From Desulfobacteraceae bacterium (GTDB lineage Bacteria; Desulfobacterota; Desulfobacteria; Desulfobacterales; SKZT01): 51,975 nucleotides of DNA. This document shows positions 1 to 51,975 of this stretch, in pieces. Position 1 is the first letter of the stretch. The number at the start of each line of letters is the position of its first letter. Both the position numbers and the translations under genes were made by a program. The notes under the pieces are model-generated. The model had not been told where the DNA came from. It searched no databases and saw only the letters and a list, made by a program, of their open reading frames with translations. The stretch lies in the NCBI GenBank assembly GCA_007127235.1, contig SKZT01000068.1:1-51975 (forward strand). Reading direction: 5' to 3'.

Positions 1-3000
1 GGATCGTTCAATTCATGACCATTATGAACAATTCTCAGGGGTAAACGTACGGGGCGATCAGCCAGACTTCTGAGTGCTCCGGGAACCAGAAGTTCTTCAC
101 AGGATGCCAGGATACGACGGATCAAGGTTTTGTCATTCAACATTTCCAGAGTAATGGCAAACAACTGGTTGGGCCTGAGAGCGTCGTCCCGGAGTCCGGA
201 TCGGGCCGGTTCATTGAAATCGGCATGAAGACAATCAGACAGGTAGCCTGATGAATCCATCCAAAAAAGATCCAAAACAGAACGTTGCACACGCTCTGCA
301 AGAGTTTTGTATTTTTTTGAATTTTGCGTTTCATCGATTTCAGAGACAAAGGATAATGCTGCAAACCACAGGGCCTGGATTTCAATTGGATAACCCTGCC
401 TTGGGGTTCCCGCCGGATAGTTGGTGTCCATCCATGTAAAATGGCCCGGGCTGAAAATAAGGCCGGATTCCGGGTCCATGCGGATACCGTTATCGGTTCC
501 GCTAATCATATGATTTACTATGGATAACAAAATATTGCGGATTGTTCTTCCGCCGCATTGAGAATCGAGAAAATCATTGCTTTTCTCAGCGCGGACAAGA
601 TCGGCACATGCAACACAAAACCAGAGTGGCGCATCGGCAGTATCCCGATTTCCCACATCATCCCCCCGGATCATATTGGGGATGGTGCCGTTTTTTTCAA
701 ATCGCCCGAACAAAGATAAGACAGCACGGCAGGTTTGTAATTTTTCTGCTGCGATCAATCCCCTGGCAACAATCAGGGAGTCACGCCCCCAATCGAGAAA
801 CCACGGATATCCGGCCATGACAGAATAAAGCTGTTCTCTGTGAACGATAAAATGTTCAAGAGCATCAACGAGGGCTTCAACGGGGGTAAGCTCCTTTGCT
901 TCTTTGAAAGAGGCCGGTGAATATGAAAAACTCTCATGGGCTTGTTTTTCTTCAAAATAGGGATATGTCTCGATTTTTGCCAGCAATCCAACTGTTTCTC
1001 CACCGCTGAGTTCAGCGGAAAAATAACCAGGGCTGAATAAATCCGAGTGAGGGTCCAGGCCACGCTCGGATTCTAAAGGATGATCGACCATATACATCCA
1101 TTGAGGTTCGAAGGAAAATATTCCTTTTGAAATTTCCATAGCCAGACGATGGTGAGATTGCGGAGAGAATAAAAACCCCCTGGGTTGACTTTGGATGGAT
1201 TGAGGCCAAATGGTTTCCGGTCCGAGATATGCTTTTGTGATTTCGTGAAAATTGCGATCTTCAATGTCAGGTCTGATGATTAATTTAACGTTTGAAGAAT
1301 CCGGAAGGCGCCCTTCTGCTTGTGATGCGCATCGATGAAAATGGGTCACAACGGTGTTTTGTCCGGCAACCATTTTCATGAAAATATCGAGAACGACATG
1401 CTCGCCCTGGCCGCTGGGAACAGTAAAACGCCATCTTGCGCGATCTTTGTAATCATAGGAAAATGAATCAAAGCAGTCAAAAGAGATTTCCTGTGAATAG
1501 TCCTGGTAAACCAGCCAGGCTCTGCAACGGCTGAGCATGATTTGCCGATCGGTTGGAAATTGCGGACTCAGGTTTCCGGCAAGAAGGGCATCGTATTTGC
1601 TACGGATTTTTCCCCAGCGGATATTTGCACGGAGCATTCCCCCGCGTTGATTGGTATCCAGATACAGTTGGTGATTTTTCAAAATATCTTTGCGGTTAAA
1701 ATGTTTTTGGACGCAAAAATGGGAAGGCCGGGGAAGAAAGAGCAATGGTGCATGAATATGTGGGGCAGGGGGCGTGCCAAAAACAGTCAGAGAAAGTGAA
1801 TAACGGGTGAAACTCGTGGGCGGAAAAACAGGTGTAAATATAGCGAAAAAAGCACCATCATCACTCTGAATGCTGTTTTCCTGGCGGATACAGTAGTCCT
1901 GATCCATAATCCTGGCCCGAAAAGGTTTTTCTGCAAAAATGGCCAAAAAATGACCGGGCGGAACCATGACTTCGCGATTCTGATCCCGGGGCCATTGCCA
2001 GGTGACCACAAGGGATTCATGGTTTTTTGGGTTGAAGTTTCGGCAAAATTGAATCGGATCGGCACTGAGTTGGTAAGCTGCAGCATCCGGGTCAAAATTT
2101 CCAAAATCTTTTACATCGTTGTAAAACATGAAGATGTCCAAAGCCTTGGCACGCAAGAGCTGGTGTTGAATTCGGTGTGCAATTGCAAATGGCTGCGCCT
2201 TTGACTGCTCCAACAGTTCCAAATCCTCTGGGTTTTCGGATAAGCAAAGGACCTCGCCCGGCTCCAAAAAACAGGTTGCGGCGTTTTCGGCAGTTTTCAC
2301 AAAAACGTCTTTTTGGGTAATCAGGTCTTTAAAAACACTGCCTCTTATATTTGCTTTCTCAGGATTCCATGCTGCCTGAACAGCATTCTGGTCATCCAGG
2401 TTTGCCACAATCAAAAGTTTTTTCCCCGAGGGTATATGGTGGCGTGCCAGCGCGATAAATTCTCCGTCACCTTCCTGGACCCACTTGATTTTTGTCTCAG
2501 GATGAAATGCCGGATGGTTTTTGAGCAGGATGCTGAGTTGTTGAATATGTTCCACCTGATTATGGGCTGCATTCCAGTTTAAAGATGGTGCATCATGAAC
2601 ATTGATTTTTTCCGTGGCATACCACTCAACGCCATTGGCAAATCCGAATGCACCGTTGGCAGAACACAGGGCGCAAAGAGCAGTCCGCATTTTTGCATAG
2701 GTTGTCGAACGGGATGCCAACCTGTTGTTGTCGTGTGTTTCCGAAAAGTGAATAGTAATCCCGTCGGTTTCTGATATGTTGAGAGCTTCCGGCAGATAAG
2801 ATTGGATTTCCTGGCGGGAGTAGTTTTGAAAAAGCTCGGAATAAGCCCAGTTGAAACCTCCAAGGTTTAAAAGATCCCGGGTAACTGAAATCTTTCCTCC
2901 CAGACCTTCCAGAAGAAAAATGGTATCCGGATATTGTTTTCGAACCGATGCAATGATGAATTTCCAGGCATTAAGGGGAATCATGTATCCTGCATCACAA

Positions 3001-3980
3001 CGGAAACCATCGATTCCCCGCTGACACCAGGTCAGAAACACATCCGCCATATATTTCCACAACTCCTTTTTTGAATAATCGAGCATGGTAAGGTCCTCCC
3101 ACAGCACACCCCAGGCCCCGGGAACTTCTATGTGCCCATCGGGTTTTCGGACCAGCCACTCCGGGTGTGTTTCATGAAGATCGGCAGCCCATCCGGTATG
3201 ATTAATGGCAATATCCATTAAGACTTTGGCATTCCGGTAATGGATGGCATCCACAAGTTCGAGATACTGTTCCACCGGAGTGGCGCGCGGGTCGAACTCA
3301 GCAAGGGCAGGGTCGACCGTGGTAAAACTCAGGGATGCGTAAGGGCTTCCGAATCGTCCCATCCTGGCATAAGTGGTGGGGGTGGGATGTATGGGAAGCA
3401 GCTGGATAAACCTGCATCCGAGTTTTCCGATAATAAAATCGAGTTCTTTGATAAGTGCCCTGAAAGTTCCGGACGGAGGAATGACGGCATAACCGGCTTT
3501 ATCCAGTTCCTGGATCCGTCTATGCATGACTGGGTCCTCATTGGCTCTCCGGCTTTTATTGGGTCCGAATTGGCGCACAAAGGCATTATAGAGGATGTTG
3601 GCGCAGCAGGTGTCCGCCGGTTCCACATTGACAGTTGTATTGGGTCCATCCGGCCATAGGGGCTTTATGGCATCCTTTGGGAAAAAAAGACATTTTGCCT
3701 CGAAGTGTCCTATTTCGCAAAGGGGGACTGTTATTTGGAACATCCCGTTATCAAATTGTTTCATAGGGATATCGAACCAGTCACGCCCGAGGGGAGGATG
3801 TTCTTCATTGACGTTATGGATGATTTCTTCCCGGGAAATTTTGCCATACCCAATATTGGTACGAAGAAAAGCACGCCCGGCAGCAGGTTTTGATAATTTG
3901 AGAGTAAAAGTCGCAGTATCTCCACGAAATTGAATGCATCGGGTTCCGGGCTCAGGATATTGTAAAATGTGTAAATCCAT
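1..3980 (-). CDS. GH13 alpha-amylase / amylo-1,6-glucosidase fusion (glycogen debranching type), 3' end outside the window
   Basis: An open frame of about 1326 codons runs on the minus strand from ATG 3980 to the left edge with no stop, so the C-terminus is missing. All four GH13 regions are visible: I, DIAINH near residue 256; II, GFRCDAG near 329 with the nucleophile Asp; III, FLLEG near 357 with the acid/base Glu; IV, ETHDNN near 415. From about residue 980 it changes to an amylo-alpha-1,6-glucosidase (GDE_C) domain with the hallmark WFLDWGRDSL near 1060 and a later RPNQLF stretch. The role inferred is cytoplasmic glycogen debranching or amylolysis. It lies 98 bp downstream of glgA on the same strand, so a glycogen operon is likely. 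An in-frame ATG at 4016 is an alternative start; neither has a well-spaced ribosome site (AGGAG lies 15 nt before 3980). Which branch chemistry the GH13 half performs cannot be read from sequence. Confidence 0.88.
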   Translation of the reverse strand, partial: MDLHILQYPEPGTRCIQFRGDTATFTLKLSKPAAGRAFLRTNIGYGKISREEIIHNVNEEHPPLGRDWFDIPMKQFDNGMFQITVPLCEIGHFEAKCLFFPKDAIKPLWPDGPNTTVNVEPADTCCANILYNAFVRQFGPNKSRRANEDPVMHRRIQELDKAGYAVIPPSGTFRALIKELDFIIGKLGCRFIQLLPIHPTPTTYARMGRFGSPYASLSFTTVDPALAEFDPRATPVEQYLELVDAIHYRNAKVLMDIAINHTGWAADLHETHPEWLVRKPDGHIEVPGAWGVLWEDLTMLDYSKKELWKYMADVFLTWCQRGIDGFRCDAGYMIPLNAWKFIIASVRKQYPDTIFLLEGLGGKISVTRDLLNLGGFNWAYSELFQNYSRQEIQSYLPEALNISETDGITIHFSETHDNNRLASRSTTYAKMRTALCALCSANGAFGFANGVEWYATEKINVHDAPSLNWNAAHNQVEHIQQLSILLKNHPAFHPETKIKWVQEGDGEFIALARHHIPSGKKLLIVANLDDQNAVQAAWNPEKANIRGSVFKDLITQKDVFVKTAENAATCFLEPGEVLCLSENPEDLELLEQSKAQPFAIAHRIQHQLLRAKALDIFMFYNDVKDFGNFDPDAAAYQLSADPIQFCRNFNPKNHESLVVTWQWPRDQNREVMVPPGHFLAIFAEKPFRARIMDQDYCIRQENSIQSDDGAFFAIFTPVFPPTSFTRYSLSLTVFGTPPAPHIHAPLLFLPRPSHFCVQKHFNRKDILKNHQLYLDTNQRGGMLRANIRWGKIRSKYDALLAGNLSPQFPTDRQIMLSRCRAWLVYQDYSQEISFDCFDSFSYDYKDRARWRFTVPSGQGEHVVLDIFMKMVAGQNTVVTHFHRCASQAEGRLPDSSNVKLIIRPDIEDRNFHEITKAYLGPETIWPQSIQSQPRGFLFSPQSHHRLAMEISKGIFSFEPQWMYMVDHPLESERGLDPHSDLFSPGYFSAELSGGETVGLLAKIETYPYFEEKQAHESFSYSPASFKEAKELTPVEALVDALEHFIVHREQLYSVMAGYPWFLDWGRDSLIVARGLIAAEKLQTCRAVLSLFGRFEKNGTIPNMIRGDDVGNRDTADAPLWFCVACADLVRAEKSNDFLDSQCGGRTIRNILLSIVNHMISGTDNGIRMDPESGLIFSPGHFTWMDTNYPAGTPRQGYPIEIQALWFAALSFVSEIDETQNSKKYKTLAERVQRSVLDLFWMDSSGYLSDCLHADFNEPARSGLRDDALRPNQLFAITLEMLNDKTLIRRILASCEELLVPGALRSLADRPVRLPLRIVHNGHELND

Positions 3981-4078
3981 AATTATGGGCTGTTTCTCCT
4001 GCTTTTTGGATTGCATAGGTTTTGCTTTTGTGTGTTTTGGAAAAATAAGAACTCCATATTCCTGGCTGGCGCAAAACT

Positions 4079-5626
4079 TTATTTAACTGATTTGATTTCT
4101 TCACCAAGTATGGATCGTGGAATTAAATCGCGCTCGAGCATTTTTTCATAAAGACTGATATATTGTGAAGCTGTGACGTCATAATTAAAATTCTCAAGGC
4201 TTTCGATCATGATTCGGCGGATTTGGGGATGTTTTTTTGACTCTGGAAGATGAAAAAAGCCCATGGCCTGGCGGATAGCACCGTGAAGACCGGCAGTGTC
4301 GTATACCGAAAAAAGGAAGCCGTTTCCGGTGTTGGCATCCACATCCAGGTGCTGGATAGTGTCATGTATGCCCCCGGTATCATGGGCGACAGGTAAAGAT
4401 CCATATATAGGGGCAATCATCTGCGGTAAACCACAAGGTTCGAATAAAGAAGGCATCAGAATAAAATCCGATGCACCATAAGCCAGGTGCTCAAGATGCT
4501 CGTTAAAGTCACAAACTGCGATGCGGTATTGAAACCCATGATAAGCCACGATTTCCCTGAAATGCTTTTGGAACGGCCCATTGGCTATGAATACCATCTG
4601 AAGCTCATCTTCCCAAAACTCAGATATGACCGAATATAAGATATCGGCCAGAAGCTGACAGCCTTTCTGGATAGGATCCAGCCGGGAGGGCCATAAAAAC
4701 AAAGGGGATGAGGCGTTTTTCGAGAGACCCAGCAATTGTTGCATCTTTATTTTGTTCTCACATTTGCCTTTAACAAAGGATTGAGCATCATATGTAGTGC
4801 ATAAATCCTTGTCATTAATGGGATTGAAACCTGGATCCGGGGCGTTAAGAATACCGAATCCACAGCCGGCTTCCCATTTATGGGTTAGTTCCCGGCGCAG
4901 AGGTGGTTCCACGAATTTATGACGACCCTCCACAATCTCCATGAGAAATGTGGGACTTACGGTATTGACAAAGTGGGCTGCGAAGACTCCGCTTGTCAGA
5001 AAGTCCACTGGATTGGTTTCCCTGGCCCCTTCATAATCCTCGGCCATATGCTCAAAGTAGAGATGATGAAAGAAATAGGCGGCATCGATTCCGCGATCTT
5101 CGATGACCTCCATTGTGCATTTGACCGTGTGGATATTGTGGATTGTAAAAAGGCAGGGAATTCGCATCTGGCGGGCCATAGGGGGAATGAGTCCGGTCAT
5201 CCAGTCATTACAGTGAATGAGATCCGGCCGCACCCTCGGAACAATGTTGTTAATCACTTCCCTTTGAAAAGCAAGTGATAATTTGATATTTTCATCCCCG
5301 GACTGAGAGTATACCCGGTTGAGATAGAAAAAAGCCCGATCCTGGGCCAGGTGAACCCGGTCATCCGGCATCAGGCTACGGATAACACTTAGTTCTTTCT
5401 TAAGAAAAGGAGCCAGGTGATCCCGGAAAATGGATCGATAGTCCGGCAGGGCCACATGGACATCTGCACCCTGGTCGAAAAGTGCTTTAATCAGGGCTGC
5501 CGATACGTCAGCAAGCCCCCCGGCCTTGGCGGTCAACAGGTTCGCAAGGCTTCCCATACGATCCGGAAGGTATGTTACCTCCGGTGTCACAATTAATATC
5601 CGGGGTGACTCTTCGATTCGTTTCAT
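4079..5626 (-). CDS. glgA: Glycogen/starch synthase (GT5)
   Basis: 515 residues, slightly longer than the usual 470-490. GlgA transfers glucose from ADP- or UDP-glucose onto the non-reducing end of an alpha-1,4-glucan in the cytoplasm. The N-terminal GT5 domain opens with ILIVTPEV and carries KAGGLADV, a variant of the KTGGL sugar-nucleotide motif, near residue 33. The C-terminal Rossmann half has SRLDPIQKG and the signature EPCGLPQ near residue 395, whose Glu is the conserved catalytic residue of the retaining fold. A short insert (LPDRMGSLANLLT) sits just before the KAGGL motif. It precedes the GH13/debranching fusion on the same strand. The start ATG 5626 begins MKRIEESPRIL; no strong Shine-Dalgarno is visible. 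The 299-bp gap upstream carries palindromic repeat copy A. Confidence 0.95.
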   Translation of the reverse strand: MKRIEESPRILIVTPEVTYLPDRMGSLANLLTAKAGGLADVSAALIKALFDQGADVHVALPDYRSIFRDHLAPFLKKELSVIRSLMPDDRVHLAQDRAFFYLNRVYSQSGDENIKLSLAFQREVINNIVPRVRPDLIHCNDWMTGLIPPMARQMRIPCLFTIHNIHTVKCTMEVIEDRGIDAAYFFHHLYFEHMAEDYEGARETNPVDFLTSGVFAAHFVNTVSPTFLMEIVEGRHKFVEPPLRRELTHKWEAGCGFGILNAPDPGFNPINDKDLCTTYDAQSFVKGKCENKIKMQQLLGLSKNASSPLFLWPSRLDPIQKGCQLLADILYSVISEFWEDELQMVFIANGPFQKHFREIVAYHGFQYRIAVCDFNEHLEHLAYGASDFILMPSLFEPCGLPQMIAPIYGSLPVAHDTGGIHDTIQHLDVDANTGNGFLFSVYDTAGLHGAIRQAMGFFHLPESKKHPQIRRIMIESLENFNYDVTASQYISLYEKMLERDLIPRSILGEEIKSVK

Positions 5627-5743
5627 AAGTGATACTCTAATTTGATTTAAGGTTTCTTACCGATGGATAGATAGGAACTCGCCGTTTGTCAAGGGAAATC
5701 TCCGGGTTTCCATGTTCATTGGCCATGTCGACAAAATTGCTCA

Positions 5744-5848
5744 TAGCTTTCCAGAAAATGTTTTTTGCTGCGTTATCGGTCGGAGATATACGAAAAAGTA
5801 TGATCTTTTCCCTATAGTCATGCCAAAAACATTTTCTGAACAGCTATA
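5744..5848 (-). repeat. Dispersed palindromic repeat, copy A (inverted orientation)
   Basis: About 105 bp with imperfect terminal inverted repeats of about 24 nt: TAGCTTTCCAGAAAATG at one end and the complement of TAGCTGTTCAGAAAATG at the other. The centre holds a small palindrome (ATACGAAAAAGTAT) and GTTATCGGTCGG. Reverse-complemented, it aligns along its length with copies at 23028-23131 and 35610-35716. It occupies most of the gap between glgA and the phosphoribosyltransferase gene. It encodes nothing and is too short for a transposase, so it is MITE-like or REP-like. Confidence 0.85.
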
Positions 5849-5937
5849 AGGTTTAATATACACTTTATTGGCTTATTGTGATATCCTTTTTGCCTAAAGG
5901 GTTTACGGGTTATCCATATTGAGAGATGGGGGAGAGC

Positions 5938-6630
5938 ATGGAAAAGCATCCTGATTTTAAAAATGTTTATCACCTTGAGCAGCTTAATGAAAAAAGCAGG
6001 GTTTTTCAGGACAGGGAAGACGCCGGAAAAGTTTTGTCCGGAATGCTTTCAGGTGTTATTGATTCCACTGCCGTGATATTTGGAATACCTGCGGGAGGCG
6101 TTCCGGTGGCCTCGGTTATTGCAGATGAATTACACTTGGAACTGGATGTGGCCGTGGTGAGTAAAATTACCCTTCCCTGGAACACCGAAGCGGGCTATGG
6201 TGCAGTAGCGTTTAATGGAATCACGGGGTTAAATGAGCCTTTGATAAAGCGTATTGGACTCAGCAATGATTTGGTGAATGAAGGAATTAAAAAAACGGCT
6301 CAAAAAGTAAAGCACAGAATGCAGGCGCTCAGGGGAAAACGACCCCTACCGGATCTGAAAGAAAAAACCGTCATTTTGGTTGATGACGGTCTTGCTTCTG
6401 GATTTACCATGCTGGTGGCACTGGAAGCGGTATCCAAATGGGATGCAAAGCAAATCATTGTTGCAGTACCCACGGGACATTTGGAGTCTGTGGGAAAAAT
6501 TGTCAACAGAGTAGAAAGGGTGTTTTGCCCTAATATCCGAAGCGGGCGGGTTTTTGCAGTTGCTGATGCTTACAGAGATTGGTCGGATGTCTCCGAGTAT
6601 GAACTTTTGGAAATTTTGAATCCGAAATGA
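5938..6630 (+). CDS. COG1926-type phosphoribosyltransferase
   Basis: About 230 residues with a type I phosphoribosyltransferase fold. The PRPP-binding loop VILVDDGLASG lies near residues 145-155, preceded by hydrophobic strands and followed by PTGHLESV. The N-terminal part has the GIPAGGVPVA turn typical of the COG1926 group. The substrate is unknown; these proteins are generally annotated only as predicted phosphoribosyltransferases. The frame is open from an ATG at 5926, but GGGGGAG sits between that codon and ATG 5938 at good spacing, so 5938 (MEKHPDFKN) is preferred. The stop overlaps the ATG of the next small gene (ATGA), indicating translational coupling. Confidence 0.85.
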   Translation: MEKHPDFKNVYHLEQLNEKSRVFQDREDAGKVLSGMLSGVIDSTAVIFGIPAGGVPVASVIADELHLELDVAVVSKITLPWNTEAGYGAVAFNGITGLNEPLIKRIGLSNDLVNEGIKKTAQKVKHRMQALRGKRPLPDLKEKTVILVDDGLASGFTMLVALEAVSKWDAKQIIVAVPTGHLESVGKIVNRVERVFCPNIRSGRVFAVADAYRDWSDVSEYELLEILNPK

Positions 6631-6800
6631 GCCACGTGCGAATTTACATTCGGTGCAACCGAAAAAAAAACAGGCCCCTCAAAGACCCGGAGGTCTGCAG
6701 AAAATGTAAACACTCAAGAAAATGCAAGGATTTTCAGCGCTATTTGCAGCCGGAACTTCCCTTTGCATTTTCAAAGCCGGGGTTCAGAGGGCGTATTTGA
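6627..6800 (+). CDS. Small cysteine-containing protein translationally coupled to the phosphoribosyltransferase
   Basis: A 57-codon frame starts at the ATG of an ATGA overlap with the upstream stop and begins MSHVRIYIRCNRKKN. It is strongly basic and contains VCRKCKHSRKCKDF, a CxxCxxxxxC cluster that could bind a metal, and an earlier Cys near residue 10. The C-terminus is aromatic and basic (FAFSKPGFRGRI). I do not recognise a family. The 4-bp overlap, plausible amino-acid composition and clustered cysteines argue that it is expressed. Confidence 0.6.
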   Translation: MSHVRIYIRCNRKKNRPLKDPEVCRKCKHSRKCKDFQRYLQPELPFAFSKPGFRGRI

Positions 6801-6819
6801 AAAAATATACACGTGTCCA

Positions 6820-7833
6820 TTACCATCTTAGCAGAATCGATCCGTAAGTCAGGCCTGCCCCGAATGTATCCAGAAGGATAGTGTCGCCAGGTTTTATCTT
6901 GCCGGTACGAATGCCTTCATCAAGCGCCGTGGGAACTGTTGCTGCCGATGTGTTACCATATCTGTCCAAATTGATCAGGGTTTTTTCCATGGGAAAGCCC
7001 AATCTTTGGGCCACAGCTTCGATAATACGAAGATTGGCCTGATGCGGAACGAACCAGTCAAGATCTGAAACAAGCAAACCGTTTTCCCTGAGTGCTTTAC
7101 GCGCAAATTCGGTAAGGGTTCTTACGGCAACCTTGAAGATTTCTTTGCCGTTCATTTTCATTTTATGAAGGTTCTGAAAATATCGGCCCGGAGTCACTTC
7201 CAATTTGGACCCGCCGGCCGGAATATAGAAAAGTTTCCACAGATTTCCGTCAGACAACAAATGGGTGTAAAGTATTCGTCTTTCGGAATCCCGGGAAACC
7301 CTTTCAACAACAGCGGCACCGGCTCCATCACCAAAGAGAATACAGGAAGAACGATCCCTGAAATTTAAAAAAGGACTTAATACTTCGGAACCTATGACGA
7401 GTGATACGTTTACTTTTCCGGATTGTAAATACTGCTCGGCCATTGAAAGACCATATAAAAATCCTGAGCAGGCCGCATTGATATCCACCGCCCAGGCGTT
7501 TTTGGCACCCATTTTATATTGAATCCAGCAAGCTGTTGAAGGAATAAGGGTATCGGGCGAGCAGGTGGCACAGATAATCTGATCAATGTCCAAAGGACTT
7601 TTCCCTGCCATCTCAAGGGCTTTTTGGGCGGCTTTCAATCCCAGGGATGAATTGTATTCCGAAGGCTCATCAGTTTTAGCAAATCTTCTCTCCCTGATTC
7701 CGGTTCTTGTCTGAATCCATAAATCATTTGTTTCTATGCCTATCTTTGACAATCTTTCGGCCAATTCCTGGTTGGCTATACATTTTTTGGGAAAAGCCGA
7801 CCCGGTTCCAGTGATCCTGGCTGCGTACTCCAT
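6820..7833 (-). CDS. fabH: Beta-ketoacyl-ACP synthase III family protein (FabH-like)
   Basis: 337 residues from ATG 7833 (MEYAARITGTG), the normal length for KAS III. The thiolase-fold catalytic triad is intact: Cys in NAACSGF near residue 122, His in VPHQANLR near 264, Asn in YGNTSAA near 294. FabH condenses acetyl-CoA or a short acyl-CoA with malonyl-ACP to start fatty acid synthesis; some homologues instead serve secondary pathways. The frame is open upstream to ATG 7932, which would add 33 hydrophobic residues absent from the family, so the shorter start is chosen; GGAG lies about 14 nt upstream of it. There is no fab, acpP or plsX gene beside it, so a housekeeping role is not supported by context. 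Confidence 0.85.
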   Translation of the reverse strand: MEYAARITGTGSAFPKKCIANQELAERLSKIGIETNDLWIQTRTGIRERRFAKTDEPSEYNSSLGLKAAQKALEMAGKSPLDIDQIICATCSPDTLIPSTACWIQYKMGAKNAWAVDINAACSGFLYGLSMAEQYLQSGKVNVSLVIGSEVLSPFLNFRDRSSCILFGDGAGAAVVERVSRDSERRILYTHLLSDGNLWKLFYIPAGGSKLEVTPGRYFQNLHKMKMNGKEIFKVAVRTLTEFARKALRENGLLVSDLDWFVPHQANLRIIEAVAQRLGFPMEKTLINLDRYGNTSAATVPTALDEGIRTGKIKPGDTILLDTFGAGLTYGSILLRW

Positions 7834-8117
7834 CTGGTTGTTGTAATCTCCTTCAAAAAATGGCGAATGGTAAAAGTAAGTTAAGGTCAGAAAAATCGTA
7901 AAAAGAATATAGAAAAGAAAGAAATGTGTCAAACACGATATTCATTTTTTTTCGATAGATAAACCGGTACTGTTTTTGCATTTAATTTTTCTTTGGTGAT
8001 ATGGTTTAAAATAAAGGCTGGATGCCCCGCCTTGGCAAAAGCCCTTGAGAGACACTAAAATAAAAGATATATGCGGCCCCGCTGGGGTGTAAAATAAATT
8101 TTTAACTTTTTTTGCCC

Positions 8118-9344
8118 ATGCCAGTATTTGAGTATAAAGCGCTTAATGAAAAAGGAAAGTCCATGAGTGGCATCATTGATGCTGACAGTTCCTTTTCAGC
8201 CCGTCAAAAACTCAGGGCAGCCCGGATTTTTCCGGTATCTGTATATGAAATTGAAAAAAACCCCGAGGGAAAATCAGGTTTTTTTTCGAATTTACCTTCT
8301 TTTTTTATTCGAATAAGCCCGTTGGAAATAGCTGCCTATACAAGACAGCTGTCGACTCTGGTGGGTGCAGGATTTCCCCTGGTTAACGCCATTGATTCGC
8401 TGATTCCACAAATCAGATCCCAACATTTTAAAAAAAAGCTTGCCCGTATCAAAGATGATGTGGTTGAAGGAAACACTTTTGCGGGGGCTCTTTCACAACA
8501 CCCGGATACGTTTCCCCCTTTTTATGTGAACATGGTGCGTGCCGGTGAGATTTCAGGCACCTTAGACATCGTCCTGGAACGTCTGTCTGAGATGACAGAG
8601 AGGCAGCAGGCACTTAAACATCGAATTCGAACCGCTATTGCCTATCCGGTTTTAATGTCCGTTATCGGAGTTTTAGTCGTATTCTTTCTTATGGCATATA
8701 TTGTTCCTTCAATTACTGCCATCTTTGACGAAATGGACCAGATGCTTCCAGTTTATACCCGTATTTTGATTTCTGTGAGCGGTTTATTCCAGAAATTCTG
8801 GTGGATTGCTTTGGCTTTAGCTGTTGCAGTTGTGGCTGCATGCAGAAAATGTTTGAAAAAACCCCGAGCACAATATGTATTTCATAAACTATTGTTAAAG
8901 ACACCAGGTATGGGAGAGTTGATTCGAAAATTGGCAGCAGCTCGCTTTTCAAGAATGCTCGGCTCCCTGTTGGAAAATGGTGTGTCCATGTTGGCTGCAC
9001 TGCAGATTGTCAAAAATATTGTGGGCAATAGTGTGATTTCCGGAGCAATCGATTCTGTATCCAGCGAGGTGGGTAGAGGACGCAGCCTGTCCAATTGCCT
9101 TGATGAAGCAGGGGTTTTTCCTCCACTTTGTATTCAAATGATAAAGGTGGGGGAAGATAGCGGAGATCTTGAAAAAATGCTTTTCAAGGTTGCGGATGTT
9201 TTTGAAAATGAATTCGAGTCCAAGATTATGACACTTACTTCCCTCTTGGAACCTGTTTTAATAGTGATTATGGGTATGATTGTCGGATTTATCGTCGTTT
9301 CGATATGTTTGCCCATTTTCGAAATGAACCAGTTGATTGGATAA
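8118..9344 (+). CDS. Type II secretion / type IV pilus inner-membrane platform protein (GspF/PilC family)
   Basis: About 408 residues with two tandem T2SSF domains. The first begins around residues 65-70 (ISPLEIAAYTRQLSTL) and ends in a long membrane segment (VLMSVIGVLVVFFLMAYIV). The second begins around residue 270 (ARFSRMLGSLLENGVSM) and ends in LLEPVLIVIMGMIVGFIVV. The N-terminus (MPVFEYKALNEKGK) is characteristic of GspF/PilC. The protein should sit in the inner membrane and couple the assembly ATPase to pseudopilin or pilin polymerisation. No gspE, gspG or pil neighbour is present, so which system it serves is open. A TTG at 8112 is the alternative start; no good ribosome site precedes either. 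Confidence 0.9.
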   Translation: MPVFEYKALNEKGKSMSGIIDADSSFSARQKLRAARIFPVSVYEIEKNPEGKSGFFSNLPSFFIRISPLEIAAYTRQLSTLVGAGFPLVNAIDSLIPQIRSQHFKKKLARIKDDVVEGNTFAGALSQHPDTFPPFYVNMVRAGEISGTLDIVLERLSEMTERQQALKHRIRTAIAYPVLMSVIGVLVVFFLMAYIVPSITAIFDEMDQMLPVYTRILISVSGLFQKFWWIALALAVAVVAACRKCLKKPRAQYVFHKLLLKTPGMGELIRKLAAARFSRMLGSLLENGVSMLAALQIVKNIVGNSVISGAIDSVSSEVGRGRSLSNCLDEAGVFPPLCIQMIKVGEDSGDLEKMLFKVADVFENEFESKIMTLTSLLEPVLIVIMGMIVGFIVVSICLPIFEMNQLIG

Positions 9345-9499
9345 TGATTTGCTGGCAGTCACCTGAATAAAAGCTGTCAAGAAATTGTCGACCGCAATAA
9401 GAAAATCAGTTTGAATTTTATATACTTATGTCCGATAATATAAACAGAAACATTTATTTGGATTTTTTACATTTTATTTAAAATTTTGGGAGAATGATT

Positions 9500-10144
9500 A
9501 TGAAAAAGTTCATTACCATATTGATTCTTTTTGCTTTCGCAGTGGCACTGAATGCGTGTGCCGGAGCGACACATCAGGAAAGCAAGGCTAGAACCGGGGT
9601 GTTGATCGGTGCAGGTGCAGGGGCTGCTACCGGACAGGCAATCGGCAGGGATACCCGGGGAACGCTTATTGGCGCTGCTCTCGGCGCCGCTATCGGAGGA
9701 CTTGCGGGCCATCAAATCGGAGGTTACATGGACCAGCAGGAACATGAGCTTAGAAACGTGGTTGCCGCAACCGACGCTGCAAGCATTCGAAGAACCCAGG
9801 ACGTGTTGACAGCCACTTTCAAATCGGATTTCTTGTTTGATTTTGATTCGGCAACTTTAAAACCAGGAGCTTATACGGAGTTGAACCGTGTTGCAAATGT
9901 TTTGGTTCAATATCCCCAAACCAGAATAAGGGTTGAAGGGCATACAGACATGGTAGGAGGCGAAGTTTACAATCAACAATTGTCTGAAAGACGCGCTGAA
10001 GCAGTTAAATCAGCACTTGTGCAGCGCGGAGTGAGCCCCTACCGTATTAATACAATAGGGTATGGAAAATCTCAGCCAATTTCTTCTGTAGATGCTTTGA
10101 ACAGAAGGGTGGAAATTGTTATCATCCCGATTGAACAAGGCTAA
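9500..10144 (+). CDS. OmpA-family lipoprotein with glycine-zipper segment
   Basis: About 214 residues. The signal peptide ends in a lipobox (LNAC), predicting a lipid-anchored cysteine. Residues about 30-75 form a glycine-zipper region (GVLIGAGAGAATGQAIG and GALGAAIGG-like repeats). The C-terminal 110 residues form an OmpA/Pal peptidoglycan-binding domain: FDFDSATLKPGA, RIRVEGHTDMVGG, YNQQLSERRAEAV. The layout resembles YiaD-type lipoproteins that tether the outer membrane to peptidoglycan. ATG 9500 (MKKFITIL) is preferred over ATG 9494 because GGGAGA lies immediately before 9494. A stable hairpin follows the stop. Confidence 0.9.
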   Translation: MKKFITILILFAFAVALNACAGATHQESKARTGVLIGAGAGAATGQAIGRDTRGTLIGAALGAAIGGLAGHQIGGYMDQQEHELRNVVAATDAASIRRTQDVLTATFKSDFLFDFDSATLKPGAYTELNRVANVLVQYPQTRIRVEGHTDMVGGEVYNQQLSERRAEAVKSALVQRGVSPYRINTIGYGKSQPISSVDALNRRVEIVIIPIEQG

Positions 10145-10152
10145 CAAGTGTT

Positions 10153-10199
10153 CAGGGTGATGAAAATGGTGACGGCCTTGCCGCAGTTTCATCGCCCTG
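10153..10199 (+). terminator. Stem-loop after the OmpA-family gene
   Basis: CAGGGTGATGAAA pairs with TTTCATCGCCCTG (13 bp, one G-U), and a small inner GGC/GCC stem lies in the loop. There is no T-run after it, so it may be a processing or mRNA-stabilising hairpin rather than a classical intrinsic terminator. Confidence 0.5.
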
Positions 10200-10260
10200 T
10201 AAATTCGCGATTGGTTTAATTTCCCCATATTCAGGAGTGATAAGGAAAAAGGAGAGGAAA

Positions 10261-10752
10261 ATGAGTGAATTTGTTTATAAAACAATAGGGATCATTCGTT
10301 CGCCTTTTAAAAAACCGGAGGGAATGCCCATCCAACCCTCGGGTGCAAATGCTGTGGTTGGCAGTGTAGAAATCCATCCGGAATATAAAGATGGGCTCAA
10401 AGACCTGGATGGATTTTCCCATATTATTTTGATTTATCATTTCCACGAGTCCAAAGGATTTTCCCTTCAAACCATCCCTTTTCTGGATGATAAGGCCAGG
10501 GGGCTTTTTGCCACACGAGCACCCAGGCGCCCCAACCCCATCGGTATTTCCGTTGTGAGGCTGAAAAAGATAACAGATAATGTTTTGGAGATAGAAAATG
10601 TGGATATTTTGGATCGTACACCGCTTCTTGACATAAAACCTTTTGTTCCTGATTTCGATGTTTACGAGAATGTGAAAACCGGATGGCTGGCAAAAGCCTC
10701 AAAAAAAGTAAGACAAAAAAAATCGGATGAACGATTTATGACAGAAACCTGA
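10261..10752 (+). CDS. trmO: TrmO family tRNA (t6A37) N6-methyltransferase
   Basis: 163 residues from ATG 10261, which follows AGGAGAGGAAA. The TrmO/YaeB/TsaA beta-barrel family methylates N6-threonylcarbamoyladenosine at position 37 of tRNA using SAM. Family signatures visible are IGIIRSPF at the N-terminus, LDGFSHIILIYHFH near residue 50, and the conserved TRAPRRPNPIGISVV near residue 85, followed by LDRTPLLDIKPF near 120. The length fits the archaeal or minimal bacterial form, which lacks the C-terminal extension of E. coli TrmO. An upstream GTG at 10237 is in frame but would place the ribosome site inside the gene. Confidence 0.88.
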   Translation: MSEFVYKTIGIIRSPFKKPEGMPIQPSGANAVVGSVEIHPEYKDGLKDLDGFSHIILIYHFHESKGFSLQTIPFLDDKARGLFATRAPRRPNPIGISVVRLKKITDNVLEIENVDILDRTPLLDIKPFVPDFDVYENVKTGWLAKASKKVRQKKSDERFMTET

Positions 10753-10758
10753 AAAACT

Positions 10759-11187
10759 CTATTTTTTTTCCGATTTGCTTTTTCCCCACCGGGGAGAATG
10801 TAATTTAAAAAAATCGGATGTATCTTTCAAGAAAAGAAAAAAGGTGGATAGTGAAAACAAGATGGCATTTGCGGCCCCATGCACGGCAAAATCTATCCTG
10901 CTTTTGAAAAAAAGCGCAGTGACAAACAGGTATAGTACAATAATCATCACGCTGCAGACAATGCTAAGAACTCTTGCCCAGTTTCGAACCCTGATGGTGA
11001 AAAAACATACCACAAGAGCGATAATGGACTGTTGAAGCCACAGCTCTTTTCCGAATTCAACTCCGAATGCCTCGAAAAATATATAAATAAATAAAAAGTG
11101 GCTTGCCCAAGCCAACAATAAAAATACAATCCCCTTTTTAGCTGAAGATGGAAACGTATTGAAGGGAGGGGGTGCTTTTTTTTCCAT
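10759..11187 (-). CDS. Small integral membrane protein of unknown function
   Basis: 142 residues from ATG 11187 (MEKKAPPPFNTF), preceded by AAGGA at about 10 nt; the frame is open to 11241. Four hydrophobic segments are visible: IVFLLLAWASHFLFIYIFF, a segment around SIIALVVCFF, VLSIVCSVMIIVLYLFVTAL, and ANAILFSLSTFFLFL. The C-terminus is very basic (SPRWGKSKSEKK) and probably cytoplasmic. I do not recognise the family. It converges on trmO with only a few bases between stops. Confidence 0.6.
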   Translation of the reverse strand: MEKKAPPPFNTFPSSAKKGIVFLLLAWASHFLFIYIFFEAFGVEFGKELWLQQSIIALVVCFFTIRVRNWARVLSIVCSVMIIVLYLFVTALFFKSRIDFAVHGAANAILFSLSTFFLFLKDTSDFFKLHSPRWGKSKSEKK

Positions 11188-11281
11188 AAAAATCAATCCT
11201 TTTCTGTCCGAAAAAATCAACCTGCTGCTCAAATCAAACAAAAATTCCTAAAAAGTAATGGCAACACCGCATTATTTATTA

Positions 11282-11932
11282 TTAAGGAGAGACTATAATT
11301 TTTTGTCCCGGCCGTATCACGGCATCTTTGGACATGTTGTTCAATTCTAAAAGTCTGTCGACAGAAATGCCATAATTGATGCCGATGCGATAGAGTGTTT
11401 CTCCTTTTTGGACCTCATGGTATTTTGCCGTATCGATTTTTTTTGCGGGAGCTGTTCGGGGGGCAACACGGGGTGATGCCGGTTTTGATTCAGCCGAAGA
11501 TAGTCTTTTGTTGATTTTTTCCAACTCATTGCTGAATTGGCTTGTTTTATGATGCAAAAAGGCTTCCAGCTGTTCCATTCTATTTTGAAGAGGTCCTGTA
11601 TTTATCTCATGGGTCGGTTGCATGGATAAGTTTTGAGAGTTTGTTTCAATAAGAAAAATCCGATTTTCAAGCATATCCATGCGTTCTGCCATATGATCCA
11701 ACCTGGCATGCAGTACATTGTCATCGGATTTGGGCCAAAAAACAATTATTATCAGAACCAATATAACGAAGGCTGTTCCCGCCCAGACAAAAGGACTGCC
11801 AAGGATATCCCCAAAAAGACCCATCCTACTGTTTTTTTGCCATCCGGAAAAAGCGTTTTCCTTATACAATTCATCTGTTGAATCCGTATCAACATTTTGA
11901 GTTTTATCTGAATTATCTGACACCATATTCAT
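11282..11932 (-). CDS. Membrane-anchored LysM domain protein
   Basis: 216 residues. A single transmembrane segment (WAGTAFVILVLIIIVFW) lies near residues 50-67, followed by a coiled-coil-like region (HMAERMDMLENRIFLIE and onward) and a Pro/Ala-rich linker (PRVAPRTAPAKK). The last 50 residues form a LysM peptidoglycan-binding domain (YHEVQKGETLYRIGINYGI, ending RPGQKIIV). The topology suggests an inner-membrane protein reaching into the periplasmic murein. The function beyond binding is not evident, and neighbouring genes give no clue. Confidence 0.8.
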   Translation of the reverse strand: MNMVSDNSDKTQNVDTDSTDELYKENAFSGWQKNSRMGLFGDILGSPFVWAGTAFVILVLIIIVFWPKSDDNVLHARLDHMAERMDMLENRIFLIETNSQNLSMQPTHEINTGPLQNRMEQLEAFLHHKTSQFSNELEKINKRLSSAESKPASPRVAPRTAPAKKIDTAKYHEVQKGETLYRIGINYGISVDRLLELNNMSKDAVIRPGQKIIVSP

Positions 11933-12199
11933 TTCTCCGTGCTGAATATTTTCCCATTAAAAAAGATTTTTCGCCAATCAACGGGAGGTGACCTTCCTGG
12001 TATCCTCCAATTTTTAATTCCGTAGCATAAAACAAACCATTACCGAACATCAAGACTTTTCAGGGGATGCTGTACAAAAAATCCGCAAACAACTGTCAAT
12101 AAATATAGCCGTCTTTTGTTTTTACATATACAAAAACCTCCAGAAGTGGTAGAAAGTCCATTTTCTTGAAATCGTATCAGAAATTCAATGAGGTTGTTT

Positions 12200-12454
12200 A
12201 TGTCGATTCATTCTCATGATTTTGTGGAACATTACCAGGGTCTTGTGGGGTTTGGTCTTAGCCGTGAAACCGATGAAAGTACGGTGATCTATTATTTGCA
12301 GAAATTTTCCGATGACGAGCTGATGAAAAACCTCATCAAACGGCTTGATGATGATGAATTGGAAGAGATTTTTGAATTTATATCGCGGTTTTTGAAAAAA
12401 TATTTGAGTGAGGAAGAGTACCACCGCCTGTTTTTAAAGGAAAACAATCCTTAA
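12200..12454 (+). CDS. Conserved small acidic protein
   Basis: 84 residues starting MSIHSHDFVEHYQGL. ATG 12200 is preferred over ATG 12188 because TGAGG is positioned 6-7 nt before it. The protein is acidic, with helix-rich segments (DDELMKNLIKRLDDDELEEIF), no membrane segment and no signal peptide, so it is probably cytoplasmic. I recall similar short uncharacterised proteins in sulfate reducers but cannot assign a role. It lies 13 bp upstream of the M29 aminopeptidase and is probably cotranscribed. Confidence 0.7.
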   Translation: MSIHSHDFVEHYQGLVGFGLSRETDESTVIYYLQKFSDDELMKNLIKRLDDDELEEIFEFISRFLKKYLSEEEYHRLFLKENNP

Positions 12455-12467
12455 GGATAGAAATGAT

Positions 12468-13667
12468 ATGCTAAATGAATTTCAAATGGGAAGATACGCA
12501 GATGTGCTTTTATGGGGGTTGAAAAAGGCCAGGGCCGCCAGGTTTGAAAAAAATGACGTGATACTTATTAAGTATCATCACCCTGCGATTGCTCTTGCAG
12601 AGGTGATCTTTTGCCGCATTATGGAAATGGGTATGTATCCGGTGCAGCGAGTGGTTTCCACGCCCCGGATGGAAAAGGTTTTTTTTCGGCTTGCTGATGA
12701 TCAGCTACTGACATTTCAGGTTCCGGGGGAGTCAGAATTATTATCCCGATTAAATGGAAGTATTTTTCTTAACGCTCCTGAATCGATTACCCATTTAACG
12801 GGTGTCGATGCCGGAAAAATCGGCAAATCCATGGCCGCTCAAAAACCTCTAAAAGATATCAAAACCCGGAGGGAATCCTTGGGACTATTTGCCTGGACTC
12901 TTTGTTTATATCCGACCAAAGCCTTGGCCGATGCTGCCGGTATTGATTTGAAAACTTATTTCGATCAGGTGAAAAAGGCCTGCTTTCTGGATGAAACCGA
13001 ACCGGTTTCCAAATGGGAGGAATTATATTCCAATGCCGGTCAAATAAAGGTCTGGCTCAAAAGTCTCGATTTAAAATGCATCAAGGTTGAATCCAAAAAA
13101 ATTGACATGGAAATTGGTTTGGGTGACCATAGAAAATGGATTGGTATTTCAGGTCGCAACATTCCCAGTTTTGAGATTTTTACATCACCCGACTGGAGAG
13201 CGACTCATGGTGTTTATTTTGCAGACCAGCCCTCCTACCGGAATGGTAATTATGTGAAAAACGTTCGATTGGAATTTAACAGAGGAAAATTGGTTGAAGT
13301 GAGTGCCGAAGAAGGTGAGGTGTTTTTGAAAAAACAGTTGAAACTTGATGAAGGGGCAGGGAGGGTGGGAGAGTTTTCCCTGACAGACAGGCGATTTTCA
13401 AAAATCGATCGGTTCATGGCCAATACGCTTTATGATGAAAACTTCGGCGGTGATTACGGCAATTGCCATCTGGCCATGGGCAGTTCTTATGAAAATACTT
13501 TTTCAAAAGATCGCAATATGTTAACCCCTGAATACAAAACTCACCTGGGTTTTAACGATTCTGCGCTTCACTGGGACTTTGTGAACACAGAACCTAAAAG
13601 AGTGGTGGGTGTGTTAAAATCAGGAAAAAATACAACCATTTATGAAAATGGAGAATTCACTTATTAA
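12468..13667 (+). CDS. M29 family aminopeptidase (thermophilic metalloprotease family)
   Basis: 399 residues, the normal length of the AmpS/AmpT (M29) family, which releases N-terminal amino acids using two divalent metals. The C-terminal metal-binding region has the expected residues: Glu in FEIFTSPDW near 240, Glu in VGEFSLTDRRFS near 300, TLYDENFGGDYGNCHLAMGS near 325-345, and ALHWDFVN near 375. Cytoplasmic; no signal peptide. It follows the small acidic protein in the same direction, and converges with the DUF2062 gene 3 bp beyond its stop. Confidence 0.9.
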   Translation: MLNEFQMGRYADVLLWGLKKARAARFEKNDVILIKYHHPAIALAEVIFCRIMEMGMYPVQRVVSTPRMEKVFFRLADDQLLTFQVPGESELLSRLNGSIFLNAPESITHLTGVDAGKIGKSMAAQKPLKDIKTRRESLGLFAWTLCLYPTKALADAAGIDLKTYFDQVKKACFLDETEPVSKWEELYSNAGQIKVWLKSLDLKCIKVESKKIDMEIGLGDHRKWIGISGRNIPSFEIFTSPDWRATHGVYFADQPSYRNGNYVKNVRLEFNRGKLVEVSAEEGEVFLKKQLKLDEGAGRVGEFSLTDRRFSKIDRFMANTLYDENFGGDYGNCHLAMGSSYENTFSKDRNMLTPEYKTHLGFNDSALHWDFVNTEPKRVVGVLKSGKNTTIYENGEFTY

Positions 13668-13670
13668 CGG

Positions 13671-14474
13671 CTATATTTTCCCCTGACGGCCATCATCACA
13701 GGGCTCCATCATTTCATCCGATCTTGCATGTTCAGCCGTGGCAGTTGATTGGCATACAGGAAGTTCTTTTACGAGTGCCATGGGCGTGCCGCAGCATTCA
13801 GGAGCAGAGTCTTTTGAGCCATCTGTTTGCTTAATTTGATTACATTTTGGGCACTCGTATTTTTGTTGTGTTTTATTTTTATCCATTTGTATTCCCCTTT
13901 CCCTGTTAAGCCGTTTTTGTTTCCGTCTTTCTTTTCTTAACGCTTTTTTTATTCTATGTTTTAATCTCTGTTGAGTCAATTTCTTTTTCAAATCGGCTTG
14001 ATATCTGCTGATGATTGTATAGGCAATATAGCCGCCGATACAAGATAGTGGCAACCCGATAATTATACCACCGATGGTCATGGCAGCGAAAATTTCGGGT
14101 GTTTTATTGAGCATGTCAATAAAAACAGATGAGGTTACTTCTTCGCTGGTTGGTTCATAAGATTTTCGAAGTCCCAGGACCTTGGCCCCGAGCATATAGG
14201 TAATGCTGTAGATTACCGGGGCTGTAAGCGGATTGGTTATCCAGACAGCCAAAGCAGCAGAGATTTTGTTCCATTTGAAAAGGGTTGCTAAAAAGATTGC
14301 AATAACCATATGAAAGCCTAAAGCGGGGGTCATTCCCACAAACAAGCCCAATGCAAAACCCAAGGCTATTTGCTTGGGTTCACCCCGGATTTTTAGAAAC
14401 CGTTCATAGACTTTTTTAAAAAAGTCGTAAGTATTTGACTTCGGAGAAACTTTAGACGCGTTTTTGTTTTTCAT
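13671..14474 (-). CDS. DUF2062 membrane protein fused in frame to a small zinc-ribbon protein
   Basis: 267 codons. Residues about 25-160 are a DUF2062 domain: IRGEPKQIALGFALGLFVG, ALAVWITNPLTAPVIYS, and two further membrane segments (EIFAAMTIGGIIIGL onward). A basic helix (RLKHRIKKALRKERRKQKR) follows. From Met197 (ATG at 13886) the sequence changes to a short zinc-ribbon type protein: YECPKC, ECCGTPM, and EPCDDGR at the end. The internal ATG is preceded by AAAGGGGAA at ideal spacing, so the last 71 residues may also be made separately. I believe the second part normally exists as a free-standing protein in sulfate reducers (from memory). Functions of both parts are unknown. Confidence 0.75.
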   Translation of the reverse strand: MKNKNASKVSPKSNTYDFFKKVYERFLKIRGEPKQIALGFALGLFVGMTPALGFHMVIAIFLATLFKWNKISAALAVWITNPLTAPVIYSITYMLGAKVLGLRKSYEPTSEEVTSSVFIDMLNKTPEIFAAMTIGGIIIGLPLSCIGGYIAYTIISRYQADLKKKLTQQRLKHRIKKALRKERRKQKRLNRERGIQMDKNKTQQKYECPKCNQIKQTDGSKDSAPECCGTPMALVKELPVCQSTATAEHARSDEMMEPCDDGRQGKI

Positions 14475-15298
14475 GAATATAAATTATACTATTCTTGAGT
14501 TTTCGGATTTTTTGTTGACATTCTTGAATTAGTGTTACTCTTTTGAGGGTCTCGCTTATGTGCAATAATCCAGGATAATGACCGTTTTCATTAGCCCTGA
14601 AAGGGCGTCACATACTCAGCCCAAGGGCAGCGCCCTGGGTTTAAAAACCAGTTTCTAAGCCCTGTAAGGGCGCGACATAATCTGTCTCGGCATATCGAAT
14701 CTGATTATATGTCGTGTCCTTGCAGGGATTCATAAAATATGCCAAAACCCAGGGCGCTGCTTTAGGCTGAGTATGTTTTGCGCCTTCAGCGCCCATAAAG
14801 CCTCTTTAAACCTCAGCCGAACAACGATCCACAGAAATACCAAAAAGTAAAGAAAAATTTTCCGAAAAACCAAGTAATATTGTTTTCATAAATGAAAATT
14901 GATTTTAAAAAAAATAAAGAGAAATTTGACTCAATGTTCAAGTTTTATAAAAAAGGTGCGGTAAAGAATCAATACTTTTTGGGAAAAGGGCATCCATTAT
15001 TTAAACCATATTCAAGATCGGTTGAGAAAAAGGAAAAATTTCTCAAAATACATCTGACCAACCCCGGAAACTGTTCCTTTAGGAAAAAAGATTATGATAC
15101 CAACTCCAGAAAAGTCCGAATACTTCCAAATAAAGCTTCCATCTTGCCTGATTTTTGTTTAATATTTTTTGCTTGAATCAGATTTCAAGCAGTGTTTGCA
15201 GGTTGCTAAATTTGCCGTCATGCAAAAAAAAAAATTTTGCAATCTCGGTGAAATAGTTATGATCCAAATGATGACCCATAATGACAAGGAGATAGCTG
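14475..15298. other. 824-bp intergenic region
   Basis: AT-rich gap between the DUF2062 gene and the DUF3617 gene. It contains the palindromic element at 14590-14805, described separately, and a 94-codon lysine-rich frame (14892-15176) that I do not accept as a gene. Runs of A and T near 14870-14930 and 15220-15240 are compositional. An AGGAG before ATG 15299 belongs to the next gene. No RNA gene is recognisable. Confidence 0.6.
14590..14805. repeat. Large imperfect palindromic element built of GCCCTGAAAGGGC-type units
   Basis: The left arm contains AGCCCTGAAAGGGCG, then CATACTCAGCCCAAGGGCAG, GCGCCCTGGGTTT, and CCCTGTAAGGGCGCGACAT. The right arm, reverse-complemented, gives GGGCGCTGAAGGCGC, CATACTCAGCCTAAAGCAG, GCGCCCTGGGTTTT and CCCTGCAAGGACACGACAT in the same order. 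The two arms of about 95 nt face each other around 14690-14700. Each arm contains its own short palindromes. No open frame lies inside, so this is a MITE- or REP-like structure; a single copy was seen here. Confidence 0.75.
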
Positions 15299-15721
15299 AT
15301 GCGTCGATTAAACCGTTTAATGGCTTTAACGTTGATTTTTATTTTTCCAATGGCTTTTTTGGCTTTCGCCCAGCCGGATATACGAGAAGGGATGTGGGAA
15401 ATTACCACTCAGCTCGAGATGCCCGGGATGCCAATGCAAATGCCGGCGGTAACTTATACCCAGTGCATTACCAAGGATGATTTGATCCCCCAAGACCCCC
15501 GGCCTGACCAGGAATGCGAGACGGTAGATTACAAGATAGACGGAAACACGATAACTTACAAAATAGAATGTTCTTCACAGGGTACACAGATAAGGGGACA
15601 GGGGGATGCGACCTATCATGGTGATACCATGTCCGGATCAATGAAAATGACCATTTCAGGGCAGGAGCGCATGGAAATGAGCTATGAATACTCAGGTCGT
15701 TGGATAGGAGAGTGTCAATAA
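15299..15721 (+). CDS. DUF3617 family exported protein
   Basis: 140 residues. A signal peptide (ALTLIFIFPMAFLAFAQ) is cleaved after about residue 25, predicting a periplasmic protein. The mature part has the DUF3617 pattern: GMWEITTQLEMPGMP, a Cys in VTYTQCITKDDL, a second Cys after DPRPDQE, DGNTITYKIEC, and a terminal Cys (WIGECQ). The even number of cysteines suggests disulfides. AAGGAG precedes ATG 15299 by about 10 nt. The function of the family is unknown. Confidence 0.8.
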   Translation: MRRLNRLMALTLIFIFPMAFLAFAQPDIREGMWEITTQLEMPGMPMQMPAVTYTQCITKDDLIPQDPRPDQECETVDYKIDGNTITYKIECSSQGTQIRGQGDATYHGDTMSGSMKMTISGQERMEMSYEYSGRWIGECQ

Positions 15722-15787
15722 TCGGACTTTTGTACTATTGCCTGATCTGATTTCCCCGGCTATGAAGAGGAGAAGGAGAAGCTGTAA

Positions 15788-16369
15788 ATGATTTCACGAA
15801 TTGATCATGTATCTATCGCTGTCAAAGACATTAATCAGGGACTTCATTTTTTTCAGGATGTTCTTGGCGCTATTCAGGGAGTTGGGGAAAGCGACCCTGA
15901 AATGAAGTATAATTGGAGAATTTTTTCCTTAGGCGACCTCTCCCGCCTGGAATTTTTGTATCCGACAGGCCCGGGAAGCTTTTTGGATAATTTTTTTAAA
16001 AAATATCCATCCGGAGGGGTTCATCATATAACGTTGCAGACCCCGGATATTCAAAATACCGTTAAAACCCTCGATGAATATAATATTCCTTATTTCGGCT
16101 ACCGGGATATGGGAGATTCCTGGAAAGAGGTCTTTATACACCCCAAAAATGCTTTTGGGGTGTTGATCCAAATTGCCCAGTTTAATCCGGACGACTATCT
16201 TCATAAGTCAGTGAAGTTAAGGCCCGGAAAAAAATGGGAAGTAACAAAAAAAGAAGATGGCACATTTCTTTCCATTTCTCATCCTGGTGGCGGCAAAGCT
16301 GTTATTGAACTAGACCGTTCACAGATAAGATCATTGATAAAGGATCTGGAAGCTTTGCTTGAGGATTAA
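15788..16369 (+). CDS. VOC-superfamily protein (methylmalonyl-CoA epimerase / glyoxalase-like)
   Basis: 193 residues, longer than the usual 130-150 because of a C-terminal tail after residue 140. The two beta-alpha-beta-beta-beta modules are visible: IDHVSIAV with the first His at residue 6, LEFLYPTGPGSFLDNF with a Glu, GGVHHITLQTPDI with the second-module His, and GVLIQIAQF where the fourth ligand would lie. In methylmalonyl-CoA epimerase the four metal ligands are His, Gln, His, Glu; here the second looks like Glu and the fourth like Gln. That makes metal binding plausible but the reaction uncertain. A ribosome site (GGAGAAGG) precedes ATG 15788. No methylmalonyl-CoA mutase gene is nearby. 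Confidence 0.75.
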   Translation: MISRIDHVSIAVKDINQGLHFFQDVLGAIQGVGESDPEMKYNWRIFSLGDLSRLEFLYPTGPGSFLDNFFKKYPSGGVHHITLQTPDIQNTVKTLDEYNIPYFGYRDMGDSWKEVFIHPKNAFGVLIQIAQFNPDDYLHKSVKLRPGKKWEVTKKEDGTFLSISHPGGGKAVIELDRSQIRSLIKDLEALLED

Positions 16370-16381
16370 AATTTTTAATTT

Positions 16382-17389
16382 CTATTTATTGTAGTATTGG
16401 ATATACCATTCAACAAATTTTTGAATTCCTGCTTTTATTGGGGTGTTGGGCTTGAAGCCGATATCCGATACAAGGTCTTCAATATCGGCGAATGTTGACG
16501 GGACATCTCCCGGCTGCATCGGCAAAAATTCTTTTTTTGCTTTTTTCCCCAATACATTTTCAATGGTCTCGATAAATTCCATGAGGGCGACGGGGTTATT
16601 GTTGCCGATGTTGTACAAGCGATATGCAACTTTGCTGGTTCCCGGATCAGGTTTGTCGGAATTCCAGTGAGGATTTCCTGAAGGAATCCGATCCATGATA
16701 TTAACGATACCTTCAACAATGTCATCGATATAGGTAAAATCACGCTCCAGATTTCCATGGTTGAAAACTTTTATGGGCTTGTCAGCCAAAATGGCCCGTG
16801 TAAAAAGAAACAGAGCCATGTCGGGTCTGCCCCATGGCCCATAGACAGTGAAAAATCTTAACCCGGTTGTTGGCAAACGGTATAGGTAGCTGTAGGTGTG
16901 AGCCATGAGTTCATTTGCTTTTTTGGTTGCCGCATATAGACTCACCGGATGGTCCACATTGTGATGTACCGAAAAGGGCATCAACGTATTTAAGCCGTAA
17001 ACGGAACTGCTGGAGGCAAAGATCAGGTGGGGAACATTGAAATGGCGGCACCCTTCAAGAATATTTGTAAAACCCGAAATATTGGCATCAATATAAGCAT
17101 GGGGATTTTCGAGACTGTAACGTACTCCAGCCTGTGCAGCCAGATTAACCACCCTGTCGAAAGAATCTGAATTGAAAACAGATTCCATGGCATTACGATC
17201 CGCGATGTCGAGTTGTTTGAACTTAAAGTTTTTGTAAGACTGAAGAATTGAAAGGCGGGATTTTTTTAGATTAACGTCGTAATAGGTATTCAAATTGTCA
17301 ATTCCCATCACGCTTTTTCCGCTTTCAAGAAGATGTTTACATAAATGAAAACCAATAAATCCCGCAGCCCCTGTAATCAGAATTTTCAT
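16382..17389 (-). CDS. NAD-dependent nucleotide-sugar epimerase (UDP-glucuronate 4-epimerase type)
   Basis: 335 residues, extended SDR fold. The NAD-binding motif [10 protein letters not shown] is at residues 7-16, ASSSSVYG near 125 gives the catalytic Ser/Thr region, and [11 protein letters not shown] near 150 holds the YxxxK pair. The following [19 protein letters not shown] matches UDP-glucuronate 4-epimerases (CapI/LspL group) closely, so interconversion of UDP-glucuronate and UDP-galacturonate for surface polysaccharide is the best guess. It is third in a minus-strand run after murJ and ftsB, with a 20-bp gap to ftsB. Confidence 0.88.
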
Positions 17390-17409
17390 TTAAATACCTC
17401 AGTATTTTC

Positions 17410-17703
17410 TCATTTTAATGGTGATGTTCTGCTCTGAAAAATAAACTCCTCTTTTGAAACAAAACCGAGATCTTTCCGGGCCACACTTCCAACGTAGCTC
17501 AAATCATTTTTCAACCGCTCAATTTCATGTAAAAGCAATTGATTTTCATGGGCTATTTTTTCATTTTTTTCCACAATATTTGCTAGCTCTTCTTTGAGCC
17601 CGTAAAGATCAGTCAATCCTTTTTCGCCAACAATGGCCATCAGCAAAATCGTAAGTAAAATAACACAGACTCCGGACAAGAGTATTTTTTCTTTTGAACT
17701 CAC
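17410..17703 (-). CDS. FtsB/DivIC family septum initiation protein
   Basis: 97 residues with the FtsB layout: a short cytoplasmic start (MSSKEK), one membrane segment (ILLSGVCVILLTILLMAIV), then a periplasmic coiled coil (LKEELANIVEKNEKIAHENQ) and the conserved end of the family around SVARKDLGFVSKEEFIF. FtsB forms a divisome subcomplex with FtsL and FtsQ. It begins 2 bp after the murJ stop and is surely cotranscribed with it, a cell-envelope grouping. Confidence 0.85.
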   Translation of the reverse strand: MSSKEKILLSGVCVILLTILLMAIVGEKGLTDLYGLKEELANIVEKNEKIAHENQLLLHEIERLKNDLSYVGSVARKDLGFVSKEEFIFQSRTSPLK

Positions 17704-17705
17704 TT

Positions 17706-19277
17706 TTAAGCCCCCCGAATCCGCTTTATTGCTTCTAATAAAATTCTCACCTCCCGACCATTAAAAAGGAAAGAAAAAATTCCATATAGAATGATCCCGA
17801 CAAATATACACCCAAAAAGCCCCGTGGATTTTGCCAAAAGGGAATTATCCGCTGCCGGTAGCATAACTCGACTGCATAATACCACACCAAGGCCCATCAA
17901 AACGGCTCCTGTGATTGTACGGATCAAAGATGAACCTGTGTCTTTTAAATCGATATGCCCCAATTTCAACTGAAGTGCATGCATTAAAAAGACCAAATTT
18001 AAAACAGAGGCCAGTGAGGTCGACAAGGCCAGTGCTTTGAAGTCTAAAAACCGGATAAATACAACAGCCATGATGATTTTTAATACTATACAGACCAAAG
18101 CAATACGAGCCGGTGTATATGTGTCCTGCAGAGCATAAAATGTCGATACAACAATCCTTACCGAAGCAAATGCCCACAATCCAATTCCATAATATAAAAG
18201 GGCTTCCGCAGTCAATCGAACATTTTGTGTTTCAAAAGCACCTCTTTCAAACAACAGTGATATTATTGGCTCCCTTAGAACAATCATGCCTGCCATAGCG
18301 GGCACCGTAATAAACAATACCATTTTTAAACTCATACTCATGGTTTTGGCAAGGGCCTGATAATTTTTTGAAGAAGCTTCTTTTGTTAAACCCGGAAGTA
18401 AGACCGTAGCTGCTGCTATGCCAAAAATGCCCAAAGGAAACTGAACAAGGCGATCAGCGTAATAAAGATGAGAAATACTTCCTTCCACAAGAAAAGATGC
18501 AATCAAAGAATCCAGAAGTGCATTGATTGGAAAAACAGAAGCTCCCAAAGCAGCAGGCAAAGTCAAGATTCCAATCCGTTTTAAACCCTGATGAAATAAA
18601 ACGGTTTTCTCCCTAAAAAAGATACCGGTTTTTGCCAAAAATGCTCCCTGCAAAAACAGCTGCAAAATGCCCCCCAGAAGAACCCCTATAGCTAATCCTT
18701 TTATGGGTTCAGCCATTTGAGGTGAAATAATCAGGATAGCACCGATCATGCTGATATTGATGATAAATGGGGATAATGACGGGGTTGTAAAATGTCCGAA
18801 TGTATTTAAAATTCCCATGCAAATCGCCGAAAGACCTATGAAAATAATAAAGGGCAGCATTATCCGGGTCAAAGAAACGGTCAATGCAAACTTTTCGGGA
18901 GAAGAAACAAAGCCTGGTGCAAACACGGTCACAAGTACATCTGCAAAAAAAATGCCAGCCATAGTAACCGTCGCCAAAATCAGAAAAAAGGACAAAAAAG
19001 CGGATCGGGCCAATTGAAAAGCCTCTTTTTTTCCTTTAGTCGACAAATACTCAATAAAAACCGGGATAAATGCAAGACTTAAAACCCCTTCGGAAAAAAG
19101 TCTCCTGATCAGATTGGGTATCCTGAAGGCCACAAAAAAAATGTCAGATATAAACCCGGCTCCAAAAGACCAGGCTATGACAGCATCCCTAATAAAGCCA
19201 AAAATCCGGCTCAAAAGAGTAATGACCATTACAATGCCGGTATCTTTTGCCATTTTTACTTTTTCATTTTTTTCCAT
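17706..19277 (-). CDS. murJ: Lipid II flippase MurJ (MviN)
   Basis: 523 residues, MOP-superfamily polytopic membrane protein with about 14 membrane segments. Family features: the start TGIVMVITLLSRIFGFIRDA with the conserved Arg/Asp pair, AFRIPNLIRRLFSEG near residue 55, and FAPGF in the second helix pair. MurJ moves lipid-linked peptidoglycan precursor across the inner membrane. The gene leads a murJ-ftsB-epimerase run. Its start lies 130 bp from the divergent rpsT gene, with the rpsT promoter in between. Confidence 0.95.
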   Translation of the reverse strand: MEKNEKVKMAKDTGIVMVITLLSRIFGFIRDAVIAWSFGAGFISDIFFVAFRIPNLIRRLFSEGVLSLAFIPVFIEYLSTKGKKEAFQLARSAFLSFFLILATVTMAGIFFADVLVTVFAPGFVSSPEKFALTVSLTRIMLPFIIFIGLSAICMGILNTFGHFTTPSLSPFIINISMIGAILIISPQMAEPIKGLAIGVLLGGILQLFLQGAFLAKTGIFFREKTVLFHQGLKRIGILTLPAALGASVFPINALLDSLIASFLVEGSISHLYYADRLVQFPLGIFGIAAATVLLPGLTKEASSKNYQALAKTMSMSLKMVLFITVPAMAGMIVLREPIISLLFERGAFETQNVRLTAEALLYYGIGLWAFASVRIVVSTFYALQDTYTPARIALVCIVLKIIMAVVFIRFLDFKALALSTSLASVLNLVFLMHALQLKLGHIDLKDTGSSLIRTITGAVLMGLGVVLCSRVMLPAADNSLLAKSTGLFGCIFVGIILYGIFSFLFNGREVRILLEAIKRIRGA

Positions 19278-19303
19278 ATCTTATGGAGAAATCCATTTTC
19301 TTA

Positions 19304-19333
19304 TTGACAAAAGTTGATCTGATATTTTATAAG
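19304..19333 (+). promoter_or_regulatory. Sigma-70-type promoter for rpsT
   Basis: TTGACA at 19304-19309 and TATAAG at 19328-19333 with an 18-bp spacer. This is a near-consensus housekeeping promoter about 75 bp before the rpsT start, as expected for a ribosomal protein gene. Confidence 0.75.
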
Positions 19334-19406
19334 TCGCAGTTGTTGTTTTTAAAACGATTGTGATCTGAGCCTGTTTATCAGAAATAAGAAAGGAGTATGA
19401 GCAAAG

Positions 19407-19673
19407 GTGGCAAACAATAAATCAGCCTTAAAACGCGCCCGTCAAAATGAAGTCAGACGTTTGCGAAATAAATCTGTTAGAACGCGAGTTAAAAGCGCCA
19501 TTAAATCTGTTCGCGCGGCAGCATCCGAAAATTCTCATGATAAAGCTTTTCAGGAATTGAATTTGGCCAAATCCATTATTGATAAGGCTGCAAAAAAAGG
19601 AACCCTTCATAAAAGAACGGCTGCCAGGAAAATTTCAAGACTTACCAAGATTGTCAATTCCGTTTCTGATTAA
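19407..19673 (+). CDS. rpsT: 30S ribosomal protein S20
   Basis: 88 residues, very basic, with the family start ANNKSALKRARQNEVRR and end RTAARKISRLTKIVN. S20 binds 16S rRNA during early 30S assembly. The start is GTG at 19407, with AAGGAG about 11 nt upstream; use of a non-AUG start is common for this gene. It is monocistronic, with its own promoter and a strong terminator. Confidence 0.97.
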   Translation: MANNKSALKRARQNEVRRLRNKSVRTRVKSAIKSVRAAASENSHDKAFQELNLAKSIIDKAAKKGTLHKRTAARKISRLTKIVNSVSD

Positions 19674-19703
19674 AGGTTTGCCGGTTTTATCCGGCAAACC
19701 TTT
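19672..19703. terminator. Bidirectional intrinsic terminator between rpsT and lptE
   Basis: AAAGGTTTGCCGG, loop TTTTAT, CCGGCAAACCTTT: a perfect 13-bp stem whose A and T ends provide a U-tract in either direction. It lies between the convergent rpsT and lptE genes. Confidence 0.9.
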
Positions 19704-19712
19704 AAAAAACTC

Positions 19713-20234
19713 TTACTCGATATCCATCAATTGGTAGTAGACTATTTCAGCCATTCTTTTTGAGAGAGTTCTTAAGGCCTCTCGTTTTTCCCCTTCCGTT
19801 ATCAGTTTATCCGGCTGCACGATGAAGCTTTCGCTACCGGAAAATCCGGGTAATGCCCATAAAACCTGACCGTGCCTGTCGGTCAATCTCAGGTCTAAAA
19901 TCATCGTAATTCGCCGTTCCAGGGGAGAACGCACATCGGTTCTTGAGATGGTATGAGTGCTAAATGACCTGATAACCCCATGAAAAAAAGCATCAGGCAT
20001 GTCTTTTTCCGCAATTCTCACATTGTGGCTTCGAACAAATTCATAAATAAAATCATTGGTTATCATTGCTTCAATACCGGTTTCAGATGTGGGATTTTCG
20101 AAAACAGGTACAAATAGAGTTCTGATTTGAAACGGAAAATTTCTTTCCTCGGCAAAACGATAGCCGCAGCCTGCTACCGTTGTAAATAATGCCGTTAAAA
20201 GGAGACAAAATATGCTTTTGGTATAGTTTTTCAC
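19713..20234 (-). CDS. lptE: LptE-like LPS-assembly lipoprotein
   Basis: 173 residues. A signal peptide ends in the lipobox VAGC (Cys near residue 23), followed by GYRF, the usual LptE start of the mature protein. Later blocks VPVFENPTSETGIEAMI and LRTLSKRMAEIVYYQL also fit the family. LptE plugs the LptD barrel in the outer membrane during LPS export. The gene follows leuS by 38 bp, an arrangement common in proteobacteria. It ends at the shared terminator. Confidence 0.85.
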   Translation of the reverse strand: MKNYTKSIFCLLLTALFTTVAGCGYRFAEERNFPFQIRTLFVPVFENPTSETGIEAMITNDFIYEFVRSHNVRIAEKDMPDAFFHGVIRSFSTHTISRTDVRSPLERRITMILDLRLTDRHGQVLWALPGFSGSESFIVQPDKLITEGEKREALRTLSKRMAEIVYYQLMDIE

Positions 20235-20272
20235 AGTGCTTAGTAACGTTGAATCAGATTGGGGGTTAAAGA

Positions 20273-22900
20273 TCAGACCACGATGTTGACCAACTTCTTT
20301 TTTACGACGATCACCTTTTTTACAGGTTTTTCACCAATAAATTTCAGGGCTTTTTCATCCTGAAGTGCAAGCTTTTTTATGGCCTCATCCTGAGTATCGG
20401 CAGGAACTGTAAAACGGCTTCTCAATTTTCCGTTGACTTGAATGACGATAGTGAGTTCTTCTTTGGCCAGGGCATCTTCCCGATAGGAGGGCCATTTTGC
20501 CATCAGCACACTGTTGCGGTTTCCTGTCTTTTCCCACAGTTCCTCAGACAGGTGTGGCACGATGGGAGACAGCAGGATTATAATGGTATCCAGAACGAAG
20601 CGAAGTACGGATGCTCTTTCGGGATGTTTTTCATCGACTCTTTTGCCTGCTTCACGCTCTGCTTCCATGGCATACAGCGCATTGACCAATTCCATGACCG
20701 CACTGATTGCTGTGTTGAAATGAAAGCGCTCTTCGATATCGTTGGTAACTTTTTGGATTGTTTCGTGGGTCTTTTTAAAAAGCAGCTTCAGTTCATCATT
20801 GAGTTCATTAATATTTCCGTCAAAGGCTTTCACATCTTTTATTTCTTCCATAGAAGCTATTGCAAAACGCCAAACCCGGTTTAAAAAACGAAAACTTCCT
20901 TCAACTCCCTGCTCGCTCCATTCCAAATCCCTTTCCGGAGGTGCGGCAAACAGACAGAAAAGTCGTGTGGTGTCTGCTCCGTATTTTTCGAGGAGTACAT
21001 TGGGGTCAATGACGTTTTTTTTGGATTTGGACATTTTTTCCACCCGTCCAATCGAAACCGGTTTACCGCATAGGCTGCAGTTTAAGTGTTCCCCGGAGGT
21101 TTCAACTTGATTGGGAAAAAGATAACCATGTTCCATGCACGATACAGTCTCTTTACAAACCATACCTTGAGTTAACAGGCGGGTAAAAGGCTCTTTGAAT
21201 TTGACAAGTCCCATATCGTGTAAGACCCGCGTATAATACCTTGAGTAGAGCAAATGCAGAATGGCATGCTCGACGCCTCCAATATATTGGTCTACAGGCA
21301 TCCAGTAATCTACAGCATCGCGGTCAAAAATTGCATTGTGGCAATCGGGGCTGCAATAGCGCTCGAAATACCAGGAGGACTCCACAAACGTATCCATGGT
21401 GTCTGTTTCTCTTCTGGCATTTGATTTGCCGCAGGCGGGACAAGAAGTATTGGTAAAAGCCTCCAGCTTTGGCAACGGTGATTTTCCGCCTTCCAGCAAA
21501 TCGACATTTTCCGGAAGAACAACCGGCAGATCTTTTTCCGGAACAGGCACGATACCACAATTTTTGCAGTGAATTATTGGAATCGGCGCACCCCAATATC
21601 GCTGCCGTGAGATACCCCAATCTTTCAGCCGAAAACTGACAGTTTTTCGGCCAAGGCCTTTTTGACTAAGGTAATCTGTAATTTTTTCCATGGCATCTTT
21701 ATTTCTCATGGAGTTGAAAATGCCCGAGTTGACCATGATACCGTCATCCGTATAAGCTTCCTTCATGTTTTGGGGATCCAAATCGCGATCCTCGGGCCTG
21801 ACAACAACAATGATGTCCAATCCGTATTTTTGGGCAAATTCAAAATCTCTCTGGTCATGAGCCGGAACGGACATGACCGCCCCTGTTCCATATTCCATGA
21901 GAGCAAAATTGGCGGTATAAATCGGCATTTTTCTCTCTGATAGAGGATTTATACAATAAGAACCTGTGAAAACGCCCTCTTTTTCATAATTTTCCAAAGC
22001 TCTTACGGACCTGTCCTGAGTAGCCATCCGGTCAATAAAATCGAGAACCACGGATTCATTTTCGGTCCCTCCAACCAGCTTGGAAACAAGAGGATGTTCC
22101 GGGGCCAGCACCATGAATGTTGCACCAAACAGGGTATCGGGACGTGTGGTAAAAACCGGGATTTCTCCTTGAACGCCTTCCGGAGGATTTTGTATCGGAA
22201 ACCGTATTTCAGCACCTGTACTTTTTCCTATCCAGTTTTTTTGCATGGTAATGACCTTTTCAGGCCAACCGGGAAGTTTATCGCAATAATCCAGCAAGTC
22301 CTGTGCATAGTCCGTGATTCGAAAAAACCATTGCTCAAGCTTTTTTTGGCGGACGGTTTTTGAACATCGCCAGCACAAGCCGGCTTCCACCTGTTCATTG
22401 GCCAGCACTGTCTGACAGTGCTCACACCAGTTAACATAAGCTTCCTTGCGATAAACCATGTTCCTTTCATACATTTTAATAAAAAGCCACTGTTCCCATC
22501 GATAATAGTCAGGGCTGCACGTGGAAATCTCGCGGTCCCAATCATAACTAAAACCCATACGCTTTAGTTGGTGACGCATATTATCGATATTTTCATAGGT
22601 CCATTTGGCCGGATGCGTCCGGTTAGCGATGGCAGCATTTTCCGCCGGCATTCCAAAAGCATCCCAACCCATGGGGTGAAGTACATTGAAACCTCTCATC
22701 CTTTTGTATCTGGCAACCACATCCCCTATTGTATAGTTTCGTACATGTCCCATGTGGATTTTACCAGATGGATATGGAAACATTTCCAGCAAGTAATATT
22801 TTTCTTTGCCCGGATCCTCCCAAACCTTCATCAGGCCATGCTGATCCCAATAAGATTGCCATTTCAACTCGATTTTTTCTGGATCATATTTTTCATCCAT
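20273..22900 (-). CDS. leuS: Leucyl-tRNA synthetase
   Basis: 875 residues, normal bacterial length. The class Ia signature appears as [15 protein letters not shown] (HIGH equivalent HMGH near residue 50) and KMSKSKKNV near 622. A connective-peptide editing domain lies between ([20 protein letters not shown], and [14 protein letters not shown] with the editing Asp). Zinc-type cysteine pairs occur in CWRCSKT and in CKNCGIV and CPACGKS. It charges tRNA-Leu in the cytoplasm. First gene of leuS-lptE; the gap upstream carries palindromic repeat copy B. Confidence 0.97.
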
Positions 22901-23027
22901 TGCCGGTTTCTACCTCCGAAAATCCGAATTTTTTAATGAATCATCCTATTTTTTGGTAAAAAAGCAAAAGATAGGTTTTAAAAGCAAGTGTTTCTTGTGC
23001 CATATAAGAATAAAAATATCAAGGCCG

Positions 23028-23131
23028 ATAGCTTTCCAGAAAATGTTTTTGGCAAGGATAGAGGAAGGAGATCATACTTTTTCGTATATCTGTGACCGAT
23101 AACGCAGCCAAAACATTTTATGGAAAGCGAT
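23028..23131 (+). repeat. Dispersed palindromic repeat, copy B
   Basis: Begins ATAGCTTTCCAGAAAATG and ends with the inverted CATTTTATGGAAAGC; the centre has ATACTTTTTCGTATAT and GACCGATAACGCAGCC. Same orientation as copy C, opposite to copy A. It sits in the 360-bp gap between the divergent leuS and rng genes; I see nothing else there except AT-rich sequence. Confidence 0.85.
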
Positions 23132-23260
23132 GAGAAAATATTTGACTTGTTTCTTGCAATTTCATATGCAGCAGAAGAAAAGTTCGATAAAATGTAAACC
23201 ATGGGTTGGTTTTTTAAATAAATTTATATCTTTGCGAAGGTTAAAAATAAAACATCATTT

Positions 23261-24721
23261 ATGACGACAAAAATTCTAATCAATGCCGTTGATCCTGAAG
23301 AATGCCGCATTGCCTATGTGAAAGACAGTAAACTTGAGGAATTTCAGATTGAAAGTGCCGCCAGAGAAAGCATCAAGGGAAACATTTACAAGGCTATTAT
23401 CACCAGAATTGAGCCTGCCCTTCAAGCGGTTTTCGTCGATTATGGGGCGGAACGTCACGGCTTCCTGCAAAAACATGAAATTCACAGTGACTATTTTCAG
23501 GACAATCACACCGGCGATCGGTCTTTAAAGAATATTCTCAAAAAAGGGCAGGAAATCATTGTTCAGGTGACCAAAGACCCCATCATGGAAAAAGGGGCCA
23601 TGCTGACAACGTATATATCCCTTCCGGGAAGATACGTGGTGCTGATGCCGGGTAGCAAAACCCTGGGAGTGAGTAGGAAAATAGAGGATGAAAAAGAACG
23701 CAAGCGTCAAAAGGAACTTTTGAACAGCTTGAAAATACCCGAAGGATTTGGAGTCATCAGCCGCACTGCGGGAATGGACAGAACCAAAACTGTGATCGGA
23801 AACGATTTGCGCTATCTGATGAGGCTTTGGAAAAACATAAAACAGAAAGCCATAAAAGCACCGGCGCCATCGATTCTTTATAAGGAACGAAACCTGGTGG
23901 TTCGAGCCATACGCGATTATTTTACCTCTGAGGTCAGCAGTATTCTGGTGGATGACGAAGCTGTTTATCAAGAGGTTAAGGATTTTGTAAAAATTACTTC
24001 TCCCAAACATACCAAAATCGTCAAGTTTCACAAAGGGCCCAAACCCATTTTCACCAAGTATCAATTGGAAAATCAGATCGCATCTATTTTTGAGAACCGT
24101 GTTGAACTCAAATCCGGCGGTTCCATTGTCATACAGCAAACAGAAGCGCTTGTGGCCATTGATGTCAACTCCGGCAAAGGCATACACAAATCTTCCATTG
24201 AACAAACTGCTCTAATGACCAATATCGAAGCCGGTGAGGAAGTGGCTCGCCAACTGCGTTTGAGAGATCTTGGCGGACTTATCGTTATTGATTTTATCGA
24301 TATGAAAGATACCAAGCACAGGCTTGAAGTGGAAAAAGTTCTGAAACATCATGTTAAAAAAGACAAAGCAAGAGCAAAGGTCGGACGAATTTCGCGTTTT
24401 GGATTATTGGAAATGTCACGGCAGCGAATAAGACCGTCCATTGAATTTGGAAGTTACGGCTCATGCAGGTACTGCCAGGGTAAAGGTCTCACACCTTCCA
24501 CAGAAACCCTTGGGGTGAGCTTTCTTCGCAAACTTCGCCTGGTAACACTGAAAGATGAAATTACTCTTGTCAAAGGAATCGTCCCTGTTGAGGTTGCCGA
24601 TTATCTGCTTAATAAAAAACGAACGGAAATTGCTGAACTCGAATTACGAAGAGGACTGTCCATAACCATCGAACCTGATACCGGGATGATGCCATCCGAC
24701 AGTAAAATTATTTGTGAATAA
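23261..24721 (+). CDS. rng: Ribonuclease G/E family endoribonuclease (RNase G)
   Basis: 486 residues, the size of RNase G without an RNase E scaffold tail. The S1 domain is at about 35-125 (AALQAVFVDYGAERHGFL-type strands). The catalytic region has ALVAIDVNSGKG near 300 and GGLIVIDFIDM near 342, supplying the two Mg-binding aspartates. The Zn-link CRYCQGKG is near 402. These enzymes cleave single-stranded AU-rich RNA, maturing 16S rRNA and tuning mRNA decay. No clear ribosome site precedes ATG 23261. Downstream is a LysM-like protein in the same direction. Confidence 0.92.
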   Translation: MTTKILINAVDPEECRIAYVKDSKLEEFQIESAARESIKGNIYKAIITRIEPALQAVFVDYGAERHGFLQKHEIHSDYFQDNHTGDRSLKNILKKGQEIIVQVTKDPIMEKGAMLTTYISLPGRYVVLMPGSKTLGVSRKIEDEKERKRQKELLNSLKIPEGFGVISRTAGMDRTKTVIGNDLRYLMRLWKNIKQKAIKAPAPSILYKERNLVVRAIRDYFTSEVSSILVDDEAVYQEVKDFVKITSPKHTKIVKFHKGPKPIFTKYQLENQIASIFENRVELKSGGSIVIQQTEALVAIDVNSGKGIHKSSIEQTALMTNIEAGEEVARQLRLRDLGGLIVIDFIDMKDTKHRLEVEKVLKHHVKKDKARAKVGRISRFGLLEMSRQRIRPSIEFGSYGSCRYCQGKGLTPSTETLGVSFLRKLRLVTLKDEITLVKGIVPVEVADYLLNKKRTEIAELELRRGLSITIEPDTGMMPSDSKIICE

Positions 24722-24818
24722 TCGCTGTTTCAGCAGCAATCCTTGACACTTAAAGACCATTACGCTAATAATAAAATTTATCATTAAACGACAAGATGGT
24801 TTGGGAAAGTTTGAAAAG

Positions 24819-25610
24819 ATGGTCAAAAAACATAGTAAAGGACGAAAAAACAAGATACTTTTGTCCCTGGTTTGTATTGTTTTGGCAACTGTTTCAAGTA
24901 TCTACTTTTGGACCCGGGTTTCCGGAAATCCACTGAAGACCAAGCAGGCAACACAACAACAGGAGCAACAGTCAATACACCCGGATGATGAGATTTACCG
25001 GAAAATACCCCAGCAGAGAATTATCGACTTTGACAGATTGGGGGAAGATGAAAAGCTTCAGGCAGTTGTTAAGGAGCGTAAGGACCAATTTGGTTTAGAT
25101 AAAGGCGTTGATCTTATTGTCAGGGCTGATGAAAGCCTTAAGCTGGGGGATTCAATTATTCCCATGCGTGAAATCCTCGAAAAAGTTCGTATAAGACAAG
25201 GCAGTGTCATAGAAGAAGGTCTTGCAGAAAAAGTGTTGGAAGAAAATGTGGTTGCTTTTGGAATCTATGTGGTTAAACCAAATGACAACTTGTGGAATAT
25301 TCATTTCCAATTTTTAAAAGATTATTTTAATCGCAAAAACATTCCTCTTTCTCCCATGGCTGATAAACCTGATGAACGGGGTTATAGCTCAGGTGTAGGA
25401 AAAATTTTAAAGTTTTCGGAAAACATTGTTTATATTTACAACACACGAGATCGAAAGCTATATGCTGACTTGAATCTGCTTAATCCCGAAAGTGAAATTG
25501 TGGTTTTTCATATGGAAGAGATCTTTTCACTTCTTGATCAGATCGATTTACACAAGGTGGACCATATCAGGTTTGATGGTCAAAACCTGTGGATTCCATC
25601 AAAATCTTGA
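24819..25610 (+). CDS. Membrane-anchored protein with divergent LysM-like region
   Basis: 263 residues from ATG 24819 (MVKKHSKGRKNK), preceded by a GGGAAAG; a TTG at 24801 is also in frame. A positively charged start is followed by one membrane segment (ILLSLVCIVLATVSSIYFW), a Gln-rich linker (ATQQQEQQS), and a periplasmic domain. Near residue 150, FGIYVVKPNDNLWNIHFQFL resembles the start of a LysM motif, and the end (FDGQNLWIPSK) resembles its last strand, with an unusually long insert between. I recall similar uncharacterised proteins in deltaproteobacteria. Function unknown. Confidence 0.65.
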   Translation: MVKKHSKGRKNKILLSLVCIVLATVSSIYFWTRVSGNPLKTKQATQQQEQQSIHPDDEIYRKIPQQRIIDFDRLGEDEKLQAVVKERKDQFGLDKGVDLIVRADESLKLGDSIIPMREILEKVRIRQGSVIEEGLAEKVLEENVVAFGIYVVKPNDNLWNIHFQFLKDYFNRKNIPLSPMADKPDERGYSSGVGKILKFSENIVYIYNTRDRKLYADLNLLNPESEIVVFHMEEIFSLLDQIDLHKVDHIRFDGQNLWIPSKS

Positions 25611-25811
25611 TCATGACCTTTACTTTTGGCTTCCAAATTGTAATGATAAATGGTTATTAAATGAATTTTCAACATTTCCCAATAATCGTTTGACGTAAAA
25701 ATTCATTTAAAGTATATGAGCCCAAGTTTTTTGTTTATTGATGGCTTTTAATTTTAGCTACGGATATCCATAATTACGAGGCGTTATTGATAACTTTAAG
25801 GAGGTTTTATC

Positions 25812-26153
25812 TTGGTTGATATCGTTTATGCAATGGGTCAAAGCGGAGCGGCGGGGGAAGGTGCACAGGGTGGATTTACTGCATTTATTCCTCTCATACT
25901 TATGTTTGTCATTTTTTATTTTCTTTTGATCAGACCCCAGCAGAAAAAGACCAAAGAGCATCGTGAAATGGTCACCAACCTGAGAAAGGGCGATCGTATT
26001 ATAACCGCCGGCGGTATTTACGGTCGTATCACCGGTTTGGACGATACAACGGTGACTTTGGAAATTGCAGACAAGGTTCGGATAAAATTGGCGCGAAACA
26101 ATGTCGGGGCTTTAGTCAGGTCTTCGTCCCAAACGCCGTCAAAAGAGGAATAA
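25812..26153 (+). CDS. yajC: Preprotein translocase subunit YajC
   Basis: 113 residues. A single membrane helix (FIPLILMFVIFYFLLIRPQQKK) ends in the family hallmark RPQQKK, followed by the conserved cytoplasmic domain (NLRKGDRIITAGGIYGRIT). YajC joins SecDF at the SecYEG translocon. The start is TTG at 25812, decided by a perfect AAGGAGG seven bases before it; no ATG upstream fits. First gene of yajC-secD-secF. Confidence 0.95.
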   Translation: MVDIVYAMGQSGAAGEGAQGGFTAFIPLILMFVIFYFLLIRPQQKKTKEHREMVTNLRKGDRIITAGGIYGRITGLDDTTVTLEIADKVRIKLARNNVGALVRSSSQTPSKEE

Positions 26154-26198
26154 ATCTGACAACGAAAAGTCAGAATGACCGCATTTTTATCAAAAACA

Positions 26199-26257
26199 AG
26201 CCCCAGTGAAAAAGAGAGTATTTTGCACCAAAGGGTATTTTGCTTTTTCTGGGGCTT
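26199..26257 (+). terminator. Long stem-loop between yajC and secD
   Basis: AAGCCCCAGTGAAAAAG pairs with CTTTTTCTGGGGCTT (about 15 bp, one bulged T) around a loop of about 28 nt. Only a weak T-run (TTTAAT) follows. It could be a partial terminator or attenuator lowering secDF expression relative to yajC, or an mRNA-stabilising structure. Confidence 0.55.
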
Positions 26258-26353
26258 TAATGTGGCTCGTGCAGTAAAAAGTTAAGGGCCATGTCCAATT
26301 TTATAACCAGTTTACCCATCAAAGATTGATCTTTGCTGAAAGGAAAAGAACCG

Positions 26354-27931
26354 TTGAAAAAGTTTTCATGGCGGCTGTTTTTTATCCTCACGGTTGTCAT
26401 TGTTGCAATCATATATGTGATTCCCACGTTCAAACCTTCTGTTTGGCCTTATAAAAAAATTAATCTTGGCCTCGACCTTCAAGGGGGTATGCATCTTGTA
26501 CTGGAAGTGGAAACGGATAAGGCGGTTGAAGGCACCATTGAGCGATTAGCTCAGGAAATCCGAGAAACGGTTAGAAGTGCGAAACTTCAGGATGTTTTTG
26601 TGGAAACGAAAAATGGAATGAAGCTTTCTATAGAAATTGCGGATATAAATCGGGAAAAAGAAATTCAAAAGCTTTTGGATAAAGATTTTCGTGATCTTCG
26701 TATGGTGTCCCGTGCTGTTGATGACGAATCGGTGAGGCTGACATTGGATTTACCGGATGAAGAGGTTCGGCATATCAAACAACTTTCTGTGCAGCAAGCC
26801 CTTGAAACCATTCGAAACCGGATAGATCAGTTTGGTGTGAGTGAGCCCGATATCCGGCTGCAGGGAACCAATCGCATTCTGGTTCAACTTCCTGGAGTTA
26901 CCGATACCCAAAGAGCCAAAGAACTTATTGGAAGAACAGCACTTCTGGAATTTAAGCTTGTGGACGAAAGTGTTGATCCCCATGTTGCTGAAAAAAGAGG
27001 TGCCCCACCCGGTACCGAGATTTTATACCAGGTTCGGCATGATCCCGCCACAAACCGTGAAATCAAAACCCCTTATGTTTTGGTGAAGCGGACTTTATTG
27101 ACGGGAGCATACCTTACCGATGCAAGAGTACAAATTGATTCCCAATATGGTGAAGCCTATGTCAGTATTAAATTTGACTCAAAGGGTGCCAGAATTTTCG
27201 AAAGAATCACATCTGAAAATGTTCAAAACCGACTGGCGATTGTTTTAGATAACACCGTTTATTCAGCACCGGTTATTCAAGAAAGAATAGCAGGAGGTGA
27301 AGCCCGGATCACAGGATATTTTACCACCGAAGAGGCTCGCGATCTGGCGATTGTTTTGCGTGCCGGTGCATTACCGGCCCCGGTGGAAATACTGGAGGAA
27401 AGAACCGTGGGGCCGTCGCTGGGGGCCGACTCGGTTCGCAAAGGCCTTATTTCCATGCTTGCGGGTGGTATTCTGGTGATCATTTTCATGGTGGTCTACT
27501 ATCAGGCATCCGGCCTTATTGCCAACACAGCCTTGATTTTGAATATTCTCTTAATTGCGGCTGGCCTTGCTGCCTTCCAGGCAACATTGACCCTTCCGGG
27601 GATTGCGGGTATTATTTTGACCATCGGAATGGCGGTGGATGCAAATGTCATTATCTTTGAACGCATACGTGAGGAACTGAATGTTGGAAAAACACCGAGA
27701 GCTGCTATCAGTGCGGGATATGAACGATCGACACTGACTATTCTGGATGCCAACGTGACAACCTTGATTGCGGCCCTGGTGTTGTTCCAGTTTGGTACCG
27801 GTCCTGTAAAAGGTTTTGCCGTTACATTAAGCCTGGGTGTTATCGCAAGTCTTTTCACATCCCTGATTCTTACCCGGGCCATTTTTGATTATTTTTTGAT
27901 CAACCGCAAAATTAAGCGTTTGAGCATTTAG
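26354..27931 (+). CDS. secD: Protein translocase subunit SecD
   Basis: About 525 residues, RND-type membrane protein with one N-terminal membrane helix, a large periplasmic part and five C-terminal helices. Key motifs: LGLDLQGGMHLVLEV near the start, ETIRNRIDQFGVSEPDI around residue 160, and IAGIILTIGMAVDANVIIFE near 435, holding the proton-path Asp. SecDF uses the proton gradient to pull exported proteins out of the translocon. TTG 26354 is preferred because AAAGGA sits about 10 nt before it; TTG 26333 is also in frame. Confidence 0.95.
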   Translation: MKKFSWRLFFILTVVIVAIIYVIPTFKPSVWPYKKINLGLDLQGGMHLVLEVETDKAVEGTIERLAQEIRETVRSAKLQDVFVETKNGMKLSIEIADINREKEIQKLLDKDFRDLRMVSRAVDDESVRLTLDLPDEEVRHIKQLSVQQALETIRNRIDQFGVSEPDIRLQGTNRILVQLPGVTDTQRAKELIGRTALLEFKLVDESVDPHVAEKRGAPPGTEILYQVRHDPATNREIKTPYVLVKRTLLTGAYLTDARVQIDSQYGEAYVSIKFDSKGARIFERITSENVQNRLAIVLDNTVYSAPVIQERIAGGEARITGYFTTEEARDLAIVLRAGALPAPVEILEERTVGPSLGADSVRKGLISMLAGGILVIIFMVVYYQASGLIANTALILNILLIAAGLAAFQATLTLPGIAGIILTIGMAVDANVIIFERIREELNVGKTPRAAISAGYERSTLTILDANVTTLIAALVLFQFGTGPVKGFAVTLSLGVIASLFTSLILTRAIFDYFLINRKIKRLSI

Positions 27932-28015
27932 TTTCCTGGATTGAGCCGTTGACGCAACATCTTACGGAAGGATTGTTTTTTCGGCGTACAAGAAGATTGA
28001 TTTTTGGAGAAAATG

Positions 28016-29056
28016 ATGCAGTTTATCAAACCTGGTACCAACATCGATTTTACCGGCAAAAGAAAAATTGCCTATTTTCTATCTGCCTGTATGATCATTA
28101 TCAGTATATTTTCGGTGATTTTACACGGAGGACCCCGGTATGGTATTGATTTTGCCGGTGGTTCACTAATTCAGATCAAGTTTTTTGAACCGGTTCAAAT
28201 CGATGACATTACAAGCGGACTTTCTCAGCTAAACCTGGACCGGGCCTCTGTTCAAAGGTTCGGTGACAGAGAAGATAATGAATATCTCATTCGTACCGAT
28301 ATAACCGAAGGCTATGATGAAACCTTTTCAGGCCAGCTTCAGACACTACTCAAAGAATCCACAAACAGTGAAGTAGAAATCCGCCGAATTGAAATGGTGG
28401 GGCCACAGGTGGGGCAAGATTTAAGGGAAAAGGCCTTGTTTGCCATGTTTTTTGCTTTGTTGTTTATCACCATTTATATCTCAGGCCGTTTCGAACTCAA
28501 ATGGTTTGTAAGCGGAGGGGTTGCTGCAGCACTTATTTCAGCAGTCTATATTTTATCCGTTTTTAATGTGAGTATCCCATTTTTAATTTTGGCTGCTTTG
28601 ATTGTTACATTAGTCCTGTTTTGGTTTCTTGAGCTTAAGTATGCCATGGGGGCTATTGTCGCGCTTATTCACGACGTTGTTATCACAGTCGGCATTTTTT
28701 CCATTTTCGATATTGAATTCACACTCCCAATTATCGCTGCCTTGCTGACCATCATGGGTTATTCCCTGAATGATACAATTGTTGTTTTTGACCGGATCAG
28801 AGAAAATTTAAGAAAGTATCACAAGAAGCCCCTGGAATTTATTTTAAACCGAAGTATTAACGATACTCTGGCTCGAACAATCCTGACGGCTTTAACAACT
28901 TTGACAGTTGTTTTGTGTTTATTGTTTTTCGGGGGCGGAATCATTCATGATTTTGCTTTTGCCATGACAATCGGAGTTATTATAGGAACCTACTCGTCTA
29001 TCTACGTGGCAAGTCCGATTCTTCTGGCCTATACAAGCAAGAGAAAAAAAACCTGA
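28016..29056 (+). CDS. secF: Protein translocase subunit SecF
   Basis: 346 residues from ATG 28016 (MQFIKPGTNIDF), with GGAG seven bases upstream; ATG 28013 is adjacent and in frame. Motifs: YGIDFAGGSLIQIKF after the first membrane helix, the helix pairs from LFAMFFALLFITIYIS, and YSLNDTIVVFDRIRENLR in the fourth helix region. It pairs with SecD. The protein is slightly longer than E. coli SecF. The gap to dprA is 43 bp. Confidence 0.95.
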   Translation: MQFIKPGTNIDFTGKRKIAYFLSACMIIISIFSVILHGGPRYGIDFAGGSLIQIKFFEPVQIDDITSGLSQLNLDRASVQRFGDREDNEYLIRTDITEGYDETFSGQLQTLLKESTNSEVEIRRIEMVGPQVGQDLREKALFAMFFALLFITIYISGRFELKWFVSGGVAAALISAVYILSVFNVSIPFLILAALIVTLVLFWFLELKYAMGAIVALIHDVVITVGIFSIFDIEFTLPIIAALLTIMGYSLNDTIVVFDRIRENLRKYHKKPLEFILNRSINDTLARTILTALTTLTVVLCLLFFGGGIIHDFAFAMTIGVIIGTYSSIYVASPILLAYTSKRKKT

Positions 29057-29099
29057 TTTTTTTTTAGAAAGGTTAAAAAATTGCTTCAGATAAAAGAGA

Positions 29100-30233
29100 A
29101 TGAGAGAAACTTTTCCGGAAAAACTGTTTCCCTGGTTTGCTCTTAAAAGTATACCGGGAATCGGAAATATTCTTTATAAAAGATTGATTAACAGGTTTTG
29201 TTCCCCGGAAAATGTATTTGCCGCTTCCATTGAAGAGCTTTGTAAAATCAGGGGCCTGTCCAAGAACACAGCTTTCACAATAAAAACATATAAATTCAGA
29301 GATTGTTTTAAAAAAGAAATTGATGATACCATAAAAAGTGGGTTTCATTTAATGACTTTTTCAGACCGGGATTATCCCTCTTTGTTACGCCATATACCAG
29401 ATCCTCCTCCTTACCTCTATGTCTCCGGAAAGCTTATGCCTGAAAGCCATAACATTGCCGTGGTAGGATCCAGGCATCCAACCAATTACGGTATCTCAGA
29501 AGCAAAGCGATTATCTGAAAATCTGGCTGCACGCGGTTTTACCATTGTCAGCGGGATGGCCAGAGGAATCGATTCAGCGGCACACAAGGGGGCACTTTCG
29601 GCGCGCGGCAGAACAATTGCGGTTTTGGGAAGCGGTCTTGCCAGGATTTATCCGCCGGAAAATCGAAAGCTCTTTGAAACCATTTCGGAAAACGGGGCAG
29701 TTATCTCTGAATTTTCGCTTCAGTCCCCTCCGGAGGCACATCATTTCCCTGTTCGAAACCGGATCATAAGCGGAATGGCGTTGGGAACAGTTGTTGTGGA
29801 AGCCGCGAAAAAAAGCGGTTCTCTGATAACAGCCAGATTGGCAGCTGAGCAAAACCGGGAGGTTTTTGCAGTGCCTGGAAGTATCCAGTCTTATAAAAGT
29901 GCGGGTACCAACAGTCTTATCAAACAGGGGGCAAAACTGGTGCAGCATATACAGGATATCATTGAAGAATTATCCCCCCAAATACAAGAAAGCCTTGAAC
30001 CTGATTGTCACAATGGCTATCTTGACAATCAAGCGAAGCGGTTGCCTGATTTAAGTCCTGACGAACAGCGCGTAATAAGTCACCTTGAACCTTATCCGAT
30101 CCACATTGATGAGCTGGTTCGAAAAACAGCCATGGCACCAGGAAGGTTGTTGGGTATTTTACTGAAATTCGAACTGGAGGGTCTTGCAGAGCAATCGCCA
30201 GGTAAGCGTTTTTCTTTAAAAAACCTTGCATGA
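29100..30233 (+). CDS. dprA: DNA-processing protein DprA (Smf)
   Basis: 377 residues. It has an N-terminal helix-hairpin-helix/SAM-like region (SIPGIGNILYKRLINRF), the Rossmann-like core with VVGSRHPTNYG near residue 120, SGMARGIDSAAHKGAL near 160 and REVFAVPGS near 260, and a C-terminal winged helix (SPDEQRVISHLEPYPIHID). DprA loads RecA on incoming single-stranded DNA during natural transformation. Position between secF and topA is a common arrangement (dprA-topA). Confidence 0.94.
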   Translation: MRETFPEKLFPWFALKSIPGIGNILYKRLINRFCSPENVFAASIEELCKIRGLSKNTAFTIKTYKFRDCFKKEIDDTIKSGFHLMTFSDRDYPSLLRHIPDPPPYLYVSGKLMPESHNIAVVGSRHPTNYGISEAKRLSENLAARGFTIVSGMARGIDSAAHKGALSARGRTIAVLGSGLARIYPPENRKLFETISENGAVISEFSLQSPPEAHHFPVRNRIISGMALGTVVVEAAKKSGSLITARLAAEQNREVFAVPGSIQSYKSAGTNSLIKQGAKLVQHIQDIIEELSPQIQESLEPDCHNGYLDNQAKRLPDLSPDEQRVISHLEPYPIHIDELVRKTAMAPGRLLGILLKFELEGLAEQSPGKRFSLKNLA

Positions 30234-30283
30234 TACTGGATAACTTTTGAATAAGGCAATATTGTTTAATTAAAGGAGATGTT

Positions 30284-32551
30284 GTGAATAAGCCACTTCT
30301 CATCGTAGAATCACCAACAAAAGTGAAAACACTTAAAAAATATCTGGGAGATGATTACCGCATCGAAGCAACCCTGGGTCATATTAAAGATTTACCCCAG
30401 AATGAATTGGGCGTGGATATTGAAAACGGGTTTAAGCCGTTTTATAAAAATATACCCGGTAAGCAAAAAGCCATTTCATCATTAAAAAAGGCTGCGGGCG
30501 ATACCATGGAAGTTTACTTGGCTCCGGATCCCGACCGTGAAGGTGAGGCCATCGCATGGCATACTGCAGAAATTTTAAAAAAAAAAGGAAGAAAATTTCA
30601 CCGGGTCCTTTTCCATGAACTTACCGAAAATGCCATTCGGCAAGCCATGTCGTCTCCAAAACAACTTGATGAAAATAAGTATGAAGCACAACAGGCCAGA
30701 AGAATCCTCGACAGACTTGTGGGCTATGAAATATCTCCGTTATTGTGGCGAAAAGTTAAGGGAGGATTAAGTGCAGGGCGAGTCCAATCTGTGGCTTTGA
30801 GGATTATTTGTGAGCGGGAAAGGGCCATTCAGGCTTTTGAGCCGGAAGAATACTGGTCGATTACAGCAGTTTTTGAAGGAAAAACCCCACCTGCGTTTTC
30901 TGCAAAATTGACTCGCCAAAACAACCGGAAACTCAAAATACCCGATGGTTCTTCCGCAAGATCAATTTTAGAACAACTTTCAAACGAGCAGCCTGTCGTT
31001 GAAAAAGTGACCAAAAAAACAATCAAACGCAATCCTCTGCCCCCCTTTACCACAAGCAAACTTCAACAGGATGCTATCAAAAAATTAAGATTTTCCGCCA
31101 AAAAGACCATGGTGGTTGCCCAGCAACTTTATGAAGGTATCGATTTGGCTCATGGGGAACCTGTCGGATTGATTACGTACATGAGAACCGATTCGGTTCG
31201 AATCTCTCAGGAAGCTGCCGAAGAAGCACAAAGGCTGATAGCTGAAAAATTCGGGCCTGATTTTTCGCATGAAAAACCGCGATTTTTCAAAAATAAAAAA
31301 AAAGCGCAGGATGCCCATGAAGCAATTCGCCCCACATCGGTATTGAATACTCCTGAAACATTAGCCCCTTACTTAAATGCAGATCAGATGGCCCTTTATA
31401 AGCTGATCTGGAAACGTTTTGTCGCATCTCAGATGGCCCAGGCACTCATCAACCAGGTGTCAGTCTCCATTGCTTGTGGTCCATACACTTTCAGTGCATC
31501 GGGTTCCACCATAAAATTTCCAGGCTATCTGGCGTTGTATCAATCCGAGGAACAGGGAGATGCCCTTGATGCCAGGACAGAAAAACTTCCTGAACTCACC
31601 GAAAAAATGGTCCTTAAAGCACATCAGTATGAGCCAAAACAGCATTTTACCCAACCACCGCCGCGTTTTTCAGAAGCATCACTGGTAAAAGAACTGGAAG
31701 AAAATGGTATTGGGCGTCCCAGCACTTATGCATCTATTTTATCCACAATCCGGGAAAAAAAATATGTGGAGTTGGATAAAGGTTCTTTTAAACCCAATGA
31801 ACTTGGATTTATTGTAAATGAGCTGCTCGTTGAGCATTTCCCGGATGTTTTCAGTGTGGATTTTACCTCCAATATGGAAAATAATCTTGATTTGCTGGAA
31901 TCTGCTGAAGTCAATTCTCTTGAAGTCCTGGAACGATTTTACGACCCTTTTAAAAAGAACCTGGATATTGCAGTAACCAATATGCTGAGTGTAAAGGGTG
32001 TCGGATTTGCTACCCATCTGAAATGCCCGGAATGTGACTACCCAATACATTTGAAAATTGGTAAAAACGGACCATTTTTGGCCTGCAGCGGGTATCCCGA
32101 TTGCAAATACACCCGGGATTATACTCGCGATGAAAAGGGGATTATTCATCCTATCGAACCAATGTTGGAAGAACTTACCGATAAAACCTGTGAAAAATGC
32201 GGAAAACACATGGTTATGAAATCCGGAAGATACGGTAAGTTTTTGGCCTGCAGCGGGTATCCCGAATGCAAATATACCCGCTCGCTGGATCCTAAAGAAG
32301 CGGGAAAAACAATCGGCATGAAATGCTCTGAAGAAAAATGTGATGGAGAAATTGTGGAAAGAATTTCCAAGAGAGGTAAAACTTTCTATGGATGCAGCCG
32401 TTTTCCCAAATGCAAATTTGCTTCCTGGGATAAACCGATAAACAAACCATGTCCTGAATGCGGTTCTAAATTTCTGGTTGAAAAATCAACTAAAAAAGAA
32501 GGGGATTTTGTAACATGCCCTGATAGAAAGTGTGCATACAAGGAGTTTTGA
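30284..32551 (+). CDS. topA: DNA topoisomerase I
   Basis: 755 residues. The Toprim domain starts LLIVESPTKVKTLKKYL and has the acidic triad in APDPDREGEAIAWH near residue 83. The active-site tyrosine is in GLITYMRTDS near 298. The C-terminus carries four Cys4 zinc ribbons from about residue 580 (CPECDYPIHLKI, CEKCGKHMVMKS, CSEEKCDGEIVER, CPECGSKFLVEK). It relaxes negative supercoils. The start is GTG 30284, fixed by AAAGGAG eight bases upstream. Confidence 0.97.
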   Translation: MNKPLLIVESPTKVKTLKKYLGDDYRIEATLGHIKDLPQNELGVDIENGFKPFYKNIPGKQKAISSLKKAAGDTMEVYLAPDPDREGEAIAWHTAEILKKKGRKFHRVLFHELTENAIRQAMSSPKQLDENKYEAQQARRILDRLVGYEISPLLWRKVKGGLSAGRVQSVALRIICERERAIQAFEPEEYWSITAVFEGKTPPAFSAKLTRQNNRKLKIPDGSSARSILEQLSNEQPVVEKVTKKTIKRNPLPPFTTSKLQQDAIKKLRFSAKKTMVVAQQLYEGIDLAHGEPVGLITYMRTDSVRISQEAAEEAQRLIAEKFGPDFSHEKPRFFKNKKKAQDAHEAIRPTSVLNTPETLAPYLNADQMALYKLIWKRFVASQMAQALINQVSVSIACGPYTFSASGSTIKFPGYLALYQSEEQGDALDARTEKLPELTEKMVLKAHQYEPKQHFTQPPPRFSEASLVKELEENGIGRPSTYASILSTIREKKYVELDKGSFKPNELGFIVNELLVEHFPDVFSVDFTSNMENNLDLLESAEVNSLEVLERFYDPFKKNLDIAVTNMLSVKGVGFATHLKCPECDYPIHLKIGKNGPFLACSGYPDCKYTRDYTRDEKGIIHPIEPMLEELTDKTCEKCGKHMVMKSGRYGKFLACSGYPECKYTRSLDPKEAGKTIGMKCSEEKCDGEIVERISKRGKTFYGCSRFPKCKFASWDKPINKPCPECGSKFLVEKSTKKEGDFVTCPDRKCAYKEF

Positions 32552-32555
32552 CAAC

Positions 32556-32948
32556 ATGAGTAATGACAAGATCAACCAAGAGCAATCAGGAAACTCTTTC
32601 ATGGCTGATATTAATATTATTGAAGATGTCCTCAAAAGTATTATCTCGAAAATTCACGAGATTTTTATTAAGGAAACTCTTGATGATACCGAATATATTC
32701 GAAACGTCAAGACAGTGCTCAGCGGAACAAACGATTTTTTTCAGGTAAACAAAGAGGTTGTTCCTGATTCTGAAATATTGTTACAAAAACTGTACGAATT
32801 TTCTAGAAATTTATGGCTTTCAGAACTAAAAACAAGGCTTGAGCGGGAATCCGAATCTGAGGATTCAGAAGAAGCTGAACTTGAAAATGACGATTATTAT
32901 GAATATTACTTCGACTACATATATGCCAACGACAATTACCCTAAATAA
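32556..32948 (+). CDS. Small acidic protein of unknown function
   Basis: 130 residues from ATG 32556 (MSNDKINQEQSGN), four bases after the topA stop; the AGGAG lies inside the end of topA, suggesting coupling. The C-terminus is remarkably acidic and tyrosine-rich (ESESEDSEEAELENDDYYEY). No membrane segment or signal peptide. I do not recognise a family. Confidence 0.6.
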   Translation: MSNDKINQEQSGNSFMADINIIEDVLKSIISKIHEIFIKETLDDTEYIRNVKTVLSGTNDFFQVNKEVVPDSEILLQKLYEFSRNLWLSELKTRLERESESEDSEEAELENDDYYEYYFDYIYANDNYPK

Positions 32949-32999
32949 ATGCCTTCATTAAGAAATATGCCATTTTCGGGAAATCTGACTGGTTATGTC

Positions 33000-33491
33000 C
33001 TAAAATACGTTTCCTTCGATAAACCTGAGAACCTCGTCTCTGTTTTTCCCTGAACAATTTTCAATTTGCTGATAGCAATCAGCGCAAAAGTATATAAAAT
33101 CTTTGTAAAAATGAACTTGGCTCAGGGGTATTTTATCTTCGCAAATGCTGCATACAAATTCTGGACCCGATGTAAAAAGGCTGCGATTAAGATGTTTAAC
33201 GCCTATGCCCAAGATTTCACTTCCTCCAACTTGCAGGCACCATATAACCTTTGAACGATAAAAATTATAAATTCGAATCCCACCATGAGTTTCAATTGGC
33301 TGCTTTTCTATCCAAATATAGACATCTGACCATGGGGCTATAGGATATTGTGTCTCAAAATACATGCCTTCTTCACTGATATTGCGCATATGTGCGGAAA
33401 ATAGATTGTCCGTGGTTGGTTTGGCAAAGATAATAGGCGTTTCTATAGGGAAACGCGAATGGTTTCTTGGAATATTGTGGGCTCGGTACAT
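33000..33491 (-). CDS. PilZ-like domain protein with C-terminal cysteine pairs
   Basis: 163 residues from ATG 33491, preceded by AGGAGGAAAA. The N-terminal 100 residues resemble a PilZ c-di-GMP receptor: an Arg-containing start (RNHSRFPIETPIIF), the NISEEGMYFET turn corresponding to the D/NxSxxG motif near residue 37, and GIGVKHLN. The C-terminal 55 residues have CSICEDKIPLSQVHFYKDF followed by CADC, a Cys4 zinc-binding pattern. The classical RxxxR is imperfect, so c-di-GMP binding is not certain. It may be a sensor or regulator. Confidence 0.7.
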   Translation of the reverse strand: MYRAHNIPRNHSRFPIETPIIFAKPTTDNLFSAHMRNISEEGMYFETQYPIAPWSDVYIWIEKQPIETHGGIRIYNFYRSKVIWCLQVGGSEILGIGVKHLNRSLFTSGPEFVCSICEDKIPLSQVHFYKDFIYFCADCYQQIENCSGKNRDEVLRFIEGNVF

Positions 33492-33672
33492 TTTTTCCTC
33501 CTTTTGCAATTAAGCCCTATCGGAGGTTGTTTTTTTAGTTCCCGGCTACCTTTTATAACCAGGTATTTGATGTCAGGATATAACTCAGAATACTCCGCCA
33601 ATAAAATCTGTCAATAGGCAATTATACCTATATATGAAAAATGTATTGTGTATAATAAATGCTTTAACTGCT

Positions 33673-34401
33673 TCATCCGCAACCTTGATTTTGCCTCCCT
33701 TTTATATTTTCCAAAAAAGGCTGAAATAAATAATAAATATCATCCAAGCATTCATCTATATCGATAAGTGCAAACTTCGCATATACATCCAGCATAATCA
33801 AGGCATTTACGGTTGAATCGGTTTTAACAGCGCTTCTGAGCCGTTTTAGCATATATTGATTCACTTTTTGCATCTCAGAATACACCTCGATAAGACCATC
33901 CATCTTTAAATCAGCAGGGTTTCCGGATTTTTTTAAAAAATATTGGGTCAAAAGAAATGAAGCCGCTGCTCGAAAAAGGGTTTCCTCCTGAGTTGCCAGC
34001 GGAAGATGAAAACGTCCCATGGGAATAAAAAAGCGGGTAACAGGACATCCGCAGGTTGCAATCAGCAAACCCATCAGAGAACTGATTCCCCTTGCTACAG
34101 TGGTGTTATGGGTGGTTTTCCTGTCATGGGTTACCACGGTGAGGTGAACGGGATTATATGAATAGACATTATCAAAGGCGTGAATGAGAGGCAACAGACT
34201 GGCAGCCTGTGGGCAATACATGGTTTTTTTTGGGTCCAAAGTGCAATTCGGGCATTGATGGAAATCGATTTTAATCCATTCTTTGGGGTTATCAATAGGT
34301 TGTTTTGTTAAATGAAAAGGATTATCATTAAAACAATAATTAAAGGTTTCTACTTTGCCATCCTGAAAAGTGAATGTGTACTCCACCTGGTAGGCGCACA
34401 T
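33673..34401 (-). CDS. Conserved cysteine-containing protein of unknown function
   Basis: 242 residues from ATG 34401 (MCAYQVEYTFTF), preceded by AAGGAG; the frame is open to 34434. Features: CPNCTLDPKKTMYCPQA near residues 50-65 with three cysteines, GISSLMGLLIATCGCPVTR near 105-125 with two more, then GRFHLPLATQEETLFRAAA. The clustered cysteines suggest metal binding or redox use. I recall related hypothetical proteins in sulfate reducers (possibly DUF6901), which is a memory and not a search result. It is flanked by the PilZ-like and methyltransferase-like genes. Confidence 0.65.
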   Translation of the reverse strand: MCAYQVEYTFTFQDGKVETFNYCFNDNPFHLTKQPIDNPKEWIKIDFHQCPNCTLDPKKTMYCPQAASLLPLIHAFDNVYSYNPVHLTVVTHDRKTTHNTTVARGISSLMGLLIATCGCPVTRFFIPMGRFHLPLATQEETLFRAAASFLLTQYFLKKSGNPADLKMDGLIEVYSEMQKVNQYMLKRLRSAVKTDSTVNALIMLDVYAKFALIDIDECLDDIYYLFQPFLENIKGRQNQGCG

Positions 34402-34650
34402 ATGAATTCTCCTTGTTTTTTTTATTTTACACATCCGTACCCTGATAACATATCAAAATTTTAAAAAATATGCCTTTTCTTTTTTGAAGACATAATCATT
34501 TTTTAAATCTTTCAAATTAATGATTTGACAATGATAGGAGTTTCCAATAATTTAGTACAGCGAGGCTGATTTTTGATAAGGATATATTCCGTCATTTAGG
34601 ATCAGAAAAAAATAAATTCATTTTAGCCTGAAAGGGGCTGTTGAGAGAAC

Positions 34651-35622
34651 ATGATGAATTTTTTCAATTTTGGAAAAGAAATGCTCCGCCTTCTGCACCA
34701 TAAAAGTAAGGGGCGCGAAATTTTTTCAAATATCACAACATGCAACTCCTATTCATTTGAAACGTTAAATGAAACCCCTTCCCCTGCATTATCCAACTCA
34801 AAAAGCGTGTATTGCCCCACGGCCCAATCTGTTCAAAGCCCCGGTATTCATCAGAAGTCAGCAGGTCAGATGTTGCCGGGCGAGGATTCTTTGGTGCTGC
34901 TGAATGCATACCTTTTTTCCCGGGAAAATTTCCAGGAAGACATTTCAAAACTAAAAAAAATACTCAAGATGGACCATATCATTTTTGAAATAGGATGCGG
35001 AAGTGGTGAAGTGGCGTGGAAAATTGCGAAAAATAATCCGCATACGGGTGTCATTGCCATTGATAAATACGATTGGGCTGTCCCGCTGAATGAGGGTTCT
35101 CATTACCAAAAAACGGCTTTGGTCTGGAGAGAAAAACGTTTGGATGCTCAGCAATATGCCCCTGAAAATTTGGTGCTATTGAGGGGGGAAGGTGAAATTA
35201 TTCGTTTTTTCCCCGACCATTGTATCGACACCGTTTTAATGATTAATCCTGAACCCAAAGTCTGTGAAGCTTTTCTCAAATTCATTGCTCAAGATAAATG
35301 GTTTAAAAAAATAAAACCCGGCTCAGGCCAAATTTTCGTGGTACCATTTTCCAGGGAATTGGGAGTGTCGGCCTATGGTGGTTTTGAATATGATTATTCC
35401 GAAACAGGGCCTGGAAATTTGGATTATCTCTCTGTTTCTCCTTTTGAGTTCCGGCGGGGAGAAAAAAAACATTGGGGATTGGATCTAAGCCGTGCTTCAG
35501 CTTATTCCAGAAATTCAACCCGAAATGATGTCTATATTTATGGAAATCAGTTTCAGGTTTCCTCCCTGTCTGCATATCATACCATCATTAAAAGATTTTT
35601 TTGCATATCTATAGCTTTTTAG
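34651..35622 (+). CDS. TrmB-like SAM-dependent methyltransferase with N-terminal extension
   Basis: 323 residues from ATG 34651. The first 100 residues are not recognised (Ser/Pro-rich, low complexity). Residues about 105-250 form a class I methyltransferase: IIFEIGCGSGEVAWKIA is the SAM-binding motif I, GVIAIDKYDW follows as motif II, and DTVLMINPEPK occupies the motif IV position where TrmB has FPDPWPK. The last residues and stop codon lie inside palindromic repeat copy C, so the natural C-terminus may have been altered. The substrate is unknown. Confidence 0.65.
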   Translation: MMNFFNFGKEMLRLLHHKSKGREIFSNITTCNSYSFETLNETPSPALSNSKSVYCPTAQSVQSPGIHQKSAGQMLPGEDSLVLLNAYLFSRENFQEDISKLKKILKMDHIIFEIGCGSGEVAWKIAKNNPHTGVIAIDKYDWAVPLNEGSHYQKTALVWREKRLDAQQYAPENLVLLRGEGEIIRFFPDHCIDTVLMINPEPKVCEAFLKFIAQDKWFKKIKPGSGQIFVVPFSRELGVSAYGGFEYDYSETGPGNLDYLSVSPFEFRRGEKKHWGLDLSRASAYSRNSTRNDVYIYGNQFQVSSLSAYHTIIKRFFCISIAF

Positions 35623-35716
35623 AAAATGTTTTTGGCAAGGATAGAGTGAGGAGATTATGCTTTTTCGTATATCCCCGACCGATAACGCAGCCAAAAACAT
35701 TTTCTGGAAAGCTATA
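35610..35716 (+). repeat. Dispersed palindromic repeat, copy C
   Basis: Begins TATAGCTTTTTAGAAAATG and ends with the inverted AACATTTTCTGGAAAGCTATA; the centre has TTTTTCGTATATCCCCGACC and GATAACGCAGCC. Same orientation as copy B. It overlaps the 3' end of the methyltransferase-like gene: TTAG replaces the CCAG of the other copies and creates that gene's TAG stop. Confidence 0.85.
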
Positions 35717-35750
35717 TGTTGGGCGGAAGATGACCGCACACATGCCTTCA

Positions 35751-36503
35751 TTATTCAGTTACTATACGCTCATCATCTTTGTCTTCATGGCCGACCGGAC
35801 AAGACAGTTCACACGCTCTGCAGTATTTGATGGGGGGATCCGAAAGATAAAAAGATCCCGTGTTTTTAGCAATTGAACTTTCTTTTTCATCATGTTCCAT
35901 TTGTTTTTGGCATAATAACCGGTCATAGGAACCGCTTTCGAAGGCGTTTTGGGGACAGGCTTCTATACATGGCGCCTGGCAATTTTCGCAAGGCAAAAAA
36001 TCCTTTGAGCCCTTGGTGGGTGTTAACGTGCAGTTGACAAATAAAGCACGAAGCCGGATCCTGGGACCATAGACGGGGGTGATTAAAAGATTGTTTTTGC
36101 CGATTACCCCCATTGCCGCACATGCAGCGGAATCCTTCAGGAAAATACCTCCTTTGTGGATATAGTAAGGTAGATCGTTTGCCACAATTCCGTGGTTTTT
36201 TTTTAACCACCTTTTTAATTGTCTTGTAATGGAAATCAATTTACGATTACCGGCAGTTCCCTGGTTTCCATCCCACCAGTCAAGTGAAGGCTCTGTGGAA
36301 GGATGCTTCAACGCTAAAATGATCACTGCCTTTGCTTTGGATGGCCATCGGACATTCTTGGAATATAAATGAGAAGGGGATTGTCGAATTGATTGCAAAC
36401 TTGATATTCCAGCCAATGATGCTCCCAAGGCCAGAGCTTTTTCAATAATAGCCACTGAAAGATCCTGTTCGGTCTGATGAGATGACATCATGGTTGATTC
36501 CAT
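35751..36503 (-). CDS. Double 4Fe-4S cluster reductase-like protein (QueG-related)
   Basis: 250 residues. The C-terminal half carries two ferredoxin-type cysteine groups, CENCQAPCIEACP near residue 168 and CRACELSCPVG near 228, spaced like the double-cluster domain of epoxyqueuosine reductase (QueG) and corrinoid-protein reductases. The middle (AACAAMGVIGKNNLLITPVYG) also matches that group. It lacks the C-terminal HEAT repeats of QueG and is shorter, so the substrate is uncertain. Divergent from the selenoprotein hdrA gene, 150 bp away, which suggests a redox context. Confidence 0.75.
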   Translation of the reverse strand: MESTMMSSHQTEQDLSVAIIEKALALGASLAGISSLQSIRQSPSHLYSKNVRWPSKAKAVIILALKHPSTEPSLDWWDGNQGTAGNRKLISITRQLKRWLKKNHGIVANDLPYYIHKGGIFLKDSAACAAMGVIGKNNLLITPVYGPRIRLRALFVNCTLTPTKGSKDFLPCENCQAPCIEACPQNAFESGSYDRLLCQKQMEHDEKESSIAKNTGSFYLSDPPIKYCRACELSCPVGHEDKDDERIVTE

Positions 36504-36530
36504 ATTTAAAAGGAAATTCCGTAAATTTTA

Positions 36531-36559
36531 TTGACAAAACGCCTTCCAGAAGATAAAAA
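36531..36559 (+). promoter_or_regulatory. Candidate sigma-70 promoter for hdrA
   Basis: TTGACA at 36531-36536, a 17-bp spacer and TAAAAA at 36554-36559, about 95 bp before the hdrA start. The leader contains a GGTAA...TTACC hairpin around 36594-36631. The same -35/-10 pair and spacing are used before the trp operon. Confidence 0.6.
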
Positions 36560-36655
36560 ACAAGATTGCGCTTAAAATTATAGTCGGCTATATGGTAACC
36601 GGGTTCAGGGTTGCCATGCCGTGATTACCCATATTTTTATCAGGAGATTTCAAAA

Positions 36656-39600
36656 ATGGCAAAAGATATTATTGGTTCGGTGCTGGTTGTCGGCGGCGGT
36701 ATTGCCGGAATGCAGTCAGCACTTGATTTGGCAAATTCCGGATATTATGTCTATCTTGTTGAAAAATCACCTGCCATTGGCGGGGTGATGTCTCAGCTTG
36801 ACAAGACATTTCCTACCAACGACTGTGCCATGTGAATTATCTCACCTGTACTGGTCGAGGTCGGCCGGCATCTGAATATTGAATTACTTACATTATCGAA
36901 ATTAACCGCAATTGAAGGAAATTCCGGAAATTTTGATGTTAAAATAACAAAGGCTCCCCGCTTTATTGACATGGATAAGTGCATCGGTTGCGGCCTGTGC
37001 GCTGAAAAATGCCCTGTCAAAATTCCGGATAAATATAATATGAGCCTGGCAAAGTGTAAAGCTGTCTATGTCCCGTATGCGCAGGCTGTGCCCTTAAAAT
37101 ATGCCATTGATCCTGCACGTTGTATTTATTTTAAAAAAAAGGGCCGCTGTAAGGCCTGTGAAAAATATTGCCCTGCAGAGGCCATCAAGTTTGATGATAA
37201 AGAGGAAACCATTTCCGTAAAAGTAGGTTCTATTATCCTGGCCCCTGGTTTTGAACCTTTTGATCCATCCAGGTTCGATGCTTACAACTACAGCAAGCAT
37301 CCCAATGTTATCACTTCCATGGAGATGGAAAGAATTTTATCGGCGTCAGGGCCAACGAGCGGTCACCTGGTTCGGTTATCGGACCATAAAGAACCCAAAA
37401 AAATCGCGTGGTTTCAATGTGTAGGATCAAGAGATCTCAATAAATGTGACAATTCATATTGTTCCTCTGTTTGCTGTATGTATGCCATCAAAGAAGCGGT
37501 TATTGCCAGAGAGCATGCAGGTGAAGGCTTGGATTGTGCTATTTTCTTTATGGATATGAGAACCCATGGAAAAGAATTCGAACGCTTTTACAACAAGGCA
37601 AAGGAAAGCGGGGTTCGGTTTATCCGAAGTCGTGTGCACACCATTGACCCGGTTCCTGGAACCGATGATCTTTCAATCCGATATGTTACCGAAACGGGTG
37701 AATTAATCACCGAAACATTTGACCAGATTGTGCTTTCTGTCGGTTTGCAGACATCGCCTGAAGTCATTGAACTTGCAGAAAAATTTGATATTGATCTTAC
37801 CCGTGGCAACTTTTGCAGTACTCAAACCTTTGAGCCTGTGGAAACTTCCAAGAAGGGAATATTTGTTTGCGGTGCTTTTCAGGGGCCAAAAGATATCCCC
37901 CAATCGGTCATCGATGCCAGTGCTGCTGCTGCATCTGCCGGGGCAGACTTGAGCCCGGCAAGAAATACCTGCACCAATGTACCGGAAATTGTACCGGAAA
38001 CAAATGTCATTGGTGAACGTCCAAGAATCGGTGTTTTTGTATGCATGTGTGGTATCAATATTGCCGGTGTTATTGATGTGCCGGCCGTCAGGGATTACGC
38101 TGCCAAATTGCCCTATGTGGAGTATGCGACAGATAACCTCTATTCCTGTTCTCAGGATACTCAGGAGGCCATGGCGCAGATTATCAAAGAAAAAAACTTA
38201 AATCGCCTTGTTGTGGCGGCCTGCACCCCCAAAACGCATGAACCGCTATTTCAGGAAACCCTCACGAGTGCGGGTTTGAATAAATATCTCTTCGAGATGT
38301 GCAACATCCGCAATCAGGATTCCTGGGTACACAAAAACAATCCTGAAATAGCTACTGAAAAAGCCAAGGATCTTATCAGGATGGCGATTTCAAAAGTGGC
38401 ACTCATGCAACCCTTAAAGGAAGCCGAACTCGAAATTAATCCCAAAGCCATGGTAATCGGTGGGGGTGTATCGGGGATAAGTTCTGCGGTTACCCTTGCC
38501 GGACATGGATATGAAACGCATATCATTGAAAAAAGTTCTCATTTGGGTGGCCAGGCGCTAAATTTATTTAAAACCCCAACCGGAGATGACATTCAAAAGA
38601 AACTTGCTGAACTTATCCACGGTGTTGAAAACAACAAAAATATTCATGTTCATTTGGACACAACTATAAAAGCTGTCGATGGATTTGTCGGTAATTTTAA
38701 ATCGACTCTTGTTTCAAATGGCAAAGAAGATATTTTAGAACATGGTGTCGCTGTTTTGGCTACAGGTGCGAAACCCTTGAATCCATCGGAATACCGCTAT
38801 GGTGAAGATCCCCGTATTTTAACCAGTCTGGAACTGGATAAAAAAATGATCTCGGCGGATTCATCACTTAAAAAATTGAATACGGCTGTTTTTATTCAAT
38901 GTGTTGGCTCAAGAGAAGATCACCGGCCGTATTGCTCCAGGGTATGTTGCACGCATTCCGTGGATAATGCCCTTGAATTAAAAAAACAGAATCCGGACAT
39001 GGGAATATATATCCTCTATCGTGATCTTCGTACCTATGGAGAGCGTGAATATATATATAAAGAAGCGCGGGAAGCAGGGGTTGTATTTATCCGGTTTGCC
39101 CTTGAAAACAAGCCCGAAGTCAATCTCAGCAACGGAAATCTGACCATTACCGTTATCGACCATGTGCTTCAACGTCCCATTGAAATTGATGCAGATCTGC
39201 TCACGTTGGCTTCTGCAATTATTCCCAACAAGGATGAAGCTTTGGCCCAATTTTTCAAGGTGCCACTCAATGATGACGGCTTCTTTGTTGAAAAACATGC
39301 TAAACTGGGGCCTTCCGAATTTGCCACTGATGGTGTTTTTTTGTGCGGAATGGCTCATTACCCCAAACCCATTGATGAATCCATCGTTCAGGGAAGGGCT
39401 GCTGCATCCCGGGCCGTGACACTTCTGGCCCGGAAAACGATTCATACCAGTGGAAATGTTGCGGAAGTTACACCTTTCAATTGCAGTTCCTGTAAAGTTT
39501 GTATTTCTATTTGCCCTTATTCGGCCCCTTCTTTTATCGAAAAAGGCATGTTTGAAGGCAAAGCACAGATCAACCCGGTTCTTTGCAAGGGGTGTGGCCT

Positions 39601-39697
39601 ATGTGTGGCATCCTGCCGCTCGGGTGCAATTCATCTGAAAGGATTTGATAACGACCAAATTTTTGCTCAGATATTTGCTGTCAATGAAAACTTCTGA
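36656..39697 (+). CDS. hdrA: HdrA-like flavo-iron-sulfur selenoprotein (in-frame UGA = selenocysteine)
   Basis: 1013 residues if the TGA at 36833-36835 is read as selenocysteine 60; both halves are in the same frame. The motif [19 protein letters not shown] matches the HdrA block TNDCxMC, with Sec replacing the second Cys. N-terminal half: FAD motif [16 protein letters not shown] near residue 10, ferredoxin clusters [12 protein letters not shown] near 107 and CKACEKYCP near 165. Second half: [12 protein letters not shown] near 460, a second FAD motif [13 protein letters not shown] near 600, and a terminal ferredoxin pair ([26 protein letters not shown]). It is thus a duplicated HdrA, long for the family. 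HdrA carries the flavin for electron bifurcation with HdrBC or for electron transfer in sulfate reduction; no hdrBC is adjacent. AGGAG nine bases upstream sets ATG 36656. Confidence 0.9.
36851..36868 (+). promoter_or_regulatory. Candidate bacterial SECIS hairpin in hdrA
   Basis: CTGGTCG (36851-36857) pairs with CGGCCGG (36862-36868): seven pairs including two G-U, with apical loop AGGU. The stem begins 15 nt after the UGA. In E. coli SECIS elements the SelB-binding loop also carries a GGU core a similar distance downstream. Coding constraint in the conserved VEVGRH block could also shape this sequence. Confidence 0.6.
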
Positions 39698-39805
39698 CAG
39701 GAGCTGTTTTTATTTTAAAACAATTATGCCCATGGTGTTTATTAGGTGATGTTTTTGCCGGTCACCTTTTAGATGCCATGGGTTTCTTTTTTGATTTCGT
39801 CAACA

Positions 39806-40318
39806 ATGAAATACTCGTTTAAAAAATTTTTCTGGTTCTGGTTGCCGCCGTTGGGCTATATGGCGGCCGTTGGTTTTATGTCGGCAGTGCCCAACCCCCA
39901 AATCGGCAAGGAGACACCGGATTATATCCTTCATGCACTTTCTTATTTTTTGCTCACTCTCTTGTTGATCAGGCTGCTGTTCAGTTTAGAGCCAAAAAAA
40001 GTGTTGAAAGTTGCCACCACATTAAGGCTATGCCCAAAAAACAGGTGTGAAGGTTTTCTTTTTTGGCACTCTGTGTCTTTACTGGGTGTTCTTGCTGCTG
40101 TTGTTTTTGGAACCATCAATGAAATTCACCAGTATTTTATTCCCCAACGGCATTGCAGTTTTCAGGATATTGTCGCCAATTCCATAGGGGCATTTATGGC
40201 TTATGGGGTGTCGCTGGTGGACCATGTGCTGCTCACCAGGACATCGTTTAAGCGCAGATGGACAAATCGGGCAAATTGGCTGAAATCTCTTTCTTATCGT
40301 TCATTTATAAGGAAATAA
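39806..40318 (+). CDS. VanZ-like family membrane protein
   Basis: 170 residues from ATG 39806 (MKYSFKKFFWFWL); an in-frame ATG at 39773 would add 11 residues and neither has a clear ribosome site. Four membrane segments are visible: WLPPLGYMAAVGFM, ILHALSYFLLTLLLI, SLLGVLAAVVFG and a final FMAYGVSLV. The VanZ pattern is present: His in the second segment, then NEIHQYFIPQRHCSFQDIVANSIGA. The function of chromosomal VanZ-like proteins is not established; envelope or teicoplanin-like resistance cannot be claimed. Confidence 0.75.
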   Translation: MKYSFKKFFWFWLPPLGYMAAVGFMSAVPNPQIGKETPDYILHALSYFLLTLLLIRLLFSLEPKKVLKVATTLRLCPKNRCEGFLFWHSVSLLGVLAAVVFGTINEIHQYFIPQRHCSFQDIVANSIGAFMAYGVSLVDHVLLTRTSFKRRWTNRANWLKSLSYRSFIRK

Positions 40319-40442
40319 AAAGCTGATAAAAAATTACAGGGACATGATAAACTGTTTTGAGTTTGGCTCATCAAGTCCCTATAATTTAGAGGGAGTCACA
40401 TGAAAAGTGAACTCAGGTGATTGGGAGGGGACCTTTTACTTA

Positions 40443-40742
40443 CTACTCTGATTTCGGGGTACTAACGGTAATGAGATCTTGATTCAGGGCGTAGGTTGCT
40501 TTGCCGATACCACTGACATTCATTAAGTCCTCAATGGTTTCAAATGGAGCGATTTTTTCTCTGTACTCAATGATACTATCGGCCTTTTGCGGGCCGATTT
40601 TATGAAGCTGCATCAACTCCGCTTTTCCAGCTGTGTTGATGTCTATTTTTCGGTTTTCTTCCGCTTGAAGCGATGTACAAAGAGTTAAAGAAAAGCACAA
40701 GGCTATAAAGAAAATGAACATTTTGCTTGCAATTTTTTTCAT
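40443..40742 (-). CDS. Exported helix-hairpin-helix protein (ComEA-like)
   Basis: 99 residues. A signal peptide (MFIFFIALCFSLTLCTSLQA) is followed by a ComEA-type HhH domain: IDINTAGKAELMQLHKIGP and IEDLMNVSGIGKATY. ComEA binds incoming double-stranded DNA in the periplasm; short versions like this are often annotated as competence-related but may have other roles. AAAGGAATAAAATA precedes the ATG. dprA is elsewhere in the window, but no comEC was seen. Confidence 0.85.
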   Translation of the reverse strand: MKKIASKMFIFFIALCFSLTLCTSLQAEENRKIDINTAGKAELMQLHKIGPQKADSIIEYREKIAPFETIEDLMNVSGIGKATYALNQDLITVSTPKSE

Positions 40743-40900
40743 TATTTTATTCCTTTCAGATTTTTGAACAGTATTTTACCATTGATATCAATTAGGTCCT
40801 TATCTCCCTGAACATAAATCCTGAGAAAACCATCCTGAAAAAAATTATCCTGCAACGCCGTTCATGTTCATATCGGCCGAAAAACAAAAAACTTTAGAAA

Positions 40901-42121
40901 TTAATTTGTTTTTTTTACAATAAATTCCCTGATCCGGTTGCCCTCCATTTCTTTAACGGTGATATTAAATTGCCCGATAGAAAATTCTTCCTTTTCCTTG
41001 GGAATTCTGCCGATTTCATCCATAATATATCCGGAAAAAGTATCGTATTCCTTGGAATCAGGAATAAGCATTTTGATTTTTTTATTGACATCATCCACAT
41101 GGCATTTTCCGAGTACTAACCATTCGTTGCTTTTTACTTTTAAAATGTGAGGTTCCACCTTATCTGTTTCATCACAGATTTCACCAACAATTTCCTCGAG
41201 AACATCTTCGAGAGTAACCAGGCCGGAAACTCCTCCATGCTCATCGACAACGATGGCCATATGATCCTTGCGCTCTTTGAATTGGTGAAGCAGCGTATCC
41301 AGTTTCTTGTTTTCCGGGATAAAATAAGGTTTTCTCATGATGTTTCTGATGTTGGGTTTTGCTTTACCGGTTGCCACGTGCATAAAAAAATCTTTAATGT
41401 TGAGTATTCCGATAAGGTTGTCGATTTCTTTTTCAATGACCGGTATTCTGGTAAATCCGGATTTCATTATGGCTTTTAGAGCAAGTGGCTTATCGGCGTC
41501 GATAACAAACATATCCGACCGGGGGGTCATGATTTCGGAAGTGCTGGTATTGTCAAATTCAAAAATGTTTCGTATCAGTTCTTTTTCTTCCTGCTTGATC
41601 TGCCCTTCTTCTTCCACAACTTCTACAATACTGATCAACTCTTCCTCTGTGACTGTCGGACGATATTTTACTTTCCCAAGTATGAACCTTATGAAATCAA
41701 GTATTTTGATTAAAGGGAAAAAAAACTTTGAAAACCAGTACAGCGGCAGAATAACGATTCTTGCCGTTATGATATTGTTACGTGTGGCAATTGATTTGGG
41801 AAAGATTTCGCCAAAAACCAATATCAAAAGTGTCATCACACCAATTGCTATTCCTATGGCGTTGGACTCAAAGGTGTCGATGGCAATAGAAGCCGCTATG
41901 CAAGCTGAGGCTACATTGGACAAGTTATTTCCGATTAAAATGGTTGAAAGAAGTTTGTGAGGGTTATCTTTCATTTTTTTTATCAGCTTGTCAGCCCTTT
42001 TGGGGCCTTTGGCAACATATCGAGCCTTGGCACGGCTTATTGAAAAAAGGGCAATTTCCGCTGAGGAAAAAAAACCGGAAAGGAAAAGAAAAAAGAACAG
42101 AAGGACAACTTGATAATCCAT
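40901..42121 (-). CDS. CNNM/CorC family membrane transporter (DUF21-CBS-CorC_HlyC)
   Basis: 406 residues. The N-terminal DUF21/CNNM membrane domain (residues 1-180, LFFFLFLSGFFSSAEIALFSIS and LLSTILIGNNLSNVASAC) is followed by a CBS pair (about 205-320, IMTPRSDMFVIDAD; VVDEHGGVSGLVTLEDVLEEIVGE) and a C-terminal CorC_HlyC domain. Members are implicated in Mg2+ or Co2+ handling. The full domain order is intact. The annotation as a hemolysin is historical and not supported. Confidence 0.92.
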   Translation of the reverse strand: MDYQVVLLFFFLFLSGFFSSAEIALFSISRAKARYVAKGPKRADKLIKKMKDNPHKLLSTILIGNNLSNVASACIAASIAIDTFESNAIGIAIGVMTLLILVFGEIFPKSIATRNNIITARIVILPLYWFSKFFFPLIKILDFIRFILGKVKYRPTVTEEELISIVEVVEEEGQIKQEEKELIRNIFEFDNTSTSEIMTPRSDMFVIDADKPLALKAIMKSGFTRIPVIEKEIDNLIGILNIKDFFMHVATGKAKPNIRNIMRKPYFIPENKKLDTLLHQFKERKDHMAIVVDEHGGVSGLVTLEDVLEEIVGEICDETDKVEPHILKVKSNEWLVLGKCHVDDVNKKIKMLIPDSKEYDTFSGYIMDEIGRIPKEKEEFSIGQFNITVKEMEGNRIREFIVKKTN

Positions 42122-42228
42122 TGAATATTGCCTCTATCCATCAGACATAAACCAGAATCTTGGATTTCTCGGCGCAATAAGGGGAGGTTGTGTTTATGTC
42201 CCAGAAATTGATCTGTAAGACTTCAGCA

Positions 42229-42843
42229 TCAAAGCAACCCGGCCCGCTGTTTAATGCGCAGCAGTCCGGGACTGTTGTTTAAATACATCAGCGATGAGCA
42301 ATAGCCGGCATCCAGAAAAATTTCCTCCAGTTGATCAAATAAAACAGGCTGGTCAGGCCACCTAAAACGTTTTTCCTGAATTTTAAATTCATTCCATTTA
42401 GCCTTTGCAGAGGGGTCTTTTTCAAAGACTTCCTTCATGGCTGTATCACACAAAAACATCTCGCAGATAATGGGTTTTATTTTCCAGATACATCCCTGCT
42501 CTCCGAGATAAATACATTTGAATGCCCTATCCATATCGTTTGATATGACTGACTCGATTCTGTCAAGGTCATCTTCCGAGGAAACCAGGGCGTTGATAAC
42601 CATGTCAGCAAAAAACGTGACAATACCCTCTTTGCCGCAACAGGCACTCAACCGGTTTTGGTAACACTTTAATTGGCAAACATGGCCGAAATAATGAACC
42701 AGAAAAGAATCGACCTGTTTACGGAAAGAAAAATACTCAGATGCCATCGTCAAAAGATTTTCTTTTTCCCTTTGCTTTGATGGGGACAAATACTGCCGGA
42801 TGATTCTCAGCGACTCAGCTTGTTCTTTTTGGTAGTCGTTCAT
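42229..42843 (-). CDS. Cysteine-rich protein, possible metal-cluster protein
   Basis: 204 residues, cytoplasmic by composition. The centre contains CQLKCYQNRLSACCGKEG near residue 56 (CxxxC and CC), then CIYLGEQGCIWKIKPIICEM and LCD, giving about eight cysteines. The GC-x-KP-x-x-C arrangement is reminiscent of YkgJ-type zinc or iron-sulfur proteins. I do not recognise a named family with confidence. It lies downstream of the IscU-like gene on the same strand, separated by 83 bp. Confidence 0.6.
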   Translation of the reverse strand: MNDYQKEQAESLRIIRQYLSPSKQREKENLLTMASEYFSFRKQVDSFLVHYFGHVCQLKCYQNRLSACCGKEGIVTFFADMVINALVSSEDDLDRIESVISNDMDRAFKCIYLGEQGCIWKIKPIICEMFLCDTAMKEVFEKDPSAKAKWNEFKIQEKRFRWPDQPVLFDQLEEIFLDAGYCSSLMYLNNSPGLLRIKQRAGLL

Positions 42844-42926
42844 AAAGACATATGATATAGGATGCCGTCAATTTTTATTCCGCTTATTAATAATTCACTT
42901 ATTTTTTGCAATTCTGGCATTCAAAA

Positions 42927-43400
42927 TCACATAATAGCACTTGTATCTTCTTGCACCGTATTTTTGTGGCCATTATTACCGATATATTCTTCAATGGCCT
43001 TCTGTAATGTTTTAACGGCAAGTCGGATACAATGTTGTTTCTGGTCGGGCAAATCCTCAAGCAAACGAAAAACATCGCGATCAGTGAGTTTTTTTGCTTC
43101 ATCCAGCGTTTTACCTTTTACCAGGTCAACAGCGGCCATTGCGGCTGCAATGGCACCGGGACACCCTAATACCTGATAACGTACATCCTGAATGTGATCG
43201 GTTTCATCCAGTTTGAAAAAGATTTTCATGGTATCGCCGCAATGTCCTGTAAGTTCACTCACCTGATCAGGGTGTTCTATGTTGCCCATGTAAGGTCTTT
43301 CCATATAGTATCGGATAGCCTTGTCAGAATATCCTGAATCCGAAAGCATCTCATGGATACCTTCAGCATTATTGGGATCAAAAACTTGCATGTTGTTCAT
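42927..43400 (-). CDS. IscU/NifU-like iron-sulfur scaffold protein
   Basis: 157 residues from ATG 43400 (MNNMQVFDPNN), preceded by GGAGG; the frame is open to 43421. The three scaffold cysteines are present: GHCGDTMKIFF near residue 55, VLGCPGAIAAAM near 80, and KQHCIRLAV near 125. The protein should assemble Fe-S clusters transiently. It has a C-terminal tail beyond the scaffold domain and no iscS next door. Its partner may be the cysteine-rich protein downstream. Confidence 0.85.
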   Translation of the reverse strand: MNNMQVFDPNNAEGIHEMLSDSGYSDKAIRYYMERPYMGNIEHPDQVSELTGHCGDTMKIFFKLDETDHIQDVRYQVLGCPGAIAAAMAAVDLVKGKTLDEAKKLTDRDVFRLLEDLPDQKQHCIRLAVKTLQKAIEEYIGNNGHKNTVQEDTSAIM

Positions 43401-43523
43401 TTTGCCTCCATTGATTATCAAATTCAGACCGCTGACATTGGATTAAAACATATCCTTATAGGGCTTCTGTAATAAATGGTCAAGGTAATATATATTTTTT
43501 TGTAAAATTTCAACGGGGTTTTT

Positions 43524-44039
43524 TCAGGTCCTGTTAATGTTTTGAAGCTCCTTTAACAGCAATTCGAGAGCTGCCTGTGCAAAAGCGTCTTTGTTTTGAA
43601 GCCGGTTCAATGATGAGAAACACAACCGGCGCCCTATGGTTTTTCGAGGGGTTGCCAAACCGATACAGACAGTTCCTACAGGTTTTTCAATGGTTCCGCC
43701 GGATGGGCCGGCTATGCCGGTAGTCGAAAGAGCGTAGGTTGAGTTTCCAATCCGCCTGGCCCCTTCCGCCATTTCTTTTGCAGTTTGTACATGGACTGCT
43801 CCGAGGTTTTGAATTGTTTCAGCTAAAACGCCCAACAATTTTATTTTCGATTCATTGGAATAGGTAACAGCGGAAAAAATAAAGTAACGGGAACTTCCTG
43901 CAATATTTGTCAAGCGATGTGCCATGAGGCCTCCTGTGCAACTTTCCGCTAAAGCGATTGTTGCATTCTGTGCCGATAGATACCTGGCAACCTCATCTTC
44001 GACTGTTTCCCGGCTATTGGAATTTTCTGTTTGAACCAC
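43524..44039 (-). CDS. pncC: Nicotinamide-nucleotide amidohydrolase PncC (CinA C-terminal domain)
   Basis: 171 residues from GTG 44039, the normal length of stand-alone PncC (about 165). Motifs: IALAESCTGGLMAHRLT near residue 28, VTYSNESKIKLLGV near 55 and TGIAGPSGGTIEKPVGTV near 110. PncC deamidates NMN to nicotinic acid mononucleotide. The frame is open to ATG 44222, but those extra 61 residues are antisense to the trp leader and promoter and unlike the family, while GGGGGA lies seven bases before the GTG. The last part of the gene is intact. Confidence 0.88.
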   Translation of the reverse strand: MVQTENSNSRETVEDEVARYLSAQNATIALAESCTGGLMAHRLTNIAGSSRYFIFSAVTYSNESKIKLLGVLAETIQNLGAVHVQTAKEMAEGARRIGNSTYALSTTGIAGPSGGTIEKPVGTVCIGLATPRKTIGRRLCFSSLNRLQNKDAFAQAALELLLKELQNINRT

Positions 44040-44094
44040 GTGTTTTTCCCCCGTTTTTTGAGACCTTGTGTAAGACCAATTCACAATAAAAAGC

Positions 44095-44123
44095 TTGACA
44101 AAAAAAAGTACTGTCGCTAAAAA
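44095..44123 (+). promoter_or_regulatory. Promoter of the trp operon
   Basis: TTGACA at 44095-44100, 17-bp spacer, TAAAAA at 44118-44123. Transcription would start near 44130, about 47 nt before the trp leader peptide. It lies in the gap opposite the pncC start. Confidence 0.7.
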
Positions 44124-44176
44124 AGCAAAATAATAATATGGAGAACAAAGTGTGTACTGAAAAAATCGTAACGTCA

Positions 44177-44245
44177 ATGAAAAAATATGCTGGTCGCTGT
44201 TGGTGGTGGCAGGCCCAATCAAGAGGGTGTGCCGACGGAATTTGA
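44177..44245 (+). CDS. trpL: trp leader peptide (attenuator)
   Basis: 22 codons from ATG 44177 to TGA 44243-44245: MKKYAGRCWWWQAQSRG followed by CADGI. Three consecutive Trp codons occupy 44201-44209. The position upstream of trpE, the Trp run and the following alternative hairpins are the classical design of ribosome-mediated attenuation: ribosome stalling at Trp codons in Trp-starved cells frees the antiterminator. The Shine-Dalgarno is weak, which is the main doubt. Confidence 0.85.
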   Translation: MKKYAGRCWWWQAQSRGCADGI

Positions 44246-44308
44246 CAGTGCCGATTTAGGGATCATAACAAATAAAAAGACCGTGGGCGATATAATCCAC
44301 GGTCTTTT
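44207..44308 (+). promoter_or_regulatory. trp attenuator: alternative pairings and terminator
   Basis: Segment 1 (GGCA near 44208-44211) can pair with segment 2 (TGCC, 44230-44233). Segment 2 GCCGACGG (44231-44238) can instead pair with segment 3 CCGTGGGC (44281-44288) with one mismatch. Segments 3 and 4 form the terminator: AAAAGACCGTGG (44275-44286), loop of 10, CCACGGTCTTTT (44297-44308), 12 bp. Confidence 0.75.
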
Positions 44309-44317
44309 CAATTTTTG

Positions 44318-44352
44318 GAGGCTGTGGAATTTTTCACGGCCTCTTGTTTTTT
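44318..44352 (+). terminator. Second terminator-like hairpin before trpE
   Basis: GAGGCTGTG pairs with CACGGCCTC (nine pairs, one G-U) around GAATTTTT, followed by TTGTTTTTT. It lies between the attenuator and trpE, 20 nt before the ATG. It may be a second attenuation point or shield the trpE ribosome site. Confidence 0.6.
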
Positions 44353-44371
44353 GAAAGAAAGGAACAGGGTG

Positions 44372-45853
44372 ATGAAAATCCGGCAATTTCCCACCAAAGA
44401 GCAGTTTGTTGAGCTTGCTGGTGAAAAAAATGTTATTCCGGTGTGTATCGAGATCCTGGCGGATACGGAGACTCCCGTGAGTCTTTTGAAAAAAATCAGG
44501 AATTATCAAAAACCGGTATTTCTTTTTGAAAGTGTGGAAGGCGGTGAGCGATGGGGTCGCTATAGTTTTCTGGGAACCAGTGCACGCAGCCACATCCGGA
44601 TATATTCCCATGTGGTTAAAATTACCGATAATGCACAGGAAAGAACAATCGAACACGGGGGAAAACCTTTTGACGTGCTGAAAAAAATAATGAGCCGATA
44701 CAATCCGGCTCAATTGCCAGGCCTGCCGCGTTTCTGGGGAGGATTGGTGGGGTATTTAACTTATGAGAGCGTGTCCTTTTTCGAACGTATTCCTCATCAA
44801 TGGCCCAGCGATAAACCATTGGCCAATTTTATTATCCCCGATGAACTGATTATTTTCGATAACATTCGCCATACGTTGATGGCTATTGTGGTTACTTTTC
44901 CCCAGGAAACGAAAAATGCGGCTGCAGAATATGAGCTTGCCATAGGAAGAATCGAGAAGTTGTTAGAGGTGATGGGCAAATCCTTGTTTGACCCGGAGGC
45001 TGAAAAAGTATCTTCATCCCATAAATTAAGCACCTCTATAACCCCCCCTCAGTTCAGGGAAATGGTCCGGAGTGTAAAACGCTATATTGCCGCCGGAGAT
45101 ATCATTCAGGCGGTTATCTCCCAGCCTTTTTCATGTGACACGGTTCCGGATTTATGGAATCTTTACCGTGCCCAGCGGTTTGTCAATCCGTCTCCTTACC
45201 TTTATTTTATGGAGATGGACGACATGGCTCTGGTGGGTTCTTCCCCGGAAACAATGGTGCGTCTGGAAAACCGTGTGGCGACTGTCCGCCCTATTGCGGG
45301 TACACGGGCAAGAGGAAAAAATGAACAGGAAGACCGGGCTTTGGCCGATGAACTTTTAAAAGATGAAAAGGAGCGTGCTGAACATCTGATGCTTGTGGAT
45401 TTGGGCAGAAATGATCTGGGCCGTGTGGCTGAAATCGGTTCGGTTCAGGTCACTGATCTTATGGTTGTCGAGCGTTATTCCCATGTGATGCACCTTGTGT
45501 CCAATATTTGCGGCGATTTGCGACCCGACTGTGATGCTTTTGATCTTTTGGCCGCAACTTTTCCGGCAGGAACCCTTTCAGGAGCTCCAAAAATTAGAGC
45601 CATGGAAATAATCTTCGAAATGGAAAAAGATCCCAGGGGACCTTATGGAGGTGCCATCGGATATATTTCTTTTAGTGGAAACATGGATATGGCAATAACC
45701 ATCCGAACCGCCTGCATAGAAAACAACCGGTTGACCGTACGTGCCGGTGCCGGTATTGTGGCCGATTCAGACCCTGAACATGAACGGGTGGAAACCGTTA
45801 ACAAAGCCATGGCTATTCAGAAGGCTTTGGAGCTGGTTGAACAAAGCAATTAG
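44372..45853 (+). CDS. trpE: Anthranilate synthase component I
   Basis: 493 residues from ATG 44372 (MKIRQFPTKEQF), with AAGGAACAGGG upstream; the frame is open to 44315 but the earlier ATG would overlap the second hairpin. The Trp feedback motif occurs as LFESVEGGERWGRYSFLG near residue 50. The chorismate-binding core has AGDIIQAVISQPF, AGTRARGKNEQEDR, GTLSGAPKIRAM and PYGGAIGYISFSG. It makes anthranilate from chorismate using ammonia from TrpG. First gene of trpEGDCF. Confidence 0.96.
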   Translation: MKIRQFPTKEQFVELAGEKNVIPVCIEILADTETPVSLLKKIRNYQKPVFLFESVEGGERWGRYSFLGTSARSHIRIYSHVVKITDNAQERTIEHGGKPFDVLKKIMSRYNPAQLPGLPRFWGGLVGYLTYESVSFFERIPHQWPSDKPLANFIIPDELIIFDNIRHTLMAIVVTFPQETKNAAAEYELAIGRIEKLLEVMGKSLFDPEAEKVSSSHKLSTSITPPQFREMVRSVKRYIAAGDIIQAVISQPFSCDTVPDLWNLYRAQRFVNPSPYLYFMEMDDMALVGSSPETMVRLENRVATVRPIAGTRARGKNEQEDRALADELLKDEKERAEHLMLVDLGRNDLGRVAEIGSVQVTDLMVVERYSHVMHLVSNICGDLRPDCDAFDLLAATFPAGTLSGAPKIRAMEIIFEMEKDPRGPYGGAIGYISFSGNMDMAITIRTACIENNRLTVRAGAGIVADSDPEHERVETVNKAMAIQKALELVEQSN

Positions 45854-45871
45854 TCTCGGGAGACCATAGAA

Positions 45872-46447
45872 ATGATTTTAATGATTGATAATTATGATTC
45901 CTTTACTTACAATCTTGTTCAATATCTCGGGCAAATCGGTGCCGATGTTAAAGTTGTGCGAAATGATGTTGTTGATGTATCCGAACTGACAACCTGGGAT
46001 ATTCAAGCTATTGTTATTTCTCCTGGACCTGGTGTGCCTGAGACAGCCGGTATTTCTGTTTCTGTCATTCAACACTATTCCGGAAAACTACCCATTTTGG
46101 GAGTCTGTCTGGGGCATCAGTCGATTGGATACGCTTTTGGCGGTAAGGTAATCCGTGCAAAGCGGCTCATGCATGGTAAAACTTCGGTTGTTACGGCGGA
46201 TGGTAAAAGTATCTATGAAGGAATCAAAAAGCCCTTTCAGGCCATGAGGTATCATTCGCTGGTGGTATCCAAAGAAGATTTTCCGGATTGTCTTGAAATT
46301 ACTGCAGAATCAGAGGACGGAGAGATTATGGGAATTCGGCACCGGAGTCATCCAACCGAAGGTATCCAGTTTCATCCCGAATCCATCATGACTCCGGTTG
46401 GGAAACGATTGTTAAGAAATTTTGTGAAGCAGATAAAAAAGCAATAG
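45872..46447 (+). CDS. trpG: Anthranilate synthase glutamine amidotransferase component
   Basis: 191 residues, class I amidotransferase. The start MILMIDNYDSFTYNLVQ, the catalytic Cys in LGVCLGHQSIGYAFGG near residue 79 and the His-Glu pair in GIQFHPESIMT near 172 are intact. It supplies ammonia to TrpE, and such TrpG proteins often also serve PabB. It is 18 bp downstream of trpE. Confidence 0.96.
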   Translation: MILMIDNYDSFTYNLVQYLGQIGADVKVVRNDVVDVSELTTWDIQAIVISPGPGVPETAGISVSVIQHYSGKLPILGVCLGHQSIGYAFGGKVIRAKRLMHGKTSVVTADGKSIYEGIKKPFQAMRYHSLVVSKEDFPDCLEITAESEDGEIMGIRHRSHPTEGIQFHPESIMTPVGKRLLRNFVKQIKKQ

Positions 46448-46462
46448 AGGGGATTATGTATT

Positions 46463-47479
46463 ATGTTTCGAGAAAACCTGATTAAAATTGTGCAGAAAAA
46501 GGATTTAACGGAAGAAGAGATGTCGGAGATGATTACCGATATTTTTTCGGGAGATATTACGGATGCCCAGATTGGAGCCATGATGGCAGCTTTGGCCACA
46601 AAAGGAGAAACCTTCGAGGAACTGGCAGGTGCTGCTAAAGCCATGCGCAGAAAGGCCGTTCGGATTCATTCTTCGGCTTCCACCGTGGTGGATACTTGCG
46701 GAACCGGAGGAGATCAGGCAGATACATTCAATATCTCCACCACCACCGCTTTTGTTGTGGCAGGAGCCGGGGTCACAGTGGCCAAACACGGAAACAGATC
46801 TGTTTCCAGCCAGTCTGGAAGCGCTGATCTTTTGGAAGTACTGGGAATGAAACTGGATATTGAACCCGAACTGGTGGAAGAGGCAATCGAAGAAATCGGT
46901 ATTGGGTTTCTTTTTGCTCCGGTTTACCATGGTGCCATGAAACATGCGGGCAAAGCGCGGAAGGAAGTCGGAATCCGCAGCATTTTCAACATGCTGGGAC
47001 CATTAACCAACCCGGCGGGTGCCAATTGCCAGCTGCTGGGTGTTTATGCTCCGGAACTGACTGAAATGTTCGCCCAGGCACTTCGACTCCTGAAATCCCG
47101 CAGAGCATTTGTTGTCCACGGTCATGAAGGGCTCGATGAAATATCGGTTTGTGCTCCCACAAGGGTTTCGGAACTCAAAGACGGACTTATTCAGACATAT
47201 GACATTCATCCTGAAAACTATTTTGGTGATTTGGCTTCTGCCGAAGATATCCGGGGAGGGCAGCCCAAGGAAAATGCACAGATTACCTTAGCCATTTTCG
47301 ATGGTGAAAAAGGGCCCTGCCGAAATGTTGTTTTGATCAATGCGGCTGCCGCACTGGTGGCTGCGGGGATGGCATCGGATTTTAGCGAAGGAATCAATTT
47401 TGCCCAAAAAAGTATCGACGGTGGTGCTGCAAAAGATAAGCTGAATTCCCTGATTCGTTTCACGCAGGAAAATGGTTAA
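46463..47479 (+). CDS. trpD: Anthranilate phosphoribosyltransferase
   Basis: 338 residues. Motifs: DTCGTGGDQADTFNIST near residue 78 (PRPP binding), AKHGNRSVSSQSGSADLLE near 110, and FAPVYHGAMKHAGKARKEVG near 150, followed by FNMLGPLTNPA. It transfers the phosphoribosyl group of PRPP to anthranilate. Third gene of the operon, separate from trpG (not fused as in enteric bacteria). Confidence 0.97.
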   Translation: MFRENLIKIVQKKDLTEEEMSEMITDIFSGDITDAQIGAMMAALATKGETFEELAGAAKAMRRKAVRIHSSASTVVDTCGTGGDQADTFNISTTTAFVVAGAGVTVAKHGNRSVSSQSGSADLLEVLGMKLDIEPELVEEAIEEIGIGFLFAPVYHGAMKHAGKARKEVGIRSIFNMLGPLTNPAGANCQLLGVYAPELTEMFAQALRLLKSRRAFVVHGHEGLDEISVCAPTRVSELKDGLIQTYDIHPENYFGDLASAEDIRGGQPKENAQITLAIFDGEKGPCRNVVLINAAAALVAAGMASDFSEGINFAQKSIDGGAAKDKLNSLIRFTQENG

Positions 47480-47499
47480 GTATTAGGGGAAATATTATT

Positions 47500-48303
47500 A
47501 TGAGCAAGGATTTTCTCTCCAAAATTATCGACCAAAAAAAACAGGAGCTGATCGAGGCCAAAGCACGAATTCCCGAAAGTGCACTTTATCATGAAGCATT
47601 CAGCAATCATGATCGCAGAGCTTTTTTTGAACCGCTAAAACGCCCCGGTATTAACATAATTGCCGAAATCAAACGCGCATCTCCTTCAAAAGGGCCTATT
47701 AATATTGATCTGGACCCGGCATCCCTTGCAAAGGCTTATGAAAAAGGCGGCGCGGTGGCCCTTTCCGTTTTAACGGAAAAGCAGTTTTTTATGGGTTCCT
47801 CGAAAGATTTGAAAATTGCCAGGGCCGCAACGGCTTTGCCCGTACTCAGAAAAGACTTTATCATTTCCGAATATCAGATATATGAATCCGTTGTAATGGG
47901 AGCTGATGCTGTCCTGCTTATTGTCAGATGCCTTTTTGAGTCTCAGTTGAAAGAGCTGATTGCATTAACTGCCGAGCTGAAACTTGATGCCCTGGTGGAA
48001 ATTCATACGGAAAAAGACCTTGAGACGGCAACCAAAGCCGGTGCAAAGATTATCGGCATTAACAACCGGAACCTTCAAACCTTTGAAACCGATCTTGCAA
48101 CGGCCATGCACCTGGTTTCTTTATTCAAAAAGGATCAGACTCCCGTTGCGGCCAGTGGCATCGAAAACAGGGAAAACATCGAAGCCAACCTGAAATTCGG
48201 CATCAACAATTTTCTCATCGGAGAAAGTCTGGTGAAGGCAAAAGATCCCACAGGCTTTCTTTTTAAACTGAGAGGAAATAACAGGCTTGACACCTCAAAT
48301 TAA
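47500..48303 (+). CDS. trpC: Indole-3-glycerol phosphate synthase
   Basis: 267 residues, TIM barrel. The family signature IIAEIKRASPSKGPI near residue 52 contains the catalytic Lys; LRKDFIISEYQIYES, ADAVLLIVR, IIGINNRNLQTFE and a final NNFLIGESLV follow in order. It closes CdRP to indole-3-glycerol phosphate. Overlaps the start of trpF by 17 bases. Confidence 0.96.
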   Translation: MSKDFLSKIIDQKKQELIEAKARIPESALYHEAFSNHDRRAFFEPLKRPGINIIAEIKRASPSKGPINIDLDPASLAKAYEKGGAVALSVLTEKQFFMGSSKDLKIARAATALPVLRKDFIISEYQIYESVVMGADAVLLIVRCLFESQLKELIALTAELKLDALVEIHTEKDLETATKAGAKIIGINNRNLQTFETDLATAMHLVSLFKKDQTPVAASGIENRENIEANLKFGINNFLIGESLVKAKDPTGFLFKLRGNNRLDTSN

Positions 48304-48955
48304 AATCTGCGGACTAACTAAAACGGATGAAGCCCTAAAATGCGCGGAACTTGGTGCAAATGCCATCGGCATGATTTTTTATGATAAAAGTCCCAGGTTC
48401 ATATCCGATTTCCAGGCCCGGAAAATTTGCGATGCACTTCCGGATACGATCCAGAAAGTCGGTGTATTTGTAAATAAATCCTTTGAAAACATAATGAAAA
48501 AAGTCAAAGCATGCGGTTTGACAGGAATACAGCTTCATGGGCAGGAATTACCTGCGTTGATTGATCGCTTGATGGCCGAAAACCTTCTGGTTATCAAAGC
48601 CCTTTTTGTTGAAAAAAAACCAAATATTTCTGATGTGTCCTCTTTCAGGGCAAGCGCATATCTAGTGGAGTGTGGAAAGGGCAAACTTCCCGGCGGAAAT
48701 GCCTTGGTGTGGAACTGGTCACAAACCCTGGATTTTGGAAAAAAATATCCTTTTATCCTGGCGGGAGGACTGGATCCAAATAATGTGATTCAAGCCATTG
48801 AAGAAAGCATGCCGGATGCTGTGGATGTCAGCTCGGGTGTGGAAAATTCTCCGGGTCAAAAAGATATGAAAAAAGTAAGTGTTTTTATTAAAGCAGCCCA
48901 TGGTGTTTCAAGAAAATATATGCTACAAAAAAAGAACATAAGGAATATTTTTTAG
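48287..48955 (+). CDS. trpF: Phosphoribosylanthranilate isomerase
   Basis: 222 residues from TTG 48287, overlapping trpC; GAGAGG lies before it. TIM-barrel motifs: IKICGLTKTDEAL with the catalytic Cys near residue 8, GMIFYDKSPRFI, VGVFVNKSFENI, IQLHG, and the phosphate site LAGGLDPNNV near 155 with DVSSGVENSPG near 180. The tail (KYMLQKKNIRNIF) is longer than usual. trpB and trpA do not follow, so the last steps must be encoded elsewhere. Confidence 0.93.
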   Translation: MTPQIKICGLTKTDEALKCAELGANAIGMIFYDKSPRFISDFQARKICDALPDTIQKVGVFVNKSFENIMKKVKACGLTGIQLHGQELPALIDRLMAENLLVIKALFVEKKPNISDVSSFRASAYLVECGKGKLPGGNALVWNWSQTLDFGKKYPFILAGGLDPNNVIQAIEESMPDAVDVSSGVENSPGQKDMKKVSVFIKAAHGVSRKYMLQKKNIRNIF

Positions 48956-49036
48956 ACACAATGACCTTATGGTCGGTCAATTTTTTTATCCAGACGAGTG
49001 CTTGTGCAGCACTATGTTTTTTCGGGGAAATATCTG

Positions 49037-49507
49037 ATGAAAATATGGAAATATTTAAGTGCCAACAAGATATTTTTGGACATTGCGCTGGAAAATAAAG
49101 AAAAATTGATTCAGTTTCTTGCACAAATTCCTGAAAAATTGGGTTATGCAGCTTCTATGGATGATGTTGCCGAAAGGTTAAGAAATCGCGAAAAAACCAT
49201 GAGTACCGGAATCGGCAACGGTGTGGCCATACCTCATGCCGTGCATCCAAATATTGCCGATCCTATCCTGGTATTTGTCCGGCCCGAATCCCCCCTGGAA
49301 TTTGATGCTCTGGATAATGAACCTGTTGACATCATATTTGGTTTAATCATGCCTGAAAGAAAAACTCACCTGCATATCCGGCTTCTTGCCGGCATTTCCA
49401 GGCTTTGTAAAAATCAGGCATTTGCGGAGGCTGCTCGAACCATCAATGATCCGGTGATTCTTCTTGAGAATATCCGTGCATTGGAAAAAGATATGGCCTT
49501 TCACTAA
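49037..49507 (+). CDS. PTS EIIA domain protein (PtsN-like)
   Basis: 156 residues from ATG 49037 (MKIWKYLSANKIF), preceded by GGGGAAAT; a TTG at 48998 is also in frame. The phosphorylatable His lies in GVAIPHAVHPN near residue 72, and FALDNEPVDIIFGLIMPE-type strands follow. It matches the fructose/nitrogen-regulatory EIIA fold used in phosphorelay control rather than sugar import. It follows trpF by about 80 bp and is followed by a P-II-like gene, hinting at a nitrogen or metabolic-control pair. Confidence 0.88.
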   Translation: MKIWKYLSANKIFLDIALENKEKLIQFLAQIPEKLGYAASMDDVAERLRNREKTMSTGIGNGVAIPHAVHPNIADPILVFVRPESPLEFDALDNEPVDIIFGLIMPERKTHLHIRLLAGISRLCKNQAFAEAARTINDPVILLENIRALEKDMAFH

Positions 49508-49541
49508 TTTTGCTGAATTTAAATGATATGGGTAATCATAA

Positions 49542-49925
49542 GTGTATCTGCTGATTGTTGTCATCAATGACGAGGATCTTTTGGAAGATTTAATCACCGG
49601 TTGGCTGGACATCGGTATTACCGGAGCTACGGTCATGGAAAGTACCGATTTGCTTCAGCTCATCAGCCACCATATTCCAATCTTTGCCGGTTTCAGAAGT
49701 TTCGCAGGAGCCGGAGTTCAAAGTAATAAAACAATGTTGATTGGAATTGAAAAAAAACAAGTCCTCGATGACGCTGTTGAATTTTTGGAAAGTACATGCA
49801 AAAAAAATCATAAACCCTCACAGGGAGTTTATTTCATAATTCCACTTATCAGGTTTTGCCGTCTGGGTACTGAACTGTCTGCTTCGGAATTGCTGGATCA
49901 TTTGGAAAAAAAACTCGGGGGATAG
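49542..49925 (+). CDS. P-II-like (GlnB-fold) small regulatory protein
   Basis: 127 residues from GTG 49542. The ferredoxin-like P-II fold is suggested by YLLIVVINDEDLLEDLITGW, then GITGATVMESTDLLQL, FAGFRSFAGAG and the final FIIPLIRFCRLG. No PII T-loop tyrosine signature is visible, so it is a P-II-like relative, not GlnB itself. The gene sits 34 bp after the PtsN-like gene and is probably cotranscribed. Confidence 0.65.
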   Translation: MYLLIVVINDEDLLEDLITGWLDIGITGATVMESTDLLQLISHHIPIFAGFRSFAGAGVQSNKTMLIGIEKKQVLDDAVEFLESTCKKNHKPSQGVYFIIPLIRFCRLGTELSASELLDHLEKKLGG

Positions 49926-49955
49926 TGACTCTATCAACCAATCACCCCAAATTTG

Positions 49956-50505
49956 TTATAACCAGGAAATTTTCAATTTCAAAAGCTCATCGTCCAGCCC
50001 ATAACGAACCACGTCTACACGGTCGCTGTTTTGGGAAACAAAATCTCCTGTCATAACCGGAAGCTGAAATGGGAAGAACCCAGGATTGTTCAACAATAAC
50101 CCCAATGTTGCCCTGCCTTCAGGAGTAGCGAGCAGCGCTGCTTCAACCATCAGAATTGCCAGATCCTTATCGACAATTTTCACCGGGGCTGCTTTCTTGT
50201 AGCATCCCTTACAGTCGGAATCTTTCAGCACTCCCCAGGCTACAAACGATCGCATGGTATAACGGGCATTTCTGGCAACTGTTTCCCTGTCGCCATAATG
50301 TTCTTTGAGTCGATTGAAAACTTGAGACTGGGTAATTTGGTCTTGGAGATTCAGCAATCGTCCGGTTTGTTTGTAGATAGTTATCAAGTTCCAGACGAAT
50401 CTCTCTTTCGGACATCCCTACCAGCATCATCTGAACGGTCCGGTCCATCCAATGCTTTTGAATGGTCTGTTTAATGCCTATTTTTTCATGTCTTTGGTTT
50501 ATCAC
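49956..50505 (-). pseudogene. BREX-associated small protein (brxA position), disrupted by frameshift or internal deletion
   Basis: Two overlapping frames. The first begins at GTG 50505 in a GTGA overlap with the pglZ remnant, with AGGAGG upstream, and reads IKQTIQKHWMDRTVQMMLVG up to LDNYLQT near 50365. The second resumes at QTGRLLNLQDQITQSQVFN and continues through ETVARNARYTMRSFVAWGVL and FFPFQLPVMTGDFVSQNSDR to 49956. The sequence CAAACAAACC at the join could be a 4-bp duplication; removing one copy restores the frame. From memory, relatives have about 60-80 residues between these blocks, so a larger deletion is also possible. Confidence 0.65.
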
Positions 50506-51474
50506 CGTGTCCTCCTTTCAAATTTCACAAGGGGCACGATGACTTCTTCAATGGCAATGCCTCCATGGCCGACAATTATGTTTCCATCGTTTATAAAGGC
50601 ATCCCGACCTCCGGCAATGAGTGGAAAATAATTTTCCGGAAGTCCGACCGGTTGCCATTCCTGGGCAAACGTAAATGATGCGGTAACCTGTGAACGGAGT
50701 TCCGGCGTGGGGTAAATACGAACCCGTTCACCGCGGGTTTCGGCAATCACCCCTTCAGAGGGTCTTCCCTTGCCTTCGCATTCGATATTGCCGTGATCGG
50801 CCGTGAGCCACACCTCATAACCATAATCCAGCAGATACCCAATCAGTGCACCGAGGAATCCACCCTGGCACCACTGCCTGATCTGATTATGCATCCCGGC
50901 CGAACCAAGCTGCATGCCGTGCATGATTTTATCGACCTTCCAGGAAAAGGTTATCGATGTAGACCTTGATGTCCTCATGGTCGAACGGCAGGTGATCCGG
51001 GCCGGGATATTTGAAGCCGTATTCCAGAAACTCATCCCAGACCTGATGCAAATTGCCAAGCCTGGAAAGAAATACCGGCCAGCGTTCCTGCAAAAAGGCG
51101 AAGAATGCCTTGTCGTCCGGAACGATTTCAGAGACCGGCCAGGTCTTTAATCCTTCATGGCTTTTGAGGACCTGAACGAGTCGCTCGGCCAGCATCAGAG
51201 GGATCTGAAGATTCCCATAATGAAGACGAAGCAAAGCGCGAAGCAGCTCCACCTCTTTGGCAATCAGTTCTGTGGTAATGCCGAACACATGGCGGAGTAT
51301 GAAATCCTTGGTGGCGTTGTCGCCCATATGATCCGGGGACGCCTTGCTTTGGGCATCAAAGAGTGCATCGAGCAGGCTCCGGTCGAGCTTTTCAATGACC
51401 GGGTAGCTCAGGTTGGGGAATATCTTTCCGAGGTTAAATGACAGTTTGCGGCCGGCCTGGAGCAGGCTTCCCAT
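50502..51474 (-). pseudogene. pglZ: BREX PglZ phosphatase-domain protein, N-terminally and internally deleted
   Basis: The first frame (51474-50929) reads LLQAGRKLSFNLGKIFPNLS to VYIDNLFLEGR and stops; the second frame (from about 50946 to 50502) reads KVDKIMHGMQLGSAGMHNQI, WLTADHGNIECEGKGRPSEG and a final HGGIAIEEVIVPLVKFERR. The TADHGN motif of the alkaline-phosphatase superfamily PglZ domain is retained. The N-terminal about 100 residues and, by comparison with remembered relatives, a stretch of about 300 between the two frames including the first half of the catalytic domain are absent. The start is fused to a methylase fragment. A functional product is very unlikely. Confidence 0.75.
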
Positions 51475-51975
51475 ATGCAGTTCAACTCGGAGTACATAAG
51501 GTTGTCACCGAATGGTGGATCAACGAATATGTAATCAACTGTGCTGTTTGGGATATCTTGAAGATTTGTAGCAGAACCTGTGCTGACAATGCACCCGTTA
51601 GCTCTTGAGCCAGGCTCGACCAATGCACTTTTTATTCTCAAATCGAAGCGTTCGAATACATTGGTCTCAATTGAGAGCGAAGGTACGTACCATGTACCTC
51701 TAAGGCTGGTTATCTGCCCTCCCTTTTTGCCAAAGTAATTCGACATATGAAGGCGATTCTCGCGACCACACCAGGGTAGTGTAGAGGTGAACCAGAACAG
51801 TAGAGCACGGTAGCCCTCAGCAAGTCTTCTCAAAGACGAAAGAGCCAGCGAATTGCGTTTTGTGTAGAAATGATGAACATGTGTTATGCCAGCAGGATCG
51901 TTTCTTCGGCTTTCATCTCCTTCAGGCATGCGTGTTATTGGAAACCACTGGTCGAACGGAATCTTCTCGACTTTA
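51464..51975 (-). pseudogene. DNA methylase fragment (BREX-like), C-terminally truncated; 5' part outside the window
   Basis: The frame enters at the right edge (KVEKIPFDQWFPITRMPEGD), passes GITHVHHFYTKRN near 51890 and reaches the methylase motif IV, VDPPFGDNLMYSELN, near 51500, then WEA at about 51468. After that the translation is out-of-frame pglZ sequence, stopping at 51408. The block VHHFYTKRN plus DPPFGxNxxYS is typical of adenine-specific DNA methylases next to PglZ. The C-terminal half of the enzyme is missing in the window. Confidence 0.75.

What the first reader, a model, noticed from the sequence alone, without database searches (positions are those of the whole stretch)
49956..51975. 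Decayed BREX type 3-like defence island
A methylase, PglZ and a small terminal gene lie in the type 3 order, but no intact gene remains and the helicase expected between methylase and pglZ is absent. The remaining blocks are close to family consensus, suggesting loss is recent.
Basis: partly seen in the sequence, partly recalled or inferred. Interest (0 to 1): 0.55.

Follow-up and report, generated by a model that had tools for sequence, protein, structure and literature searches.

The report
Broken remnant of a BREX-3 operon
At the edge of this contig lies the deletion-riddled remnant of a known type of anti-phage defence operon (BREX type 3); every visible gene in it is broken, so it is an ordinary case of a lost defence system.

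Summary
Window 49971-51974 (minus strand) carries five blocks of a type 3 BREX operon in the standard order: middle of pglXI, two pieces of pglZ, two pieces of brxA. Three deletions separate the blocks: pglXI near residue 521 is joined to pglZ residue 92, removing brxHII; pglZ 269-521 is gone; about 215 bp of brxA is gone. Each shifts the frame, so no visible gene is intact. The blocks hold no stop in 2007 bp, so the loss looks recent, but that test is weak. The contig ends inside pglXI; brxF, brxC and the rest of pglXI were not found elsewhere in the 95%-complete assembly. A congener has BREX-3 pieces at another site, with 309 bp of brxA 92% identical against 76% for chromosome beside the remnant, which suggests transfer. 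It is a dead copy of a known system; interest is low. Side results: related islands reach 97% identity in other phyla, similarity stops at the end of brxA in 35 of 80 loci, and the remnant abuts a genome-wide mosaic repeat.

The parts
51468..51974 (-). pglXI (BREX-3 methylase) middle piece, about residues 347-521; runs off the contig end upstream, cut by the first deletion downstream
   Evidence: PADLOC PDLC02541 E 2.8e-45; no stop in the frame. A DPPF stretch is visible in the translation; that this is the catalytic motif is recalled
51464..51470 (-). junction J1: pglXI joined out of frame to pglZ residue 92; rest of pglXI, brxHII and the pglZ start are missing
   Evidence: pglXI similarity ends at island position 508, pglZ similarity starts at 510
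50938..51465 (-). pglZ piece 1, residues 92-268
   Evidence: PADLOC PDLC02558 E 2.5e-81; 83.2% DNA identity to the intact pglZ of G012 over 531 bp
50936..50939 (-). junction J2: about 0.75 kb of pglZ (residues 269-521) deleted, 4 bp (AAGG) counted in the alignments of both sides; frameshift with a stop at 50929
   Evidence: blastn to G012: 14749 followed by 15504; stop
50505..50939 (-). pglZ piece 2, residues 522-666, with the native stop overlapping the brxA GTG start
   Evidence: PADLOC E 2.5e-74; 78.4% DNA identity to G012 over 473 bp that run into brxA
50368..50505 (-). brxA piece 1, residues 1 to about 46-50, with its native GTG start
   Evidence: PADLOC PDLC02444 E 5.4e-10
50366..50375 (-). 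junction J3: about 215 bp of brxA deleted, frame shifted
   Evidence: 97 bp here against 312 bp in G012 between the two alignments
49971..50369 (-). brxA piece 2, residues about 112-248
   Evidence: PADLOC E 1.3e-58; 92% DNA identity over 309 bp to same-genus genome G001
49924..49972 (+). copy of a dispersed intergenic repeat between the host gene and the island remnant; it supplies the last codons and stop of the brxA frame
   Evidence: 41 matches in the own genome, this copy included, 40 of them at E < 1e-3; a lower bound, as 40 of 78 candidates were scored
49542..49925 (+). host gene at the edge: small P-II/c-di-AMP-receptor-like protein, not part of the island
   Evidence: weak Pfam matches below cut-off; collinear with G001 C50 up to 49918

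Best explanation
A type 3 BREX operon (brxF-brxC-pglXI-[accessory genes]-brxHII-pglZ-brxA) was acquired horizontally next to the chromosomal P-II-like gene and then lost its function through at least three deletions, which look like illegitimate recombination between very short matches. What is left makes no working BREX protein and protects nothing. Shown: identity of the blocks, their order, the three out-of-frame junctions, no other core gene found in the assembly, and no BREX at the matching site of a congener. Inferred: that an intact operon once stood here, that it came by transfer, that the deletions are illegitimate recombination, and that the loss is recent.
For: PADLOC and NCBIfam matches. 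Alignment to the intact operon of G012 in the same order: 83%, 78% and 74% identity blocks over pglZ and brxA separated by clean jumps, with that operon annotated gene by gene. Out-of-frame junctions and zero internal stops. No brxC, brxF or further pglXI in the own genome, while the same searches find brxC and brxF in G001 and G012 and a pglXI end in G001. The BrxH model gives four partial stretches in the own genome, but it also rings in 14 of 14 control genomes, so these are generic helicase matches. At the matching site in G001 the P-II-like gene is followed by a cold-shock gene and an antiporter (named by eye), with no BREX. In 80 related loci the check for the J2 or J3 breakpoint found none; J1 was not checked.
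Against: No reads could be inspected, and the remnant lies at a contig end. The 5' half of the island is unseen, so an intact brxF-brxC-pglXI start could lie on an unassembled piece (completeness 95.3%, 333 contigs). The pglXI block has no DNA match to G012 and only short ones to three loci, so the bases shared at J1 could not be judged. The PglXI model also rings in 4 of 14 control genomes, so the methylase label alone would be weaker than the PglZ and BrxA ones.
Confidence: 0.88

Rival explanations
1. Assembly artefact: an intact BREX-3 operon exists and the contig end is a chimera of several variants in a mixed sample.
For: The remnant is at a contig end; in same-genus G001 the BREX-3 pieces found also sit at contig starts (C80:1-315, C71:3-275, C63:3-311), so these islands seem to assemble badly.
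Against: The matches seen are 4 bp at J2 and a few bp at J3, far shorter than usual assembly k-mers (recalled), so an assembler would need reads across them. No N appears in 46000-51975. The own genome has no second pglZ, brxA or pglXI.
Confidence: 0.08
2. A reduced but still working element: one of the leftover pieces (for example the C-terminal BrxA piece, 143 aa, or the C-terminal PglZ piece) is kept for a function of its own, such as DNA binding by the BrxA winged-helix part.
For: All blocks are free of stops; type 3 BrxA is described as three HTH-like modules (PMC12839542, passage seen).
Against: Every piece is out of frame with its neighbour across a junction, and only brxA piece 1 keeps its native start. 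Stop-free frames are expected anyway at low divergence. Expression was not testable.
Confidence: 0.03

Closest known systems
BREX type 3 (brxF, brxC, pglXI/brxXI, brxHII, pglZ, brxA), intact example G012:C1:705285-721696
   Same: Gene families and gene order of the preserved blocks; 74-83% DNA identity in the pglZ and brxA blocks; pglZ stop overlapping the brxA GTG start.
   Different: brxHII and most of the coding sequence are missing; all visible genes frameshifted; brxF and brxC not found; the pglXI block has no DNA match to G012.
BREX-3 pieces of same-genus genome G001 (contigs C80, C71, C63)
   Same: brxA 92% identical over 309 bp; brxF directly before brxC on C80.
   Different: Different chromosomal surroundings (by eye: a transhydrogenase gene beside brxF, a lactate-utilisation-type gene beside brxA); the pieces seen are open frames but each is cut by a contig start, except brxF, which is whole.
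DUF499/DUF1156 BREX-related systems (DUF499 systems described in PMC12839542, section 25, part 1 of 2, read)
   Same: Related methylases.
   Different: The window methylase scores far better with PglXI (2.8e-45) than with DUF1156_MTase (2.7e-4).

Membership tests
BREX type 3 | Type-3 specific methylase PglXI/BrxXI | tested here: met
   Best match PDLC02541 PglXI, residues 347-521, E 2.8e-45; piece only
BREX type 3 | Type-3 PglZ | tested here: met
   NF033449 BREX_PglZ_3 is best in NCBIfam for both pieces (2.5e-63, 5.6e-61), each below the 250-bit whole-protein cut-off; PDLC02558
BREX type 3 | BrxA as last core gene directly after pglZ | tested here: met
   Two pieces, PDLC02444; pglZ stop overlaps the brxA start as in G012
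BREX type 3 | BrxHII helicase between pglXI and pglZ | tested here: not met
   Absent; the pglXI-pglZ joint leaves no room; only four partial, generic matches in the genome
BREX type 3 | BrxC and BrxF at the start of the operon | tested here: not met
   No match at E <= 0.001 in the own genome; the searches find them in G001 and G012. The contig ends before their expected place, so loss from the genome is likely, not proved
Functional BREX type 3 system | Intact core reading frames | tested here: not met
   Three frameshifting deletions

The most novel reading that the evidence does not exclude
Type 3 BREX behaves as a portable cassette with a fixed 3' edge inside the last codons of brxA. Islands of very different hosts share that edge, and the window remnant keeps the same edge, here against a dispersed repeat and the host gene, although the rest of the operon is gone.
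Probability: 0.12. Interest if true: 0.5.

Novelty: new member of a known kind. Interest (0 to 1): 0.18.

Why it matters
It is one more documented case of gain and loss of a costly defence system. In this genus related BREX-3 islands stand at two different places, and one copy has been cut to pieces while its remaining coding blocks are still recognisable. The comparison also shows how freely type 3 BREX moves between phyla. Nothing here changes the understanding of BREX itself.

Tried and rejected
Tried: a viral-contig scan with pglZ piece 1 gave 14 pattern matches, none confirmed as a relative. The other flank of the island in the own genome could not be linked: the antiporter that lies downstream of this site in G001 is on contig C284, and similarity stops about 0.3 kb before that contig's end. 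The cold-shock gene copy on C81 has a chemotaxis-methylase-like broken gene upstream, not BREX (named by eye); the copies on C57, C107 and C213 were not examined for neighbours. The lactate-utilisation region of G001 has only a 66-67% match in the own genome, so that site could not be compared. The dN/dS test on brxA piece 2 (window against G001: 18 nonsynonymous, 7 synonymous differences, ratio about 0.8; window against four other relatives 0.07-0.10, against G012 0.13) is suggestive but covers only 306 bp, and 13 of the 18 amino-acid differences fall on the G001 branch, 3 on the window's, 2 unresolved. It therefore does not date the loss in the window.

Considered and rejected: a programmed rearrangement, because by eye the three junctions share no motif (no motif search was run); and a DUF1156/DUF499 system, because the scores favour PglXI.

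Paper searches gave background only. One paper was opened: PMC12839542 (passages; part 1 of 2 of section 25). The rest were seen as search listings.

Full report
Place and host. The window is the whole of contig C242 of a 3.27 Mb, 333-contig genome, 95.3% complete. The island is the last 2 kb of the contig, after tryptophan genes (named by eye), a PTS EIIA gene and a small P-II-like gene.

Identity of the blocks. PADLOC gives PglXI 347-521, PglZ 92-268 and 522-666, and BrxA 1-50 and 112-248. NCBIfam gives BREX_PglZ_3 for both PglZ pieces, below its whole-protein cut-off. In Pfam only the second PglZ piece passes a cut-off (PglZ domain, E 1.3e-10). A pglZ-family match at E <= 0.001 is in 29 of 146 genomes searched, the own one included; many of these are weak or partial. 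The intact operon of G012 reads brxF, brxC, pglXI, ietA, ietS, a BrxH helicase, pglZ, brxA, hamA. PADLOC labels the helicase model BrxHI|BrxHII; by system type I call it brxHII.

Breakpoints. Against G012 the island aligns as 531 bp at 83%, 473 bp at 78% and 398 bp at 74%. J1: pglXI similarity (to L192) ends at island position 508 and pglZ starts at 510. In G012 the two points are roughly 8 kb apart (my estimate from gene coordinates, ietA and ietS included). J2: 14749 is followed by 15504, with four bases (AAGG) counted on both sides. J3: 97 bp stand for 312 bp, with the joint in a CAAAC-like stretch. All three change frame: the pglXI frame stops at 51408, pglZ piece 1 stops at 50929, and brxA piece 1 runs on in the wrong frame to 50209. 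Deletion by illegitimate recombination is an inference from the short matches; the strain's own ancestor is not available.

State of decay. The five blocks total 2007 bp and hold no stop. Random change at 1%, 2.6% and 5% would leave no stop with probability 0.49, 0.18 and 0.04 in 1000 trials each, so old decay is unlikely but the date is loose. In pglZ the window differs from relatives with dN/dS 0.09-0.17 (piece 1, four relatives) and 0.07-0.10 (piece 2, four relatives), against 0-0.09 (three intact pairs) and 0.05-0.13 (three intact pairs): mostly the trace of past constraint, and no clear excess. brxA piece 2 differs from G001 by 18 nonsynonymous and 7 synonymous changes, while L122, L165, L128 and L120 differ from G012 by 0-2 nonsynonymous and 9-17 synonymous. 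Of the 18 amino-acid differences, 13 are derived in G001, 3 in the window and 2 unresolved, with five outgroup islands. So, on 306 bp, the congener's brxA rather than the window's shows most of the lost constraint; this does not help to date the window's loss.

Rest of the system. brxC and brxF have no match in the own genome at E <= 0.001, while the same searches find brxC in G001, G012 and weakly G002, and brxF in G001 and G012. PglXI and BrxA match only the window pieces. In the own genome the BrxH model finds four partial stretches in its helicase part; it also rings in 14 of 14 controls. Absence is likely but not proved.

Arrival by transfer. Window 48292-49918 is collinear with G001 C50 at 76% identity, and 44335-48278 with G001 C70 at 76%. 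G001 stretches beyond the site match the own genome at 74-81% in the longer hits, cold-shock gene copies at 84-89%. brxA piece 2 is 92% identical, over only 309 bp. In G001 that brxA is on C63 next to a lactate-utilisation-type gene, its brxF is on C80 next to a transhydrogenase gene, and a pglXI end is on C71 followed by other genes; neighbours are named by eye, and that the three contigs belong to one island is an assumption. At the window's own site G001 has a cold-shock gene and an antiporter (by eye). So the two species hold related islands in different surroundings.

Wider picture. A genome scan with G012 PglZ kept 80 of 116 confirmed loci. The brxH-pglZ-brxA segment of G012 is 96% identical in Dichelobacter nodosus, 94% in Lysobacter ruishenii, 92% in Thiocapsa sp. 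KS1, 90% in Thiohalocapsa marina and 81% in Akkermansia glycaniphila (records without a MAG label in the title), and 97% in a Clostridiales bin. Other loci of the 80 go down to about 64-70%. The middle of pglXI and the stretch between pglXI and brxH lack DNA similarity to G012 in many of these islands. DNA similarity to G012 stops between 16660 and 16730, the end of brxA, in 35 of 80 loci with at least 300 bp left; it goes on into hamAB in 4 of 80; the other 41 had no hit there, met a contig end or stopped elsewhere, L117 for instance at 16853. In 10 of the 35 the last block is at least 88% identical. The window and G001 stop at the same point. Since this is simply the end of the last core gene, a fixed recombination edge is possible but unproved.

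Verdict. It is ordinary in kind.

Noticed in passing
window 49924-49972 and at least 40 further places in the own genome: A dispersed intergenic repeat with a shared tail of about 35 bp (ending CCCCCAAATYCGTTATAACCAG in most copies seen) that is preceded by different hairpin modules: of 33 copies classed by simple patterns (window copy included), 9 carry one type, 9 a second, 8 a third, 7 none of these. 41 matches in this genome at E <= 10, a lower bound (40 of 78 candidates scored); one clear match in G002 (3.6e-6), otherwise only weak ones (E > 0.04) in G001, G002 and G003. The window copy has none of the three hairpins and separates the host gene from the island.
   Followed up: partly
L113, L115, L116, L120, L122, L128, L165, L166, L145, L177 against L043: Type 3 BREX islands about 88-97% identical over most of the brxH-pglZ-brxA part in different phyla, often with the centre of the methylase and the genes between methylase and helicase exchanged; similarity ends at the last codons of brxA in 8 of these 10 and runs on into hamAB in L145 and L165.
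   Followed up: partly
L041:1-311, L109:1-275, L205:1-330 (G001 contigs C63, C71, C80): In the same-genus genome the brxA, pglXI and brxC pieces found all lie at contig starts, which may mean that the widely shared core breaks assemblies; BREX-3 may be under-counted in draft genomes.
   Followed up: no
L043:7382-11045 and 16715-17533: The intact island of G012 carries IetAS-type genes inside the BREX operon between pglXI and the helicase, and a HamA gene directly after brxA.
   Followed up: no
L024 (G029 C77) and L180: Two relatives have an internal gap in pglZ: model residues 418-477 missing in G029 inside an open frame of 607 aa, and about 180 bp missing in L180; possibly tolerated shortening.
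   Followed up: no
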